64,000 bases of DNA from Micromonospora sp. HM5-17. GTDB taxonomy: Bacteria; Actinomycetota; Actinomycetes; Mycobacteriales; Micromonosporaceae. Where the stretch lies: assembly GCF_003762835.1 (NCBI RefSeq), contig NZ_RJWA01000003.1, positions 310,001-374,000 of the forward strand, given 5' to 3'. Position 1 is the stretch's first letter. Every line of letters starts with the position of its first letter. Under the pieces are notes generated by a model that worked only from the letters and a program-made list of their open reading frames with translations, searched no databases and had not been told where the DNA came from. Position numbers and translations under genes: made by a program. This document shows, in pieces, positions 1 through 64,000 of the stretch.

Positions 1-917
1 GGGTCGAGGCTGGAGACGAGCGCGTACGGCCAGGTCGTCGCCCCGATCAGCGGCACCGGAGCGGCGAGCGCCGCCGAGGTGGCGGCGAACGCGAGGCCGG
101 GGCGCCGGCCCAGGAGCCGGCGGGCGAGCAGCAGGGTTCCCGCGACCAGTACCGGCAGCAGGAACGCGGCGATGGGCTGGTGCGCGGCCTGACGTACCCG
201 GTCGGAGAGCAGGCCCAGCACGGTGGCCGCACCGAGCGCGGCGAGGGCGACCGGCACCAGCCGCCGGCCCAGCCGGGCGGTCCGGTGGGCCGGCCCGGTC
301 GGGAGCCGGAGCGCCAGGAAGGCGGCGCCGTGCACGGCGACCAGCGTGACCATGGCGAGCCCGGCGGCGACGGTGAACGGGGTGACAACCTCGGCCACCC
401 CGGCGAGGTGGGCGTCCGGGGCCAGCGGTACGCCCTGGAGCAGCCCGCCGAGGGTGGCTCCCCAGCCGGCGGCGGCGAGGATCCCGCCGAGGACCAGCAG
501 CCGGTCCCAGCGGCGGCGCCAGCGTGGGTGGGCCGGACGGCTGCGTAGCGGTACGGCGGCGGTGACCATGACCACGCCGGCGAGGGCGACCACGACCGTG
601 GGGTACAGGCCGGCGAGTAGTTCCCCCTCCAGCAGCGGGAAGGCGCCGAGGAGGAGACCGGCGGTCGCGACCAGCCAGACCTCGTTGCCGAGGAAGAACG
701 GCCCGAGCGCGGTGAGCGCGCCGCGCCGGGTCGGTGTCGGCTCCGGGTCGACGGCCGGCTCCGGTTCTCGGCCGGGCTCAGGGGTCCGGGCCGGCCGCGG
801 CCCGGCGGGTTCGGCGCGGAACCGGGCGGTGAGGATCCCGACCCCGTAGTCGGCGCCGCCGAGGACGAGGTAGGCGGCGAAGAAGAGGCCGAGCAGAACG
901 AACCAGGCAGTGGGCAC
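1..917 (-). CDS. cydB: Cytochrome bd oxidase subunit II (CydB), 3' end cut by window
   Basis: Subunit II of the cytochrome bd quinol oxidase, an inner-membrane terminal oxidase that reduces O2 with electrons from menaquinol. The reading frame starts at a GTG (917-915) preceded by a GAGGGAGG ribosome site. It opens with a hydrophobic helix containing the family signature LGGADYGVGIL and continues through several further hydrophobic segments to the window edge, giving about 305 residues of a family that is usually about 340. A hydrophilic, Pro/Glu-rich loop follows the first helix. It lies 11 nt after cydA on the same strand, so the two form an operon. The C-terminus is outside the window. Confidence 0.88.
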   Translation of the reverse strand, partial: MPTAWFVLLGLFFAAYLVLGGADYGVGILTARFRAEPAGPRPARTPEPGREPEPAVDPEPTPTRRGALTALGPFFLGNEVWLVATAGLLLGAFPLLEGELLAGLYPTVVVALAGVVMVTAAVPLRSRPAHPRWRRRWDRLLVLGGILAAAGWGATLGGLLQGVPLAPDAHLAGVAEVVTPFTVAAGLAMVTLVAVHGAAFLALRLPTGPAHRTARLGRRLVPVALAALGAATVLGLLSDRVRQAAHQPIAAFLLPVLVAGTLLLARRLLGRRPGLAFAATSAALAAPVPLIGATTWPYALVSSLD

Positions 918-928
918 GAACGCCTCCC

Positions 929-2173
929 TCAGGCAAACACGGGTGTGGGCGCGGGTTCGGGATGGCGCACCGGCGGCCGGCCCAGCACCGGGTCGTCGGC
1001 ACCCCGGGCGGCGTGTCGGGCGATCAGGATCCAGTTGGCGACCGCGAGGCCGCCGAGCAGCAGTGTGAAGCCGAGGTACGAGGCGAGGAGCAGGCGACCG
1101 TCGACCGGGCTGACGGCGTCGGCGATCGGCAGCACGCCGTACGCCGCCCATGGCTGGCGACCGACCTCCCGGACCAGCCAGCCCGAGATCGCCGCGACGA
1201 ACGGCAGCGGAATGCTGAGAAGCAGCAGGTACAGCGGGGCGCGCAGCCGGATGATCCAGTCCCGGTAGAGGAGCGGCAGCAGCAGGACCAGCAGGGAGGC
1301 CAGGTAGCCGATGCCCATCATCGCCTCCAGCGGAGCCCCGATCCACTCCGGCGGGGTGTAGTCGCCGGGACCGAACTGGTCCGTCCAGCGCGCGATCAGC
1401 GCCGACCGGGCCGCCTCGTCGCCGAACTTGGTCGGCTGCATCGCACGGACCTCACCGAGCTGCGGAAAACCGGTGCCCAGCGCGATCGTGCAGCCGAGCA
1501 CCCCGGCGACCACGCCGATCCGCAGCGAGGTGCGGAACGCGGGGTCGGTGGTGCGCCGTATGAGGTGCCAGGAGCTGATCCCGGCCATCAGGACGCCGCC
1601 GGTCATCAGCGCGGCGCCGAGGACGTGCGGGAGCGCGTGCCGCAGCGCCGGGTTGCCGAGCAGGGCCGCGACGTTGGTGAGCTGGGCGACGCCGTCGCGT
1701 ACCTCGTATCCGACCGGGTTCTGGAGCCACGAGTTGGCGACCATCACCCAGAACGCGGAGGCGTACGCGGTGAGCGCGACCCCCCAGAGCAGCGCCAGGT
1801 GGAGACCGGGCCGGAGCCGGTGCCAGCCGAAGATCCACATGCCGAGCAGGGTGGACTCCAGGAAGAAGGCGACCAGCGTCTCGATGGCGAGGGGAGCGCC
1901 GACGACGTTGCCGACGTACCTCGACAGGCCGCTCCAGTTCAGTCCGAACTGGAACTCGAGCACGATGCCGGTGGCGATGCCGAGGACATAGTTGATCACG
2001 TACAGGGTGCCCCAGAACCGGGTGAGCCGCTCGTACACCGGCCGGCGGGTGAGGAACCCGATCGTCTGCAGGCAGACCAGCAGGGTCACCAGGCCCAGGG
2101 TCACGAGCACGAAGAGGAAGTGGATCGACGCCGTCGTGGCGAACTGGAGGCGGGCGATCAGTAGTGAGTCCAT
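929..2173 (-). CDS. cydA: Cytochrome bd oxidase subunit I (CydA)
   Basis: Haem- and quinol-binding subunit of the bd oxidase, 414 residues. His18 in the first helix (SIHFLF) matches the conserved haem ligand, and the signature GWLVREVGRQPW is at residues 331-342. The protein is about 100 residues shorter than E. coli CydA, as expected for the short Q-loop class. The Q-loop reads QPTKFGDEAA, so its Glu is four residues after the Lys; from memory the E. coli pair is five apart. An AAGGA ribosome site precedes the ATG. The operon lies just downstream of a BlaI/M56 pair on the same strand, with a BlaI-like operator in between, which suggests BlaI control (inference). Confidence 0.95.
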   Translation of the reverse strand: MDSLLIARLQFATTASIHFLFVLVTLGLVTLLVCLQTIGFLTRRPVYERLTRFWGTLYVINYVLGIATGIVLEFQFGLNWSGLSRYVGNVVGAPLAIETLVAFFLESTLLGMWIFGWHRLRPGLHLALLWGVALTAYASAFWVMVANSWLQNPVGYEVRDGVAQLTNVAALLGNPALRHALPHVLGAALMTGGVLMAGISSWHLIRRTTDPAFRTSLRIGVVAGVLGCTIALGTGFPQLGEVRAMQPTKFGDEAARSALIARWTDQFGPGDYTPPEWIGAPLEAMMGIGYLASLLVLLLPLLYRDWIIRLRAPLYLLLLSIPLPFVAAISGWLVREVGRQPWAAYGVLPIADAVSPVDGRLLLASYLGFTLLLGGLAVANWILIARHAARGADDPVLGRPPVRHPEPAPTPVFA

Positions 2174-2222
2174 GGCAATCCTTCGGCGTCGGTGTCACCG
2201 TGCCGCGAGCCCACGCGTAGGC

Positions 2223-2228
2223 AGACTA
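2223..2228 (-). promoter_or_regulatory. Putative -10 element for cydAB
   Basis: The minus strand reads TAGTCT here, about 50 bp before the cydA start, which has its own ribosome site. An ACTAC half-site resembling the BlaI boxes overlaps it. This is pattern-based only. Confidence 0.35.
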
Positions 2229-2286
2229 CCTATGCGTACCGGCCGTGACGCACCGTGCCCGACCTTGTGGAGGTACCCCTTCACTT

Positions 2287-2303
2287 TACTACGACGCGTA
2301 GTA
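2287..2303. promoter_or_regulatory. BlaI-type operator upstream of cydAB
   Basis: The sequence is TACTAC-N5-GTAGTA, a perfect 6-bp dyad that extends one more pair to TACTACG/CGTAGTA. The same 17-bp architecture (TACTAC-N5-GTCGTA) sits in the blaI promoter at 3758-3774. It lies between the M56 stop and the cydA start, both read leftward, so the only promoter it can serve is that of cydAB. Confidence 0.6.
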
Positions 2304-2362
2304 GATGTGCCCCCGCGGCGCCGGCGACGTCGGCGTAGGGCAGGACGGCGCGGTGCGACGGA

Positions 2363-3286
2363 TCAGCGCAGCAGGAGGGAGACCGGCAGGCTCACCAGCA
2401 GGGTGGCCAGGGCGAGCGCGGTCGCGCCCGGTAGCCGGGTCGGCCGCGGTGCCGCCAGCAGCCGCCGTACCCGGGCGTCCAGGTGGACGTCGGCGACGCC
2501 GAGCGCTCCCACCGGGGTGATCCGGGCACCGGCGGTGGCGAACCGCAGCAGGGCGGCGGCGAGCGGCGCGTCGGCGTGCAGCTTCCGGGCCTTGTCGTCC
2601 GCCCTCATCTCCACCAGCAGCGCGACGGTCTCGTGGGCCGCGCGTACCCAGCGCGCCCAGGGCAGCGCCCGGCACAGCGCGGTGAAGGGCAGCAGGACGA
2701 GGTCGTGGCGCTCGTCGGCGTGCGCCCGCTCGTGGCTGAGCACGGCGGCGAGCTGGGCCCGGTCGAGCAGGCTCAGCGTGCCGGCGCTGACCACCACCTG
2801 CGGGCGTACCCCGGGCAGGCAGTACGCCGCGGCGCTGGGGTGGTCGAGGACCAACGCCCCCGGCGCGGCCGGGTCGTTCCGGGCGACCAGGGCGAGCAGG
2901 TCCCGGTGCCGGCGCTGGGCACGCAGCGCGCTGAGCAGGCTTCGTACCGTCGAGCCGAGCAGGACGGCGGCTATCCCGAACCCGACGCCGATCAGGGCGA
3001 GCTGCGACACGCCCAGGCCGGGCGGCAGGTCGCCGCCACCGAACAGGTCGCCGGCGAGCGACCGCAGCGCCGAGCCGGTGCTGGTGCCGTACGGGGCCAG
3101 CCCCAGGGAGAGCGGCACACCGATCGCGGAGAGCCCGAGGGCCAGACCCACCGCCTGCCAGCAGATGATCGCGACCCGGGGGCTGTGCCAGGTCCAGGCG
3201 GCACCGAGCCCTTTGGCGCCGGAGAGCGCCTGCGCCGCACCGTAGCACCCCAGGGCGGCGATCGCGAAGCAGGCGGCGTCGGTCAT
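2363..3286 (-). CDS. M56 family (BlaR1-like) membrane metallopeptidase
   Basis: A 307-residue membrane protein with the zinc protease motif HERAH at residues 185-189 and a downstream acidic helix (Glu226 in VEMRADDKA) fitting the third zinc ligand. Hydrophobic segments are at residues 1-20, about 40-65 and 80-105, and at the very C-terminus. It lacks the extracellular penicillin-binding sensor domain of true BlaR1, so it is a minimal M56 protein. M56 partners of BlaI repressors cleave or inactivate the repressor when a signal is sensed. The ATG is 5 nt after the blaI stop, consistent with a translationally coupled pair. The signal sensed is unknown. Confidence 0.9.
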   Translation of the reverse strand: MTDAACFAIAALGCYGAAQALSGAKGLGAAWTWHSPRVAIICWQAVGLALGLSAIGVPLSLGLAPYGTSTGSALRSLAGDLFGGGDLPPGLGVSQLALIGVGFGIAAVLLGSTVRSLLSALRAQRRHRDLLALVARNDPAAPGALVLDHPSAAAYCLPGVRPQVVVSAGTLSLLDRAQLAAVLSHERAHADERHDLVLLPFTALCRALPWARWVRAAHETVALLVEMRADDKARKLHADAPLAAALLRFATAGARITPVGALGVADVHLDARVRRLLAAPRPTRLPGATALALATLLVSLPVSLLLR

Positions 3287-3291
3287 CGCAC

Positions 3292-3747
3292 TCAGACCTG
3301 CCGTTCCGGTGCGGGTGGCGGAACCTCCGCCCGGTCGTTCGTCGGACCGGCGGTGGCGCCACCTGCCGGAGCGGACTCCGGCACCCCGCCGGCCGCCTCC
3401 TCGGCGAGCGCGGCGCGCAGGATCTCGGCCTCGGTGCCGGTCACCGACCGGGCGAACCGGATCAGCGCCGCGTCCCGGCTTCCGGCCAGGTCGAGCGCGT
3501 CGAGCATCAGCCGGGCGATGTGTGCCTCCCGGCTGGCGGCCGGCCGGTAGCGCCAGGCGCGGCCCTCCCGCTCGCGCTCCACCATGCCCTTGCCGGCAAG
3601 CCGGTCCAACACCGTCATCACGGTGGTGTACGCCAGCCCGCGGTCTCGCAGCGCCTCGGCCACCTCGCGGACGGTGACCCCGTTGCCCGGCTTCTGGTCC
3701 CAGAGCACGTCCATTACCGCGCGTTCGAGGTCACCGAGTCGTGTCAC
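3292..3747 (-). CDS. BlaI/MecI/CopY family transcriptional repressor
   Basis: A 151-residue winged-helix repressor. The N-terminal 75 residues match the family (LGDLERAVMDVLW, then AYTTVMTVLDRLAGKGMVEREREGRAWRYRP). The C-terminal part is the usual dimerisation region, followed by a Pro/Ala-rich tail of about 30 residues. The start is GTG at 3747. There is no ribosome site, but a TAGACT hexamer lies 6 nt upstream, so the transcript is probably leaderless. The operator-like dyad at 3758-3774 overlaps this promoter and implies autorepression. A matching dyad upstream of cydA suggests that the bd oxidase is in its regulon. Confidence 0.93.
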   Translation of the reverse strand: MTRLGDLERAVMDVLWDQKPGNGVTVREVAEALRDRGLAYTTVMTVLDRLAGKGMVEREREGRAWRYRPAASREAHIARLMLDALDLAGSRDAALIRFARSVTGTEAEILRAALAEEAAGGVPESAPAGGATAGPTNDRAEVPPPAPERQV

Positions 3748-3753
3748 GCAGCC

Positions 3754-3774
3754 AGTCTACTACCTTCCGTCGTA
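3754..3774 (-). promoter_or_regulatory. blaI promoter with overlapping operator
   Basis: On the minus strand a TAGACT -10 element (3754-3759) ends 6 nt before the GTG start. The plus strand carries TACTAC-N5-GTCGTA at 3758-3774, which matches the dyad near cydA with one mismatch. Repressor bound here would cover the -10. Confidence 0.55.
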
Positions 3775-3783
3775 CGTCCCGCC

Positions 3784-3847
3784 GAGGTGTAAGGAAGGGC
3801 CCCCTTTACAACAAAAAACGATAAGAAGGGGCCCTTCCTTACACCTC
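3784..3847. repeat. Long perfect inverted repeat, possible terminator or small mobile repeat
   Basis: The two arms, 3784-3803 and 3828-3847, are perfect 20-bp reverse complements (containing GTAAGGAAGGGCCCC). The 24-bp loop is A-rich and holds a run of six A. The right arm overlaps the last two bases of the stop codon of the upstream aldehyde-dehydrogenase-like gene. It could terminate that operon, but the arm length and AT-rich loop are unusual. I recall similar AAGGAAGGGCCCC hairpins as dispersed repeats in Micromonospora genomes, but cannot verify this here. Confidence 0.8.
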
Positions 3848-4670
3848 AGATGCCCTTGGGGTGCCAGACGGTCTTGGTTTCCAGGAAGGCGGTCATCCGG
3901 CCGAGGCCGGGATCGGCGTACCAGTCGACCGGTCCCGCCGGTGGCCGGAGGACCCGCTTCAGGTTGCCGGCGGCGGCGCGCTCCAGCTCGGCGGCGAAAC
4001 CCGGATCGGTCACCCCGGTCAGGTCGAGGGCGTTCACGTCCATGTGCCCGGCCAGCCACGGCGCCGTCTCGGCTGGCCGCCCGGTGAGCAGGTTCACCAC
4101 CCCGCCGGGCAGGTCGGAGGTGGCCAGCACCTCGGCCAGGGTCACCGCCGGCAGCGGGGCGGTCTCGGCGACCAGCACCACCACCGTGTTGCCGGTGACG
4201 ATCGTCGGTGCCACCACGCTGACCAGCCCGAGCAGCGCCGGCTCGGCCGGGGCGACCACCCCGACCACCCCGGTCGGCTCCGGAGCGGAGAGGTTGAAGT
4301 ACGGGCCGGCGACCGGGTTGGCGTTGCCGTACACCTGGGCGATCTTGTCGGCCCAGCCGGCGTACCACACCCACCGGTCGATCGCCTCGTCGACCTCGAC
4401 GGTCGGCACACCGAGGCCGACGAACTGGTCCCGCCGACCCTCCAGCATCTCGGCGACCCGGTAGAGGACCTGACCCCGGTTGTACGCCGTCGCGCCCGAC
4501 CAGCCGGCGACGGCGGCCCGGGCCGCCTGCACCGCGTCCCGGACGTCCTTGCGGGAGGCCAGCGACACGTTCGTGTTCTGCACCGGATACGACCGCCCCG
4601 ACTCGCTACGCGGGAACTTCCCGCCGATGAAGAGCTTGTACGTCTTGCGTACCGCCACCCGCTCAGACAT
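3846..4670 (-). CDS. Truncated aldehyde-dehydrogenase-like protein without catalytic residues
   Basis: A 274-residue protein aligning to the N-terminal, NAD-binding half of the aldehyde dehydrogenase encoded immediately upstream (shared WYAGWADK/YHAGWADK, TGNTVVV, LPGGVVN). Family enzymes are about 480 residues. The key positions are lost: PWNFP of the intact enzyme is replaced by APAEP, the cofactor-binding LKPAE by LVAE, and neither ELGGK nor the GQxC nucleophile region exists. It should therefore be inactive alone and may be a regulatory or structural partner. The start overlaps the upstream stop by 8 bp, so the two are translationally coupled. GC and codon use look normal, which argues for a maintained gene rather than decay. 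Confidence 0.85.
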   Translation of the reverse strand: MSERVAVRKTYKLFIGGKFPRSESGRSYPVQNTNVSLASRKDVRDAVQAARAAVAGWSGATAYNRGQVLYRVAEMLEGRRDQFVGLGVPTVEVDEAIDRWVWYAGWADKIAQVYGNANPVAGPYFNLSAPEPTGVVGVVAPAEPALLGLVSVVAPTIVTGNTVVVLVAETAPLPAVTLAEVLATSDLPGGVVNLLTGRPAETAPWLAGHMDVNALDLTGVTDPGFAAELERAAAGNLKRVLRPPAGPVDWYADPGLGRMTAFLETKTVWHPKGI

Positions 4671-6093
4671 CCAGGTACGCCTCCAGCCCGTGCCGGCCGC
4701 CCTCCCGGCCGTAGCCCGACTCCTTGTATCCCCCGAACGGCGAGGTCGGGTCGAACCGGTTGAAGGTGTTCGCCCAGACGACTCCGGCCCGGAGCCGGTC
4801 GGCCAGCCAGAGGATCCGGGACCCCTTCTCGGTCCAGATCCCGGCCGAGAGCCCGTACGGGGTGTTGTTGGCCTTCTCGACCGCCTCGGCCGGGGTGCGG
4901 AAGGTCAGCACCGACAGCACCGGCCCGAAGATCTCCTCCCGGGCGATCCGGTGGGACTGGCTGACCCCGGTGAAGATGGTCGGGGCGAACCAGAAGCCGC
5001 GGTCCGGCAGGTCGCACGGTGGGGACCAGCGCTCGGCCCCCTCGGCGGTGCCGGCCTCGGAGAGTTCCCGGATCCGGGCCAGCTGGGCGGCCGAGTTGAT
5101 CGCCCCGACGTCGGTGTTCTTGTCCAGCGGGTCGCCGACCCGCAGCCGCGCCATCCGCCGCTTCAGCGCGGCGAGGACCTCGTCGTACACGGACTCCTGG
5201 ACGAGTAGCCGAGAGCCGGCGCAGCAGACGTGGCCCTGGTTGAAGAAGATGCCGTTGATGATTCCCTCGACCGCCTGGTCGAGCGGGGCGTCCTCGAAGA
5301 CGATGTTGGCGGCCTTGCCGCCGAGTTCCAGGGTGAGCTTCTTACGGGTGCCGGCGACCGCCCGCGCGATCTGCCGACCCACCTCGGTCGAGCCGGTGAA
5401 GGCCACCTTGTCGACGTCGGGGTGCTCGACCACCGCCTGGCCGGTCTTCCCGGCGCCCGTGACGATGTTGACCACCCCCGGCGGCAGGTCGGCCTGCTGG
5501 CAGATCTCCGCGAAGCGCAGCGCGGTCAGCGGCGTGGTCTCGGCCGGCTTCAGCACCACCGTGTTACCGGTGGCCAGCGCCGGGGCGATCTTCCAGGCCA
5601 GCATCAACAGCGGGAAGTTCCACGGGATGACCTGGCCGGCGACCCCGAGCGGGCGAGGGTTCGGGCCGAGCCCGGCGTAGGCGAGCTTGTCGGCCCAGCC
5701 GGCGTGGTAGAAGAAGTGCGCGGCGACCAGCGGCAGGTCCACGTCGCGGGACTCCCGGATCGGCTTGCCGTTGTCCAGCGACTCCAACACCGCCAACTCC
5801 CGGGACCGCTCCTGGATGATCCGGGCGATCCGGAACAGGTACTTCGCCCGGTCCCGGCCGGGCATCGGCCCCCACACCTCGGCGTACGCCCGGCGGGCCG
5901 CCCGTACCGCGCGGTCGACGTCGTCGGGGCCGGCCTCGGCGACCTCGGACAGGACCTCCTCGGTGGCCGGGTTGATCGACGTGAAGCTGCCACCGTCGAG
6001 CGGGTCGACGAACTCGCCGTCGATGAACAGGCCGTACGACGGCTTCAGCTCGACCACCGCGCGGGACTCCGGCGCGGGCGCGTACTCGAACAT
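4663..6093 (-). CDS. Aldehyde dehydrogenase (NAD+-dependent)
   Basis: A full-length 476-residue aldehyde dehydrogenase that oxidises an aldehyde to the acid. It has PWNFP at 157-161, the cofactor Lys in LKPAE, the general base Glu256 in ELGGK, and nucleophile Cys290 in GHVCCAGS (GH instead of the common GQ). The ATG at 6093 was chosen because it lies 2 nt after the deoC stop and the family N-terminus (YGLFIDGEFVD) follows; a longer open frame upstream is antisense noise. Because deoC yields acetaldehyde and glyceraldehyde 3-phosphate, the likely substrate is acetaldehyde (inference from context). Confidence 0.93.
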   Translation of the reverse strand: MFEYAPAPESRAVVELKPSYGLFIDGEFVDPLDGGSFTSINPATEEVLSEVAEAGPDDVDRAVRAARRAYAEVWGPMPGRDRAKYLFRIARIIQERSRELAVLESLDNGKPIRESRDVDLPLVAAHFFYHAGWADKLAYAGLGPNPRPLGVAGQVIPWNFPLLMLAWKIAPALATGNTVVLKPAETTPLTALRFAEICQQADLPPGVVNIVTGAGKTGQAVVEHPDVDKVAFTGSTEVGRQIARAVAGTRKKLTLELGGKAANIVFEDAPLDQAVEGIINGIFFNQGHVCCAGSRLLVQESVYDEVLAALKRRMARLRVGDPLDKNTDVGAINSAAQLARIRELSEAGTAEGAERWSPPCDLPDRGFWFAPTIFTGVSQSHRIAREEIFGPVLSVLTFRTPAEAVEKANNTPYGLSAGIWTEKGSRILWLADRLRAGVVWANTFNRFDPTSPFGGYKESGYGREGGRHGLEAYLDV

Positions 6094-6095
6094 CG

Positions 6096-7055
6096 TCAGT
6101 CCAGGGTGAAGTAGTCGGGGCCGGAGTAGACGCCGGTGCGCAGCCGGGTGCGCTGCATCAGCAGGTCGTTGAGGAGGCTGGAGGCGCCGAACCGGAACCG
6201 GTCCGGGTGCAGCCAGTCCTCGCCGGCGGTCTCGTTCACCAGCACCAGGTACCTGATCGCATCCTTGGCGGTCCGGATGCCGCCGGCGGGCTTGACCCCG
6301 ACCTGCCGCCCCGTGGCGTCGCGGAAGTCGCGGACGGCCTCCAGCATCACGAGCGTGACCGGCAGGGTGGCGGCGACCGGGACCTTGCCGGTCGAGGTCT
6401 TGATGAAGTCGGCGCCGGCGAGCATCGCCAGCCAGGAGGCCCGGCGGACGTTGTCGTAGGTGACCAGCTCGCCCGTCTCCAGGATGACCTTGAGGTGGGC
6501 GTCCCCGCAGGCCGCCTTCACCGCGACGATCTCCTCGAAGACCTCCAGGTAGCGGCCGGCGAGGAAGGCGCCCCGGTTGATCACCATGTCGATCTCGTCG
6601 GCGCCGGCCGCGACCGCCGCCCGGGTGTCGGCGAGCCTGACCTCCAGCGGCGCCTGCCCGGACGGGAACGCGGTCGCCACGCTCGCCAGATGGATCCCGG
6701 ATCCGCGTAGCGCCTCGGCGGCGACCGGCACCAGGCGCGGATAGACGCAGACGGCCGCGACCGCCGGACAGGACGGATCGGCGGGGTCCGGCCGCCGGGC
6801 CTTCGCGGCCAGGGCCCGGACCTTGCCGGGGGTGTCGGCCCCCTCCAGGGTGGTCAGGTCGACCATCCGGATCGCCAGGTCGATCGCCCACGCCTTGGCG
6901 GTGGTCTTGATCGATCGGGTGGCGAGCATCGCCGCCCGCTGTTCCGCGCCGACCTGGTCCACGCCGGGAAGCCCGTGTAGGAAGCTCCGGAGGGTCGCCT
7001 CGGAGCGGGCTACCTCGGTCAGGTCGGACCGCGCCGACGCCGCTGTCGCCGTCAT
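6096..7055 (-). CDS. deoC: Deoxyribose-phosphate aldolase
   Basis: Class I aldolase that splits 2-deoxyribose 5-phosphate into acetaldehyde and glyceraldehyde 3-phosphate. It has 319 residues, with the Schiff-base Lys219 in [10 protein letters not shown] and the second active-site Lys255 in GVKPAGGIR. Possible starts are 7073 (GTG), 7067 and 7055. I chose ATG 7055 because a TATGCT -10 hexamer lies 7 nt upstream with no ribosome site, a leaderless arrangement. It heads an operon with two aldehyde-dehydrogenase genes, which channels deoxynucleoside carbon to acetate or acetyl-CoA. The protein is longer than E. coli DeoC (about 259), as in other actinobacteria. Confidence 0.94.
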
Positions 7056-7062
7056 GCGGGCA

Positions 7063-7068
7063 AGCATA
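7063..7068 (-). promoter_or_regulatory. Leaderless -10 element for deoC operon
   Basis: The minus strand reads TATGCT, 7 nt before ATG 7055. No Shine-Dalgarno sequence is present. Confidence 0.5.
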
Positions 7069-7176
7069 CGCACCGGGGCCAGAGTGTGATCTTGGCCATA
7101 TTTGGCCGTCGGGTGGGGGCGGGGTCGGACCGGTGGCCGCCGGCCGGACGGTTGCCGGCGGCCGGACGCTTCCTAG

Positions 7177-7182
7177 TAGGTT
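7177..7182 (+). promoter_or_regulatory. Leaderless -10 element for upp
   Basis: TAGGTT ends 8 nt before the GTG start of upp, and there is no ribosome site between them. Confidence 0.5.
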
Positions 7183-7190
7183 GTGCGACC

Positions 7191-7823
7191 GTGGACGTAC
7201 TCGTCGTTGACCATCCCGTGGCCCGGACGCGACTCACCGCGATGCGCGACGTCCGGACCGACTCGGCGTCGTTTCGGGCCGCGCTGCGCGAGCTCACCAC
7301 CATGCTGGTGTACGAGGCCGCGCGATCCCTGCCGGTCGAGACCTACCCGATCACCACCCCGGTGGCGCCGACCGAGGGGACCCGGCTGGCGAACCCACCG
7401 CTGCTGGTGCCCGTGCTCCGGGCCGGGCTCGGGATGGCCGACTCGGCGCTGGCGCTGCTTCCGGAGTCCTCGATGGGCTTCGTCGGGCTGGCCCGCGACG
7501 AGCACACCTACCAGCCCCGCGCCTACATGGAGTCGCTCCCGACCGACCTGACCGGGCGTCCGGTGCTGGTGCTGGACCCGATGCTCGCCACCGGTGGCTC
7601 GCTGGAGCACTGCTGCCGACTCCTCGCCGAACGCGGCTGCACCGACATCGTCGTGATCTGCGTGCTCGCCGCCCCGGCCGGCATCGAGCGGCTGAAGCGC
7701 TCCGGCCTGCCGTTGCGACTGGTGACCGCGGCCATCGACGAGCGGCTGAACGACCAGATGTTCATCGTGCCGGGGCTTGGCGACGCCGGCGACCGCCAGT
7801 TCGGCGGCATGCCCCGGTTCTGA
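7191..7823 (+). CDS. upp: Uracil phosphoribosyltransferase
   Basis: Converts uracil and PRPP to UMP in pyrimidine salvage. It has 210 residues, the normal family length. The N-terminus [20 protein letters not shown] matches the family start, the PRPP-binding loop is [13 protein letters not shown] (about residues 123-135), and the C-terminal uracil-binding segment ends GDAGDRQFG. The start is GTG 7191, supported by the TAGGTT hexamer 8 nt upstream. It is divergent from the deoC operon and upstream of a GPP34 gene. Confidence 0.96.
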
Positions 7824-7924
7824 GCGGCGGTAGCGGAGGCCGTGCCGAACCGTGGCGACGGCCGGTTCTGGCCTCCATCGGGACACCGGCGGCCGGGAGG
7901 CATGCACGGGTGGCCCCGACCGGC

Positions 7925-7930
7925 TACCGT
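7925..7930 (+). promoter_or_regulatory. Leaderless -10 element for GPP34 gene
   Basis: TACCGT ends 8 nt before ATG 7939, with no ribosome site. Confidence 0.45.
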
Positions 7931-7938
7931 TCCGGGCC

Positions 7939-8619
7939 ATGACTGGTGTTGGGTTGGCCGAGGAGTTGCTGCTGCTCGGCTACGACGACGAGTCCGGCAA
8001 GGCGACCGGGTCACGGATCGCCCTCGACCTGGGCATGGCCGCCGCCGTGCTGGTCGACCTGGCGCTCGCCGGACGGGTCGCGTTCTCTGACGGTTCGATT
8101 GTGATCACCGACCCGACGCCGACCGGTGACGTGATCGCCGACGACGTCCTTGCCAAGATCGCCAACGACACCCCGCACACCCCGGCCTCCTGGCTCCAGC
8201 GGCTCCGGCACGGGCTGCGTGACCGGATCCTCGGCGACCTCTGCGACCGGGGTGTGATCACCGACGTTGACGAGACCCGGCTCGATCACATCCACGTCCA
8301 CCGCTATCCGGTGCTCGACCCGTCGGTCGAGGCGGAGATCCGGGCGCGCCTGGTCGATGCGCTGACCGGGGAACGGGTCCCGGACGAACGGACCGCCGCG
8401 CTCGCCGCGGTGATGGCGGCGATCCGGGTGGAGCCGAGCCTGGGGTTGACCGGACCGGCCGCCGAGGACGCCCGCAACCGGCTGCTGGAGATCGCCCGGG
8501 GCGCCGGTTTCGCCGACGGCGGGGTCGACCTGGAGGAGTCGACGATCCGCCCCTCGGTGGCACTGGTGATCGCCGCGCTCTCCCGGGCGATCGAGACCGC
8601 GCTCGGCATCCGGGCCTGA
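7939..8619 (+). CDS. GPP34 (Golgi phosphoprotein 3-like) family protein
   Basis: A 226-residue soluble protein with the GPP34 pattern: LAEELLLLGYDDESGK at the start, followed by a helical bundle (AAAVLVDLALAGRV, LRDRILGDLCDRGVI). In eukaryotes the family binds phosphoinositides at the Golgi. The bacterial members are common in actinomycetes and have no established role. ATG 7939 is supported by the TACCGT hexamer. An in-frame upstream extension to 7852 is rejected because it lacks homology and crosses the promoter. The gene converges on a phosphosugar mutase. Confidence 0.85.
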   Translation: MTGVGLAEELLLLGYDDESGKATGSRIALDLGMAAAVLVDLALAGRVAFSDGSIVITDPTPTGDVIADDVLAKIANDTPHTPASWLQRLRHGLRDRILGDLCDRGVITDVDETRLDHIHVHRYPVLDPSVEAEIRARLVDALTGERVPDERTAALAAVMAAIRVEPSLGLTGPAAEDARNRLLEIARGAGFADGGVDLEESTIRPSVALVIAALSRAIETALGIRA

Positions 8620-8652
8620 GCACCACCCCCGGAGAACTCCGGAACCGGTCCT

Positions 8653-8698
8653 GTCGGGCGCCCACCGCGCGAGATCGCGCCGGAGCGCGGCGCCCGAC
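8653..8698. terminator. Bidirectional hairpin between convergent genes
   Basis: A perfect 10-bp stem, GTCGGGCGCC (8653-8662) with GGCGCCCGAC (8689-8698), lies between the convergent GPP34 and mutase genes. No clear T-tract follows. Confidence 0.6.
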
Positions 8699-8706
8699 GG
8701 GCGGGA

Positions 8707-10377
8707 CTACCAGACCCCCAGGGCCGCCGCCGTCTCGGTGCGCAGCGCGCGTACCGACGCGGCGGCCCGCTCCCGGGCGGCCGGCACGTCGCCCCCGACG
8801 ACCGGCTCCACGACCTCCAGGTACGCCTTCAGCTTCGGCTCGGTCCCGGAGGGCCGGATCACCACCCGGGCGGTCTCGGTGCGCAGGATCAGCACGTCCG
8901 CCTCCGGCGCCCGATCCTCGACCGAGACGACCGGCTCGTCCAGCAGGGTGCCCGGGGTCTTGGTGCGGATGTACGTCATCGCGTTCTCGATCTCGCGCAG
9001 GTCGTCGACCCGGACCGAGAGCTGGTCGGTCAGGTGTACGCCGAACTCGGCGGCCAGCTCGTCCAGCCGCTCGGCGACCGTCCGCCCCTCGGCCTTCAGC
9101 GCCGCCGCCAGCTCGGCGACGGTCAGCGCTGCGGTGATCCCGTCCTTGTCCCGAACCTGCCCCGGAGCGACGCAGTAGCCGAGCGCCTCCTCGTAGCCGT
9201 ACGTCAGCTCCGCCTCCCCCGCCTCGGCCCGGACGATCCACTTGAACCCGGTGAGCGTCTCGGCGTACGCCCGGCCCCGTGCCGCGCAGAGCCGGCGCAG
9301 CAGGGACGACGAGACGATCGTGGTGGCGTAGAGCCCGCCCCTGCCCCGTCGCATCAGGTGGTCGGCGAGCAGCACCCCCAGCTCGTCGCCGTGCAGCATC
9401 CGCCAGCCCCGGACCGGGTCCGGGATCGCCACCGCGCACCGATCGGCGTCCGGGTCGTTGGCGATCGCGAGGTCGGCGTCGACCGTACGGGCCAGGGTGA
9501 GCAGCCGGTCGATGGCACCCGGCTCCTCCGGGTTGGGGAAGGAGACGGTGGGGAAGTCCGGGTCCGGCTCGGCCTGCTCCGGCACCACCCCGGGTACGCC
9601 GAACCCGGCCCGGGCGAAGACCGAGGTGAGCACGGCGGCACCCACCCCGTGCAGCGGCGTGTACGCGATCCTCAGGTCCCGGGGCCCATCCGGGGCGATC
9701 ACCGCGGCGGCGGCGCGGACGTACTCGGCAACGACCCGGTCGTCGAGCACCTCGCCCGGGCCGCCGAGCGGCACCGCCGCCAGCGGCCCGACCGCCCGGA
9801 TCGCGGCCTCGATCTCCGCGTCGACCGGGGGCACGATCTGTGCGCCACCGCCGCGGGCACCGCCCAGCTCCGTACCAAGGTAGACCTTGTAGCCGTTGTC
9901 CTGGGGCGGGTTGTGGCTGGCGGTGACCATCACCCCGGCGACCGCGCCGAGCGCCCGGACCGCGTACGCGAGGACCGGGGTGGGCAGTGGCCGGGGGAGC
10001 AGCAGCGCCGGCCGGCCGGCCCCGGTGGCCACCCGCGCCGTCCGCTCGGCGAAGGCCCGGGAGCCGTGTCGGGCGTCGTACCCGATGACCAGCGGGCCGG
10101 GCGCGCCCCGGGCGGCGAGCCAACGGACCAGCCCGGCCGCGGCCTGGGTGACCACGGCCAGGTTCATGCCGTTGGGGCCGGCCCGCAGTGGACCGCGCAG
10201 GCCGGCGGTGCCGAAGGTCAGCGGCCGGGCGAAGCGGTCGGCGAGCTCGGCCGCGCTCTCGGGGAGCCGGTCGAGGAGTCCCCGGAGCTCGTCCCGGCTT
10301 GCGGGGTCAGGATCGTCGTCGATCCAGGTCTGGGCCTGGACGCGCAGGTCGTCAAGGTCGCTGGGTTCTGCCGCCAC
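8707..10377 (-). CDS. Phospho-sugar mutase (phosphoglucomutase/phosphomannomutase family)
   Basis: A 556-residue alpha-D-phosphohexomutase. It has the phosphoserine loop TASHNPP with Ser154, the metal loop DPDADRC at about residue 300, and a C-terminal phosphate-binding region (RPSGTEPKLKAY). The length and N-terminus (FGTAGLRGPLRAGPNGMN) fit the PmmB/PGM2 subgroup, some of which act on phosphopentoses. Proximity to deoC and upp is compatible with interconversion of (deoxy)ribose 1- and 5-phosphate in nucleoside salvage. Substrate choice cannot be read from the sequence. The start is GTG 10377, with TATCAA 6 nt upstream. Confidence 0.92.
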   Translation of the reverse strand: MAAEPSDLDDLRVQAQTWIDDDPDPASRDELRGLLDRLPESAAELADRFARPLTFGTAGLRGPLRAGPNGMNLAVVTQAAAGLVRWLAARGAPGPLVIGYDARHGSRAFAERTARVATGAGRPALLLPRPLPTPVLAYAVRALGAVAGVMVTASHNPPQDNGYKVYLGTELGGARGGGAQIVPPVDAEIEAAIRAVGPLAAVPLGGPGEVLDDRVVAEYVRAAAAVIAPDGPRDLRIAYTPLHGVGAAVLTSVFARAGFGVPGVVPEQAEPDPDFPTVSFPNPEEPGAIDRLLTLARTVDADLAIANDPDADRCAVAIPDPVRGWRMLHGDELGVLLADHLMRRGRGGLYATTIVSSSLLRRLCAARGRAYAETLTGFKWIVRAEAGEAELTYGYEEALGYCVAPGQVRDKDGITAALTVAELAAALKAEGRTVAERLDELAAEFGVHLTDQLSVRVDDLREIENAMTYIRTKTPGTLLDEPVVSVEDRAPEADVLILRTETARVVIRPSGTEPKLKAYLEVVEPVVGGDVPAARERAAASVRALRTETAAALGVW

Positions 10378-10383
10378 CCCGAC

Positions 10384-10389
10384 TTGATA
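10384..10389 (-). promoter_or_regulatory. Possible -10 element for phospho-sugar mutase
   Basis: The minus strand reads TATCAA, 6 nt before the GTG start. It departs from TAnnnT at the last base, so it is weaker than the other leaderless candidates. Confidence 0.35.
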
Positions 10390-10491
10390 GCACGGTGCCG
10401 GGGGTGCCGCCGGGACCGGCCCCGGGATCGCGGCGGGAACGGCCGGGGTGGCGGGGCGCGGCGGCCGGCACCCCGGCCGCCGCGCCGCCGC

Positions 10492-12552
10492 TCAGCCCGC
10501 GTTGGTGAGCTGGAAGGACTCGACCATCGTGTCGAAGATCGCCTTGCTCTCCTCGAACCGCTCGGCCGGCGTGGTCAGGTAGAAGGAGTAGACCTTGCCG
10601 TCGGTGACGACGCCGCGCCAGATGCCGTGGCGCTGGCTGCCGTCGGGGCCGCAGGTGTACTCCAGCTGTGCGGCGGGCTTGCCGGCCAGCTCCTCGTCGG
10701 TCAGCCCGAGCTGCTGGAACGGCTTCGCGCAGCTCTTGCTGGACCTCAGCCCGTTGGCCGCGATCTCCGCCCACCGCCGCGAGCTGGTGCCCTTGAAGTC
10801 CTCCACCAGCACGCGTACCCGGCGGCCGGAGTCGTTCGGGTCGGTGTAGTCGACGTAGACCGCCTTCTTCGGCGCGGCCCTCTTCCAGCCCTTCGGCACG
10901 CTGATCGAGACGCCGCGCTCGTTGTGGGTCTGGGTCGGGAAGGAGGCGGGAACGACGTCCGGGGACTTGCCGGCCTGCACCGAGGGGCTCGGTTCCGGGT
11001 CGTCGCCGCCGAGCGACCCGACCAGAACGCCGACGAGCAGCACCAGGGCCAGTCCGCCCGCCGCGGCGAGCTGGACCTGCCGGGGCCAGCCCTTGATGCT
11101 CTGGATCAGGCTGCCGCCGGCACGGCGGGCCCCGGCCACGGCCCGGCCCAGCCCGCCGCCGCTGGCGACGTGGACGGTGCCGGGGCCGCCGCTCGCCCCG
11201 GGCATGGCGCCGGTCGGCGTGTCGAGTGGGCCCCGTCCGCCGGGTGGCGTGGTCACCCACCGGCCGGCGCGGGCGTTCGGCATCGGACCGGTCGGCAGCG
11301 CGCTGGTGGGCATGGCGCTGGTCGGCATCGCGCCCGCGGCCATCCCGGCGGTGGGCATCGCGCCGGTCGGCACGTCGGCCGACCCCGCTCCGGCGGTCGC
11401 GGGCCGGGGCGTCCCGGCCGCGGCGTCGGTTCGGGCGCTGCGGGCGATCCGGTCGGCCAGGGACTCGCCGGGGGCGAGCATCGCCCGCCCGCCGACCTGT
11501 CCGGCCGGTTCCGGCTGCGGGCGGTGCGACGGCTGGCCGGAGCCGGCCGGGGTGGGCGCCTGGGTGGCGGGCGACTGCTGCCAGGTCGGGCGTTGGGGCG
11601 CCACCACCGCGTACGGGTCGGTGACGTGGTTGCCGGCGGCCTTGCTGGCCAGCGGGCCGGCCAGCAGCTCGCGCAGCATGGTGCGGGCGGCGGTGACGTC
11701 CAGCCGTCGGGCGGGGTCCTTCTCCAGCAGACCCATCAGGACCCGGGTGAGCGGCCCGGAGCGGCTGGGCGGGGCGGGCGGGTCCTCGACCACGGCGTGC
11801 ATGGTCTCGATCGGGTCACCCTTGTCGAACGGCGGCCGACCCTCGACGGCGGTGTAGAGGGTGACGCCGAGCGAGAAGAGGTCGCTGGGCGGGCCGAACT
11901 CCTTGCCCATGGCCCGTTCGGGCGAGATGAAATGCGGGGACCCGAGCACCATGCCCGGGGTGGTGAGCTGCACGTCGGTCGGCATCCGGGCGACGCCGAA
12001 GTCGGTGAGGACGCAGCGGCCGTCGGAGCAGATCAGCACGTTCGCCGGCTTCACGTCCCGGTGCAGGACGCCGTTCGCGTGCGCCACCTCCAGCGCGCCG
12101 AGCAGGGCGATGCCGATCTTGGCGACGGCCCGGGGGGCGAGGGGGCCGTCCTCGATCACCATGTCGGCGAGGCTGCGCGCGTCGAGCAGCTCCATCACGA
12201 TCCAGGGCCGGTCATCCTCGGTCACCACGTCGTAGACTTGGACGACGGCGGGGTGTTGTAGGGCCGCGGCGGCTCGGGCCTCGCGCAGGGTGCGCTCGTA
12301 CATCGCGTCGCGGTCGCTGGAGGCCAGCCCGGCAGGGAAGACGACCTCCTTCACCGCCACGTCGCGGCGCAGCAGGGTGTCGGCGGCACGCCACACCGTG
12401 CCCATGCCGCCGTGCCCGACCGCGGCCCGCAACAGGTACCGGCCACCGATGGTGATGCCGGGTGCTGCACGTCCGTTCGGGGGATTGACCGGTCCGCCAC
12501 TCCACGTCGGGATCTGAGTCACAGAAGAGCCACCGAGAGAATCGAGGGGCAT
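10492..12552 (-). CDS. Receptor-type serine/threonine protein kinase
   Basis: A 686-residue Hanks-type kinase. The glycine loop is VGHGGMGTV (45-53), the ATP-binding Lys is Lys68, the catalytic loop is HRDVKPAN (164-171) and the metal motif is DFG (184-186). A low-complexity linker contains about ten copies of a GAMPT/SAMPT-like pattern (residues 390-430). One transmembrane helix is at about 494-513, followed by an extracytoplasmic domain of about 150 residues (SVPKGW...VYVDYTDPND...DTMVESFQ). That domain resembles the one on the second kinase at 34.2 kb. ATG 12552 is preceded by a run of six G, the best ribosome site; a longer frame exists. It is divergent from the acyl-CoA mutase gene. Confidence 0.93.
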   Translation of the reverse strand: MPLDSLGGSSVTQIPTWSGGPVNPPNGRAAPGITIGGRYLLRAAVGHGGMGTVWRAADTLLRRDVAVKEVVFPAGLASSDRDAMYERTLREARAAAALQHPAVVQVYDVVTEDDRPWIVMELLDARSLADMVIEDGPLAPRAVAKIGIALLGALEVAHANGVLHRDVKPANVLICSDGRCVLTDFGVARMPTDVQLTTPGMVLGSPHFISPERAMGKEFGPPSDLFSLGVTLYTAVEGRPPFDKGDPIETMHAVVEDPPAPPSRSGPLTRVLMGLLEKDPARRLDVTAARTMLRELLAGPLASKAAGNHVTDPYAVVAPQRPTWQQSPATQAPTPAGSGQPSHRPQPEPAGQVGGRAMLAPGESLADRIARSARTDAAAGTPRPATAGAGSADVPTGAMPTAGMAAGAMPTSAMPTSALPTGPMPNARAGRWVTTPPGGRGPLDTPTGAMPGASGGPGTVHVASGGGLGRAVAGARRAGGSLIQSIKGWPRQVQLAAAGGLALVLLVGVLVGSLGGDDPEPSPSVQAGKSPDVVPASFPTQTHNERGVSISVPKGWKRAAPKKAVYVDYTDPNDSGRRVRVLVEDFKGTSSRRWAEIAANGLRSSKSCAKPFQQLGLTDEELAGKPAAQLEYTCGPDGSQRHGIWRGVVTDGKVYSFYLTTPAERFEESKAIFDTMVESFQLTNAG

Positions 12553-12774
12553 GGGACAGAACCCCCCTATATTGCGGGTTCCGACCGCAGAAGGGAAAGG
12601 CAACCGCCGGAGTCCCCCAGAACTCCACCGAACGTGTCAGCCTTCTCACCGGGTGCGTAATTGTCGGTGCTGACAGTTATTAACCCGTCACTGTGTGGTG
12701 AGGTTTCCGGTGGTTGCCCGCCGGCCGGGCCCCGGGCGGGGCCGCTCGTCGTCTGCTGTCCACTTGTTGGGATC

Positions 12775-12780
12775 TACGAT
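12775..12780 (+). promoter_or_regulatory. Leaderless -10 element for acyl-CoA mutase
   Basis: TACGAT ends 7 nt before ATG 12788. It overlaps the alternative ATG at 12779, which argues for the downstream start. Confidence 0.5.
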
Positions 12781-12787
12781 GCCGGCT

Positions 12788-14371
12788 ATGAGCGAACGTC
12801 GGTTGAGCGAGTCCGGATTCCCGATCAAGACGGTCTACGACGCCGCCGACGTGGCGGGCGGACTGGACGCGCGGCTGGGCGCGCCTGGCACCTTCCCGTA
12901 CACCCGTGGGGTGTACCCGACGATGTACACCACGCGGCCGTGGACCATGCGGCAGTACGCCGGTTTCGGCACCGCCACCGAGTCCAACGCCCGCTACCAC
13001 CAGCTCCTCGCCGCCGGCACGATGGGGCTCTCCGTCGCGTTCGACCTGCCGACCCAGATGGGGTACGACTCCGACGACCCGATCGCACACGGCGAGGTCG
13101 GCAAGGTCGGGGTCGCGATCGACTCCATCGAGGACATGCGGACCCTCTTCGCCGGCATCCCGCTGGACAAGGTCTCCACCTCGATGACCATCAACGCTCC
13201 CGCCGCGGTGTTGCTGCTGCTCTACCAGCTCGTCGCGGAGGAGTCCGGCGTCCCCGGGTCGGCGTTGAGCGGCACCATCCAGAACGACATCCTGAAGGAG
13301 TACATCGCCCGGGGCACGTACATCTTCCCGCCGAAGCCGTCGCTGCGGCTGGTGGCCGACACCTTCGCGTACTGCCGCAAGGAGGTGCCGAGGTGGAACA
13401 CGATCTCCATTTCCGGCTACCACATGGCGGAGGCCGGAGCGACCCCGGTGCAGGAGATCGCCTTCACCCTGGCCAACGGTCTCGCGTACGTCCGCGCCGC
13501 GCTCGACGCCGGGCTGGCGGTGGACGACTTCGCGCCTCGGCTGTCGTTCTTCTTCGTGGCCCGGACCACCCTGTTGGAGGAGGTGGCGAAGTTCCGGGCC
13601 GCCCGGCGGATCTGGGCCAGCCTGATGCGTGACGAGTTCGGCGCCCGCGATCCGAGGTCGATGATGCTGCGCTTCCACACCCAGACCGCCGGGGTGCAGC
13701 TCACCGCGCAGCAGCCCGAGGTGAACCTGGTCCGGGTCACGGTGCAGGGGCTCGCCGCGGTGCTCGGCGGGACCCAGTCGCTGCACACCAACAGCTTCGA
13801 CGAGGCGATCGCGCTGCCGACCGAGAAGGCCGCGCGGCTGGCGCTGCGGACCCAGCAGGTGCTGGCGTACGAGACCGACCTGACCGCCACCGTCGACCCC
13901 TTCGCCGGCTCGTACGTCGTCGAGGCGATGACCGACGAGATCGAGGCCGGGGTACGGGAGCTGATGGCCCGGGTCGCCGAGTACGGCTCGGCGGTGGAGG
14001 CGATCGAGGCGGGCTTCCAGAAGCGGGAGATCGAGGCCGCGGCGTACCGGATGGCGCAGGAGATCGATTCCGGGACCCGGGTGGTGGTGGGGGTCAACCG
14101 GTTCACTGTGGACGAGGAGGAGCCGTACCAGCCGCTGCGGGTCGACCCCGCCATCGAGGCGGCGCAGGCCGAGCGGCTGGCCCGGCTGCGCGCCGACCGG
14201 GACTCCGGCGCGGTGCGGCGGGCGCTGGACGAGCTGCGAACCGCCGCCGCCGGGACGGAGAACGTGCTCTACCCGATGAAGGAGGCGTTGCGCGCCCGGG
14301 CCACCGTGGGGGAGGTCTGCGGGGTGCTGCGCGAGGTCTGGGGGACGTACCGCCCCAGCGACCGCTTCTGA
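12788..14371 (+). CDS. Methylmalonyl-CoA mutase-type large subunit without B12 domain
   Basis: A 527-residue acyl-CoA mutase substrate-binding (TIM-barrel) subunit. It rearranges a CoA thioester carbon skeleton with adenosylcobalamin. It lacks the C-terminal cobalamin-binding domain, so it needs a separate small subunit, which is not in this window. The residues that distinguish methylmalonyl-CoA from isobutyryl-CoA mutases read Tyr (RQYAGF) and Arg (EYIARGTY), the methylmalonyl-CoA pair; isobutyryl enzymes have Phe and Gln there. The C-terminus ([11 protein letters not shown]) is otherwise closer to the IcmA layout. The start is ATG 12788, favoured by the TACGAT hexamer. Propionyl-CoA carboxylase genes elsewhere in the window could supply its substrate. 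Confidence 0.88.
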
Positions 14372-14832
14372 GCGCGGTGCGCCGACCCGCAGGTTCCGGT
14401 CGGCGTCTCGGACGGGAGGCCTGTCAGGTGCCGCGCGTGACGGACCGGGTTCGGTCGCGCGGTGACGGACACGGTGTCCGTGCCCTTCCCGGCCCCACCT
14501 GTCAGGATGCGGATCCCTGTCACCCCGCACCGTGACGGTTCGCGTTCGCTCGGTTTCGATGCTCGCCGGACGAGGTGACGTCCCGAGTCGGGCGCACGGT
14601 CCCGAGTCGGAATCGTGACCGGTAAAACCGTCACGCGTTGTAGGAGGTGTGGGAACAGATGGCGGCGTCCGACGGTGTTCTGAGCAGCGCTCGGTACGTC
14701 GACGAACGCTCCTACCAGGGATTTCGTGACGTTGTGTTGTCTGACCACTACCAGAACGAGGTTGCGCAGCGTCACCATCGGCGGTCTACGCTGTCCGGGT
14801 CCCATCCCATCCACAGTGATCGAGAATCCGAC
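14372..14832 (+). other. 460-bp intergenic region with repeats
   Basis: No convincing gene is present. The frame of the M20 gene stays open upstream to 14647 and has a good AGGAGG at 14642-14647, but codons between 14659 and 14832 lose the strong G/C third-base bias. The region holds a 12-bp direct repeat GTCCCGAGTCGG (14580-14591 and 14599-14610). A bulged hairpin CGTGAcCGGT-AAA-ACCGTCACG lies at 14614-14635, a few bases before the AGGAGG. A TACGCT -10 candidate is at 14787-14792. Confidence 0.5.
14787..14792 (+). promoter_or_regulatory. Putative -10 element for M20 amidohydrolase
   Basis: TACGCT with a TTGCGC 19 nt further upstream. A start of transcription near 14799 would lie inside the extended reading frame and supports GTG 14833 as the coding start. 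Confidence 0.4.
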
Positions 14833-16116
14833 GTGACGAGTGCGTTGCAACTGCCGACCGGCGGCCGGCCGGCGTCGGCGGGACCAGCGACGGCCGAACC
14901 CGAGACGCCGGGGCCCGAGGCGATCCCCAGGGCGGAGCCGCTGCCGTTCGGGCTCGACCAGACGCTGGACCTCCGGCTGCCCGACCTGATCGCGACGCGG
15001 CGCTTCCTGCATGCCCACCCTGAGCTTTCCGGGCGGGAGTTCGACACGGCAGCACTGATCGCCCGGGAACTCTCGGTCGCCGGCCTGGCGCCGCGACTGC
15101 TGCCCAAGGGCAACGGGGTGATCTGCGACATCGACGGGCGGCCGACCGGGCCGGTGGTCGCGCTCCGCGCCGACCTGGACGCGCTTCCCCTGACGGACGT
15201 CAAGGACGTGCCGTACCGCTCCACGGTGGAGGGCGCCTGCCACGCCTGCGGACACGACGTGCACACCACGATCGTGCTCGGCGTCGGGCTGCTGCTGGCC
15301 CGCCTCGCGGAGCAGGGGGAGCTGAACGGGCGCGTCCGGCTGATCTTCCAGCCGGCCGAGGAGATCCTGCCCTGCGGCTCGCTGGAGGTCATCGAGGCCG
15401 GCGGCCTGACCGACGTGACCCAGATCTTCGCCCTGCACTGCGACCCGAACCTGCCGGTCGGCCGGATCGGGCTACGGGTCGGGCCGATCACCGCCGCCGC
15501 GGACAACATCACCGTACGGCTCAGCGGCCCCGGCGGACACACCGCCCGGCCGCACCTGACCGTCGACCTGGTCGATGCGCTGGGCCGGCTGGTGACCGAG
15601 GTCCCGGCCCTGGTCAACCGCCGGGTGCCGGCGAACAGCGGGCTGCTGCTGGTCTTCGGGCAGGCCTCCGCCGGCACCCAGTACAACGTGATCCCGAACG
15701 AGGCGATGGCCGCCGGCACCCTCCGGGTGCTCGACCGCGACACCTGGGAGCAGGCGCCGAAGATCGTCATTCAGGTGGTTCGTGACGTGATCGCCCCGAC
15801 CGGCGCCACAGTCGACGTCGAGTACCTGCAGGGCCGGCCGCCGGTGGTCAACGACGCCGGTGCGATCCGGGTCCTCACCGCCGCCACCGTCGCCACGCTC
15901 GGGTCGAACGGGGTCGCCGAGACTCCGCAGAGCATGGGCGGCGAGGACTTCTCCTGGTACCTGGAGCACGTACCCGGCGCGCTGGCCCGGCTCGGCGTGG
16001 GCCGGGCGGCGGCCGACGTCGACCTGCACCGGGCGACCTTCGACGTGGACGAGCGGGCCATCGCGGTCGGAGTCCGGCTGCTGGTGCAGACGGCGCTCAC
16101 GGCGCTGGCCGAGTAA
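14833..16116 (+). CDS. M20 family amidohydrolase / peptidase
   Basis: A 427-residue zinc amidohydrolase of the M20D (hippuricase/AmiA-like) group, which cleaves N-acyl amino acids or related amides. Metal-site segments are visible: HACGHDVH with Cys139 and His141, FQPAEE, a later LHCD, and GGEDFSWY near the C-terminus. A lid domain starts at about residue 215 (TVRLSGPGGHTARPH). GTG 14833 is chosen on codon bias; an alternative ATG at 14659 would add 58 residues. It occupies the position of the amiA1/amiB1 genes in the syntenic M. tuberculosis region (recalled). Confidence 0.9.
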   Translation: MTSALQLPTGGRPASAGPATAEPETPGPEAIPRAEPLPFGLDQTLDLRLPDLIATRRFLHAHPELSGREFDTAALIARELSVAGLAPRLLPKGNGVICDIDGRPTGPVVALRADLDALPLTDVKDVPYRSTVEGACHACGHDVHTTIVLGVGLLLARLAEQGELNGRVRLIFQPAEEILPCGSLEVIEAGGLTDVTQIFALHCDPNLPVGRIGLRVGPITAAADNITVRLSGPGGHTARPHLTVDLVDALGRLVTEVPALVNRRVPANSGLLLVFGQASAGTQYNVIPNEAMAAGTLRVLDRDTWEQAPKIVIQVVRDVIAPTGATVDVEYLQGRPPVVNDAGAIRVLTAATVATLGSNGVAETPQSMGGEDFSWYLEHVPGALARLGVGRAAADVDLHRATFDVDERAIAVGVRLLVQTALTALAE

Positions 16117-16224
16117 TCCGGGGTTGGGTAAGTCCCGAGTTCGGTCGGCCACACCCTGACCGGTACGCCGGGTACGTCTCCGGGCCGGGCGAACCCGCCC
16201 CGGGCGGCGCCGCGCGGCGGCCGG

Positions 16225-17262
16225 TCAGTCCAGGGTGTCCGGGCTGGGCGCGCCACCCGCCGCCCCGGCGGGGGCGGCGGCCGGTAGCTCGCCCGGCGGG
16301 CCGGCGGGTGCCGGGATCGCGGTCGGCGCCGGCCCGAGCGGAGGCCGCCGGCGCCGCAGACGCCGGAGCAGCCACCACGCCCCGAGCGTCGGCACGCCGA
16401 GCGCGACGAGCCAGGGCACCAGGGCGCCCAGCACGGTCAGCATGACCCGCAGCGAGGCCAGGAATGCCCGCCAGCCGCCCCGGAGCCCGGCGAGAAACCC
16501 GATCTCCGGCTCCGTCTCGTCCGGCCGGGCGTTCGGACCGAGCAGGATCGCGGTGATCGTGGAGAGCGCGGTCAGGTCGGCCAGCCGCCGCTTCTTCGCC
16601 TCCAACGAGGCGAGGTCCGCCTCGCGCCGGGCCAGCTCGCCCTCCAGCATCACCAGGTCGGAGAGGGACTTCGCCTGCGCCAGCAACCGTCGCCCGCTCT
16701 CCACCCGGGCCCGCTGGGTGGCGATCCGGGCGTCCAGGTCCAGGGTTTCCTCGGTGACGTCGTCGGTCATGACGTCCCGGCGCAGCTCCTCACCGAGCCG
16801 GGCGAGGTCGTCGACGGCCGGATGGAACCGGTCGGCCGGTACCCGCAGTTGCAGGGTCGCCTCCGCATGCTCCGGGTCGCTGCGCCGGTTGTCGCCGCCG
16901 ACGAAGCCGCCCGCACCGGTCGCGATGGCGGCCGCCTGGGCCGCCGCCGCGTCGACGTCGTCGACCCGTACCGTGATCGTGCCCGTGTAGATGATCGCCC
17001 GCTGGTCGGCCGCCAGGGCCGTCGGATCGTCCGGGTCCTTGGCCGGCTGGCCCTGCGCGGCCCCGGCCGCCGTTTCGGACTGGTCCTGCTCCGCCTGGGC
17101 CGCCTGCTCCTCCTGGCCCCCCGCCGGGGCCACCGCGTCCGAGGAGGCCCCGGCGCCGCCGCAGCCAGCCAGCGCCACCACGGCGACCGTCGCCGCCACC
17201 CCCAGCAGTACGGCCGGCCGGCGGGTCCGCCCGGCCGGCGTCCCGCTACCGCGCCCGTCCAT
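16225..17262 (-). CDS. DUF4349 domain lipoprotein
   Basis: A 345-residue predicted lipoprotein with an N-terminal hydrophobic helix and a lipobox ending LAGC at about residues 30-33. An acidic, Gln-rich linker follows, then the DUF4349 region (IIYTGTITVRVDDVDAAAAQ...) with a long coiled coil at about 180-230. A C-terminal transmembrane helix is at about 275-300, with an Arg-rich stop-transfer and a Pro/Ala tail. It should be anchored on the outer face of the membrane by both ends. The function of the family is unknown. It converges on the M20 gene. Confidence 0.85.
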   Translation of the reverse strand: MDGRGSGTPAGRTRRPAVLLGVAATVAVVALAGCGGAGASSDAVAPAGGQEEQAAQAEQDQSETAAGAAQGQPAKDPDDPTALAADQRAIIYTGTITVRVDDVDAAAAQAAAIATGAGGFVGGDNRRSDPEHAEATLQLRVPADRFHPAVDDLARLGEELRRDVMTDDVTEETLDLDARIATQRARVESGRRLLAQAKSLSDLVMLEGELARREADLASLEAKKRRLADLTALSTITAILLGPNARPDETEPEIGFLAGLRGGWRAFLASLRVMLTVLGALVPWLVALGVPTLGAWWLLRRLRRRRPPLGPAPTAIPAPAGPPGELPAAAPAGAAGGAPSPDTLD

Positions 17263-17403
17263 CGTCCTGTCCCTTCCCGTACGTTCCCAGCGGGCGTCCC
17301 GCCGGGGTGGCGACAGTGTGATCCGTCAGACGTGCCGCGAAGGCGGCCCGGTTCCGGCAGACTGCCCAGGGGTACATCACGATTCGGCGACCGAGGAGTC
17401 TCG

Positions 17404-18033
17404 ATGCGACTGACCAAGTACGGCCACTCCTGCGTACGGATGGAGGACGACGGCGCGGTGCTGGTCATCGACCCGGGCATGTTCACCGAGCGGGCCGCCC
17501 TGGACGGGGTGGACGCGGTGCTGATCACCCACGAGCACGCCGACCACCTCGACGTCGACGCGCTCGCGGACACGCTCGGCAAGCGTCCGTCGGTGACCGT
17601 CTACACCCATCCCGAGGTGGCCGCCAAACTGGACGCCCTGGACGGGGTGGTGACCACCGTCCAGTCCGGGGACACGTTCGAGGCGGCCGGGTTCCGGGTC
17701 CGCGCGTACGGGGGCTGGCACGCGGAGATCCACCCGGAGATCCCCCGGGTGGTCAATCTCGGCTTCCTGGTGAACGACTCCGTCTACCACCCGGGCGATT
17801 CGTTCGACGTACCGGAGGGGGCGCACGTGGAGACGCTCTTCGTGCCGATCTCCGGCCCGTGGCTCAAGCTCTCCGAGTCGGTCAACTTCATCCGGGCGGT
17901 CAACCCGCGCCGGGCGTACGCCCTGCACGACGGGTTGCTCGGCCCGGCCGGGCTCAACGTCTACGACGCCAACCTGGCCCGGCTGGCGAACTGCGACTAC
18001 GCCCGACTGGAGCCCGGAACCGCCGTCGACTGA
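17404..18033 (+). CDS. Metallo-beta-lactamase fold hydrolase (UlaG-like)
   Basis: A 209-residue MBL-fold hydrolase. It starts RLTKYGHSCVRME, with the metal motif HEHADH at residues 42-47, a further His in HPGDSF (about 126) and a C-terminal LHDG His. This is the compact form with no extra domain, typical of UlaG/RNase-Z-like metal-dependent hydrolases. The substrate cannot be inferred. A GGAG ribosome site precedes ATG 17404. The next gene begins 15 nt downstream and is probably cotranscribed. Confidence 0.88.
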   Translation: MRLTKYGHSCVRMEDDGAVLVIDPGMFTERAALDGVDAVLITHEHADHLDVDALADTLGKRPSVTVYTHPEVAAKLDALDGVVTTVQSGDTFEAAGFRVRAYGGWHAEIHPEIPRVVNLGFLVNDSVYHPGDSFDVPEGAHVETLFVPISGPWLKLSESVNFIRAVNPRRAYALHDGLLGPAGLNVYDANLARLANCDYARLEPGTAVD

Positions 18034-18048
18034 GCGCGGCGGCGCAGC

Positions 18049-19068
18049 ATGGCCGACGTGCCCCCGAACCTCGTCGAGCGGCTCTACACGACTCCACCGG
18101 ACGGCTTCGTCGCCACCCGGGCCGAGGCGGTGGCCGCGGCCCGGGCCGCCGGTGACGCCGCGGCGGCGCGGGAGATCGCGAAACTGCGCAAGCCGACGAT
18201 CGCCGCCTGGCTGGTGAACCTGCTCGCCTGGCGTCGCCCCGAACTGATGGCCGAGCTGGTGGAGCTGTCGGCCGAACTCCGCGCGGCACAACGGGAACTC
18301 AGCGGGGCGCGGCTGCGGGAACTCTCGGCCCAGCGGCGGCGGGCGGTCGCCGCGCTGGTCGGCGAGGCCCGGACGCTGGCCCGGGCGACGGACCCCCGGC
18401 TCGCCGCCGGCAAGCTGCCGCTGGCCGAGGTGGAGACCACCCTCAACGCCGCGCTGGCCGACGCGGAGGTCGCCGAACAGGTCCGGTCCGGGAGGCTGGT
18501 CCGGGCGGCGAGCTACGCCGGCTTCGGCGAGGTGCCCCGACCGCAGCTGCGGCTGATCGTCGGCGGTCCGGAGGGTGCCGAGCCGGCCGGACCGTCCACC
18601 CCGGAACCGGAGGGGGCGCCGGCCAGGCGTGCCCGGCACGGCGCTCCGACGGCCTCGGCGGGTGCGGCGGCCCGGCCCGAGCGGGCGACAGCGGAGGAGC
18701 GGAGGGTCGAGGCCCGAGCCGCCCAGCGGCGTGCCCTGGAGCGGACGCTGGCCGAGGCGCGTACCCGGCAGGAGCGGGCCGAGGCCGAACTGGAGCGGGC
18801 CAGCCAGGCCGAGCGGGACGCCGCCGCGGCCCTCGCCGAACTCGACGCCGCCCTCGCCGAGCTGGAGCGGCGACGCGACACCGCCGGGCGGGAGGCCGAC
18901 CGGGCCAAGCGCGCCCGCAGGACGGCCGAGCGGGACGCCGTCGCGGCCCGCCGCCGGGTCGGTGAGATCGAGGCTGCCATCGAGGCACTGATTGCCGAGG
19001 GCGAGTCTTCCGGAAAACGGGGACGGCTTCCCGGAAAATCGTTACCCGAGGCAGACTCAAGCGGGTGA
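18049..19068 (+). CDS. Uncharacterised Ala/Arg/Glu-rich coiled-coil protein
   Basis: A 339-residue cytoplasmic protein with no family I recognise. Residues 1-170 form a helical, partly conserved-looking region (LRKPTIAAWLVNLLAWRRPELMAELVEL). Residues about 190-230 are a disordered Pro/Ala linker. Residues about 230-320 are a continuous coiled coil of Ala, Glu and Arg, rich in AERAEAELERA-type heptads. The tail is GKRGRLPGKSLPEADS. It follows the MBL hydrolase closely. Similar proteins occur in actinomycetes as hypotheticals. Antisense frames here are long but lack codon logic. Confidence 0.75.
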   Translation: MADVPPNLVERLYTTPPDGFVATRAEAVAAARAAGDAAAAREIAKLRKPTIAAWLVNLLAWRRPELMAELVELSAELRAAQRELSGARLRELSAQRRRAVAALVGEARTLARATDPRLAAGKLPLAEVETTLNAALADAEVAEQVRSGRLVRAASYAGFGEVPRPQLRLIVGGPEGAEPAGPSTPEPEGAPARRARHGAPTASAGAAARPERATAEERRVEARAAQRRALERTLAEARTRQERAEAELERASQAERDAAAALAELDAALAELERRRDTAGREADRAKRARRTAERDAVAARRRVGEIEAAIEALIAEGESSGKRGRLPGKSLPEADSSG

Positions 19069-19104
19069 CGCGGGCGGTACGCCCGTGCCCCGGACCGGAA
19101 GGCG

Positions 19105-19869
19105 GTGTCGTTGACCCCCGAGCAGGCCGCCGCGGCGGCCCGGCCGAACGTGCTGGGGTTGGGCGGCGCGTTCCTGGAGTGTCCCCGGACGCTGCGTCGG
19201 GTACGTCGGATGGGCTTCTCCGGTTGGGCGTTCTCTGTCACCGGCCGGGGTGCGGTACTCGGCGACGTCCGAGCCGAGACCGTCGCCGCCGCGATCGGGA
19301 TCATCGCCCCGGACGCCGTCGCGGACTGCTGGGACAGTGCCGCCGAGGTGGCGAAGCCGAGTAAGGTCGCCGAGGTGAGCCGCGCCGAGTGCTGCCGGTG
19401 GGGCACCGACCACCTGGGTGGCCTGCCGCAGGTGGCCCGCCTGGCCGAGCTCGCCGAGTCGGTGGTGACGGCTGCCGACCCAGCCGGGATGCCGCTGTTC
19501 GCGGCGTGGCGGGGACTGCCGCCGCCGGTCGACGCGCCACCCGCCGCCCGGGCGGCGGTGCTGCTGCACCTGCTCTACGAGTACCACTCGGGCGCGATCC
19601 TGATCGCGGTCCGGGCGGCCGGGATGAGTCCGGTGGAGATCGTCCTGGCCGGGCCGGAGGGAGAGTCGGGCGCGGTGGCGTACGGCTGGTCGCCGCCGTA
19701 CCCGCCGGTGGGTCCCCTGGTACGGCGGCGGCTGTGGGTCGAGTCGGTCGCCGACCGGATCGTCTCGCCCGCCTACGGGGTCCTCGCCCCGGCGGAGCGG
19801 GTGGAGCTCGTCACCCTGCTCGACACCGCGCTGACCGCCGTCCGGAACGCACCGTCCCATCCCGACTGA
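19105..19869 (+). CDS. SCO6745 (SalK-like) family protein
   Basis: A 254-residue all-helical protein. The pattern GGAFLECPRTLRRVRRMGFSGWAFSVTGRGAVLGDV with the later LLHLLYEYHSGAILIAVRAAGMSPVEIVLA...GAVAYGWSPPYPP resembles the SCO6745/SalK family, a helical haem-less fold of unknown biochemical role. The family is usually 260-290 residues. The start is GTG 19105 behind GGAAGGCG; a TTG two codons later is possible. It is in an apparent run with the coiled-coil gene and converges on the gamma-glutamylcyclotransferase-like gene. Confidence 0.65.
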   Translation: MSLTPEQAAAAARPNVLGLGGAFLECPRTLRRVRRMGFSGWAFSVTGRGAVLGDVRAETVAAAIGIIAPDAVADCWDSAAEVAKPSKVAEVSRAECCRWGTDHLGGLPQVARLAELAESVVTAADPAGMPLFAAWRGLPPPVDAPPAARAAVLLHLLYEYHSGAILIAVRAAGMSPVEIVLAGPEGESGAVAYGWSPPYPPVGPLVRRRLWVESVADRIVSPAYGVLAPAERVELVTLLDTALTAVRNAPSHPD

Positions 19870-19908
19870 CGGCGGCAACGGGCGCGGGGGACCGCTCCGG
19901 GACGGCCG

Positions 19909-19950
19909 CCCGGGTCCGTGCCGCCGTCGGGGTAGCCCACGGATCCCGGG
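19909..19950. terminator. Bidirectional hairpin
   Basis: CCCGGGTCCGTG (19909-19920) pairs with CACGGATCCCGGG (19938-19950) with one bulged base, between convergent genes. Confidence 0.55.
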
Positions 19951-19963
19951 TGGCGGGCCGGGG

Positions 19964-20419
19964 TCAGGTGGACGCGGTGCCCGTGGGACGGGCCCGCAGC
20001 GCGGCCACGTAGTCGTCCGGGGCGCCGGCCTTCTCCGCCGCGTTGGCGATCTCCGAGAGGTACCAGGCGGTCGGCAGTCCACCCTCGTAGCCGGCGAAGA
20101 CGTACACCCAGGCGGTCACCTCGCCGTCCAGGGTGACGACCCGGACGTGCAGCTTGCGGTACGTGCCGGAGGTCACACCCTCGACCTCGTCCAGCTGCGC
20201 GGCGTCCCACGGGTGCACGTCGTAGAGCGCGACGAAGACCCGGTCGCCGGGGGACTCGACGATGGTGGTGACCGCTCCCTCCCAGCCGAGTACCCCCTCC
20301 CCGGCGAAGGTGAGACGCCAACCTTCGATCCAGCCGGTACCCACCATCGGCGAGTGCGGACAGTAGGCCCGCATCCGGGCGGGGTCGAGGTTCGAGCCGT
20401 ACGCGGCGTAATGACGCAC
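19964..20419 (-). CDS. Gamma-glutamylcyclotransferase-like protein
   Basis: A 151-residue GGCT/AIG2-like fold protein. The substrate-binding loop YGSNLD is at residues 7-12 and the likely acid catalyst is Glu in LDEVEGV at about 80. Members cyclise gamma-glutamyl amines or peptides to 5-oxoproline. GTG 20419 is supported by a TATCGT hexamer 7 nt upstream. It is divergent from lpdA. Confidence 0.85.
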   Translation of the reverse strand: MRHYAAYGSNLDPARMRAYCPHSPMVGTGWIEGWRLTFAGEGVLGWEGAVTTIVESPGDRVFVALYDVHPWDAAQLDEVEGVTSGTYRKLHVRVVTLDGEVTAWVYVFAGYEGGLPTAWYLSEIANAAEKAGAPDDYVAALRARPTGTAST

Positions 20420-20426
20420 GGCGATG

Positions 20427-20432
20427 ACGATA
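20427..20432 (-). promoter_or_regulatory. Leaderless -10 element for cyclotransferase gene
   Basis: The minus strand reads TATCGT, 7 nt before GTG 20419, with no ribosome site. Confidence 0.5.
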
Positions 20433-20525
20433 GCCTGATGGAGGGTCCGGGGAGAATACGACCGTGCGTGTCGGTCGGGTTGTGGGCAACACTGTCACTC
20501 TGAGCAGCCACGGAGGGCGAGCGCG

Positions 20526-21929
20526 GTGAGCCGAATTGTGATCATCGGCGGCGGACCGGCCGGTTACGAGGCGGCGCTGGTGGCGGCCCAGCTCGACGCC
20601 GACGTGACGGTCGTCGAGGCGGACGGGGCCGGCGGTGCCTGCGTCCTGCACGACTGCGTCCCCTCCAAGACCTTCATCGCCAGCTCGGAGGTGGTGACCG
20701 GCTACCGCGACACGGAGGAGTTCGGGGTCCACTCCGACGGGCTGGAGGCGATCACCGTCGACGCCGCGACGGTGCACGGCCGGGTGAAGCGGCTCGCCCT
20801 GGCACAGTCGGCCGACATCCACGCCAAGTTGGTCAAGGCCGGTGTGACCGTCATCTCCGGGCGGGCCCGGCTGGGCGAGGACACGCTCGGTCACACCCAC
20901 CGGGTGCTCATCACCCCCACCGACAGTGACTCGACGTACTCGGTGGACGCCTCCACGGTGCTGATCGCCACCGGGGCCACGCCCCGGGTGCTGCCGACCG
21001 CCGTCCCGGACGGCGAGCGGATCCTGACCTGGCGCCAGGTGTACGACCTGCCCGAGCTGCCCGAGCGGCTCATCGTGGTCGGCTCCGGCGTCACCGGTGC
21101 CGAGTTCGCCAGCGCCTATCTGGCGATGGGGGTCGAGGTGACCCTCGTCTCCAGCCGCGACCGGGTGATGCCGCACGAGGACGCCGACGCGGCGATGGCG
21201 ATCGAGCAGGTGTTCCGGGCCCGGGGGATGGAGATCCTCAACAACTCGCGGGCCAACGCCGTCCGGCGTACCGCGGACGGGGTGGAGGTGGAGCTCGCCG
21301 ACGGCCGGATCGTCTACGGCTCGCACGCGCTGATGGCGGTCGGCTCGGTGCCGAACACCGCCGACCTCGGGCTGGTCGAGTACGGTGTCGCGGTCTCCCC
21401 GAGCGGACACGTCACCGTCGACCGGGTCTCCCGGACCAACGTCCCCGGCATCTACGCCGCCGGCGACTGCACCGGGGTGTTGCCGCTGGCCAGCGTCGCC
21501 GCGATGCAGGGCCGGATCGCGATGTGGCACGCGCTCGGCGAGGCGGTGTCGCCGCTGCGGCTGCGGACGGTCGCCGCGAACGTCTTCACCGATCCTGAAC
21601 TGGCCACGGTCGGGGTGTCGCAGAACGAGGTCGACTCGGGGCGGGTGCCGGCCCGCCAGGTGATGCTGCCGCTGGCCGGCAACGCCCGGGCCAAGATGGC
21701 CGACCTGCGGGACGGGTTCGTGAAGCTCTTCTGCCGGCCCGCCACCGGCCAGGTCATCGGCGGCGTGGTGGTGGCCCCGAAGGCCAGCGAACTGATCCTG
21801 CCGATCACGATGGCGGTGGAGAACAACCTCACCGTCGACCAGCTCGCCCTCACCTTCACCATCTATCCCTCGCTGTCCGGGTCGATCACCGAGGCGGCCC
21901 GGCAGCTGATGCTGCACAAGCTGGAGTAG
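20526..21929 (+). CDS. lpdA: LpdA-type NAD(P)H:quinone dehydrogenase (flavoprotein disulfide reductase family)
   Basis: A 467-residue FAD protein related to dihydrolipoamide dehydrogenase. It has the FAD motif GGGPAG (8-13), a CxxxxC pair (ACVLHDCVPSK, about 40-45), the NAD motif VGSGVTGAEFA and a second FAD motif TNVPGIYAAGDC. The catalytic His of true lipoamide dehydrogenases (HAHPTLSE) is replaced here by IYPSLSGS. This, with the overall pattern, matches M. tuberculosis LpdA (Rv3303c), which reduces quinones. The start is GTG 20526 after GGAGGGCG. It is involved in redox stress rather than in the pyruvate dehydrogenase complex (family knowledge). Confidence 0.9.
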   Translation: MSRIVIIGGGPAGYEAALVAAQLDADVTVVEADGAGGACVLHDCVPSKTFIASSEVVTGYRDTEEFGVHSDGLEAITVDAATVHGRVKRLALAQSADIHAKLVKAGVTVISGRARLGEDTLGHTHRVLITPTDSDSTYSVDASTVLIATGATPRVLPTAVPDGERILTWRQVYDLPELPERLIVVGSGVTGAEFASAYLAMGVEVTLVSSRDRVMPHEDADAAMAIEQVFRARGMEILNNSRANAVRRTADGVEVELADGRIVYGSHALMAVGSVPNTADLGLVEYGVAVSPSGHVTVDRVSRTNVPGIYAAGDCTGVLPLASVAAMQGRIAMWHALGEAVSPLRLRTVAANVFTDPELATVGVSQNEVDSGRVPARQVMLPLAGNARAKMADLRDGFVKLFCRPATGQVIGGVVVAPKASELILPITMAVENNLTVDQLALTFTIYPSLSGSITEAARQLMLHKLE

Positions 21930-22283
21930 CGGCGGCACCCGCCGTACTCGGGCGTCGGAGCGGCATGGTCGCGCCCGGTGACGGCGGTCCGGCGTACCGT
22001 TGTCGCCGGCGTGAGCCGTGGCCCGCCGGGTCCCCCGTTCCTGGTGGTGAAGCGGTTCGCCGCCGGGCCGCCGGTGGGTCCCGCACCGGCGGCCCCTCCT
22101 CGCCCGCCGGGCCGGGTGTCCCCTCCAGCCGGACGTTTACGGCCGGACGGTTCGACCTCGGGAAAGCGGGAGCGGCCGGACAGGTGTCGCCGCGGCGTCG
22201 AGAGGGCCGGACGCTGACCGCCGGTGGCGGTGGGGACGACGCGGGGTTGATCGGCGGAGGTGGGGCGGTCTGCGGCGGGCGGG
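21930..22283. other. 354-bp region without a convincing gene
   Basis: It lies between the convergent lpdA and doxX genes. Open frames on both strands are Pro/Arg/Gly-rich and lack recognisable motifs or ribosome sites. I saw no strong hairpin. Confidence 0.4.
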
Positions 22284-22733
22284 CTACTCGGGCAGCAGGA
22301 CCACGAGCAGCGCGACCGTGAGGTAACCGAGCTGGATGAGGGTACGGAGGCCCAGCGGGGTCACCGGGCGGCCGGCCAGGGTCAGGCGGCGGCGGGCGGC
22401 GGAGACGTTGGCCGGGAACATCGCGACCATCAGCAGGGCGAGCCCACCGGCGGTCCAGCGGGCGGTGGTCGGCACCAGGAGGCCGATCACGCCGGCCAGT
22501 TCCAGGACGCCGGTCACCGTGACCAGTAGCTCCGGGTGGGGGAGTCGGGGCGGGACCATCGCGACGAGATCGCCTCGATGGCTGCGGGCGAAGTGGGCGT
22601 AGCCGGTGAGCAGGAACATCAGCGCCAGCCCGACCCGGAGGGCGGGCTGCCAGCCGTCCAGGGCGGTGACACCGAGGAGGCCGGCGATCCGGGCCAGGAG
22701 GGAGCCGGCGAGCAGGGTGATCAGCGGGGCCAT
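22284..22733 (-). CDS. DoxX family membrane protein
   Basis: A 149-residue membrane protein with four hydrophobic helices. The DoxX pattern is LALMFLLTGYAHF...VTGVLELAGVIGLLVP. DoxX proteins take part in membrane redox or thiol homeostasis; the exact reaction is not established for this type. It has a GGAGGACTTGTC leader on the plus strand, divergent from a TetR gene. Two similar 16-bp elements in the shared promoter suggest TetR control. Confidence 0.85.
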   Translation of the reverse strand: MAPLITLLAGSLLARIAGLLGVTALDGWQPALRVGLALMFLLTGYAHFARSHRGDLVAMVPPRLPHPELLVTVTGVLELAGVIGLLVPTTARWTAGGLALLMVAMFPANVSAARRRLTLAGRPVTPLGLRTLIQLGYLTVALLVVLLPE

Positions 22734-22757
22734 CGGGGTCGTCCCTTCACAGGAGGA

Positions 22758-22808
22758 CTTGTCGCTGTCAAGATTGCCCCACGGTGGCGCATCTTGTCAA
22801 TGTAAAGA
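22758..22808. promoter_or_regulatory. Paired operator-like repeats between doxX and tetR genes
   Basis: Two direct copies with 13 of 16 bases identical, CTTGTCGCTGTCAAGA (22758-22773) and CTTGTCAATGTAAAGA (22793-22808), lie 35 bp apart. Each is an imperfect palindrome (CTTG...CAAG or CTT...AAG). The second abuts the TetR -10 element. They are the probable TetR binding sites. Confidence 0.5.
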
Positions 22809-22814
22809 TATGCT
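22809..22814 (+). promoter_or_regulatory. Leaderless -10 element for tetR gene
   Basis: TATGCT ends 6 nt before ATG 22821 and directly follows the second operator-like repeat. Confidence 0.5.
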
Positions 22815-22820
22815 CTCGCC

Positions 22821-23396
22821 ATGACCCAGGCGAAGACGGCCGGACGGCCGTACCACCACGGAGACCTGCGGCGAGCGCTGCTGGCCGCCGCGGCCGAGGC
22901 GATCGAGGAGGCGGGGCCGGCGGCGCTGAGCCTGCGGGATCTCGCCCGTCGGGCCGGCGTCTCGCACGCCGCGCCCGCACACCACTTCGGCGACAAGGCC
23001 GGGCTGCTCACCGCGTTCGCCGCCGAGGGGTTCGAACTGCTGGCCGCGGCCCTACAGCGGATCTGGGCCGAGACCGGCAGCCTTCGCGAACTCGGGGTGG
23101 GATACGTCCGGTTCGCCGTCGACCACCGCGCCCACTTCGAGGTGATGTTCCGGCCCGACCTCTACCACCGGGACGATCCGGAGGTCCTCGCCGCCGGTCG
23201 GCGGGCCCGCGACGCGCTCCGCGTCGGCGTGGCCGCCCACCGGCCAGGCGGGGACGAGGCGGAGCGGGTCGACCTCGCCGCCTGGTCGATGGTGCACGGG
23301 TTCGCGACGCTCTGGCTCGGTGGGGCGTTCTCCGAGCGGGAGGTGGGGGACGATCTGGAGGCGGCGGCCCGCGAGGTCATCCGCCAGGTGCTGTAG
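22821..23396 (+). CDS. TetR/AcrR family transcriptional regulator
   Basis: A 191-residue repressor. The DNA-binding domain at residues 8-55 includes RRALLAAAAEAIEEAG, then a helix-turn-helix with LSLRDLARRAGVSHAAPAHHFGDKAGLL. The C-terminal ligand domain has the TetR_C-type pattern FAVDHRAHFEVMFRPDLY. It probably represses itself and the divergent doxX gene through the repeats in their shared promoter. The ligand is unknown. Confidence 0.92.
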   Translation: MTQAKTAGRPYHHGDLRRALLAAAAEAIEEAGPAALSLRDLARRAGVSHAAPAHHFGDKAGLLTAFAAEGFELLAAALQRIWAETGSLRELGVGYVRFAVDHRAHFEVMFRPDLYHRDDPEVLAAGRRARDALRVGVAAHRPGGDEAERVDLAAWSMVHGFATLWLGGAFSEREVGDDLEAAAREVIRQVL

Positions 23397-23412
23397 GGAC
23401 CGAGAGGCCGGT

Positions 23413-23441
23413 GGTGGACGCCCGGCCGAGCCCGGTCCACC
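23413..23441. terminator. Hairpin between tetR and guaB1
   Basis: GGTGGAC (23413-23419) pairs with GTCCACC (23435-23441) between convergent genes. The 7-bp stem has a 15-nt GC-rich loop. Confidence 0.4.
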
Positions 23442-23465
23442 GCGTCGACGCCGCCCCGCAGGTGC

Positions 23466-26766
<3,301 letters not shown>

Positions 26767-26948
26767 GCGGCTGCTCCTCCTCGGGTTGCGGCTCCCGGGA
26801 CGCCGATCCGCCCAGGGTGGCGGGGACGCCGTCACCGGGCGAGGGGACGGCCCCGGTCGCCGGCCCTCGGACGCGGTGTGGTCAGGACATTGTCGGTGAC
26901 CGGGCCGATCGTCGACGGCTGGGGGCGCGCCGCACCTCGGCTCGGCAT

Positions 26949-26971
26949 TAGTCAAGTTTGGCTATTACGCT
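26949..26971 (+). promoter_or_regulatory. padR promoter with PadR-type operator
   Basis: TAGTCAA-GT-TTGGCTA (26949-26964) is a 16-bp near-palindrome. It ends 1 bp before a TACGCT -10 hexamer (26966-26971), which lies 7 nt before GTG 26979. A second copy with the same spacing follows the padR stop codon. Confidence 0.6.
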
Positions 26972-26978
26972 GTGCCGT

Positions 26979-27719
26979 GTGTCAGCTACCCGAATGATGA
27001 TTCTCGGCCTGGTCCGATGGATGCAACCGGTGCATGGCTATGACGTGCGTCGCGAGTTGTTGAGCTGGAACGCGGACAAGTGGGCGAACGTGCAACCCGG
27101 CTCGGTCTACCACGCACTGCGGAAGCTGACCGAGGAGGGGCTGCTGCGCGAGGTGACGACCGAGCAGGTCGGCGCCCGGCCGGCCCGCACCACCTACGAG
27201 ATCACCCCGAAGGGCGACGACGAGTTCCACAACCTGCTGCGCGGCCAGTGGTGGAGCCTTGCGCAGGTTGTCGACCCGTTCTTCGCCGCCTTCTCGTTCC
27301 TGCCGGTCCTGCCGCGCGACGAGGCGTCGGCGGCGTTGCGTAACCGGGCACGGCTGCTCCGCGCCGAGGTGGAGAGCCTGCGCGCGGCGATGGACTCGGG
27401 CTGGCTGCGGCACGGCAAGCCGACGCACGTGACCTGGATGTGGGAGCTGTCGATCGCCCGGGCGGAGGGCGAGATCGCCTGGTGCGAGCGGATCGCCGAC
27501 CTGATCGACTCCGGGGTGTCGTACCTGCCCGAGGGCTTCGTGCAGACCCCGGACTGGGAGGGGTTCATCACGCACGACGGCGCGAACATCCGACCCGACT
27601 CGACCGGGCGCGGCGGGCCGGACGGGACGGCGGAGACGCCGGTGGGCCGCGGCGTGGCCGGACCCGGTGGCGGAGCGGACGGTGAGGTCGCGGCGGAGGT
27701 GGTCCCGGCGGACGAGTAA
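26979..27719 (+). CDS. PadR family transcriptional regulator
   Basis: A 246-residue regulator. The winged-helix domain (1-85) reads MMILGLVRWMQPVHGYDVRRELLSW...VQPGSVYHALRKLTEEGLL, typical of PadR. The C-terminal helical domain (90-190) is the Vir_act_alpha_C type, and a disordered Gly/Asp tail of about 40 residues follows. GTG 26979 is favoured by the leaderless TACGCT. The two matched dyads, one over its own promoter and one before the ABC transporter, point to control of both. PadR exporters usually answer to small toxic compounds (family knowledge). Confidence 0.9.
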   Translation: MSATRMMILGLVRWMQPVHGYDVRRELLSWNADKWANVQPGSVYHALRKLTEEGLLREVTTEQVGARPARTTYEITPKGDDEFHNLLRGQWWSLAQVVDPFFAAFSFLPVLPRDEASAALRNRARLLRAEVESLRAAMDSGWLRHGKPTHVTWMWELSIARAEGEIAWCERIADLIDSGVSYLPEGFVQTPDWEGFITHDGANIRPDSTGRGGPDGTAETPVGRGVAGPGGGADGEVAAEVVPADE

Positions 27720-27735
27720 TAATCAACATTGACTA
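27720..27735 (+). promoter_or_regulatory. PadR-type operator upstream of ABC transporter
   Basis: TAATCAA-CA-TTGACTA matches the dyad in the padR promoter (consensus TARTCAA-N2-TTGRCTA). It begins at the base after the padR stop and lies 111 bp before the ABC ATPase start. Confidence 0.6.
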
Positions 27736-27846
27736 GATGAGTTATATCGCGTTAGCCTTCCCCGAGTGATTCGGGGTGGGTGCCGACTGGCGTCGCCCCG
27801 GGGGGATCGGCCGGCGCGTGCCGGCCCAGGCCAACCTGGAGTGGGC

Positions 27847-28800
27847 ATGATCGAGACCAGGGGACTGCGGAAGTCGTTCCGCTCCCGGCAGGGCAGAGAA
27901 CAAAGGACCGTCGACGCCGTACGCGGAGTCGACCTCGTGGTACGAGAGGGCGAGATCTTCGGCTTCCTCGGGCCGAACGGCGCGGGCAAGACCACCACGC
28001 TGCGGATGCTCGCCACCCTCATCGAGCCCGACGGCGGCGAGGCGACCGTGGCCGGGGCGAACCTGCGGACCGAGCCCGGCGAGGTGCGGCGCCGGATCGG
28101 TTACGTGGCCCAGGGCGGCAGCACGTGGGACGAGTCGACCGCCCGGGAGGAGCTCGTGCTCCAGGCGCGGATGTACGGCATCGGCAAGGCCGAGGCGCAG
28201 CGGCGTGCGACGCGGGCGCTCGCGGCGTTCCAGCTCACCGAGTACGCCGACCGCAAGTGCAAGACGTACTCCGGTGGCCAGCGCCGCCGGGTGGACATCG
28301 CGCTCGGCATCATCCACGAGCCGAAGGTCGTCTTCCTCGACGAGCCGACAACCGGCCTGGACCCGCAGAGCCGCGCGCACATGTGGGACGAGATCCGCCG
28401 ACTCCGCGCCGAGGGGATGACGATCTTCATCACCACGCACTACCTCGACGAGGCCGACGCGCTCTGTGACCGGATCGCGATCATGGATCACGGCGAGATC
28501 GTCGCCGAGGGGACTCCGGCCGAGCTGAAGCGCGAGATCTCCGGTGACGTGGTGCTGGTCTCCGTCGACGGCCCGGCCACCGCCGCGGCCAAGGTCCTGG
28601 AGGCCGAGCCGTACGTCAACCGCATGGAAACCCTCGACGGCGGGGTACGGCTCTACGTCAACGACGGGTCGCGGGAGATGCCACAGATCCTGCGTACCCT
28701 CGACGCGGCCGGCATCATGCTCGACTCCATCGAGCTGCACCGGCCCAGCCTCGACGACGTCTTCCTCACCAAGACCGGCCGCTCGCTGCGCGAATCCTGA
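27847..28800 (+). CDS. ABC transporter ATP-binding protein (DrrA-type)
   Basis: A 317-residue ATPase of a multidrug/daunorubicin-type exporter. Walker A is GPNGAGKTTT (about residues 44-53), the signature is YSGGQRRRVDIA, Walker B is VVFLDEPTTGLD and the switch His is in FITTHYLDEAD. A DrrA-type C-terminal domain of about 90 residues follows. GGAG precedes ATG 27847. It is paired with a permease 173 bp downstream. Confidence 0.94.
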   Translation: MIETRGLRKSFRSRQGREQRTVDAVRGVDLVVREGEIFGFLGPNGAGKTTTLRMLATLIEPDGGEATVAGANLRTEPGEVRRRIGYVAQGGSTWDESTAREELVLQARMYGIGKAEAQRRATRALAAFQLTEYADRKCKTYSGGQRRRVDIALGIIHEPKVVFLDEPTTGLDPQSRAHMWDEIRRLRAEGMTIFITTHYLDEADALCDRIAIMDHGEIVAEGTPAELKREISGDVVLVSVDGPATAAAKVLEAEPYVNRMETLDGGVRLYVNDGSREMPQILRTLDAAGIMLDSIELHRPSLDDVFLTKTGRSLRES

Positions 28801-28973
28801 GTGGCCGTCCGCGGCACGGATCCCGCGTGCCACGCACGGGCCGCGATGACGGCCGCGTACCGGCCGGGACCGGCCACCTCCCGCAATCGCCGGCCAGGGC
28901 CGCCGCCCGCGTATCCCGTCGCAGGGCGGCCGGGCCACCGCCGGCCATCTCTCACCCTGACAGGAGACCTCTG

Positions 28974-29738
28974 ATGAAACTCGTCCGTGACACCTGGCTG
29001 ATCTTCCAACGCCAGTTCCTGCTGCTGGTCCGCCAGCCGGTCTGGCTCTTCGTCGGCGTCTTCCAGCCGGTGATGTACCTGCTGCTCTTCGCCCCGCTGC
29101 TCAAGCCGGCCCTCAGCTATCTGGGCGTGACCACCAACGCCGAGGCGTACCGGATCTTCGTCCCCGGGTTGCTGGTGCTGCTCGCCATCTTCGGCGGACT
29201 CTTCCAGGGCTTCGGTCTGATCGCCGAGTTGCGCGCCGGGGTCATCGAGCGGTCCCGGGTCACCCCGATCAGCCGGCTCGCCCTGCTGCTCGGCCGCTCG
29301 CTCCGCGACGTCGTCTCGCTGATCGCCCAGGCGGTCATCATCACCCTGCTGGCCCTGGCCTTCGGACTCTCGGTGTACATCCTGGACCTGCTGCTGACGT
29401 ACCTCATGCTCGCGCTCATCGCGCTGATGACGTCCGCGCTGTCGTACGGCATCGCCCTCGTGGTGAAGAGCGAGGACGCGCTGGCGCCGCTGATGAACAC
29501 CATCGCGCAGCCGGTGCTGCTGCTCTCCGGCATCCTCCTGCCGCTGGCCTCCGCTCCGGGATGGCTTCAGGCGATCGCCGACTGGAACCCGTTCTCCTGG
29601 GCCGTCGACGGCGCCCGGGCCCTCTTCGCAGGAGATCTCGGCAACGACGCGGTCTGGCAGGGGCTCGGCATCATGGCGGTGATCACCGTGCTGGCGGTGA
29701 CCTGGGCGGCCCGCGAGTTCGCCCGCAGCGTCCGCTGA
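28974..29738 (+). CDS. ABC transporter permease (ABC-2 type)
   Basis: A 254-residue membrane protein with about six helices and the ABC-2 signature region (FGGLFQGFGLIAELRAGVIERSRVTPISRLALLLGRSLRD). It forms the membrane part of the exporter with the preceding ATPase. AGGAGA precedes ATG 28974. The 173-bp gap before it contains open frames on both strands but no gene I can support. Confidence 0.93.
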   Translation: MKLVRDTWLIFQRQFLLLVRQPVWLFVGVFQPVMYLLLFAPLLKPALSYLGVTTNAEAYRIFVPGLLVLLAIFGGLFQGFGLIAELRAGVIERSRVTPISRLALLLGRSLRDVVSLIAQAVIITLLALAFGLSVYILDLLLTYLMLALIALMTSALSYGIALVVKSEDALAPLMNTIAQPVLLLSGILLPLASAPGWLQAIADWNPFSWAVDGARALFAGDLGNDAVWQGLGIMAVITVLAVTWAAREFARSVR

Positions 29739-29744
29739 GCCGCG

Positions 29745-29807
29745 GGGGCGGGGCTGCCCGGTTGCTGGCCGACCCGCCGCGAGCCGGAGCCGCGACGGCC
29801 CCGCCCC
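29745..29807. terminator. Bidirectional hairpin between ABC permease and maf
   Basis: GGGGCGGGGC (29745-29754) and GCCCCGCCCC (29798-29807) are perfect complements flanking a 43-nt loop between convergent genes. Confidence 0.5.
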
Positions 29808-29812
29808 GGACG

Positions 29813-30496
29813 TCAGCGCGAGCCGTTCCCGTTCGCCGCCCCGGGCGTCCAGAGGTCGGTGATCCGCACGCCGAACTCGCCCAGCATCGTCCGGAGGAGG
29901 GGCAGCGAGAGCCCGATCACCGTGCCCGGGTCGCCGTCCACCCGCTCGACGAACGGCCCACCGAGGCCGTCGAGGGTGAAGGCGCCGGCGACGTACAGCG
30001 GCTCGCCTGTCGCCACGTACGCGGCGATCTCGTCGTCGGTGACGGCGGCGAAGTGGACGGCGGTGCTGGCGACCCGGCCGAGTTCCCGACCGGTCGCGAG
30101 GTCGATGAGGCTGTGCCCGGTGTGCAGTACGCCGCTGCGCCCGCGCATTCTCCGCCAGCGCCGGACCGCCTCGTCGTCATCGGCCGGCTTGCCCAGAATC
30201 GTCCCCTCGAAGGCGAGGACGGAGTCGCAGCCGAGGACGAACACCCGGGCCGGGTCGCCGATCTGCCGATCGGCCTCCACCCCGCCGGCCCGCTGCGTGG
30301 TGAGCCGGTCGGCGACGGCCTGGGCCTTGAGCCGGGCGAGGGCGAGGCTCACCGCCTGCGGAGTCGAGTGGTCGACCTGCGACTCGTCCACGCCGCTGAC
30401 CAGCACCTCCGGCTCGATGCCGGCGGACTGCAGCAGCTTGCGTCGGGCCGGACTCGCCGAGGCGAGCACCAGGCGCGGCCGGTTCGTCGTGTCCAC
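29813..30496 (-). CDS. maf: Maf family nucleotide pyrophosphatase
   Basis: A 227-residue nucleoside-triphosphate pyrophosphatase that removes non-canonical or excess (d)NTPs. The family motifs are RLVLASASPARRKLL (8-22), GCDSVLAFEG with the catalytic Asp at about 90, and GKP with the following helix. GTG 30496 has TACCTT 8 nt upstream and no ribosome site. Maf is a standard neighbour of acyl-CoA carboxylase genes in actinobacteria, where it sits next to accE; here 3.3 kb of other genes separate the two. Confidence 0.93.
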   Translation of the reverse strand: MDTTNRPRLVLASASPARRKLLQSAGIEPEVLVSGVDESQVDHSTPQAVSLALARLKAQAVADRLTTQRAGGVEADRQIGDPARVFVLGCDSVLAFEGTILGKPADDDEAVRRWRRMRGRSGVLHTGHSLIDLATGRELGRVASTAVHFAAVTDDEIAAYVATGEPLYVAGAFTLDGLGGPFVERVDGDPGTVIGLSLPLLRTMLGEFGVRITDLWTPGAANGNGSR

Positions 30497-30504
30497 GGCG
30501 GCCT

Positions 30505-30510
30505 AAGGTA
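30505..30510 (-). promoter_or_regulatory. Leaderless -10 element for maf
   Basis: The minus strand reads TACCTT, 8 nt before GTG 30496. Confidence 0.45.
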
Positions 30511-30634
30511 CCCGGTGCCAGGATCGGATCTGCCACGACGGGGCACGCGAGGCTGGGGGACGCCCGGGATTCGTGGTCCTCGGCGGCTCGAGGAGGGATC
30601 GCGGCGGGGGGATTCTCGCGTTACGGATACCCCG

Positions 30635-30681
30635 GCGACCCGATGGCCGCGCCGCGCCCCGCGCCACGGCCATCGGGTCGC
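30635..30681 (-). terminator. Terminator of the mycosin operon
   Basis: A 15-bp perfect stem (GCGACCCGATGGCCG at 30635-30649 with its complement at 30667-30681) lies directly downstream of the mycosin gene on its transcription path. Confidence 0.7.
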
Positions 30682-30689
30682 GGACGCTC

Positions 30690-31844
30690 CTAGCGCGGCG
30701 CTCTCGGGGCGGCTCTGTTCCGGCGAAGCAGCGCGACGACCAGGAAGGTGACGAGGAGCCCGAGCACGACGAGCGCGCCGCAGCCGACGAGCGCGACCGT
30801 GGTGACGACGCTGCCGGCGTTCTCCGGTTCGGGAGCGGCGTCGTTGCCGTCCTCGGCCTCGGTCGGGGACGGCGTCGCGGACGCACTCGGCACCGCATCC
30901 CCTGCCAGCGGCGGTACGTCCGCGGTGAGCGCGGCGACGATGTCGAGTACGCCGTAGCCGTACTCCTCGTCCCGCCCGGGCGCGCCCTTGTCGTCCGCGG
31001 TCGCCGTCAACCGGTGGACGACCTCCTTGGCTGGCATGTCCGGGTATCTGCTCCGGATCAGTGCCACCGCCCCGGAGACGATCGCAGCCGCACTCGATGT
31101 ACCTGAGGCCTTGCGGTATCTGCCATTAGCGCTGGTGCTCTGAATGTCGACACCCGGGGCGCTGATGAGGATCTCCTTGCCGGTCTTGGAAGTTGGGGAG
31201 ATCTCGCCATCCTGCTTGATCGAGCCAACGGCGACGACACCATCCATCCTCGCGGGATAAGGCACCGCGAAGTCAGCAGAGTTTCCTCCTGCGGCAACGA
31301 CGACGATATCAGCGTTGATTGCTGCTTCCACTGCTTCCCGCAATTCAGTGGTTGGCGGGACGGCGGCAGAAATATTGATTACGTCTGCGTTGTGGGATAT
31401 AGCCCACCGTATACCTGCGGCGGTGTCCTCGGATTCGCCAACGTTTTTGTTTCTTCCGTCCTGGATTGGAAGAATCTTCGCCTTGGGGGCGATGCCGAGG
31501 ACGCCGGATCCGCCTCGGCCGTGCGCGGCGATGAGGCCGGCCATGCCGGTGCCGTGTCCACTGGGGTCACCGTCGCGCCGGCCGTCGCCCGAGCCGCCGG
31601 CATAGGTGACGGTCCCAGGGAGCAGGTTGTTCCGTAGGTCGGGATGAGGGTCGACGCCGGTGTCGACGACGGCGACCGTGACCCCCGCGCCCTGGCTGAT
31701 CTTGTGCGCCTCGGCGATCCTCAGGTAGCGCAGGTGCCACTGATTGTCCCGCACCTGGTCGGCGCGGGCCGGAGCAGCGGGCAGAACGGCGACGGCCGTG
31801 GCACAGAGAAGTGCCACGGCCGCGCGGGTCGTGCGAGAGATCAC
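30690..31844 (-). CDS. mycP: Mycosin-like subtilase (S8), type VII secretion-associated
   Basis: A 384-residue membrane-anchored subtilisin-like protease. It has a signal peptide (residues 1-28, AAPARA), the catalytic triad Asp61 (VVDTGVD), His97 (GHGTGMAG) and Ser250 (GTSSA), and an oxyanion Asn in AAGGNSA. A Pro/Glu linker and one C-terminal transmembrane helix (about 341-365) end in a basic tail. This is the MycP layout of ESX/type VII systems, where the protease faces outside and stabilises the secretion complex. It shares an ATGA overlap with the upstream gene. The middle of the gene (about 31130-31480) is clearly richer in A/T and rare codons than its surroundings. No ESX core genes accompany it. 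Confidence 0.9.
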   Translation of the reverse strand: MISRTTRAAVALLCATAVAVLPAAPARADQVRDNQWHLRYLRIAEAHKISQGAGVTVAVVDTGVDPHPDLRNNLLPGTVTYAGGSGDGRRDGDPSGHGTGMAGLIAAHGRGGSGVLGIAPKAKILPIQDGRNKNVGESEDTAAGIRWAISHNADVINISAAVPPTTELREAVEAAINADIVVVAAGGNSADFAVPYPARMDGVVAVGSIKQDGEISPTSKTGKEILISAPGVDIQSTSANGRYRKASGTSSAAAIVSGAVALIRSRYPDMPAKEVVHRLTATADDKGAPGRDEEYGYGVLDIVAALTADVPPLAGDAVPSASATPSPTEAEDGNDAAPEPENAGSVVTTVALVGCGALVVLGLLVTFLVVALLRRNRAAPRAPR

Positions 31845-33247
31845 CGGTTGTAGCCAATCGCGGGACCTGGGTCAATGCGGCCCGTCTCGCGACTGGGCAG
31901 CATGACCGGCGCCACGCCCTCGTCGGTCTCCCACGGGTTGTCGGGATCCCAGTGCTGGCCGTTGTGCTCCTCATCTCGGGTCCTGCCGGCGCCGCGGGCG
32001 CCCGGCACCATCCCGAACGGCTGACCAGAACGGCCCAGCCCAACGCCGGGACGCTGGCCGGCTCCGGGACGCTGTCCGGCGCCGCCGAGCGGAGCCGAAG
32101 GTGGGACTGTTCGCGGTGAACCGGCGCCGCCGCCACCACCGCCACCGATGACGCCACCCACCGGGTTGATCCGGCGGGCTGCTCCGACGCCCGGGGCTGG
32201 CTGCCCCAGCCCGGTTCCGGGTGACCCGCCGATCAGGCCTCCCGGCGGCATCGCCCGGGGCGGTAGCCCGGCGGTTGGGGTCAGACCGGGCTTCGGCACT
32301 CCGCCAGGCGGGGTGTGCGAGGGAAGCGGGTAGCCCGAGCCGGGGGGCAACCCCACCACGGGCGGCGGGACCGGGGGCAGGCCCGGAGTTGGGGTAGGGG
32401 CTGGAGACGGCGTGATCACTGGTGGCGGTGCAGGCTGCACGGGCGGCGCCAGTGGCCCGGTGCCACCCAGGATCGGCCCGCCCGGTGCGGGTGCGACGGG
32501 GGGGACGACCTGGGGCGGCGGGGCCGACGGCGGCCGGGGTGTGGAACCGCCGCCACCACCCGGCGATACCGGCACGACCGCTGGCAGGACCGGCGGGCTG
32601 CCGCTGAACCCACCGCCTCCCTCGCCACTAGCCCCACCGGGATCGTCTCGGCCAGTCCTTGCCGGCTTGTACTCCGGAGGCTTCCTGATCTGCATCTGAG
32701 CCAACCCGAGCTCGTTGCTCAGGTTGTACATGATGGTCCGCGCCTGGTTGTTCAGTTTGTCCAGGTCAGCCTGGGTCGCGGGTGGATCGCCCAGGGTCGT
32801 GCCGGGCAGCATCGAATCCTTCTCGGCGGCGACCCGCTCGTCGTACTCCTTCTTGGCGGCCTTCTTGGCGACGTAGTCGTCGTAGATCTTCTTGAGCTTG
32901 GGCTTGGCGTCGCTGATCGCCAGGGCGACGTTCTTGACGGTCTGGTAGTTGGCGACCGCCGCGTCGTAGATGCCCTGCACGGTCAGGATGAGGTGGTCAA
33001 GCCGTTCGACGTAGGCGCGGGCGGCCTCGTTCTTCTCCGGCGGCCACGCCTCGGTGAGGCGGTCGCGGTAAATCTTGAGGCGCGACAGGTGCGTCGAGCT
33101 CAGCTCGTATGTCTTCTGCCACTGGGTGACCCGCTGCCAGTGGCTGTTGGTGTCCTGGTTGGCCAGCTTGGCCCACATCTGCTCGACGTCCTGGCTGTAC
33201 CAGTTGGTCGAGCCGGCGTAGCCGCCGCCTCCACCTGCGATATGCAT
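31841..33247 (-). CDS. Type VII secretion-associated protein with helical head and Pro/Gly-rich tail
   Basis: A 468-residue protein. Residues 1-200 are helical (TNWYSQDVEQMWAKLANQ..., then long Lys/Asp/Glu helices), like the heads of large WXG100/PPE-type ESX substrates or chaperoned partners. Residues 205-435 are low-complexity Pro/Gly/Val. The C-terminus is a short non-repetitive tail (DPDNPWETDEGVAPVML...GYNR). I do not recognise a named family. The coupled mycosin (4-bp overlap) and the upstream 159-residue gene (1-bp overlap) indicate one operon. A secreted or surface role is inference. Confidence 0.75.
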   Translation of the reverse strand: MHIAGGGGGYAGSTNWYSQDVEQMWAKLANQDTNSHWQRVTQWQKTYELSSTHLSRLKIYRDRLTEAWPPEKNEAARAYVERLDHLILTVQGIYDAAVANYQTVKNVALAISDAKPKLKKIYDDYVAKKAAKKEYDERVAAEKDSMLPGTTLGDPPATQADLDKLNNQARTIMYNLSNELGLAQMQIRKPPEYKPARTGRDDPGGASGEGGGGFSGSPPVLPAVVPVSPGGGGGSTPRPPSAPPPQVVPPVAPAPGGPILGGTGPLAPPVQPAPPPVITPSPAPTPTPGLPPVPPPVVGLPPGSGYPLPSHTPPGGVPKPGLTPTAGLPPRAMPPGGLIGGSPGTGLGQPAPGVGAARRINPVGGVIGGGGGGGAGSPRTVPPSAPLGGAGQRPGAGQRPGVGLGRSGQPFGMVPGARGAGRTRDEEHNGQHWDPDNPWETDEGVAPVMLPSRETGRIDPGPAIGYNR

Positions 33248-33726
33248 TAGGACACCCCCGAATTGTTCGTGGTACCGGTCGGCGTCGTCGGCTCACTGCC
33301 ACTCTTCGGCGGGCCCTGGGTCTCGCCGTTGGTCGGCGGCGCCACGCCGGTCTGGTCGAGCGCCCGCTCGACCTCCGTGACCCGTGCGTAGGAGAATGCG
33401 TCGGAGTTGGCGTAGTTCTGGCTGACGATCTTGGCAGCGTTGGCGATCCGGCCGGTACCGTCGCCGACGCCCCAGATGCTGTCGGACGCCACCTGCTGAA
33501 CATCCCGGTGAGCCTGCATGAAGGAGTACAGCTCGGTGAAGTCGCTGGCCACCTCAGGGCGGTCAGCGACCATTTCATCCTGTAGCTCCCGCATGTGGGG
33601 GACGTAGTTCTTCTTCACCTCGGCCTCGAGGCTGGCAGCGAACTCCTCCATCCGCTGTATGTCGGCTTCGATGGTGCCGCCGTAGTCCCGCAGCCACGCA
33701 GGGCCCCGGTCTTCCTCAGGTATCAC
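33247..33726 (-). CDS. Small helical ESX-associated protein
   Basis: A 159-residue protein and the first gene of the mycosin operon. The N-terminal 115 residues are predicted helices (IEADIQRMEEFAASLEAEVKKNYVPHMRELQDEM), followed by a Thr/Pro/Ser/Gly tail. There is no signal peptide. The size and helix-plus-tail layout resemble type VII substrates, but no WXG motif is present. The start is GTG 33726 behind GGGGAG, and the stop overlaps the next start as TAATG. The function is unknown. Confidence 0.75.
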   Translation of the reverse strand: MIPEEDRGPAWLRDYGGTIEADIQRMEEFAASLEAEVKKNYVPHMRELQDEMVADRPEVASDFTELYSFMQAHRDVQQVASDSIWGVGDGTGRIANAAKIVSQNYANSDAFSYARVTEVERALDQTGVAPPTNGETQGPPKSGSEPTTPTGTTNNSGVS

Positions 33727-33762
33727 GTGTTCTCCCCAGGTGCTACGTACTGCCCCACTCGT

Positions 33763-33768
33763 AGGTTA
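33763..33768 (-). promoter_or_regulatory. Putative -10 element of the mycosin operon
   Basis: The minus strand reads TAACCT about 37 bp before the first start codon, which has a ribosome site. Confidence 0.35.
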
Positions 33769-33849
33769 ATGGGTGCGGCACAACCCGGGCAGCCCTGCTC
33801 GGCGACCCGGAGATCACGACACGGTAGCGGCCGGCGGCATCCGAAACCG

Positions 33850-34077
33850 TCAGCGCGGAAGGCCGGAGACCCGCCACGCGTCGCGTCCGGCCTGGGTCGG
33901 CAGGCCGGACGGAGACACCGTACCGGGCCGGCTGAGGCGCACCCAGGTCGACACGGCGGCGGGTGCGGCCGAGGCGTTCCGTTTGGGGCACCGCAGGATC
34001 ACCCCCACCAACGCGGCCACCTCCTCGGCGGTCGGGCTTCCCCGGACCACTCGGAGCAGCGGTTTCTCATCGGCCAT
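33850..34077 (-). CDS. accE: Acyl-CoA carboxylase epsilon subunit
   Basis: A 75-residue protein with the AccE/PccE pattern: LLRVVRGSPTAEEVAALVGVIL at the N-terminus and a Trp-containing C-terminal end DAWRVSGLP. Epsilon subunits stimulate actinobacterial acyl-CoA carboxylases by bridging alpha and beta subunits. It normally follows accD directly; here accD lies 6.4 kb away, with kinase, protease and ESX-like genes between. The ATG at 34077 has its own leaderless TACGCT promoter, so it can be expressed independently. A longer frame upstream crosses that promoter and is rejected. Confidence 0.85.
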   Translation of the reverse strand: MADEKPLLRVVRGSPTAEEVAALVGVILRCPKRNASAAPAAVSTWVRLSRPGTVSPSGLPTQAGRDAWRVSGLPR

Positions 34078-34084
34078 GGCCCCG

Positions 34085-34090
34085 AGCGTA
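34085..34090 (-). promoter_or_regulatory. Leaderless -10 element for accE
   Basis: The minus strand reads TACGCT, 7 nt before ATG 34077. Confidence 0.5.
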
Positions 34091-34154
34091 CGTCTGTCGG
34101 TTGGCGGACGTCTCAGATGGGCGTGCCGACCGTGTGGCCCGTAACGCCGTTGGG

Positions 34155-34160
34155 TACCGT
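34155..34160 (+). promoter_or_regulatory. Leaderless -10 element for second kinase
   Basis: TACCGT ends 6 nt before GTG 34167. Confidence 0.5.
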
Positions 34161-34166
34161 CCATAG

Positions 34167-36305
34167 GTGTCCAGTGCGCCCCCCCAACTGATTGGTAACC
34201 GTTATCGGCTTGTCGAGCCGCTCGGCCAGGGCGGCATGGGTCGTGTCTGGAAGGCACGCGACGAGGTGCTGCACCGGGACGTCGCGATCAAGGAATTGGT
34301 CGCGCCGCCGGGGCTGACCGAGGACGAGCGTCGCGAGATGCGGGAGCGCTCGCTGCGCGAGGCGCGGGCGATCGCCCGGCTCAACCACGCGAACGTGGTC
34401 CGGGTCTTTGACGTGCTGCGCACCGACGGTGACCCGTGGATCGTGATGGAGTACATCCCGTCCCGGTCGCTCCAGGACGTCCTCGCCACCGATGGGCCGG
34501 TGTCGCCGACCCGGGCCGCCGAGATCGGCCTGGGTGTGCTGGGGGCGCTGAAGGCCGCGCACCGGGCCGGGGTGATGCACCGGGACGTGAAGCCCGGTAA
34601 CGTCCTGCTCGGCGAGGACGGGCGGGTGGTGCTCACCGACTTCGGCCTGGCGACGGTGCCGGGCGACCCGAACGTCACCCGTACCGGCCTGGTGCTGGGC
34701 TCGCCCGCGTACATCGCTCCGGAGCGGGCCCGGGATGGCACGTTCGGGCCGGAGGCCGACCTCTGGTCGTTGGGCGCGACACTCTTCGCGGCGGTGGAGG
34801 GGCAGTCGCCGTTCGCCCGGCCGTCCGCGATCGCGACGCTGGCCGCGCTGGCCACCGAGCCAACACCCGTCCCGCGCCACGCCGGCCCGCTCAAGACGGT
34901 CCTGGCTGGACTGCTGCAGAAGGACCCGGCGCTCCGGATCAACGCCGAGACCGCCGAGCGGCTGCTGCGCCGCGCCGCGGGCCGGCGTGGTCGCGGCGGG
35001 CTGTCGCTGCTCGACAGCGTACGGCGTTCGAACTCACTCGGTTCGCGCGAGCCGGGGGAACCGCGTGCCCGGATGGCGCCGCTGCCGGCCCCGCGGGCGG
35101 GTCAGAAGCAGCCGGCCGCGGCCGCGCCGGACAAGCCGGCCCCCTCGGCCGGTGCACCCGCCGCACCCCCGCCCCCGCCGTCGGCCGCACCCGAGACCGC
35201 TCCGCTCGTCCCGGCTGCCGCCGAGACCCGGAAGCTCTCGCCGACGGACGCCGAGGCGTCGACGGCAAAGCCACCGGCCGAGGACAAGGCACCGAACCGG
35301 GAAGAGTCACCGGCCGAGGCGCCGTCAGCCGCCGACGAGAGGGCGCCGGCCGAGGAGAGGCCGGCGGCGGAGCCGACGGTGGTAGTACCGGCGAGCGGTT
35401 CGGCGGAGGCTTCCTCGAAGCAGGAGGTAGCCGCACCGGCTCCGGCCCCGGAACCGGCCCGGACGAAGCCGGAACCGGGACCGATCGAGGTGGTCGCGCC
35501 GTCCGCGCCGTCGACCGGCCGCACCCCGGGTCCGGCGGGTACACCCGCGACGTACGAGGGCGGGCGTGCCGGCCGTGGTGCGCTGGCCGGGTTGGCCAGC
35601 GACCGCAGGCTGTGGCTGGTCGGCGGTCTGGCCGTCCTGGTGCTGCTCCTGATCGCGGTGATCGTGCCGCTGGCCAACGGCGACTCGGGCGACGGGGGCG
35701 ATGGCGGGACCGGCCCGGTCGCGAAAGCGACCAGCCCGGCCGCGCCCACGCCATCCGCGCAGGCGACCGGTGCGCCGCCCGCGACACCGCCGAGCACCCC
35801 GTCGGCGCAGCCGTCCGCGACCCCGACCGGCCAGCCGGACGGGCAGTTGCCGCCGGGCTGGCGCCTGCACCGGGACGAGACCGGCTTCTCCGTGCCGGTG
35901 CCGGAGGGCTGGGAGATGACCCGGACGCGGTGGGGTAAGCGGCCGGACGAGGTGCGGGTCTACTTCCGTGATCCGAACAGCCCCAAGGCTCTCCTCATCG
36001 ACCAGAACAACAGTCCGAAGTCGGATCCGGTCGCCGACTGGGAGAACCAGGAGAAGGCCCGCAAGGGTCGATACCGCAACTACCAGCGGGTGACGATTAA
36101 GCGCGTCGACTACTTCGACATCGCGGCCGACTGGGAATGGATCTACACCGATGACGGCGTCCGGATGCACGTCCGTAACCGGGGCTTCGTCACCGCCAAG
36201 GACAAGGCATACGCGATCCGCTGGGACGCCCCCGCCGACGAGTGGGAGGAGAGTCTGGCCGACTTCCAGATCATCGCCAACGGCTTCCGGCCCGTACGGG
36301 ACTGA
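34167..36305 (+). CDS. Receptor-type serine/threonine protein kinase
   Basis: A 712-residue Hanks kinase. The glycine loop is LGQGGMGRV (19-27), with Lys42, HRDVKPGN (138-145) and DFG (158-160). A long Ala/Pro/Glu linker spans about 290-480, one membrane helix is at about 483-502, and an extracytoplasmic domain occupies about 560-710 (GFSVPVPEGW...VYFRDPNSPKALL...ANGFRPVRD). That domain shares layout and short motifs with the kinase at 10.5 kb (SVP-GW, VYxDPN), so the two are probably paralogues sensing related signals. Its position between two ESX-like operons suggests, but does not show, a functional link. The start is GTG 34167 with the TACCGT hexamer. Confidence 0.94.
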   Translation: MSSAPPQLIGNRYRLVEPLGQGGMGRVWKARDEVLHRDVAIKELVAPPGLTEDERREMRERSLREARAIARLNHANVVRVFDVLRTDGDPWIVMEYIPSRSLQDVLATDGPVSPTRAAEIGLGVLGALKAAHRAGVMHRDVKPGNVLLGEDGRVVLTDFGLATVPGDPNVTRTGLVLGSPAYIAPERARDGTFGPEADLWSLGATLFAAVEGQSPFARPSAIATLAALATEPTPVPRHAGPLKTVLAGLLQKDPALRINAETAERLLRRAAGRRGRGGLSLLDSVRRSNSLGSREPGEPRARMAPLPAPRAGQKQPAAAAPDKPAPSAGAPAAPPPPPSAAPETAPLVPAAAETRKLSPTDAEASTAKPPAEDKAPNREESPAEAPSAADERAPAEERPAAEPTVVVPASGSAEASSKQEVAAPAPAPEPARTKPEPGPIEVVAPSAPSTGRTPGPAGTPATYEGGRAGRGALAGLASDRRLWLVGGLAVLVLLLIAVIVPLANGDSGDGGDGGTGPVAKATSPAAPTPSAQATGAPPATPPSTPSAQPSATPTGQPDGQLPPGWRLHRDETGFSVPVPEGWEMTRTRWGKRPDEVRVYFRDPNSPKALLIDQNNSPKSDPVADWENQEKARKGRYRNYQRVTIKRVDYFDIAADWEWIYTDDGVRMHVRNRGFVTAKDKAYAIRWDAPADEWEESLADFQIIANGFRPVRD

Positions 36306-36439
36306 CCACAGTGCGGGTCGGTGCCGTTCGACGACGACCGGGCTCGGTCGCGTCCCGGGACGGGGACCGTCGACCGATAGCCGGATGCGCGGCGGCTCGC
36401 CAGCGTGCCGGGGGAGGCGAGCCGCCGCGCATCGTGAGC

Positions 36440-36445
36440 TAGGCT
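36440..36445 (+). promoter_or_regulatory. Leaderless -10 element for M50 protease gene
   Basis: TAGGCT ends 7 nt before ATG 36453. The 147-bp gap before it also holds a GC-rich dyad (GCGCGGCGGCTCGCC... with GGCGAGCCGCCGCGC, about 36386-36430) that may end the kinase transcript. Confidence 0.5.
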
Positions 36446-36452
36446 CGGTCGA

Positions 36453-37193
36453 ATGTCGCTGGACGGCGTGGCCGAGCTGTGGGACCGACTCGTCGGGACG
36501 CAACCCGATCCGCCGCCGTGGCTGGTTCTGCTCACCGGGCTCCTCGCGCTGACCGTGGTGGTCACCCGGTTGCCGTGGCGGATCGGGCGCAACGCCATCA
36601 CCATCGCCCACGAGGGCGGGCACGCGTTGGCGGCCGTCCTCACCGGACGGCGGTTGCAGGGCATCCGGCTGCACTCGGACACCTCCGGGCTGACGCTGTC
36701 GGCCGGCCGGCCCACCGGGTCGGGGATGGTGTTTACGCTGCTCGCCGGCTATCTGGCGCCGTCGCTGATCGGGCTGGGCGGCGCCTGGCTGCTGGGCGGC
36801 AACCGGATAACCCTGTTGCTCTGGATCGCGGTCGCGCTGCTGCTCGCCATGCTGGTGATGATCCGGAACGTCTACGGCGTCCTCTCGATCGTGGTGACCA
36901 CGGCGGTCGTACTCGGGGTTTCGTGGCGGGCGTCGCCGCAGGTGCAGGCGGCGTTCGCGTACACCGGGGTGTGGTTCCTGCTGCTCGGCGGCGTACGGCC
37001 GGTGGGTGAGCTGCAAGCCCTGCGCCGCCGAGGGCAGCTTCCGCAGTCGGATGCCGACCAGCTCGCCTGGATCACCCGGGTCCCCGCGCTGGTCTGGGTT
37101 GGTCTGTTCGGCGTGGTGAACATCCTCGCCCTCGTGGCCGGCGCGGCGCTGCTCACCGGACCGGCCCTCGACCGCCTCGACCTGCCGGGCTGA
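36453..37193 (+). CDS. M50 family membrane metallopeptidase
   Basis: A 246-residue membrane protein with the zinc protease motif HEGGH (residues about 52-56) in a hydrophobic setting, and five to six further helices. This is the compact M50B-like type without a PDZ domain, related to the putative intramembrane site-2 proteases of actinomycetes. The substrate is unknown. It could process a regulator or one of the neighbouring membrane proteins. Confidence 0.88.
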   Translation: MSLDGVAELWDRLVGTQPDPPPWLVLLTGLLALTVVVTRLPWRIGRNAITIAHEGGHALAAVLTGRRLQGIRLHSDTSGLTLSAGRPTGSGMVFTLLAGYLAPSLIGLGGAWLLGGNRITLLLWIAVALLLAMLVMIRNVYGVLSIVVTTAVVLGVSWRASPQVQAAFAYTGVWFLLLGGVRPVGELQALRRRGQLPQSDADQLAWITRVPALVWVGLFGVVNILALVAGAALLTGPALDRLDLPG

Positions 37194-37237
37194 CCGGCGC
37201 GCCACGACCGGCGCTGATCGAGGCGGCCCCCTCCGGC

Positions 37238-37495
37238 CTATCGCCGGCGCAGGAAGGCGTGCACCAGTTTGCTGTTGCCGAACTCGGCCACGTTCAGCAG
37301 CTCCCAGCCGAACTGGGCGAGCGCGTCCGCGGCCATCAGCGCCTGGGTCACCCGCTCCGGCCCCACGCCGCGATGCGACAGGATCGCCAGGTAGCGGTAC
37401 GGATAGCCGCGAAGGTCGGCGGTGCCGGTCAGCACCGCCTCCGCGGTGACCATGCGGCGCTGGGCGATCGTCTGCGGCGTCTCACGCATCGACAT
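37238..37495 (-). CDS. Small uncharacterised protein (85 aa)
   Basis: An 85-residue soluble protein of no family I can name (AEAVLTGTADLRGYPYRYLAILSHRGVGPERVTQALMAADALAQFGWELLNVAEFGN...). The ending FGWELLNVAEFGNSKLVHAFLRR resembles DUF4177-type beta proteins, but only loosely. ATG 37495 is supported by a leaderless TACGGT on its strand. It is divergent from the lipoprotein gene. Confidence 0.65.
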   Translation of the reverse strand: MSMRETPQTIAQRRMVTAEAVLTGTADLRGYPYRYLAILSHRGVGPERVTQALMAADALAQFGWELLNVAEFGNSKLVHAFLRRR

Positions 37496-37501
37496 GCGTT
37501 C

Positions 37502-37563
37502 ACCGTAGCCAGCCGGTGGTGGCAGGTGAGCGGGCTGCGAGGGCTGGTGTCGCGCGGTAGTTT
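37502..37563. promoter_or_regulatory. Divergent leaderless promoters
   Basis: The minus strand TACGGT (37502-37507) lies 6 nt before ATG 37495. The plus strand TAGTTT (37558-37563) lies 6 nt before ATG 37570. Neither start has a ribosome site. Confidence 0.5.
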
Positions 37564-37569
37564 GTCGAC

Positions 37570-38256
37570 ATGGGTCCATCGTCATCCGGGCTCCGGTACG
37601 CCCGCCGGGGCGGACGACGTCTCGCCTGGTCGGCCAGCCTCGGTGTGCTCGTGATCGTCCTGTCCGCCACCGGGTGCACCGGGGGTTCGGCGGACCCGAC
37701 GGTGGCCGAACCGACCACGACCTCGACCTCGACCGGCGCGTCGCCGGAGCCGACCGCGGGCGGTCCCGGCGGGGCGTCCGGCGTGACCTACGACGCGGTG
37801 GGGGTCGACTTCTGCGACCGTACCGATCTCGAGTCGCTCGCCGACCTGTCGCTCAAGCTCGTCAACCGGACCCCCAAGCAGCCCGCCTCGGCACCCGGCG
37901 CGGCCTGCCTCTTCGAGTTGCGTACCGGGAGCGGGCACGAGGCGAGCCTGCTGGTCGAGGCGTCGACGTTGGGTTCGGCGGACGAGGCGGGACGGCTCTA
38001 TCGCGCTACCCGAGAGACCACGGAGATGAGCCCGGACGGCCCGGTGTCCGGCCTCGGTGAGGAGGCGGAGGGCTTTTCCGAACAGTCCGATACCGACGTC
38101 AAGCGGGCCGAATACATGATCCACGCGCGGAGTTCAAACCTGGTGCTCAAGGTGTGGCTGGCGGTGAGCGGCACGACGTACACCCCGAAGGACGTACTGG
38201 CGACCAAGGTCAAGAAGATCGCGCAGCTGAGCCTCGCCGAGGTGCCCGGCTCCTGA
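37570..38256 (+). CDS. DUF3558-like lipoprotein
   Basis: A 228-residue predicted lipoprotein. A basic N-terminus and hydrophobic helix lead to a lipobox ending ATGC at about residue 36, then a Thr/Pro/Ser-rich linker and a globular domain with one Cys pair (VDFCDRTDLESL... and GAACLFEL). The pattern is like the DUF3558 lipoproteins that are frequent in actinomycetes. The role is unknown. It converges on the second ESX-like operon. The short gap holds a duplicated CCTGACCCGCCT element (about 38252 and 38280). Confidence 0.7.
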   Translation: MGPSSSGLRYARRGGRRLAWSASLGVLVIVLSATGCTGGSADPTVAEPTTTSTSTGASPEPTAGGPGGASGVTYDAVGVDFCDRTDLESLADLSLKLVNRTPKQPASAPGAACLFELRTGSGHEASLLVEASTLGSADEAGRLYRATRETTEMSPDGPVSGLGEEAEGFSEQSDTDVKRAEYMIHARSSNLVLKVWLAVSGTTYTPKDVLATKVKKIAQLSLAEVPGS

Positions 38257-38353
38257 CCCGCCTGCCCCGGGCCGGCGTGCCTGACCCGCCTACGCCGGGG
38301 AGGCGGCGACCGTGTCGGGGACCAGGGAGTCGATGGCAGTAACCTCCCGGGGC

Positions 38354-39109
38354 TCAGCCGCGTACCGCCTCGGGCCACCGTCCGCCGGGCAGCTTCGAGT
38401 GGTCGCCCACCTGGCTGGCCAGGTCCCGGACGTTGCCCAGCGCTTCGACGAACCGCTTACCAATCTCGAGCAGCGTGTTGAGCCCCGATTCCACCAGGCT
38501 GCCGATGGCGTTGCCCAGGGTCTCCACCACCAACGGGATGGTGATGACGCCGCCGGCCTCGGCGACCGCCTCCACGATCTTGGCGGCGACGTTGGTCACG
38601 ATTTTGGCCAACTGGACGGCGTAGTCGACCTTCGACTTGGCGATCTTGAAGAGCCACTGGCTGATGAACTCGGCCTTGGCGGCGGCCTCGTCCACGGCCG
38701 CCTTCTGCTGGGCGGACTTGCGGGCGTAGGCCGACGCGGCGTCGCCGCTCCACCTGACCAGGTCCTCGTCCCGCGGCTCGGTGGTCACGAACGAGAGCCC
38801 GGAGATCGGGGTCTTCACCTCATGAACCCAGCGAAAGCTGATTTTGATGAGGGAGATGACCGGGGTCTCGTGTTCGATCGCGTACTTGACCCTTTCCAGC
38901 AATTTGTTGATGGCTTCCCGTATCTCGTGGAGGCGTCGGATGATCCACGACATGGCCGTGGTGCCGAGCAGGAAGGCGACGCTGCGAATATTCTCGACCA
39001 GCGCCGTGAACCCGTCGGTCGCCCGCGCCATGCCTTCTCGCATCTGCTGGAACGCCGTGGTGTACGGTTCGAGGTATTCCGCCTCGCTGCCGATCGGCGG
39101 CGGCGTCAT
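38354..39109 (-). CDS. WXG-type ESX-associated protein (251 aa)
   Basis: A 251-residue all-helical protein, the last gene of a three-gene operon. A central VRWSGDAASAYARK segment at about residue 117 carries the W-x-G motif of WXG100-like proteins between two long helices. A hydrophobic stretch (VAEAGGVITIPLVVETLGNAIGSLV) follows at about 185-215. This resembles larger type VII substrates with a WXG core. AAGGGA precedes ATG 39109. No toxin domain is visible at the C-terminus. Confidence 0.75.
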   Translation of the reverse strand: MTPPPIGSEAEYLEPYTTAFQQMREGMARATDGFTALVENIRSVAFLLGTTAMSWIIRRLHEIREAINKLLERVKYAIEHETPVISLIKISFRWVHEVKTPISGLSFVTTEPRDEDLVRWSGDAASAYARKSAQQKAAVDEAAAKAEFISQWLFKIAKSKVDYAVQLAKIVTNVAAKIVEAVAEAGGVITIPLVVETLGNAIGSLVESGLNTLLEIGKRFVEALGNVRDLASQVGDHSKLPGGRWPEAVRG

Positions 39110-39126
39110 GACACCATCCCTTCGCG

Positions 39127-39444
39127 TCACGCGCTGTAGATCTGGTTGAGGTTGAGGGAGACGATCGCGTCAGCCCGGTCGTAGGCGTCGGCGATGCGGT
39201 CGAGCGCCGTGCCGAGCTGATCAAACTCGGTCACCGCACCGCCGAGGATGTTCTCCATGAAGGACTGGTAGCCGTTGTATGCCGCCGAATGTCCGTGAGC
39301 GTTGGCATCACCGATGAAGAACGCCGAGACGCTGAGATCGAGGCTGGCGACCGCCGCCTTGATCGGGACCATCCTGTCGGAGAGCTGTTTCCACTTCTTG
39401 CCCTCGTTGTAGAGGGCCCGGGTGATGACCCTCACCTCGTCCAT
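39127..39444 (-). CDS. EspC/WXG100-like small secretion substrate (105 aa)
   Basis: A 105-residue protein of two predicted helices (MDEVRVITRALYNEGKKWKQLSDRM... and TEFDQLGTALDRIADAYDRADAIVSLNLNQIYSA). Length and helical hairpin match EspC/WXG100-type ESX substrates, which are exported as dimers. The WXG turn itself is not evident (HGHSAAYNG occupies the turn). GAGGAAG precedes ATG 39444. It is 17 bp upstream of the 251-residue protein, so the two may form a secreted pair. Confidence 0.75.
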   Translation of the reverse strand: MDEVRVITRALYNEGKKWKQLSDRMVPIKAAVASLDLSVSAFFIGDANAHGHSAAYNGYQSFMENILGGAVTEFDQLGTALDRIADAYDRADAIVSLNLNQIYSA

Positions 39445-39481
39445 GGTGGGTCTTCCTCTCGTCGGCCGGAATCGGATCCGA

Positions 39482-40165
39482 TCAGTTCTCGACAACCTTG
39501 GCCACGGTGCGGAACAGGCCGAGCGCCTCCATGCGCAACTGTTCCGGATTGGCGCTCCGGATGTACTGGATGTCGCCGGTGATGTCGGTGATCCCGCCTC
39601 CCCGCACCCGGGCGCGCAAATACCCCTGCGGGCTGGTCACCGTCTGCTCCCGGAGGTGCACGTCGGCGCTGATGTGGTGGAGCCGCCGGAGCTGCGTGTC
39701 GATGTCTTCGAGCAGTCGCCAGGTCTGATTCAGCCACTCCTGGTCGTCGACCGGTGGCTCGGGCGCAGCGTCCGTCTGATCCGACCGTACGTCCGTCGGG
39801 TCGCGCGGCGCGACGGGCTGGCCGCCGACCTGTTCCTGGGCGACGAGGGCGGCCAGGGCGTTCGCGTTGATCAGCTTCCGTACCGCGTCGGTGTACGCCT
39901 CGTGGAGCGCCGCCGGAAAGCGCTCCGAGCCCAGCCGGTCCCGCCAGTGCCGGCTGATGTCGACGCTCTCGATGTGGCCCTCGGCGTCGATGGTGACCCA
40001 GATCGAGTCCGATCCGTCGGCACCCTCGTGCCGTGGCGGCGGCACGTAGTGGTCGCCGACGTTCGCCAGCTCCCGTCGCAGCTCGGCTTGCAGCTTGTCG
40101 GAGTCGCCGAGGACGTCCAGGTCGGGCAGTCTCAGATCGTCGTCGTGACCGTACCGGTCTGGCAC
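39482..40165 (-). CDS. YbaB/EbfC-like ESX-associated protein
   Basis: A 227-residue protein, first in the operon. The N-terminal 105 residues (DSDKLQAELRRELANV...IWVTIDAEGHIESVDISRHWRDRLGSERFPAALHEAYTDAVRKLI) have the helix-strand-helix layout of YbaB-like proteins, which often accompany WXG100 genes in actinomycetes. An acidic linker and a second domain (LLEDIDTQLRRLHHI...GGGITDITGDIQYIRSANPEQLRMEALGLFR) follow. It is possibly a chaperone-like adaptor for the downstream substrates (inference). The start is GTG 40165 after a G-rich ribosome site. Confidence 0.7.
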   Translation of the reverse strand: MPDRYGHDDDLRLPDLDVLGDSDKLQAELRRELANVGDHYVPPPRHEGADGSDSIWVTIDAEGHIESVDISRHWRDRLGSERFPAALHEAYTDAVRKLINANALAALVAQEQVGGQPVAPRDPTDVRSDQTDAAPEPPVDDQEWLNQTWRLLEDIDTQLRRLHHISADVHLREQTVTSPQGYLRARVRGGGITDITGDIQYIRSANPEQLRMEALGLFRTVAKVVEN

Positions 40166-40490
40166 AGGGCGCCCCCCGATGCTCGTGGCGAGCGATCCGG
40201 GGCATGAGGCCGTGGACGGACGGAGATGCTCCGTCGGACCCGCGGCAACCCGCGTCGGGTCAGGCCGCGCCGGGGTGTCGGGTGACCCGGAAATCGCTCC
40301 GCCTGAATATATATGACGCCGGATATCCTAGCGCCTCTCGCATACACGCCGTTACATCCGCGTTACGAACCGGCAGGGGTGGGGCGAGGCGCAGGGCAAC
40401 CCCGATCGCCGGGACCGGCCGCGGCGCCGCGACGCCGGACCACGTCAACCCCTCGACCCGGGCTCGTGGTGGGCTGACGGGTACGCCCGC
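40166..40490. other. 325-bp promoter region of the second ESX-like operon
   Basis: There is no gene. This is the most A/T-rich spot nearby (ATATATATGACG at about 40309). On the minus strand a TAGGAT -10 candidate (40325-40330) has two direct copies of GTAACG, 11 bp apart (40350-40366), at about the -35 position. Direct repeats at that spacing are typical of OmpR/PhoB-type response regulators. The predicted leader is about 150 nt. Confidence 0.45.
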
Positions 40491-42086
40491 TCAGAGCGGG
40501 ATGTTGCCGTGCTTCTTCGGCGGCAGGGTCTCCCGCTTGGTCCGCAGGAACCGCAGCGCCCGGACGATCTGGCCCCGGGTCTCCGACGGTCGGATCACCG
40601 CGTCGACGTACCCGCGCTCGGCGGCGACGTACGGGTTGGCGAGGGTGTCCTCGTACTCCTGGATCTTCTCGGCCCGCAGCGCGGCCGGGTCCTCGGCGGC
40701 GGCCAGTTCACTCCGGTAGAGGATGTTGACCGCCCCCTGGGCCCCCATCACCGCGATCTGGGCGGTCGGCCACGCGAAGTTGAGGTCGGCACCCAGGTGC
40801 TTGGAGCCCATCACGTCGTACGCCCCGCCGTACGCCTTGCGGGTGATCACCGTCACCTTCGGCACGGTCGCCTCGGCGTACGCGTAGATGAGCTTGGCAC
40901 CGCGCCGGATGATCCCGTCCCACTCCTGGCCGGTGCCGGGCAGGAAGCCGGGGACGTCCACGAAGGTCAGGATCGGGATGTTGAAGGCGTCGCAGGTGCG
41001 GACGAACCGGGCCGCCTTCTCGGAGGCGGCGATGTCCAGGCAGCCGGCGAAGTGCATCGGCTGGTTGGCCACCACCCCGACGGGGCGTCCCTCGACCCGG
41101 CCGAACCCGACCACGATGTTCTGCGCGTACAGCGGCTGGATCTCCAGGAACTCGCCGTCGTCGAGGACGTGCTCCACCACCCGGTGGATGTCGTACGGCT
41201 GGTTCGCGGAGTCCGGGATCAGCGTGTCCAGCTCCCGGTCGGCGTCGGTGACCTCCGGGTCGGCGACCACGTCGGCGAAGGCCGGCGGTTCGTCGAGGTT
41301 GTTCGACGGCAGGTACGACAGCAGCGCCCGGACGTACTCGATCGCGTCCTCCTCGTCCGTGGCGAGGTAGTGCGCGTTGCCGCTGCGGGTGTTGTGGGTC
41401 CGCGCGCCGCCCAACTCCTCCATCCCGACGTCCTCACCGGTCACGGTCTTGATCACATCGGGACCGGTGATGAACATGTGCGAGGTCTTGTCGACCATCA
41501 CTGTGAAGTCGGTCACCGCGGGGGAGTAGACCGCGCCACCCGCGCACGGTCCCATCACCAGCGATATCTGCGGGATGACCCCGGAGGCGCGGACGTTGCG
41601 GAAGAAGATCTCACCGTACAGGCCGAGACTGACCACGCCCTCCTGGATGCGCGCGCCGCCGGAGTCGTTGATCCCGATCACCGGACAGCCGATCTTCATC
41701 GCCAGGTCCATCACCTTGACGATCTTCTCGCCGAAGACCTCGCCGAGTGAGCCGCCGAAGACGGTGAAGTCCTGGGCAAAGACGCAGACCTTCCGGCCGT
41801 CGACCGTGCCGTAGCCGGTCACCACGCCGTCGCCGTACGGGCGGGTCTTCTCCAGCCCGAAGTTGGTCGAGCGGTGTCGGGCCAACTCGTCGAGCTCGAC
41901 GAAGGAACCCGGGTCGAGGAGCAGCGCGATCCGCTCCCGGGCGGTCTTCTTGCCTCGGGCGTGCTGCTTCTCCACCGCCCGGGCGGATCCGGCGTGCACC
42001 GCCTCGTTCACCCGGCGGTCCAGATCGGCGATCCGTCCGGCGGTGGTGTGCGGGTCGACGCCGGTGCTGGTCCGCTGCGCAGTCAC
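40491..42086 (-). CDS. accD: Acyl-CoA (propionyl/acetyl-CoA) carboxylase beta subunit
   Basis: A 531-residue carboxyltransferase subunit that moves CO2 from biotin to propionyl- or acetyl-CoA. Family motifs are present: [31 protein letters not shown] (oxyanion glycines), [19 protein letters not shown] and the C-terminal half [31 protein letters not shown]. The length and pattern fit AccD5/PccB. The start GTG 42086 is set by a TACGAT hexamer 7 nt upstream. It is divergent from birA, which biotinylates the partner AccA. Confidence 0.95.
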
Positions 42087-42093
42087 GTCCGCG

Positions 42094-42116
42094 ATCGTAA
42101 CGATGCGCCGTACGCT
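42094..42116. promoter_or_regulatory. Back-to-back leaderless promoters of accD and birA
   Basis: The minus strand TACGAT (42094-42099) serves accD and the plus strand TACGCT (42111-42116) serves birA, all within the 36-bp gap. The two -35 regions must overlap the opposite gene's start, so the promoters cannot easily be occupied together. Confidence 0.55.
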
Positions 42117-42122
42117 GGCCTG

Positions 42123-43181
42123 ATGCCGGGATCGCCCTACACCGACCTGGACCGTCCGCCGCTCGACGCGCGACGGTTGCGCCGTGCCCTGATCGTCCCC
42201 GACGGCCTCTGGACCGAGCTGGTGCTGCACACCGAGACCGGTTCGACCAACGCCGACGCGGCGGAGGCCGCCCGGTCCGGCGCGCCGGAGGGCTTGGTCG
42301 TGGTCGCGGAGCGGCAGACCGCGGGCCGGGGCCGGCGCGGCCGTTCCTGGGAGTCGCCGGCGCGGGCCGGGATCGCGGTCAGCGTGCTGCTCCGGCCCGG
42401 TACGGCCGTGCCGGACCGGGGCTGGCCGGCGGTGCCGGCAGCCCGGCACGGCTGGCTGCCGCTGCTGGCCGGGGTCGCGCTGGTCGAGGCGGTGGACCGG
42501 CTCGCCGAGCTGGGCTCCGCGCTGAAGTGGCCCAACGACCTGCTGGTCTGGCCGCGGCTCGTCCCGCCCCGCCCGGCGCCGACCGGCGCGGAGCCGGCCG
42601 GTCCGGACCCCGCCGGTCTGGACCGGCCGCGCCCCGGACAGGTCGGTCCGGAGCCGCCGTCTCCCGGACCGAACGGTCTCCTGCGGCCGAATCCCCGGGC
42701 GGCGGGCCCGGCACCGGTGGGCCCGCCGTCGGAGGGCGAGGCGAAGTGCGCCGGCATCCTGGCCGAGGGGGTGGCGACGAACGCCGAGGAGCCGGCGGCG
42801 GTGGTGCTCGGGGTGGGGCTCAACGTCACGCTGCGCGCCGACGAGCTGCCGGTCAACCCCACGGGCCTGCCCGCCACCTCGCTACAGCTGGCCGGTGCGG
42901 TGGCCACGGACCGGGATCCGCTGCTGCGGGAGCTGCTGCGCGGGATCGAGCGCTGGTACGGCCGCTGGCGCGCGGTCGGCGGGGACGCTCGGGAGTGCGG
43001 GCTGCACGAGGCGTACGTGCGGAGCTGCGCGACCCTCGGCCGTGAGGTCCGGGTGCTGCTGCCGGGCGGGAAGGACCTGGTCGGCGTCGCCACCGCGATC
43101 GACCCGGACGGCCACCTGGTGCTCGACACCGCCGTCGGGGAGCGTCGGGTCGCGGCGGGCGAGGTGCTCCACCTTCGCTGA
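42123..43181 (+). CDS. birA: Biotin--[acetyl-CoA-carboxylase] ligase with low-complexity insertion
   Basis: A 352-residue biotin protein ligase that activates biotin as biotinyl-AMP and attaches it to AccA. The nucleotide loop GRGRRGRSW is at 69-77 and KWPNDLLVW at 136-143. The second catalytic segment, KCAGILAE, comes only at 208-215, because about 60 residues of Pro/Gly/Ala/Arg (144-204) interrupt the usual short connection. There is no N-terminal DNA-binding domain, so it is not a BirA-type repressor. The C-terminal SH3-like domain is intact. ATG 42123 follows the TACGCT hexamer by 6 nt. Confidence 0.92.
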
Positions 43182-43275
43182 TCGGCCGCGCCCGTGCCGG
43201 AGCGGACGCCATCGGTCACGACGACGCCATCGGTAAAACCCGGTACCGGTTGGCGCCCCGGTGGCGCGCAACCGC

Positions 43276-43281
43276 TACGGT
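43276..43281 (+). promoter_or_regulatory. Putative -10 element for PH-domain protein
   Basis: TACGGT, with an expected transcript start near 43288, leaves a short leader carrying the AGGAGG before GTG 43319. Confidence 0.4.
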
Positions 43282-43318
43282 CACCGGCGGACATTCGTGT
43301 ATGGACGAGGAGGTTCGG

Positions 43319-43909
43319 GTGGCTTTCCCCGAAGACGTGCTCACCGCGGACGAGCACGTCGTGGCGCACCTGCACCCGCACTGGAAGGCGCTGATCCGGC
43401 CGGTGCTGGTGCTGATCGTGGCCGTGGCGGCCGTGGTGGCCGGGTTCGTGCTCCTGCCGTCGGACGGCGTGGGCGCGATCGCCAGCTACGTCATCGCGGC
43501 GCTCGCGTTGGTGGCCGTGGTGGTGTTCAGCGTCTGGCCGTACCTGGTCTGGCGTACCACGCACTATCTGTTCACCAACGAGCGGGTGCTGCTGCAGAAG
43601 GGCGTCTTCTCGCGCGACCGCCGGGACATTCCGCTGAGCCGGGTCAACGACCACTCGATGAACCAGCGGTTCATCGAGCGGCTGCTCGGCTGCGGCACGC
43701 TGACGATCGAGTCGGCTGGGGAGCGCGGCCAGTCGGTGCTCGTCGACGTTCCCCGCGTGGAGAAGATTCAGACGACCCTGTACGAACTGGTCGAGGCGCT
43801 GCACGACAAGCACACGCTGGGCGACGACGAGATGCGCGAGATCCTCGCGGACATGGCGGAGGGGAAGCCGCTGCGCCAGCAGCCCGCCAACGAGTCGCAG
43901 GCCGGGTAG
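43319..43909 (+). CDS. Bacterial PH domain (YdbS-like) membrane protein
   Basis: A 196-residue protein. Two adjacent membrane helices (about 26-48 and 54-75) are followed by a bacterial PH domain with the pattern YLFTNERVLLQKGVFSRDRRDIPLSRVNDHSMNQRFIERLLGCGTLTIESAG, and a helical tail. GTG 43319 is preceded by AGGAGG; an ATG at 43301 is possible. It matches the Rv3278c position next to birA. Its function is unknown. Confidence 0.88.
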   Translation: MAFPEDVLTADEHVVAHLHPHWKALIRPVLVLIVAVAAVVAGFVLLPSDGVGAIASYVIAALALVAVVVFSVWPYLVWRTTHYLFTNERVLLQKGVFSRDRRDIPLSRVNDHSMNQRFIERLLGCGTLTIESAGERGQSVLVDVPRVEKIQTTLYELVEALHDKHTLGDDEMREILADMAEGKPLRQQPANESQAG

Positions 43910-43926
43910 CGGCGGCACGGCCGGAA

Positions 43927-43968
43927 CCGGTCGGCCGGCGGGCCGGGCAGCGCCGAGCGGCCGACCGG
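43927..43968. terminator. Bidirectional hairpin
   Basis: CCGGTCGGCC (43927-43936) pairs perfectly with GGCCGACCGG (43959-43968). The remaining gap to 44195 shows no supportable gene. Confidence 0.55.
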
Positions 43969-44195
43969 GTGTCGGGATGACGAGGTCCGCGCCGGTCAGG
44001 ATGCCCGGCCGGCGCGTACCGGTGGGTGCGGGACATCCCGGACCGACCGAGCCGTTCGCGTGGGTGACCAGCGCTTCGCGGCGGCCCGGGCCGGGCGGCC
44101 CACCGGACCGGCCGCACGGTTGTCGAACCCGATCGCCCCGGGGCGCTTGGCGAGGGGCCCGCGCCGGGCGTTTCCACGGTGCCCGCGGCGGGTGC

Positions 44196-44840
44196 TCAGC
44201 GCGCCGGAGGCCGCGGGCTCATCTTCAACTCCACCGCGTCCAGCTCGGTTACCAGTTCCGCCTCCAGGTCGACGTCGAGCGTCTGGGCGAGTTCCGCGGT
44301 CAGCGGATCGACGCCGCGGTGAAGCTCCCGTCGTACGCCGGACGGCGCCGCCACCCCGTCCGGCGAGGCCTGCGGGGCCGCGAAGGCCGCGGAGGCGTCC
44401 ACCGGCGGCGACTTGCGGAACACGAAGGTGCGGTAGGACCAGAAGCGGAAGATGGTGGCGAGCCCGACACCGATCGTCTTCGCCACGTTCAGCGCCAGCA
44501 GACCGCTGATCCCCAAACCGTACTTGGCGAGCGCCAGCACCCCGAGTTCGATGGCCAGACCGGTGGCGTTGAACAGGAAGAACAGGCTGGTTTCCCGGTG
44601 TATCGCCGACTTCGGCCGGTCCCGGTACGTCCAATGCCGGTTCATCAGGTACGAGGTGCAGGTGGCGACGACGGTCGCCACGACGTTCGCCTTCAGTTGC
44701 CCGTCGGTGAAGACGGTGAGCGCGAGCGCGTTGAAGACCGCGTAGTTGATGGCGGCGTTGACGCCTCCCACGGCACCGAACGTCAGCGCCTCCCGGAGGA
44801 GCCGCTGCCAGCGTTCAGGCAACATACGGACGAAACGCAT
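44196..44840 (-). CDS. GtrA family membrane protein
   Basis: A 214-residue protein with the four-helix GtrA domain (residues 15-140: FGAVGGVNAAINYAVFNAL, VATCTSYLMNRHWTYRDR, then FRFWSYRTFVF) and a cytoplasmic Pro/Glu-rich tail of about 75 residues. GtrA-like proteins are proposed to flip lipid-linked sugars during cell-wall polysaccharide synthesis. ATG 44840 has TAAGGT (44847-44852) 6 nt upstream and no ribosome site. It is a tandem paralogue of the next gene. Confidence 0.9.
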   Translation of the reverse strand: MRFVRMLPERWQRLLREALTFGAVGGVNAAINYAVFNALALTVFTDGQLKANVVATVVATCTSYLMNRHWTYRDRPKSAIHRETSLFFLFNATGLAIELGVLALAKYGLGISGLLALNVAKTIGVGLATIFRFWSYRTFVFRKSPPVDASAAFAAPQASPDGVAAPSGVRRELHRGVDPLTAELAQTLDVDLEAELVTELDAVELKMSPRPPAR

Positions 44841-44902
44841 TCGCCCACCTTAGGTCAGTCGGCTGAGCCAGGCACGTCGGCCGTACGGGGCTGGGTCGGG
44901 GG

Positions 44903-45451
44903 TCACGGGCTCTGGTGGCCCTCGGCGACCACCTCAGGGGCGTCGGAGGCGGCCGGACCGACGAAGACGAACCGCCGGTACGACCAGAAGCGGAAGAACG
45001 TCCCCAACGCGGCGCCGACGATGTTGCCGGCGATGTTGTCGGCAACCAGGGACGTGAAGACGCTCGGCCAGAGGCTGCCCAGCCCGTAGTGGCTGATGGC
45101 GAGGCAGACCAGCCCGATGCCGAGGCCGACCGCGTTGAAGAAGAAGTAGAGCGAGTACTCCCGGGCCATGCCGGAGCGCTCGCGGTGCCGCCAGGTCCAG
45201 AACCGGTTGCCGATGAAGGCCACGGTCGCGGCGACCACGGTGGAGAAGGTCTTCGCCGTCAGCGTCTCCCAGCCGAAGCTGGCCTTGGCGAGGTTGAAGA
45301 GGGCAAAGTCGACCGCGAAGGCGATCGCCCCCACCGTCCCGAACTTGCCCAACTCATGCACCAGATGGCCGAAGCGGTCCCACAGGTGGAGGAGGAAGCC
45401 GCGCCGGGTGCCCGGGGATGAGGGCTGTTCGCCGGTGGCGGTCGAGGACAC
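44903..45451 (-). CDS. GtrA family membrane protein (tandem paralogue)
   Basis: A 182-residue four-helix GtrA protein (FGTVGAIAFAVDFALFNLAKA, AFIGNRFWTWRHRER, FRFWSYRRFVF). It shares the NRxWTWR/NRHWTYR and RFWSYR motifs with its neighbour and arose from the same duplication. It lacks the long tail. GTG 45451 has a leaderless TAGGCT (45458-45463). Two family members side by side may form a heteromer. Confidence 0.9.
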   Translation of the reverse strand: MSSTATGEQPSSPGTRRGFLLHLWDRFGHLVHELGKFGTVGAIAFAVDFALFNLAKASFGWETLTAKTFSTVVAATVAFIGNRFWTWRHRERSGMAREYSLYFFFNAVGLGIGLVCLAISHYGLGSLWPSVFTSLVADNIAGNIVGAALGTFFRFWSYRRFVFVGPAASDAPEVVAEGHQSP

Positions 45452-45463
45452 GGCTTGAGCCTA

Positions 45464-45873
45464 CCGGTTGTGGGCCGCGGCCACGGCCCGCACGGGCCGA
45501 CTCGCGGCGGAACGGTCGCGCGGGCCGCCCGCCGCGCGTGCTCCGCGCCGACACGCCGGTGGTCGTCCACCCCGCGGGCGCCGCCCGCGACCGCCCGGTG
45601 CCGACGAACGAACCACGCGCGGCGCCACTCGACGTACCGCGCGGCCCGCGACCGCCCGGCGCCGGCCGCCCCGGTCTCCCGGGACCCGCTGTGACGTCCG
45701 CGACGGCTGACACCTGCGGAGAAAACATGGGTACGCCGTGACGGAATGCAATGCCCGGGAAGATGTGCGCGAAACTGCGCGTGGGAGCGAAAAAAGGGGC
45801 GCATTACCGCACCCACCGTTGCCCTGTGCAGTCTTTCACAACCAGTCTCGCCGCCCTGAGCGGCCGCTCGGTT
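45464..45873. other. 410-bp intergenic region before pckG
   Basis: The left part is extremely GC-rich, and several overlapping Arg/Pro-rich open frames show no motif. It carries a near-identical 21-bp direct repeat (GCCCGCGACCGCCCGG-core at 45583-45603 and 45644-45664). The right part (45745-45873) is A-richer and looks like promoter DNA. No gene is called. Confidence 0.4.
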
Positions 45874-45921
45874 TACGCTGACGGAAAATCCCAGGCTTTC
45901 ACCGGCGGCACCGTCGCCGGT
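45874..45921 (+). promoter_or_regulatory. pckG -10 element and leader hairpin
   Basis: TACGCT at 45874-45879 is a -10 candidate. The leader of about 90 nt holds a perfect 7-bp hairpin (ACCGGCG at 45901-45907 with CGCCGGT at 45915-45921) and ends with AAAGGAGA before the start. Confidence 0.45.
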
Positions 45922-45976
45922 TCGTTCGGCACCGCACGCTCTGCACTCGGTCAGCGTCGACCAAAGGAGAACTGCC

Positions 45977-47821
45977 ATGGCCGCTCCGGCTACCATCCGG
46001 GGTCTCGATCAAGCTCCGACCCGCCACTCGAAACTACTCGCCTGGGTCAAAGAGGTTGCCGAACTGACCAGTCCCGACCAGGTCGTCTGGGTGGACGGCT
46101 CCGATGCCGAATGGAAGCGACTCACCGACGAACTGGTCGAGGCCGGCACCCTGGTACGACTCAACCCGGACCGTAAGCCCAACTCCTTCTGGGGACGTAC
46201 CGATCCCTCCGATGTGGCCCGCGCCGAGGATCGTACCTTCATCTGCTCGGTCAACGAGTCGGACGCCGGACCGACCAACAACTGGATGGCCCCGGCGGAG
46301 ATGAAGCGCATCATGACCGACCTCTACCGGGACTCGATGCGCGGACGCACCATGTACGTCATTCCGTTCTGTATGGGTCCCCTCGAGGCCAAGAAGCCCA
46401 TGTTCGGGGTGGAAATCACCGACAGCCCCTACGTCGTGGTCTCGATGCGCATCATGACCCGAATGGGCGCGAAGGTGCTCGCCGGCATGGGGGAGGACGC
46501 CGACTTCGTCCGCTGTCTGCACTCGGTCGGCGCTCCGCTCGAGCCGGGTCAGCCCGACGTTCCCTGGCCCTGCAACGACACCAAGTACATCTCCCACTTT
46601 CCCGAGACCCGGGAGATCTGGTCGTTCGGCTCCGGGTACGGCGGGAACTCGCTGCTTGGCAAGAAGTGCTACTCGCTGCGGATCGCCAGCGTGATGGCCC
46701 GGGACGAGGGTTGGCTCGCCGAGCACATGCTGATTATGAAGCTCACCTCGCCCGAGGGACGGGTGCACTACATCGCCGGGGCCTTCCCGTCCGCCTGTGG
46801 CAAGACGAACCTCGCCATGCTGGAGCCGACCCTGCCGGGCTGGAAGGTCGAGACCATCGGCGACGACATCGCCTGGATGCGCTTCGGCCCGGACGGCCGC
46901 CTCTACGCGCTCAACCCCGAGTACGGTCTCTTCGGGGTCGCGCCCGGCACCGGCTGGAAGACCAACGTCAACGCGATGCGCACGATCGAGCGGGGCAACT
47001 CCATCTTCACCAACGTCGGGCTGACCGACGACGGTGACATCTGGTGGGAGGGGATGGGTGACCCGCCGGCGCACCTCATCGACTGGAAGGGCCGGGACTG
47101 GACGCCGGAGAGCGGGGAACTGTCCTCGCACGCCAACAGCCGGTTCTGCACGCCGATCCTGCAGTGCCCGATCGTCGCCGAGGAGTTCAACGATCCGAAC
47201 GGCGTACCGATCGACGCGATCCTCTTCGGTGGCCGGCGCAAGGACACGATTCCGCTGGTCACCGAGGCGCGGGACTGGGTGCACGGGGTCTACATGGGAG
47301 CGACGCTCTCCTCGGAGACCACGGCGGCGGCCTCCGGCGAGGTCGGCGTGGTCCGACGCGACCCGATGGCGATGCTGCCCTTCATCGGCTACCACGCGGG
47401 TGACTACTTCCGGCACTGGATCGAGATCGGCAAGGGGGCTGGCGGCGACGAGACGAAGCTGCCCAAGATCTACTACGTCAACTGGTTCCGGAAGAACGCC
47501 GCCGGCAACTTCATCTGGCCCGGGTACGGGGAGAACGCCCGGGTGCTCAAGTGGATCGTCGAGCGGCTGGAGGGTCGGGCCGAGGCGGTCGAGACCCCGA
47601 TCGGGTTCGTGCCCGCTCCGGGCTCCCTCGACGTCGAGGGGCTCGACATGAGTCCGGAGGATCTGCGGATCGCCACTCGGGTTGATGTCGAGGAGTGGCG
47701 GCAGGAACTGCCCCGGATCAGCGAGTGGTTCGAGAAGTTCGGCGACAGGCTACCGGGGGTCCTCTGGGCCGAGCTGGACGCGCTACGGGCCCGCCTCGAC
47801 GAGGAGGCGGCCCGGCAGTGA
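45977..47821 (+). CDS. pckG: Phosphoenolpyruvate carboxykinase (GTP)
   Basis: A 614-residue GTP-dependent PEPCK that interconverts oxaloacetate and PEP at the start of gluconeogenesis. The nucleotide loop [12 protein letters not shown] holds the reactive Cys274, and [16 protein letters not shown] and a C-terminal [18 protein letters not shown] segment are present. Length and pattern match the actinobacterial enzyme. AAAGGAGA lies 7 nt before ATG 45977. It is paired functionally with glpX further right. Confidence 0.97.
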
Positions 47822-47873
47822 CCAGGGGCCCGGCCGGGCGGGCGGGTGGTCCGCGCCGGGCATCATCGACGAC

Positions 47874-48785
47874 ATGACCACGACGGCCGCCGGTAGTGCC
47901 CTCCGGCGGCCGTCCGCCGTCCGCGCGCTGGTCTGGTTGCTGGTCGCGACCGCCGCGGCCACCGTCGTGGTCGACGTCCTCACCTGGTGGTACGCCCCGG
48001 AGCGCGGAGTCGGACTCGCGGTCCGGACCGGCTGGGCGCTGCTGCGTGCGCTCGGGTTCCTCGTCCTCGTCCGGCACGTGCGGCGCGGCCGGGCGCTCGC
48101 CCGCCCGTTCGGGCTGATCCTCGCCGTGACCACGGTCCTCGCGGTCGGACGGCTGATCGTGCCCCGAGCCGGGCTACCGTCGGCGCCCGGCCTGCTCGGC
48201 TTCGCCGTCCTGGCCACGCTCTGCGGGGCGGTGCTCTGGCTGCTCTACCGCTCGCCGGCGGTGCGGGACCATCTGGTCCGGCACCCCCGCCGGCTCGTCC
48301 TCCACCGCCACGGCATCTCCTGGCGGGAGGTCGCCCCGCGCCGGCCGCCGGTGACCGGCTGGCTGCTCACCGCCCGGGTCGCCGCGCTGACGTACGGGCC
48401 GTTGAGCCTGGCGCCCTGCCTGGTGGCGATCGGCACGATCCTCGACGGGCGGCTGCTCGTCGCGCCTACCGTGGTGCTGTGGTTCGTCGTCAGCGTCGCC
48501 GTCAGCTGCGCGGTGCTCGTCGCCGGCTTCTTCCTGCTGCGGGGCAGACGGTGGGCCTCCGGGCTGCTCGTGCTGCTCACCGTGCTGGTGCTCCTGGTGG
48601 ACCTGCCGCTGTGCGGGCTGCTGCTCGGCCTCGACGGCCTGGTGCGGGACGGCACCCCGCTGGTGGTGTCCGCGGGGCTGGCCCTGTACGCGCTACGCCG
48701 GGCGAGTCGGGCCGGCCCGGCGGGCCGGGAAACCGCCGGGGCGGCGGAGGCGACCGTACCCCCGGTGGGCACCCGGCTCGGGTGA
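47874..48785 (+). CDS. Uncharacterised polytopic membrane protein
   Basis: A 303-residue protein of two membrane halves. Residues 15-125 contain four hydrophobic helices. A basic cytoplasmic stretch (RHPRRLVLHRHGISWREVAPRRPP) follows, then four more helices at 160-285. No catalytic motif or known family is apparent. The next gene starts 16 nt downstream, so the two are probably cotranscribed. Confidence 0.75.
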   Translation: MTTTAAGSALRRPSAVRALVWLLVATAAATVVVDVLTWWYAPERGVGLAVRTGWALLRALGFLVLVRHVRRGRALARPFGLILAVTTVLAVGRLIVPRAGLPSAPGLLGFAVLATLCGAVLWLLYRSPAVRDHLVRHPRRLVLHRHGISWREVAPRRPPVTGWLLTARVAALTYGPLSLAPCLVAIGTILDGRLLVAPTVVLWFVVSVAVSCAVLVAGFFLLRGRRWASGLLVLLTVLVLLVDLPLCGLLLGLDGLVRDGTPLVVSAGLALYALRRASRAGPAGRETAGAAEATVPPVGTRLG

Positions 48786-48800
48786 GCTGAGGGGGCGGCC

Positions 48801-49970
48801 GTGGAGACCGTTGACGTCGCGGTGGTCGGAGCCGGCCCGGCGGGGGCCAGCGCCGCGTTGGCCGCCCGCCGGCTCGGCGCGGACGTGCTGCTACTGGATC
48901 GCGCCGACTTCCCCCGGGACAAGGCGTGCGGGGACGGCATCGCCGCGCACGCCCTCGACGTTCTCACCGCGCTGGGCGTACCGGATGCGGTCGCCGGTTA
49001 CCGCCCGGTGCCGGCGCTGCGGCTGGTGGCGCCGGGCGGCGGGCAGGTGGCGCGACCGTTGCCCCGACCGGCGTACACGGTGCCCCGCCGGGTCTTCGAC
49101 GCCCGGCTGGTGGCGGCGGCGCTGGCGGCCGGCGCCGGGCTGCGCCGGCACACGGTGCGCCGGGTCGAGGTCGCCGGCGATCGGGTGGTGCTCGACGGCG
49201 TGCTCGCCGCCCGGGCCGTGGTCGGGGCCGACGGCGCCGGCTCGGTGGTCCGCCGCGCGCTCGGGCAGGCCGCCAATCCGGACGGCCACCTGGGGCTGGC
49301 GATTCGGGGGTACGCCCCGGCTCCGGCCGGCCCGGTCGAGCAGCGGATCGTCACCTCGGCCACGCACTGGCCGGGCTACGCCTGGGCGTTCCCGATCGGC
49401 GACGGCCGGGCCAACGTCGGGTACGGCGAGGTGCTGACCGGGCGACCGCTGCGCCGCACCCACCTGCTGGAGCGGCTCGCCGTCCTGCTCCCCGAGGTGG
49501 ATCCCGGCGCGGTCACCGACCTGCGGGCGCACCATCTGCCGTTGTCGACCCGCCGGCCGGTGCCGGGCCGGGGCCGGATCGTGCTCGCCGGCGACGCACT
49601 GTCGCTGATCAATCCGCTCACCGGCGAGGGGATCTTCTACGCGGTCCTGTCCGGCGCGCTTGCCGGGACGGCCGCCGCCGGCTCGCCGGCCGCCGCGGCC
49701 GACGGGTACGCGGCCGCCCTGCACCGGCGGCTGGGTCGGCACCTGCGACACAGCTCGACCGTGGCCGGGCTGGCCCGGCGACGGCCCGTCGTCGACGCGG
49801 CGGTCGGGGCCGCCGCCCGGGACGCCGAGGTCTTCCGAACCCTGGTCGAGCTGGGGCTCGGTGACGGCCGGCTGGATCTCCGGGCATTGATCGGGATCGT
49901 GGCCGCGACGCCGGGCGCGGTCGGGCGACACTTCCGTCGGCGGGTCTGGTCGGTACGCTGCAGGGGATGA
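48801..49970 (+). CDS. Geranylgeranyl reductase family FAD-dependent oxidoreductase
   Basis: A 389-residue flavoenzyme. The FAD fold opens VDVAVVGAGPAGASAALAARRLGADVLLLDR, KACGDGI is the reductase-family loop, and GRIVLAGDALSLINPLTGEGIFYAVLSG is the second FAD motif. These proteins hydrogenate prenyl chains such as those of menaquinone or polyprenyl phosphates. The ATGA overlap (49967-49970) with a cis-prenyltransferase gene makes a prenyl substrate likely. The start is GTG 48801 behind GAGGGGG. Confidence 0.9.
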   Translation: METVDVAVVGAGPAGASAALAARRLGADVLLLDRADFPRDKACGDGIAAHALDVLTALGVPDAVAGYRPVPALRLVAPGGGQVARPLPRPAYTVPRRVFDARLVAAALAAGAGLRRHTVRRVEVAGDRVVLDGVLAARAVVGADGAGSVVRRALGQAANPDGHLGLAIRGYAPAPAGPVEQRIVTSATHWPGYAWAFPIGDGRANVGYGEVLTGRPLRRTHLLERLAVLLPEVDPGAVTDLRAHHLPLSTRRPVPGRGRIVLAGDALSLINPLTGEGIFYAVLSGALAGTAAAGSPAAAADGYAAALHRRLGRHLRHSSTVAGLARRRPVVDAAVGAAARDAEVFRTLVELGLGDGRLDLRALIGIVAATPGAVGRHFRRRVWSVRCRG

Positions 49971-50737
49971 GTCTGCGCGACCTTATCTACTCCGTTTACG
50001 AGCGACGTCTGACGGCGAAGCTCGCCGGTAAGCCCGTACCGAGGCATGTCGGGGTGATGTGCGACGGCAACCGGCGGTGGGCCCGGGAGATGGGTTTCGT
50101 CGACCCGAACGACGGGCACCGGGTCGGGGCAGCCAAGATCAAGGAAGTGCTCGGGTGGTGCGACCAGGCCGGAATCGGACACGTCACCCTCTACCTGCTC
50201 GCCACCGACAACCTGCGCCGTCCGGCCAGTGAGCTGGACCCGCTCGTGCAGATCATCGAGGATCTCGTCGTCGAGCTGGCCGAGGAGGGCAACCCCTGGC
50301 GGTTGCGGATGGTCGGCGCGCTCGACCTGCTGCCGGCGCAGACCGCCGCCGCGCTGAAGTCGGCCGAGGAGCGGACCCGGAACCGGACGGGCGGGGCCCA
50401 GGTCAACGCCGCGGTCGGGTACGGCGGTCGGCGGGAGATCGCCGACGCGGTTCGGTCGCTGCTGTGGGAGCACGCGGCGGCCGGCGGAACCATCGAGGAA
50501 CTCGCCGAGGTCCTCGACGTGGAACACATCGCGAAGCATCTCTACACCCGGGGGCAGCCCGACCCGGACCTGGTGATCCGGACCAGCGGCGAGCAGCGCC
50601 TCTCCGGATTCCTGCTCTGGCAGTCGGCGCACTCGGAGTTCTACTTCTGCGAGGTCAACTGGCCGGACTTCCGCCGCGTCGACTTCCTCCGGGCCCTGCG
50701 CTCGTACGCCAACCGCCAGCGCCGGTACGGCCAGTAG
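49967..50737 (+). CDS. uppS: Short-chain isoprenyl (Z-) diphosphate synthase, Rv1086-type
   Basis: A 256-residue cis-prenyltransferase. The catalytic Asp33 is in VMCDGNRRWAR, where typical long-chain UppS proteins read IMDGNGRWA. Further motifs are LATDNLRRP, VGYGGRREI and the C-terminal RTSGEQRLSGFLLWQSAHSEFYF. The MCDGNRRWA form and overall sequence follow M. tuberculosis Rv1086, which makes the C15 Z,E-farnesyl diphosphate precursor of decaprenyl phosphate. It is translationally coupled to the reductase gene. The product length is inferred. Confidence 0.92.
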   Translation: MSLRDLIYSVYERRLTAKLAGKPVPRHVGVMCDGNRRWAREMGFVDPNDGHRVGAAKIKEVLGWCDQAGIGHVTLYLLATDNLRRPASELDPLVQIIEDLVVELAEEGNPWRLRMVGALDLLPAQTAAALKSAEERTRNRTGGAQVNAAVGYGGRREIADAVRSLLWEHAAAGGTIEELAEVLDVEHIAKHLYTRGQPDPDLVIRTSGEQRLSGFLLWQSAHSEFYFCEVNWPDFRRVDFLRALRSYANRQRRYGQ

Positions 50738-50836
50738 CCCCTCCCGCCGGTATCCGACGGCTGCCCGCCCCGGGGCACCTCCGGGTGTCCGCGCGGTACG
50801 CCCGGCGCGGGCCGGGCGGCGAGACCCCGGTGGCCC

Positions 50837-50863
50837 GGCGTCGAGCGCGTACGCCCCGACGCC
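50837..50863. terminator. Bidirectional hairpin
   Basis: GGCGTCG (50837-50843) pairs with CGACGCC (50857-50863) between the convergent uppS and otsB genes. Confidence 0.45.
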
Positions 50864-50912
50864 GCGCGGGGCGCGCCGGCTCGGCGAGGTGTCGGCACCG
50901 GGCCGGCCCGAC

Positions 50913-51737
50913 TCAGCTGAGCCGGTGCAGCGCCTCGGTGAGGAAGTCGCCCAGCGCCTCCGGGGACTCGATGGTCAGGTCGGCGGCGGTGGAAACCTCG
51001 TCCCCGGTCTCCGGGTTCGCCACGGCGACGCAGACGCCGAAGAAGTCCGGGTCGCCGGCTTCTCGGGCCCGCAGCGCGGCGAAGGCCTTCAGGTCCGACA
51101 CGTCGTCCCCGAAGTACCAGGCGCAGCCGGCGGAGCGGACGGCCTCGCCGATCACCATCCCCTTGTCGCGGTCGACCGGCGGCTTGAGCTCCAGCACCAT
51201 CCGCCCGACCTGCAACCGGAGACCGAGCCGCTCGGCCTGCTCCCGGCCCCACTGCTCGACCGCTCCGGCCAGGTGCGGGGCGGTGCGGTAGTGCAGGGCG
51301 ACCGAGAGCCGCTTGTACTCCACCAGCGTCCCGTCCGGCAGCTCGTCCCGGGCCCGGTCGGCGAGCCCGGCCATGGTCGGGACCCAGGGGAGGGCGGCCT
51401 CCTCGGTGACCGTCTCGCCCGAGGGCAGCAGGTGCTCCAGGCCGTAGAGCCCGTAGATGTCCACCCCGTCGACGCTGGCGAGCCGTTCCCGGAGAAACTC
51501 GACCGGCCGGGCCGAGACGATCGCCACGCGCTGCACCACGCCGGTGAGGGCGTTGATGGCGGCCAGGGCCTTCGGCGCGGGTTCGACCGCCGTCGGGTCG
51601 TCCCGGACGGGCGCCAGGGTCCCGTCGAAGTCGAAGAAGAGGAGGCAGCGGTCGAGGCGGTCGGCAGTGGCCCGCCATGCCTGCTCAGCAGTCAGGGAAC
51701 GGGGCGGGGTCTGCTTCCCCGAATTGATCGGCCGCAC
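50913..51737 (-). CDS. otsB: Trehalose-6-phosphate phosphatase
   Basis: A 274-residue HAD phosphatase that completes trehalose synthesis. Motif I is DFDGT with Asp36 and Asp38, the substrate region is YGLYGLEH, and the metal-binding GDDVSDLKAF is at about 228-237. No synthase domain is present, so OtsA must be encoded elsewhere. GTG 51737 is set by TACGCT (51745-51750) 7 nt upstream; the open frame continues further without homology. Confidence 0.92.
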   Translation of the reverse strand: MRPINSGKQTPPRSLTAEQAWRATADRLDRCLLFFDFDGTLAPVRDDPTAVEPAPKALAAINALTGVVQRVAIVSARPVEFLRERLASVDGVDIYGLYGLEHLLPSGETVTEEAALPWVPTMAGLADRARDELPDGTLVEYKRLSVALHYRTAPHLAGAVEQWGREQAERLGLRLQVGRMVLELKPPVDRDKGMVIGEAVRSAGCAWYFGDDVSDLKAFAALRAREAGDPDFFGVCVAVANPETGDEVSTAADLTIESPEALGDFLTEALHRLS

Positions 51738-51744
51738 GCGCGTC

Positions 51745-51750
51745 AGCGTA
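51745..51750 (-). promoter_or_regulatory. Leaderless -10 element for otsB
   Basis: The minus strand reads TACGCT, 7 nt before GTG 51737. Confidence 0.5.
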
Positions 51751-52069
51751 CCCCGGCGGGTCGCCGCCGCAGACGCCAAAATGAGAAGCTCTCGTTCGGC
51801 GTCGCGACGGCGAGTCGTTCCGTCGGTCAGGGGCGTGTCTGGCGGGGCCACCGGCCGGTCGCGGCGGGCCCGGAGGCCAGGAACACCCCACACCTGGCAG
51901 TTCTCGATCCGGCCGGCGGTGCCGGACCGCGTTGATCAGCGGTCGGGTGGTCCGTCCGCGCCCGGTGGCGTTGCCGGCCGCCCGGACACCGCGCCGGCAT
52001 TCGAACGAAGCTCCGCCTCGCCAAATCGGTCCGGACTCCGCCGCGCTGCGCCGAGCCCCACGAACGCCG
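51751..52069. other. 319-bp region without a supportable gene
   Basis: It lies between the otsB promoter and the stop of a small membrane protein read toward it. Overlapping Arg/Pro-rich frames are present on both strands, none with a motif or a start signal. I saw no strong dyad. Confidence 0.4.
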
Positions 52070-52441
52070 TCAGTCGTCGCCGCTGATCATCGCCCGGCGT
52101 TCCCGTAGCCGGGGGCCGATCGGCACGACCGCGGGGTCCTGCGCGCGGCTCAGCAGGTAACCCTCGACGAACGCGGTGTGCGAGTCGCCCGCGGTGCGGT
52201 CCAGGTCGTTCAGCCGCGCGACGAGGAAGTCGGTGAGTGCGGTGATCCGCGCGTCGAGCCGTTCGTGGAGGCCGGCGACGACGGCCAGGACGGTCGCGGT
52301 GCCGGCGACCGTCAGGGCGAGGACGTTGACCAGCAGCGGCGCGGGGCCGCCGCCCCGGACGGTGCCGACCACGACGTTCGTGGTCACGAACAGGGTCAGG
52401 GATACCGCCGCGACAACAACTGCCAACCACTTCAGGGTCAT
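52070..52441 (-). CDS. Small membrane protein with two helices
   Basis: A 123-residue protein. Two N-terminal hydrophobic helices (residues 4-25 and 37-60) are followed by a cytoplasmic helix (ERLDARITALTDFLVARLNDLD) and a tail containing HTAFVEGYLLSRAQDPAVVPIGPRLRERR. The family is unknown to me. AAGGAGGGG precedes ATG 52441. It is 161 bp downstream of the XRE regulator on the same strand. Membrane proteins of this form occur in actinomycete integrative elements (recollection, unverified). Confidence 0.7.
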   Translation of the reverse strand: MTLKWLAVVVAAVSLTLFVTTNVVVGTVRGGGPAPLLVNVLALTVAGTATVLAVVAGLHERLDARITALTDFLVARLNDLDRTAGDSHTAFVEGYLLSRAQDPAVVPIGPRLRERRAMISGDD

Positions 52442-52602
52442 CGGTTGACCCCTCCTTCTGTCCCGCAGGGCTGGGTTCGGCCTTGTCCCGTCCCCCCGCC
52501 GACGACGAGCCCAAGCAGTACGAAGAGGCACGTTAGCGCGAGTGTTTGGTGACCGGAGGTGGTTGGATGGGTAGCATGCGCGAAGTTGCACCATTTGAGT
52601 AA

Positions 52603-53043
52603 CTAGCTGGCGCGTTTCCGTCCTTTTCGAATCTCCTTCGGCAGAGGCGGACGATACGCCAGATAGCGGATGGTCTCGCGAATGTGGAACTTTTCCGCGT
52701 CCGATACGTTGGGGTCGACGAGCCGGCGCAGCAGCGCCTCGACGTCCGGGTCCATCGGCGGCGCGCTCGGCGCGGGTCGGGCGGATGCCGTGCGGTCCCA
52801 GCCCAGCACGCCGAACGCCACGCTCGGGTCCAGCCCCAAGCCCTCACAGAACGCGATCACCCGCTTGGCCTCGGGATCACTGACCCACTCGCCGCGGACC
52901 CAGCGGTTGATGGTCTGCCGGGACACCCCGGTGCGGCGCGAGACCTCGGTGCCCGTCCAGGCCCGGGTGGTCCGGGCGTCCTCCAGTGCCTTGCGTACGA
53001 ACGCGGCGAAGGCGATCTTCCGTCCCTGTGCGCGATCCGACAC
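52603..53043 (-). CDS. XRE-type helix-turn-helix regulator
   Basis: A 146-residue protein. A lambda-repressor-like domain at residues 15-75 (FVRKALEDARTTRAWTGTEVSRRTGVSRQTINRWVRGEWVSDPEAKRVIAFCEGLGL) precedes a Pro-rich linker and a C-terminal helical segment (DPDVEALLRRLVDPNVSDAEKFHIRETIRYLAYRP). Longer in-frame starts exist up to 53223. I chose GTG 53043 because a TACCGT hexamer lies 6 nt upstream and codon bias collapses beyond it. A perfect CGGACAC-N5-GTGTCCG dyad lies upstream. Its target is probably the divergent 53308 gene and itself. Confidence 0.85.
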   Translation of the reverse strand: MSDRAQGRKIAFAAFVRKALEDARTTRAWTGTEVSRRTGVSRQTINRWVRGEWVSDPEAKRVIAFCEGLGLDPSVAFGVLGWDRTASARPAPSAPPMDPDVEALLRRLVDPNVSDAEKFHIRETIRYLAYRPPLPKEIRKGRKRAS

Positions 53044-53049
53044 CTGCCG

Positions 53050-53055
53050 ACGGTA
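53050..53055 (-). promoter_or_regulatory. Leaderless -10 element for XRE regulator
   Basis: The minus strand reads TACCGT, 6 nt before GTG 53043. Confidence 0.45.
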
Positions 53056-53164
53056 CGGCCAGTCGCCCCGTCCCGAGGGATCCGGATCAGTTATGTCCTG
53101 TGTGCGTGACAACTGTTCGCGTTTCCGGGATGCCCTATCACGGCTTGTGTCGAGGGGTATCACG

Positions 53165-53183
53165 CGGACACAATAGGTGTCCG
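53165..53183. promoter_or_regulatory. Perfect dyad in XRE/53308 divergent promoter
   Basis: CGGACAC-AATAG-GTGTCCG is a perfect 7-bp palindrome with a 5-bp centre, in the 264-bp A/T-richer gap between divergent genes. It is the best candidate operator for the XRE protein. TACTGT (53215-53220) and TACGGT (53239-53244) downstream are possible -10 elements for the rightward gene. Confidence 0.55.
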
Positions 53184-53271
53184 TGGGTGTGGGGGTAATC
53201 AGACAAAGAGCTGATACTGTCACGCGTATGGGACGATTTACGGTGTGTCTCGTGCTTGAGACGTTCTTTGT

Positions 53272-53294
53272 TCACGAGGGTCACGCCCTCGTGA
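53272..53294 (+). promoter_or_regulatory. Leader hairpin next to ribosome site of the 53308 gene
   Basis: TCACGAGGG (53272-53280) pairs with CCCTCGTGA (53286-53294) around a 5-nt TCACG loop. The Shine-Dalgarno AGGAGG begins 2 nt later. It may control translation or serve as a repressor site. The leader upstream also holds GTCTC-N6-GAGAC (about 53247). Confidence 0.5.
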
Positions 53295-53307
53295 CAGGAG
53301 GAGTCCG

Positions 53308-53652
53308 GTGACCGAACTAGCAACCCGGGCCCAGGCGTTCCGTCTGGTCGCCGACGGCGTCGCCGCCGGTCTCAGCGCGCCATGGCGGCTCTACCTGGCC
53401 CGGGGCTGCCGTTATCTGTCCCTCAACGTGGGCGACCGCGAGGAGTGGAACTCGTGGCGGGCCCACCTCGGCTGTCCGGAGCTGAGCGTGCGGGTGTACG
53501 ACGCGGGGGGCGAGATCCGCCGGGCCTCGGTGGCCGGGGTGGTTCTGGACGGCTGCCGGATCAGCGTCGAGTTGATCGAGGAGGTGAGCACCGACGATCT
53601 CGATCGGTTGCTCGTCTCCGATCCGACCTCCGTCGATCCGGAGGGGTCATGA
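53308..53652 (+). CDS. Uncharacterised 114-aa protein
   Basis: A 114-residue soluble alpha/beta protein (FRLVADGVAAGLSAPWRLYLARGCRYLSLNVGDREEWNSWRAHLGCPELSVRVYDAGGEIRR). It has an acidic C-terminus and no known family. GTG 53308 follows AGGAGGAGTCCG. It is divergent from the XRE regulator across an operator-like dyad, a layout seen in phage and integrative-element control regions. The sequence gives no biochemical clue. Confidence 0.75.
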   Translation: MTELATRAQAFRLVADGVAAGLSAPWRLYLARGCRYLSLNVGDREEWNSWRAHLGCPELSVRVYDAGGEIRRASVAGVVLDGCRISVELIEEVSTDDLDRLLVSDPTSVDPEGS

Positions 53653-53754
53653 GTAGATCGGGGTGCCTGAGCAGATCGGGGTGGATGTGCACGGGAGCGG
53701 AGTGTCGAGCGGGGGCGGTTGGCGGGTCGGTCGGGGTCGGGGCGGGGTGACCGG

Positions 53755-54087
53755 GTGAGTCCCTTCTTCGTGGTCTTCCTCATCGTGCTGCTCGCGTCCT
53801 CCAGCTACGCGGTGGGACGGTTGCACGGGCAGCTCAGCTACCGGCTCGGCTACCGGTTCGGCTATCGACAGGGGTACTTCGACGGTGACCGGGGGGCCTG
53901 GAACCGTCGACGTCGAGAGGCGCAGGCGGCGATCGCCTCGGTGTTGGCGGTGCCATCACCCACCACACCGCACCACCCCCACACCGTCGTGGGTCAGGGA
54001 ACGACGTACACGGGCGCCTCTTTCGCGGGGACCGCGACCAACGGCGGACGGCACTCCACCGACGCCTTCGCCGGTCGGAATCTTTGA
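53755..54087 (+). CDS. Small membrane protein with YRxG tandem repeat
   Basis: A 110-residue protein. One N-terminal membrane helix (SPFFVVFLIVLLASSSYAVG) is followed by LHGQLSYRLGYRFGYRQGYFDGDRG, a run of tetrapeptide Y-R-x-G units at about residues 27-45. A basic helix (WNRRRREAQAAIASVL) and a Thr/His/Pro tail complete it. I do not recognise a family. GTG 53755 is about 100 bp after the preceding gene, whose gap holds only G-rich sequence. Confidence 0.65.
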   Translation: MSPFFVVFLIVLLASSSYAVGRLHGQLSYRLGYRFGYRQGYFDGDRGAWNRRRREAQAAIASVLAVPSPTTPHHPHTVVGQGTTYTGASFAGTATNGGRHSTDAFAGRNL

Positions 54088-54574
54088 CCGGTGCGCGGTG
54101 GGGTGAGCGGTCACCCGCGAGCACGGTGCGACGGTCCGTCGCGGACGCGCACCGTCGGGACCATGTCAGACCGGTGACGGTGGTCCCACCGGCCGGGGTG
54201 CGCGCAGGGGGCATGCATCCCGGCCGGTCCGCCGGTCATCCCGCGGTCGCCCCGCGCGTGCCGGCGCTTCCGGTTCCGCGCCATCGTCGTGCTGTCCCGG
54301 TCCGGCGTGTCGCGCCGCGTCCGTCCGGGCCGGTGCCGGCGTCGCGCTGCTCGTCAGCACGGAGCGCACGCGAGCGCCAACTCGCACACGTCCATGCCCT
54401 AGCCCAACCTGGCGTTCTCCGGTTAGCGTCTAGGCATGGCGCGGGGTCGTCCCGGGCCAGCCGGACGGCCCGGACTCTGCGACCGCATGCACGGGGCCCG
54501 CATCCGACCCCGTCTCCGGGCACCGGACGAGGCGGACCGCGGGCGGACGGGTGCACGCCCGCCGGAGCAGGCCT
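54088..54574. other. 487-bp region upstream of phoH2
   Basis: No gene is called. An ATG at 54436 follows TTAGCGTCTAGGC closely and opens a frame that runs into phoH2 on a different frame, but its Arg/Pro/Gly composition looks like shadow coding. In mycobacteria phoH2 follows a small antitoxin-like gene (phoAT), so a short upstream gene cannot be excluded. Confidence 0.4.
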
Positions 54575-55996
54575 GTGACGACTCGCCGTACCAATTCCCG
54601 GGCCGACGACCAGCGCGTAACCGCCACCGAGAAGACTCCGGGCCGGGCCCGGGGCGAACGCCGGAGCCGACCGGCCCAGCCGACGGACACCGCGGAGCCC
54701 GGACCATCCACCCGGGCGTTCGTCCTGGACACCTCGGTGCTGCTCTCCGACCCCGGAGCCTTCCACCGGTTCGCCGAACACGAGGTGGTCGTGCCGTTGG
54801 TGGTGATCTCGGAACTGGAGGGGAAGCGCCATCATCCGGAACTGGGGTGGTTCGCCCGACAGTCCCTACGACTCCTCGACGACCTGCGGGTCCGGTACGG
54901 GCGCCTGGACCAGCCGGTGCCGGCCAACGATCAGGGCGGCACGCTGCGGGTGGAGCTGAACCACAGCGACGACGCCGTCCTGCCGCCCGGGTTCCGGACC
55001 GACTCCAACGACGCGCGGATCCTCTCGGTGGCGCTGAACCTGGCCGCCGAGGGCCGGCCGGTCACGCTGGTCAGCAAGGACATGCCGCTGCGGGTCAAGG
55101 CGGCCTCCGTGGGGCTGACCGCCGACGAGTACCGGCACGGCCAGGCCAGTGACCCGACCTGGACCGGCATGGCGGAGCTGGAGCTGACCGAGGAGCAGGT
55201 CAACCGTCTCTACGAGGACGTCTCACTCGACCTGGACGAGGCGGCCGGGTTGCCCTGCCACACGGGGCTGGTGGTGCACTCGCCGCGCGGCTCCGCGCTG
55301 GCCCGGGTGCTGCCCGACAAGACGGTGCGGCTGGTGCGGGGCGACCGCGAGGCGTTCGGCCTGCGCGGCCGCTCGGCCGAGCAGCGGGTGGCCCTCGACC
55401 TCCTGCTCGACGAGTCCATCGGCATCGTCTCGCTCGGCGGGCGCGCCGGAACGGGCAAGTCGGCGCTGGCGCTCTGCGCCGGCCTGGAGGCGGTGATGGA
55501 GCGCCGCCGGCACAAGAAGGTCGTCGTCTTCCGCCCGCTGTACGCCGTGGGTGGCCAGGAGTTGGGCTACCTCCCGGGCACGGAGGCGGAGAAGATGTCG
55601 CCGTGGGCCCAGGCCGTCTTCGACACCCTCGGGGCCGTGGTCCACGAGAACGTGGTGGACGAGGTGCTGTCCCGGGGAATGCTGGAGGTCCTGCCGCTGA
55701 CCCACATCCGGGGGCGGAGCCTGCACGACGCCTTCGTCATCGTCGACGAGGCGCAGTCGTTGGAGCGCGGGGTGCTGCTCACCGTGCTGTCCCGGATCGG
55801 CCAGGGCTCCCGGGTGGTGCTGACCCACGACGTCGCGCAGCGGGACAACCTGCGCGTCGGTCGGCACGACGGCGTCACGGCCGTGATCGAGGCCCTGAAG
55901 GGCCACCCGATCTTCGCGCACGTCACGCTCACCCGGTCGGAGCGGTCGCCCATTGCCGAGGTGGTGACGGACCTGCTGGAGGACATGCCGTTGTAG
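54575..55996 (+). CDS. phoH2: PIN-PhoH fusion protein (PhoH2-type RNA helicase/RNase)
   Basis: A 473-residue protein. A basic disordered N-terminus precedes a PIN ribonuclease domain from about residue 47 ([16 protein letters not shown], later DSNDARIL with the conserved acidic residues). A PhoH ATPase domain from about 265 has Walker [11 protein letters not shown] (about 290) and Walker [10 protein letters not shown] (about 388). PhoH2 proteins couple 5'-3' RNA unwinding to cleavage and behave as toxin-antitoxin-like modules in mycobacteria. GTG 54575 lies 8 nt after GGAG. Alternative starts extend it by eight residues. Confidence 0.93.
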
Positions 55997-56038
55997 CAGG
56001 TGGGGACCGGAAACGTCCGGATCGATGGTGATCTGCGA

Positions 56039-56054
56039 TGTGATGCGGGTCACA
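56039..56054. promoter_or_regulatory. CRP/FNR-type binding site
   Basis: TGTGA-TGCGGG-TCACA is a perfect match to the CRP consensus TGTGA-N6-TCACA. It sits 220 bp before the transglycosylase-like gene and 43 bp after phoH2. A second GGGTCACA half-site is at about 56083. Confidence 0.65.
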
Positions 56055-56273
56055 AAATATGTCACTGCTTCCCCATGGGTCACACCATGCGCAAGGGTGT
56101 CCCTCGAGCGCCCACGCCACCCGGGCATCGTCGGTCATCGGACCCGGGTCCGGCGGTACCGACGACGCCGATCGGAGTCACGACCCGGCCGGGTCGGGGC
56201 GCTTGCGGCGTGACCAGGGAACCCCTCGGGTTTTCATACGCCGCGTCCCTGCCCCCGACGAAGGGAACACTGT
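56055..56273 (+). other. Leader region of the transglycosylase-like gene
   Basis: 219 bp without a gene. It ends in GAAGGGAACACT before the GTG start and includes CCCCTCGGGTTTTCATACG at about 56222. I looked for the conserved blocks of the c-di-AMP (ydaO) riboswitch, common before cell-wall hydrolases, and did not find them. Confidence 0.4.
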
Positions 56274-56960
56274 GTGAGTCGGCTGTGGAGCCGGTTCGGT
56301 GTCCGGGGTCTTGCCGTCGCGCTGCTCCTGGGGGGCGTCGGCGGCGGCTACTACCTCGGCGAGGACCGGGAGGCTCAGCAGCGGAGCATCGACGCCCAGT
56401 CCGTCTACGAAGCGCAGCAGGCCGAATGGGCCCTACTCCGCCAGCAGCGGGCGGCGCACGTCCTGGCGACCCTCGACCAGCGGGCCGCGGAACGGGAGGC
56501 CGCGCGCAAGGCTGCCGAGCTGGCCCGGGCCGCGGCGGCGCGGGCCCGGCAGGCCGAGGAGGCGGCGAGCCGTAAGCGGGAACGCGAACGGGCAGAGAAG
56601 GAGGCCGAGCAGGCGACCAAGCCGTACACCGGCCCGATCCCGGACTCGTGCAACGAGTACAGCGGTAACCGGGCCATCGGGTGTGCGCTGCTGCTCGAGG
56701 CGGGCTTCAAACTGGCCGAGATGCCCTGCCTGGACAAGCTCTGGACCAAGGAGAGCGGCTGGAACCACAGGTCCGCGAACGCATCGACCGGCGCGTACGG
56801 CATTCCCCAGGCGCTGCCGGGAGAGCGGATGGCGAGTGTCGGATCTGACTGGAAGACCAACCCGGCGACCCAGATCAAGTGGGGTCTGGGCTACATCAAG
56901 GGCCGGTACGACACCCCGTGTGGTGCCTGGACGTTCTTCCAGGAAGAGGGCTGGTACTGA
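56274..56960 (+). CDS. Secreted transglycosylase-like (SLT-fold) protein
   Basis: A 228-residue protein. The N-terminal helix (VRGLAVALLLGGVGGGYYLG) is a signal anchor. Residues 30-115 form a coiled coil of Ala/Arg/Glu/Gln. The C-terminal 85 residues (LDKLWTKESGWNHRSANASTGAYGIPQALPG...ATQIKWGLGYIKGRYDTPCGAWTFFQEEGWY) match the lysozyme-like domain of lytic transglycosylases, with the catalytic Glu of TKESGW near residue 159. Two Cys pairs are possible. It probably remodels peptidoglycan. The GTG start follows GAAGGGA. The CRP-type palindrome upstream suggests cAMP-linked control. Confidence 0.88.
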   Translation: MSRLWSRFGVRGLAVALLLGGVGGGYYLGEDREAQQRSIDAQSVYEAQQAEWALLRQQRAAHVLATLDQRAAEREAARKAAELARAAAARARQAEEAASRKRERERAEKEAEQATKPYTGPIPDSCNEYSGNRAIGCALLLEAGFKLAEMPCLDKLWTKESGWNHRSANASTGAYGIPQALPGERMASVGSDWKTNPATQIKWGLGYIKGRYDTPCGAWTFFQEEGWY

Positions 56961-57149
56961 GCGAGCACGACGATCGAGGGGCGCGGACCGGGGTCCGCGC
57001 CCCTCGGCGGTCTCGGGTCCGGTCGGATCCTGCCCCGTCGGTCACCAGGTGAGCGGGTGCATGCTCCTCCCCTTCGCGCCCCTTCCCGCGCCCGGCGGCC
57101 GACCGGCCGTCGCCCCCGGTGGCGGCCGGTCACCGAAGCTGATAGCAAC

Positions 57150-57806
57150 GTGAGGGTGACGTTCAACCCGTACTCCCGGGACCCGCACCGGTTCGGGACG
57201 GAGGCGTTCTACGCCTCCCTCGGCCGGGCGTTCGTGGCCATGTGCGCCGTCGTACCGGTGCTCTTCGCGATCGAGGCGCTGGACGTCTGGCTGAACGCGG
57301 GGTTCGACGCCGGCGCGGGGATCATTCCCCGCCACCTGGAAGGGCTCGACGGTGTCTTCTTCGGCCCCTTCCTGCACCACGGCTGGGACCACCTCTACGG
57401 CAACAGCGTGCCGCTGATCCTGCTCGGCACCTTCGTCCTGGCCGCCGGGGCACGTCGCTTCCTCTACTCCACACTGGTCATCATCGTGGTCAGCGGGCTC
57501 GGGGTCTGGTTCACCGGCTCACCCCAGTCGATCGTGGTCGGGGCGAGTGGCGTCGTCTTCGGATACCTCGGGCTGCTGCTGATGCGCGGCATCGTTGAGC
57601 GGACCTGGTGGAACCTTGCCGTCGTGTTCCTCGTCGGGCTGCTCTACGGCTGGCAGTTGCTGGGGGTGCTTCCGACCGACGAGTTGATCTCCTGGCAGGG
57701 CCACCTCTTCGGACTACTCGGCGGCATGCTCGCCGCGGTGCTCTTCCGTCGGCGTCGTCCACGCGACGACCCGTACCGGTCGGAGTCCACACTGACGCTG
57801 CCCTGA
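57150..57806 (+). CDS. Rhomboid family intramembrane serine protease
   Basis: A 218-residue membrane protein with six helices. The catalytic Ser is in VVGASGVVFGYLG (about residue 133) and the His in SWQGHLFGLLGG (about 184). The early HHGWDHLYGNSVPL segment is the rhomboid helix 2 signature. It cleaves membrane-spanning substrates, unknown here. GTG 57150 gives VRVTFNPYSRDP; GTG 57156 is equally possible. The 189-bp gap before it holds no gene. Confidence 0.93.
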   Translation: MRVTFNPYSRDPHRFGTEAFYASLGRAFVAMCAVVPVLFAIEALDVWLNAGFDAGAGIIPRHLEGLDGVFFGPFLHHGWDHLYGNSVPLILLGTFVLAAGARRFLYSTLVIIVVSGLGVWFTGSPQSIVVGASGVVFGYLGLLLMRGIVERTWWNLAVVFLVGLLYGWQLLGVLPTDELISWQGHLFGLLGGMLAAVLFRRRRPRDDPYRSESTLTLP

Positions 57807-57942
57807 GCGGCCCGATCGGGGAAAGCCTTTCCTCCTGTTCGCGCAGGGGATGGGACGGCTATTGCCCGATTCTCGTCCCGCGCCTACCGTCGACAGCAGC
57901 AAGCCCGTGAGCAGGTCGTAGACGGAGAGCGACGGTGGGAAC

Positions 57943-58911
57943 ATGCGCGAGGTCGATGTCGCGATAATCGGGGCCGGCCCCACCGGGCTCTTCGCCGCGT
58001 ACTACGCGGGCTTCCGCGGTCTGTCGGTCGTGGTCGTCGACGTGCTGCCCGAACCCGGTGGGCAGGTCACCGCGATGTACCCGGAGAAGATGATCTACGA
58101 CGTCGCCGGGTTCCCGTCGATCAAGGGTCGTGACCTGGTGGCCAATCTCGTCAGCCAGGCGTCCGCCTTCAACCCCGAGTACCTGCTCGGCGTCCGCGCC
58201 GATAAGCTGTCGTACCTGGACGGCCAGCCGGTGCTGAGCCTCGCCAACGGCGACGTGCTCCGGTGCGGCGCGATCATCGTCACCGCCGGCCTGGGCAGTT
58301 TCACCCCGCGTCCCCTGCCGGCGGCCGAGAACTTTGTCGGTAGCGGCGTCGTCTTCTTCGTGCCGCACCTCGCCGACCTGGCCGGGCAGAACGTCCTGAT
58401 CGTCGGCGGCGGCGACTCGGCGTTCGACTGGGCGTTGGCCCTGCAGCCGGTGGCCCGCTCGGTCACCCTCGTCCACCGCCGGGAGAGGTTCCGGGCCCAC
58501 GCCGCCACCGTCGACCGGGTACGCCAGCTGCCGGTACGGATCGTGGTCAACGCCGAGGTGACGAGGCTGCACGGCGACGGGGCGGTGACCGGAGCCGACA
58601 TCGCGGTCAAGGGCGGCGGCGTCGAGACGCTGCCGGTCGACACCGTGGTGGCCGCGCTGGGCTTCACCGCCGACCTCGGGCCGCTGACCGAGTGGGGCCT
58701 GGCGCTCGACAGGCGGCACATCGTGGTCGACAGCACGATGCTGACCAACCTGCCGCGGGTCTTCGCCGCGGGCGACATCACCGAGTACCCGGGCAAGGTC
58801 CGACTGATCGCCACCGGCTTCGGCGAGGCCGCGACCGCCGTCAACAACGCCGCCGTGGCGATCGACCCCGCCGCCCACCTCTTTCCCGGGCACTCCTCGG
58901 ACGCGGGCTGA
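57943..58911 (+). CDS. Thioredoxin-reductase-type ferredoxin--NADP+ reductase
   Basis: A 322-residue FAD/NAD(P) enzyme. The FAD motif is GAGPTG (10-15), the NADPH motif VGGGDSAFDWALAL, and the second FAD motif VFAAGDITEYPGKVRLIATGFGEAATAVN. The CxxC pair of thioredoxin reductases is absent, which places it with the YumC-type ferredoxin reductases. The HHRRERFRAH region fits NADPH preference. GGTGGGAAC precedes ATG 57943. No ferredoxin gene is adjacent. Confidence 0.88.
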   Translation: MREVDVAIIGAGPTGLFAAYYAGFRGLSVVVVDVLPEPGGQVTAMYPEKMIYDVAGFPSIKGRDLVANLVSQASAFNPEYLLGVRADKLSYLDGQPVLSLANGDVLRCGAIIVTAGLGSFTPRPLPAAENFVGSGVVFFVPHLADLAGQNVLIVGGGDSAFDWALALQPVARSVTLVHRRERFRAHAATVDRVRQLPVRIVVNAEVTRLHGDGAVTGADIAVKGGGVETLPVDTVVAALGFTADLGPLTEWGLALDRRHIVVDSTMLTNLPRVFAAGDITEYPGKVRLIATGFGEAATAVNNAAVAIDPAAHLFPGHSSDAG

Positions 58912-58966
58912 GCCGACCCCGTCCAGCTCCGCCGGCGCCGGGCGCGGGTGGGGGAGCCGGCTGGCG

Positions 58967-59998
58967 TTACCCCTGCTCCGCGATCGGACGGCCGTCGAAG
59001 TCGACGGCGGAGTAGAGGGCCAGCTTCTCCAGCCGGTGGTACGAGTCGATCACCCGGATGGTGCCGCTCTTCGAACGCATCACGATCGACTGGGTGTACG
59101 CCCCGCCGGCCCGGTACCGCACCCCGCGCAGCAGGTCCCCGGTGGTGATCCCGGTGGCGACGAAGAAGCAGTTGTCCCCGGCCACCAGGTCGTCGGTGGT
59201 GAGCACCCGGTCCAGGTCGTGACCGGCGGCGATCGCCTTCTCCCGCTCCTCGTCGTCCCGGGGCCAGAGCTTGGCCTGCATCATCCCGCCCATGCACTTC
59301 AGCGCGCAGGCGGCGGTGATCCCCTCCGGGGTGCCGCCGATCCCCATCAGGACGTCGACCTCCGACTCGCCACGAGCGGCGGCGATCGCCCCGGCGATGT
59401 CGCCGTCGCTGATGAACCGGATCCCGGCACCGGCCTGCCGGATCTCCCGGACCAGGTCGGCGTGGCGCGGCCGGTCCAGGACGCAGACCGTCACGTCCGA
59501 CACGCTGGAGTTCTTGACCCGGGCGATCCGGCGGATGTTCTCCGCGACCCCGGCCTCGATGTCGACCACGTCCGCGTAGACCGGGCCGACGGCGAGCTTC
59601 TGCATGTAGAAGACGGCACTCGGGTCGAACATCGCCCCCCGCTCGGCGACCGCGAGCACGGCCAGCGCGTTCGGCATGCCCTTGCTCATCAGCGTCGTGC
59701 CGTCGATCGGGTCGACCGCGACGTCGACCTCGGGGCCGGTGCCGTCGCCGACCTGCTCCCCGTTGTAGAGCATCGGGGCGTTGTCCTTCTCGCCCTCGCC
59801 GATCACCACGACGCCCCGCATCGGGATCGAATTGATCAGCTTGCGCATGGCGTCGACGGCGGCTCCGTCGCCGCCCTCCTTGTCGCCCCGGCCAACCCAT
59901 CGGCCCGCCGCCATCGCCGCCGCCTCGGTCACCCGGACCAGGTCGAGCGCCAGGTTGCGGTCGAGATTCTGTGGTACGCGGGTGCGGGTGCTGGTCAT
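58967..59998 (-). CDS. glpX: Class II fructose-1,6-bisphosphatase
   Basis: A 343-residue GlpX enzyme that dephosphorylates fructose 1,6-bisphosphate in gluconeogenesis. Metal and substrate motifs are [21 protein letters not shown] and [27 protein letters not shown] precedes the ATG. Actinobacteria use GlpX as their main FBPase. With pckG in the same window it covers two irreversible gluconeogenic steps. It converges on the ferredoxin reductase. Confidence 0.96.
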
Positions 59999-60183
59999 GT
60001 CGGTTCCTCCTCGCGACGCTGCGGGGTGGCCCGGCGGAGCGCGGCGCGCGCGGCCGGCTATGTCATGGATACTGACACGCTGGTCAACGTAGCGCCGGTT
60101 CGGGGGTGGGAGGCCCCGTTCGCGGGAAGCGGTGACGGGGTGGCCCGGGTGGCGGGAGCCGGCCGGGCTGTCAAGATGGATGG

Positions 60184-60855
60184 GTGGACACCGCCCCGTC
60201 GATCGGCCGTACCCCGGATGACCGCCTGCCCGACCAGCCCGGCGCGGACGGGCCGGACGCGCGTACGGTCGGCCCCGAGGCGCCGGCGGATCCGCCCGGG
60301 GCGGCGGATCCGGAGCACGTCCGGCGGGAGGTCGTGTCGACCGCGATCCGGTCCCAGCGATCGACCAGGGACATCGTCCTCTCGCTGGTGGTGCTGCTGG
60401 TGCCGATCGCGCTCCTGATCGGGTTCGGTCGGGTCTTCCTGGGCGCGGACACGCCGACCGAGATCGATCCGGCGCCGACCGTCCAGCTGGCCCGGGCCGC
60501 GAACGTGTTCCCGGTCAGCGAGGCGACCGGGCTCGGCGACGGTTGGCGTACGGTCAGCGCCGACTTCCGGCGCGGCGACACCGGCGCCACGCTGCGGATC
60601 GGGTACCTCAGCCCGGACGACGACGGGCTGCAGCTGGTGCAGAGCAACGTGCCGGCCGAGGAGCTGATCCCCGCGGAGCTGACCCGGGCCGGCCAGCCGC
60701 AGGGCACGGTCGAGATCGCCGGCCGCGGCTGGCAGCGGTACACGGCACGCGCCGGCGAGCTGGCGCTCGTGTTGCTGGAGCCGGGCCGGACCGTGATCGT
60801 CGTCGGACAGGCCCCGGAGGAGGACCTGCGTCACCTGGCCGCCTCGCTCACGTGA
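60184..60855 (+). CDS. DUF4245 domain membrane protein
   Basis: A 223-residue protein. A Pro/Asp-rich cytoplasmic N-terminus (1-55), one membrane helix (about 66-86, [21 protein letters not shown]) and an extracytoplasmic DUF4245 domain ([34 protein letters not shown]...) make it a type II membrane protein. It is divergent from glpX and sits before xseBA, the same arrangement as Rv1099c-Rv1100 (recalled). The function is unknown. Confidence 0.88.
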
Positions 60856-60938
60856 TCCCGGCCGTACGGCGGCAGGCCGACACGACGTGCCGTGATCCGG
60901 GTCGTCGCGACCGTCGCGCTGCACCCGGGGTTACCGGG

Positions 60939-61178
60939 TCAGGCCGATGCCGACGTGTCGCGGGCCCGGCGGGCGGCCTCGATGCGTGCGCGGGCTCCCT
61001 CGAGCCAGCCCTGGCAGATCTCCACCAGCTGCTCGCCGCGTTCCCACAGCGCCAGTGACTCCTCCAACGAGGTCCCCCCGGCCTCCAGCCGCTCGACCAC
61101 CGACGCCAACTCGGCGCGGGCCTGCTCGTAGCTGAGCCCGCCGTCCGCGCCGTTCGTGTGATCCTTTTCGTCCCTCAT
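60939..61178 (-). CDS. xseB: Exodeoxyribonuclease VII small subunit
   Basis: A 79-residue coiled-coil subunit that stabilises ExoVII, which degrades single-stranded DNA from both ends. The family core is [52 protein letters not shown]. It lies 105 bp downstream of xseA on the same strand. Confidence 0.94.
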
Positions 61179-61283
61179 GGTGGTCCCATCTCAGCACACC
61201 GCGGGGATCCCGGTGGGCGCACGTCCGGGCCAGCGTGTCGAGGGCCGCCTGCCGACCCGGCGGGGGCGGTCGGCGCCGTTCGG

Positions 61284-62504
61284 TCAGTTCTCGGCCACCG
61301 CGGTCAGCTCTCCCTCGGCCAGGCGTACCCGGAGCCGGTCTCCGGTGCTCACCTCGTCCGGCGTGCGGACCACGCGGCCGTCGGCGCGCTGCACGATCGC
61401 GTACCCACGGTGCAGGGTCGCGGCCGGGGAGAGCGCGCGGAGCCGGGCCACGGTGTGCCGCAGCTCGTCGGTCGCGAGGCCGAGGCGGTGCCGTACGCAC
61501 CGGTCGGCGCGGTCCCGCAGCGCCGCCACCTCGGTGGCCCGCTGCTCGACCATCACCTGCGGCCGGGCCAGCGCCGGCCGCGACCGCCAGGCGTCCAGGC
61601 GGTGCTGTTCGCGGTCGATCAGCCCGACCACCGCCCGGTCGAGCCGGTCGCGGGCCAGCCGGAGCAGCCGGACCTCCTCGCCAAGATCGGGAACGATCCG
61701 CTTCGCGGCGTCGGTCGGGGTGGAGGCGCGCAGGTCAGCGACGTAGTCGACCAGCGGGGTGTCGGTCTCGTGACCGATCGCGCTGACCACCGGGGTACGG
61801 CAGCCGAAGACCGCCCGGCACAGCGCCTCGTCGGAGAACGGAAGCAGGTCCTCCACGCTGCCCCCGCCCCGGGCGAGCACGATCACGTCGACCTCCGGGT
61901 CCGCGTCGAGCACCCGGAGCGCGTCGATGATCTGGGGAACCGCCGTCGGACCCTGCACCGCCACGTTGATCGTGCGAAACTCCACCGCCGGCCAGCGCCG
62001 CCGGGCGTTGGTCAGCACGTCGCGCTCGGCGGCCGAGGCCCGGCCGGTGATCAGACCGATCCGGCGGGGCAGGAACGGCGGTTGGCGCTTGCGGGAGCGG
62101 TCGAAGAGCCCCTCGGCGGCGAGCAGCCTCTTCAGCTTCTCCAGCCGGGCCAGCAACTCGCCGAGCCCGACCTGCCGGATCTCGTCGGCGCGCAGGCTCA
62201 GCGTGCCCCGAGCGGCGAAGAACTCCGGTCTGGCGTGCAGCACCACCCGGGCACCCTCGGCCAGTTCGGGGGCGCCGGCGTCCAGCACGTCCCGGTTCGT
62301 GGTGACGGTGAGGCTCAGGTCGGCCGACGGGTCGCGGAGGGTGAGGAAGACCGTGGCGGCGCCGGGACGGCGGCTGATCTGTGCCACCTGGCCGTCGACC
62401 CAGACCCAGCCGAGCCTGCCGATCCAGGCGCTCAGCTTCTGGCTGACCACCCGGACCGGCCAGGGCTCCTCGGGCGTACTGCGGGGGATTCCGGAGTCCG
62501 TCAC
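61284..62504 (-). CDS. xseA: Exodeoxyribonuclease VII large subunit
   Basis: A 406-residue catalytic subunit. An OB-fold is at 20-110 ([25 protein letters not shown]). The nuclease core at 125-330 has [33 protein letters not shown] and [27 protein letters not shown]. The coiled-coil C-terminus is followed by the LHRGYAIVQ strand. GTG 62504 is set by a leaderless TACGCT 6 nt upstream. Confidence 0.95.
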
Positions 62505-62510
62505 CGGGCC

Positions 62511-62695
62511 AGCGTACGGCCGCCGACCGCGTCGACCCCGGAGCCCGGTCGATCGGGGCCGGACCCGACCGGGCCGGATCCGTGAGGTCGCCCTGGTGGG
62601 AGACCCGGGCGGGTCCGCGGTGCCGGCCGCTGACCACCCCGACCGTGCCCTGGGGTACGTCGAGGCGGGGCGAGCGGAGCGACGGCCCGTAGACT
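62511..62695. promoter_or_regulatory. Divergent leaderless promoters of xseA and ispH
   Basis: The minus strand TACGCT (62511-62516) lies 6 nt before GTG 62504. The plus strand TAGACT (62690-62695) lies 6 nt before GTG 62702. The 174 bp between hold no gene. Confidence 0.5.
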
Positions 62696-62701
62696 GGTCG
62701 G

Positions 62702-63724
62702 GTGACCGAGGCTCAGGCGACACTCCAGACCGGCAAGCGCGTCCTGCTGGCCAAGCCCCGCGGCTACTGTGCCGGCGTCGATCGCGCCGTCCAGACCGTC
62801 CAGGAGGCGCTGAAGCTCTACGGACCGCCGATCTACGTCCGCAAGCAGATCGTGCACAACAAGCACGTCGTCGCCACGCTGGAGCGCCAGGGCGCCGTCT
62901 TCGTCGAGGAGAACGAGGAGGTGCCGGAGGGCGCCATCGTGATCTTCTCCGCCCACGGTGTGGCGCCGGAGGTCTACGAGCAGGCGAGGGCGCGGTCCCT
63001 GCGGGCCATCGACGCGACCTGCCCGCTGGTCACCAAGGTGCACCAGGAGGCCCGGCGGTTCGCCGCCGAGGACTACGACATTCTGCTCATCGGGCACGAG
63101 GGGCACGAAGAGGTGATCGGCACCTCGGGCGAGGCGCCGGCGCACATCCAGCTCGTGGACGGGCCGGAGGCCGCCGACCGGGTGACCGTCCGGGACCCGT
63201 CGAGGGTGGTCTGGCTGTCCCAGACGACGCTCTCGGTCGACGAGACGATGGAGACGGTGGCCCGGCTCAAGCGCCGGCTCCCGCTGCTCCAGTCCCCGCC
63301 GAGCGACGACATCTGCTACGCCACGCAGAACCGGCAGCACGTGGTCAAGAAGATCGCGCCCGAGTGCGACGTCGTGATCGTGGTCGGGTCCCGCAACTCC
63401 TCCAACTCCGTACGCCTGGTGGAGGTGGCGTTGGACGCGGGGGCCCGCGCCGGCTACCTGGTCGACTACGCCTCCGAGATCGACGACGAGTGGCTGGCCG
63501 GGGCCGGTACGGTGGGCCTGACCTCCGGGGCGAGCGTGCCGGAGGAACTGGTCCAGGAGGTCCTCGACCACCTCGCCGCGCGCGGCTACACCGACGTGAC
63601 CGAGGTGACCACGGCCCAGGAGCGGCTCACCTTCTCGCTGCCCCAGGAGCTCAAGCGGGACATGCGGGCCGCCGCGGCGGCCCGGGCCGGGGACGGGAAC
63701 GAGCGGCGGGGCGTACCCGTCTGA
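62702..63724 (+). CDS. ispH: 4-hydroxy-3-methylbut-2-enyl diphosphate reductase
   Basis: A 340-residue iron-sulfur enzyme of the non-mevalonate pathway that produces IPP and DMAPP. The three cluster cysteines are Cys23 ([10 protein letters not shown]), Cys107 (DATCPLV) and Cys205 ([10 protein letters not shown]), with HEGHEE and SRNSSNS also present. It supplies the prenyl units used by the cis-prenyltransferase and reductase at 48.8-50.7 kb. GTG 62702 follows TAGACT by 6 nt. Confidence 0.96.
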
Positions 63725-63729
63725 TCAGC

Positions 63730-64000
63730 ATGAAGACCCTGCGGCTCGCCGGGTCCGTGCTCGTCGCCGCGCTGACCCTCACGGCGTGCGGCGAGGCCGG
63801 GCCGACGTCACCAACCGCACCGGGAGGAGCCCCCGTGACCTCGTCCACGTCACCAGACCCGACCGGCTCCGGTCCGGCCACTCCCGCTCCGACGACACCG
63901 CCCACGTCGACCGGTCCGACCCGGGGGAGGCCGCCGTCGCCGGGATCGCCGACGACCCTCAGCGGGGTCGTCCGGGAGGGCGTCGAGGCCGGCTGCTACC
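63730..64000 (+). CDS. Lipoprotein, N-terminal part (cut by window end)
   Basis: The frame starts at ATG 63730, 5 nt after the ispH stop. It encodes a signal peptide (MKTLRLAGSVLVAALTLTAC) with a lipobox Cys at residue 20, followed by a Thr/Pro/Ser-rich linker and the beginning of a domain (TTLSGVVREGVEAGCY). About 90 residues are visible. The domain cannot be identified from this fragment. Tight spacing suggests cotranscription with ispH. Confidence 0.75.
   Translation, partial: MKTLRLAGSVLVAALTLTACGEAGPTSPTAPGGAPVTSSTSPDPTGSGPATPAPTTPPTSTGPTRGRPPSPGSPTTLSGVVREGVEAGCY

What the first reader, a model, noticed from the sequence alone, without database searches (positions are those of the whole stretch)
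30690..40165. ESX-associated gene island with an orphan mycosin, split around accE, kinase and M50 protease
Seen: a mycosin-type protease and two helical partners in one coupled operon (30.7-33.7 kb), and a YbaB-like protein, an EspC-like small protein and a WSG-motif protein in another (38.4-40.2 kb). Between them lie accE, a receptor kinase, an M50 protease and a DUF3558-like lipoprotein. None of the ESX core genes (EccB, EccC, EccD, EccE) is present. Known: mycosins work with an ESX membrane complex. Inference: this is an accessory substrate/protease module that uses a core encoded elsewhere, or a reduced, divergent secretion-linked signalling system in which kinase and proteases regulate surface proteins.
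Basis: partly seen in the sequence, partly recalled or inferred. Interest (0 to 1): 0.7.

Follow-up and report, generated by a model that had tools for sequence, protein, structure and literature searches.

The report
Detached type VII secretion substrate module
A soil bacterium keeps a secretion-system protease and the pair of proteins it probably exports inside a fatty-acid gene cluster, far from the genes of the export machine itself, and many relatives in its family do the same.

Summary
The genes described are present at the stated coordinates. They are two unrelated modules rather than one split island.

Module 1 (30.7-33.7 kb) is an overlapping operon: a PE/EspC-like protein (159 aa), a PPE-fold protein (468 aa) and a mycosin. 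It lies between accE and maf in 59 of 65 named loci. The 159-aa protein keeps YxxxD in 62 of 62 sequences. The 468-aa N-terminal domain models as a PPE domain: the top five PDB matches are PPE chains, with modest E-values. The mycosin groups with ESX mycosins, not subtilases. In three genomes of another family the trio lies inside an ESX locus. Module 1 is best read as a detached piece of an ESX operon. The window genome encodes its ESX core on other contigs.

Module 2 (37.2-40.2 kb) is a wandering cassette: YbaB-like, EspC-like and WxG proteins, often with a lipoprotein and an 85-aa protein.

Kinase and M50 protease are neighbours; no role in secretion is shown. Secretion, pairing and cleavage are inferred. 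New variant of a known kind.

The parts
30690..31844 (-). mycosin (MycP-type subtilase): N-terminal hydrophobic stretch, triad D61/H97/S250 with N188, C-terminal hydrophobic helix
   Evidence: TIGR03921 289.5 bits, cut-off 278.75; triad and hydropathy; tree
31841..33247 (-). 468-aa PPE-fold protein: helical domain (1-199), Pro/Gly-rich linker, conserved C-terminal W...GVxPV motif; no signal peptide by crude hydropathy
   Evidence: AlphaFold2 pLDDT 91.0, Foldseek top five all PPE, motif 56 of 65, hydropathy
33247..33726 (-). 159-aa PE/EspC-like partner: helix hairpin followed by Y105xxxD109
   Evidence: Y and D in 62 of 62, the only invariant columns among 26 divergent members, low-confidence model
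33850..34077 (-). accE, acyl-CoA carboxylase epsilon subunit (host locus)
   Evidence: PF13822 E 2.2e-11
34167..36305 (+). Ser/Thr receptor kinase (neighbour, no shown role)
   Evidence: PF00069 E 9.7e-46
36453..37193 (+). M50B membrane protease (neighbour, no shown role)
   Evidence: PF13398 E 7.8e-66
37238..37495 (-). 85-aa protein of unknown family, often found with the cassette
   Evidence: in 7 of 14 loci with a 251-aa relative: window, L050, L053, L054/L092, L055, a diverged copy in L052, L211
37570..38256 (+). lipoprotein, weakly DUF3558-like, often found with the cassette
   Evidence: DUF3558 E 0.021; in 5 of 14 loci with a 251-aa relative: window, L050, L052, L053, L054/L092
38354..39109 (-). 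251-aa WxG protein, weakly EspA/EspE-like
   Evidence: W120 in 13 of 13, G122 nearly invariant; EspA_EspE 5 of 13 (best 0.014), WXG100 4 of 13 (best 0.016)
39127..39444 (-). 105-aa EspC-like protein with YxxxD
   Evidence: EspC in 9 of 13 members, best 3e-4, none for the window protein itself; YxxxD/E in 11 of 13
39482..40165 (-). 227-aa YbaB-like protein, putative cassette chaperone
   Evidence: 7 of 10 members match YbaB, best 1.3e-11; window protein 0.039

Best explanation
Module 1 is a detached piece of an ESX (type VII) operon. The 159-aa and 468-aa proteins form a PE/PPE-like heterodimer. The YxxxD after the hairpin of the 159-aa protein is the export signal. An ESX membrane complex encoded elsewhere, most likely the one whose EccC and EccD lie on contig C51, exports the pair. 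The co-encoded mycosin, reaching the membrane by its own signal peptide, sits on or near that complex. There it stabilises the channel and perhaps trims the long C-terminal region of the 468-aa protein, as MycP1 does with EspB. Module 2 is a separately acquired ESX substrate cassette: an EspC-like/WxG pair with a YbaB-like chaperone, comparable to EspC-EspA-EspD or EspF-EspE-EspH. Shown by sequence: operon, synteny, motif conservation, fold resemblance, mycosin ancestry, ESX-embedded homologues, core genes elsewhere. Inferred: dimer formation, export, which ESX serves it, proteolysis, chaperone role.
For: 61 of 65 named loci carry all three genes, 59 of them between accE and maf; in 59 of the 61 they are adjacent in this order with gaps of at most 70 bases. 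Y and D invariant 62/62. PPE fold. Three genomes of another family carry the trio in an ESX locus; Pfam checks of one (L225) give EccC-type FtsK, EccD and two WXG100 proteins, and the other two show the same gene order. Profile comparison links the families at E 3.5e-13 and 3.6e-7; the ESX-embedded 468-like proteins match PPE at 5.9e-5, 3.1e-5 and 2.6e-4. In the home family, G021 has 468-like, 159-like, MycP, EccB and two WXG100-like genes in one run. 41 trio mycosins form one clade (98/93) inside an ESX mycosin clade (100/100), six subtilases outside. Triad intact in those 41. C51-type EccC in 27 of 28 trio-positive and 1 of 9 trio-negative family genomes. MycP is described as a loosely bound periplasmic cap (PMC11217815, passages). 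YbaB-like EspH/EspD/EspL are proposed Esp chaperones (PMC6107294, passages).
Against: No ESX core gene lies in the window. Window P468 and P159 pass no Pfam cut-off. No Foldseek hit reaches E 1e-3, and other helical bundles follow closely. The P159 model is poor and matches nothing useful. Any YxxxD/E occurs in 59% of shuffles of P159, so only its conservation and place count. Gene order is not universal: in G015 (L105) it is 468-mycosin-159. The co-occurrence is not corrected for phylogeny, and trio-negative means only no close P468: G018 has three divergent trio-like sets without C51-type EccC, and G010 and G020 have weak P468-like matches. Co-occurrence with EccD alone is uninformative: 36 of 37 family genomes have it.
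Confidence: 0.75

Rival explanations
1. The extra mycosin is mainly structural: it caps or stabilises an alternative ESX complex, and the 159/468 pair are fixed envelope parts of that complex rather than released substrates.
For: MycP of M. marinum is needed for complex stability apart from proteolysis (PMC5082899, abstract and passages). The trio is held at one locus in most named loci. Each split ESX piece looked at carries its own mycosin.
Against: The catalytic triad is intact in the 41 trio mycosins aligned. The 468-aa protein has a partner with an export-type motif and a long Pro/Gly-rich linker.
Confidence: 0.18
2. The trio works without any ESX core: a membrane-anchored protease with two cytoplasmic helical partners, e.g. 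stress regulation of the acyl-CoA carboxylase locus.
For: No core gene nearby; stable place inside the acc cluster; neither helical protein has a signal peptide by crude hydropathy.
Against: Homologous trios sit in ESX loci; each of the 28 trio-positive genomes has at least one ESX core gene (EccD in 27, EccB in the 28th); mycosin ancestry.
Confidence: 0.05
3. The mycosin is an ordinary secreted subtilase and the partners are unrelated.
For: Plain subtilisins lead the single-sequence PDB list.
Against: Curated mycosin score passed; tree separates it from six subtilases of the same genome (100/99); trio conserved.
Confidence: 0.01
4. The trio is a decaying remnant of a lost ESX.
For: It is separated from the core.
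Against: Triad, YxxxD and C-terminal motif are kept in most or all relatives examined.
Confidence: 0.01

Closest known systems
EspB-MycP1 of mycobacterial ESX-1
   Same: A PE/PPE-fold substrate with a long C-terminal region (recalled) that a mycosin cleaves (PMC5082899, passages).
   Different: EspB fuses PE and PPE parts in one chain and is encoded within ESX-1 (recalled); here the two parts are separate genes, away from any core gene. Cleavage is untested.
PE/PPE substrate pairs
   Same: Small partner with a helix hairpin and YxxxD plus a large partner with a PPE-like domain.
   Different: No N-terminal PE or PPE motif; the letters W-P-P-E lie at the helix turn (residues 68-71). No Pfam match above cut-off. 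The section read of PMC4791881 lists clusters with pe/ppe in mycolic-acid producers.
EspACD and EspEFH with YbaB-like EspD/EspH
   Same: YbaB-like protein + EspC-like + WxG partner; EspACD too lies away from ESX-1 (recalled).
   Different: Family matches are weak; I recall no counterpart of the companion lipoprotein and 85-aa protein.
T7SS clusters of Micromonospora lupini Lupac 08
   Same: That paper lists three separate T7SS clusters, one eccC-eccD-mycP, one esxA-esxB-mycP (PMC4182475, passages), resembling the split core seen here.
   Different: The passages seen do not mention a mycosin beside accE or a PE/PPE-like pair.

Membership tests
Mycosin (TIGR03921, MycP) | score above the curated model cut-off | tested here: met
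   289.5 bits against 278.75
Mycosin (TIGR03921, MycP) | catalytic Asp, His, Ser | tested here: met
   window D61/H97/S250; 41 of 41 trio mycosins aligned
Mycosin (TIGR03921, MycP) | signal peptide and C-terminal membrane helix | tested here: met
   window hydropathy peaks at both ends; by the same crude threshold a C-terminal helix in 46 of 63 mycosins of the named loci, not in 17
Mycosin (TIGR03921, MycP) | groups with ESX mycosins, not with subtilases | tested here: met
   tree of 83 chosen rows
Mycosin (TIGR03921, MycP) | processes a substrate or stabilises an ESX complex | not testable with these tools
   needs experiment
PPE family (PF00823) | Pfam match of the 468-aa protein | tested here: not met
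   none for the window protein; in 32 members WXG100_2 7 (best 1.9e-4), EspA_EspE 5 (best 2.6e-4), PPE 1 (0.011); ESX-embedded homologues match PPE at 21.5-24.5 bits, cut-off 26
PPE family (PF00823) | N-terminal Pro-Pro-Glu motif | tested here: not met
   sequence and alignment
PPE family (PF00823) | PPE fold | tested here: met
   top five of the PDB list are PPE chains, TM 0.53-0.70 by query, but E 0.005-0.03 only
PE / WXG100 / EspC small partner (P159) | helix hairpin followed by YxxxD/E | tested here: met
   62 of 62; hairpin model of low confidence
PE / WXG100 / EspC small partner (P159) | Pfam match to PE, WXG100 or EspC | tested here: not met
   none in 26 members; one ESX-embedded homologue of three matches WXG100 at 0.0044, under cut-off
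ESX (type VII) locus | EccB-E beside the substrate genes | tested here: not met
   none in the window; present elsewhere in the genome
EspACD-like module | YbaB-like + EspC-like + EspA-like genes together | tested here: inconclusive
   best E 1.3e-11, 3e-4 and 0.014 for the three families

The most novel reading that the evidence does not exclude
Micromonosporaceae run one ESX system from pieces scattered over the chromosome: EccC-EccD, EccB-EccE-two WXG100, and one or two PE/PPE-like pairs, each piece with its own mycosin that acts as a dedicated adapter or processing protease for that piece. G001, a single-contig genome, shows this cleanly: one EccB, one EccC and one EccD match, four mycosins, the four pieces more than a megabase apart.
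Probability: 0.35. Interest if true: 0.72.

Novelty: new variant of a known kind. Interest (0 to 1): 0.55.

Why it matters
Mycosins are essential to ESX secretion, yet EspB was the only substrate known for any of them when PMC5082899 was written (passages). A mycosin bound in one operon to one PE/PPE-like pair, away from the core and in soil bacteria, would give a clean system to ask what mycosins do. It would also place PPE-fold substrates outside the mycolic-acid bacteria and show that an ESX operon can be taken apart.

Tried and rejected
Rejected: ordinary subtilase; one split island; decaying remnant. Co-occurrence of the trio with EccD was tried and is uninformative, since 36 of 37 family genomes have EccD. 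YxxxD presence in one protein was tried as evidence and dropped: 11824 of 20000 shuffles of P159 and 9634 of 20000 of P105 contain one. PDB sequence searches with the P468, P159, P105 and P251 profiles gave no useful relative; P105 touched EspB only at E 0.18 and worse. Plasmid records hold no match to the 468-aa or 251-aa protein at E 1e-3. In the C-terminal motif count 9 of 65 miss the strict pattern, several by one residue.

Rows dropped or chosen: one duplicate locus (L054, same genome as L092) and matches under 38 bits; P468 pieces of 240 aa or less, and for the C-terminus also L100, L108 and L121, cut by contig ends; A1 holds 32 sequences. The structure alignments hold the window plus 51 of the 65 (A7) and 48 of the 61 (A8) named loci. 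The mycosin tree holds a hand-chosen set: the window, 15 accE-linked ones of the relatives, 10 of the named loci, 15 of other trios, and 6 of the genome's 18 S8 matches as outgroup (L006, the window mycosin itself, left out; L008 gave no row); nearness to EccD was labelled by hand. In that tree the accE-linked trio mycosins and the others are intermixed. The EccC tree used only the 1-3 best EccC per genome, e.g. 2 of 7 for G013 and 2 of 10 for G012. The trio-negative label rests on one P468 query; closer looks found divergent trio-like sets in G018 (3 loci, by the P159 profile and by look; the P468 profile did not reach E 0.01 there) and weak P468-like matches in G010 and G020. Start codons and gene calls outside the window come from my own caller and heuristics.
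Full report
What is there. On the minus strand the order is accD (40491-42086), YbaB-like 227 aa, EspC-like 105 aa, WxG 251 aa, then (with plus-strand genes between) an 85-aa protein, accE, a 159-aa protein, a 468-aa protein, a mycosin and maf. Plus-strand genes between are a lipoprotein, an M50B protease and a receptor kinase. accE at 33850-34077 passes its Pfam cut-off. The three genes ending in the mycosin overlap by 1 and 4 bases. In the named loci the 159-to-468 junction overlaps in 60 of the 61 loci measured, most often by 4 bases, with starts chosen by heuristics. No EccB-E homologue was found in the window.

The genome. It is a draft of 6.17 Mb in 51 contigs. It has five mycosins at E 1e-60 or better, four over the curated cut-off. 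Three lie beside ESX genes: C51 with EccC and EccD; C1 with EccB, two WXG100 genes and an EccE-like gene (E 0.0017, under cut-off); and C12:669.8 kb with EccC, EccD, EccB and at least one WXG100 gene. EccC of C51 was named by its 58% identity to the C12 protein. The other two, the window's and one at C12:798.6 kb, both belong to a 159-468-mycosin trio.

Synteny of module 1. Relatives of the 468-aa protein were found in 28 of 61 genomes, 28 of 37 in the family and 0 of 24 outside it. All 65 hold the 468-aa gene, 64 a mycosin, 61 the 159-aa gene, 60 accE, 60 the kinase, 59 maf, 49 the M50 gene; some loci end at contig ends. In 59 of the 61 with all three the genes are adjacent in the window's order; G015 (L105) has 468-mycosin-159 instead. 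The trio lies beside accE also where kinase and M50 were not found (L102, L107, L207). Some relatives carry only trios elsewhere, and in the home genus a second trio lies away from the acc cluster (L045, L109-L113). A class-wide profile search of 296 genomes found it in 6, three of them in one other family, f43.

Link to ESX. In all three f43 genomes the trio lies on one strand behind two small WXG-type genes, with large EccC-type and EccD-type genes near. Pfam checks were made on L225: EccC-type FtsK, EccD and both WXG100 proteins pass their cut-offs; L226 and L227 show the same gene order and sizes. The 468-like proteins of all three match PPE at E 5.9e-5, 3.1e-5 and 2.6e-4, just under the cut-off, and WXG100. 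Profile comparison with the window families gives E 3.5e-13 for the large and 3.6e-7 for the small protein. In G021, inside the family, 468-like, 159-like, MycP, EccB and two WXG100-like genes follow each other. So the trio is part of an ESX locus in some genomes and detached in most of the Micromonosporaceae loci examined.

The small partner. Y105 and D109 are the only invariant columns among 26 divergent members and are kept in 62 of 62 of the second set; the two sets share the window and some genomes. The motif follows the second helix of a hairpin in a model of low confidence (pLDDT 71.3, pTM 0.37) that has no useful fold match. Chance alone gives some YxxxD/E in 59% of shuffles, so the weight lies on conservation and place. 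YxxxD is the general T7SS motif (PMC5311947, abstract start in a search listing).

The large partner. Its first 199 residues model at pLDDT 91.0, pTM 0.80, from an alignment of 52 sequences. The five best PDB chains are PPE41 (four) and PPE15; no match reaches E 1e-3 and BAR-domain bundles follow. L64, W68, P70 and A75 are invariant in 52 of 52. After a Pro/Gly-rich stretch, the end carries W...GVxP[VILM] in 56 of 65 (21 of 20000 shuffles of the window's last 60 residues). Neither partner has a hydrophobic stretch that would serve as signal peptide (crude hydropathy).

The mycosin. In a tree of 83 chosen rows the 41 trio mycosins form one clade (98/93) within a 56-row clade (100/100) that also holds the f43 ESX mycosins and the C51-type ESX mycosins; six subtilases of the same genome stand apart (100/99). 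The triad is intact in the 41.

Which ESX. In an EccC tree of 67 rows (short search, SH-aLRT only) the C51-type forms a clade of 28 rows, support 100, with one row from each of 27 of the 28 trio-positive genomes (missing: G011, 69% complete) and one from trio-negative G035. Thus 27 of 28 against 1 of 9; Fisher 2e-6, or 1e-5 with the home genus counted once. This is not corrected for shared ancestry, and G018 has three divergent trio-like sets without C51-type EccC, so the link is to P468-type trios only. G001, a single-contig genome, has one EccB (4366719), one EccC and one EccD (2385597) match, and four mycosins: one in each of the two core pieces and two in trios.

Module 2. Relatives of the 251-aa protein were found in 15 of 61 genomes. 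In the acc neighbourhood the cassette was seen only in the window genome, in G003 (beside M50 at a contig end) and, between mycosin and maf, in Paractinoplanes tereljensis; the other loci lie elsewhere. Of 14 loci with a 251-aa relative, 5 have the lipoprotein and 7 the 85-aa gene. EspC is the commonest Pfam match of the small protein (9 of 13), EspA_EspE and WXG100 lead for the large one (5 and 4 of 13, weak), YbaB for the third (7 of 10). Beside the complete ESX of this genome a YbaB-like gene (E 5.4e-14) also precedes a small and a large gene. EspH, EspD and EspL are YbaB-like and proposed chaperones of ESX-1 substrates (PMC6107294, passages).

What is known. MycP1 cleaves EspB, and mycosins also stabilise the ESX complex (PMC5082899, abstract and passages); MycP forms a cap on the outer side of the complex (PMC11217815, passages). 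ESX-4 clusters of non-mycolate actinomycetes are known to be rearranged, and the section read lists pe/ppe clusters in mycolic-acid producers (PMC4791881, section 5 and passages). The M. lupini paper lists three T7SS clusters including eccC-eccD-mycP (PMC4182475, passages), so the split core is partly in print. I saw no paper on a detached PE/PPE-like-mycosin trio in the listings of searches, which cover open-licence papers only.

Verdict. New variant of a known kind. Shown: genes, synteny, ancestry, fold resemblance, ESX-linked homologues. Inferred: pairing, export, choice of ESX, cleavage.

Noticed in passing
L046 (G000:C51:91001-111000) and L044 (G000:C1:747000-766000): The genome's ESX core is split: EccC+EccD+MycP in one place, EccE-like+EccB+two WXG100+MycP in another. 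The same split holds in G001, G005 and G014; in G009 EccB is elsewhere.
   Followed up: partly
L059:9823-11745 (G001): The YbaB-EspC-WxG cassette is followed by a 640-aa mycosin-like protein without GHGT and GTSxA motifs; by look it has two mycosin-like halves, a tandem pseudo-mycosin.
   Followed up: partly
L301 and L305 (G013, G032): A C51-like mycosin stands beside a set that looks YbaB-like, EspC-like and 363 aa (named by look); among the ESX proteins tried only MycP matched in the 18 kb fetched.
   Followed up: no
L302, L303, L304 (G018): Three divergent trio-like sets whose large protein has a plain WxG or WSG turn and ends in RQTWLxED or a close variant.
   Followed up: partly
window 37238-37495: 85-aa protein with a conserved YPYR...GWEL.N pattern and no Pfam family above cut-off, often with the cassette.
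   Followed up: partly
L211:12557-15227 (Paractinoplanes tereljensis): A second arrival of the cassette beside the trio, between mycosin and maf.
   Followed up: no
L047:15549-19998 (G000:C12): YbaB-like, small helical and large (at least 1238 aa) genes beside the complete ESX; the large one looks like a big T7SS substrate.
   Followed up: no
window 34167-36305: The kinase ectodomain has a weak match (16 bits, cut-off 47.6) to the T7SS-associated Rv3446c model.
   Followed up: no
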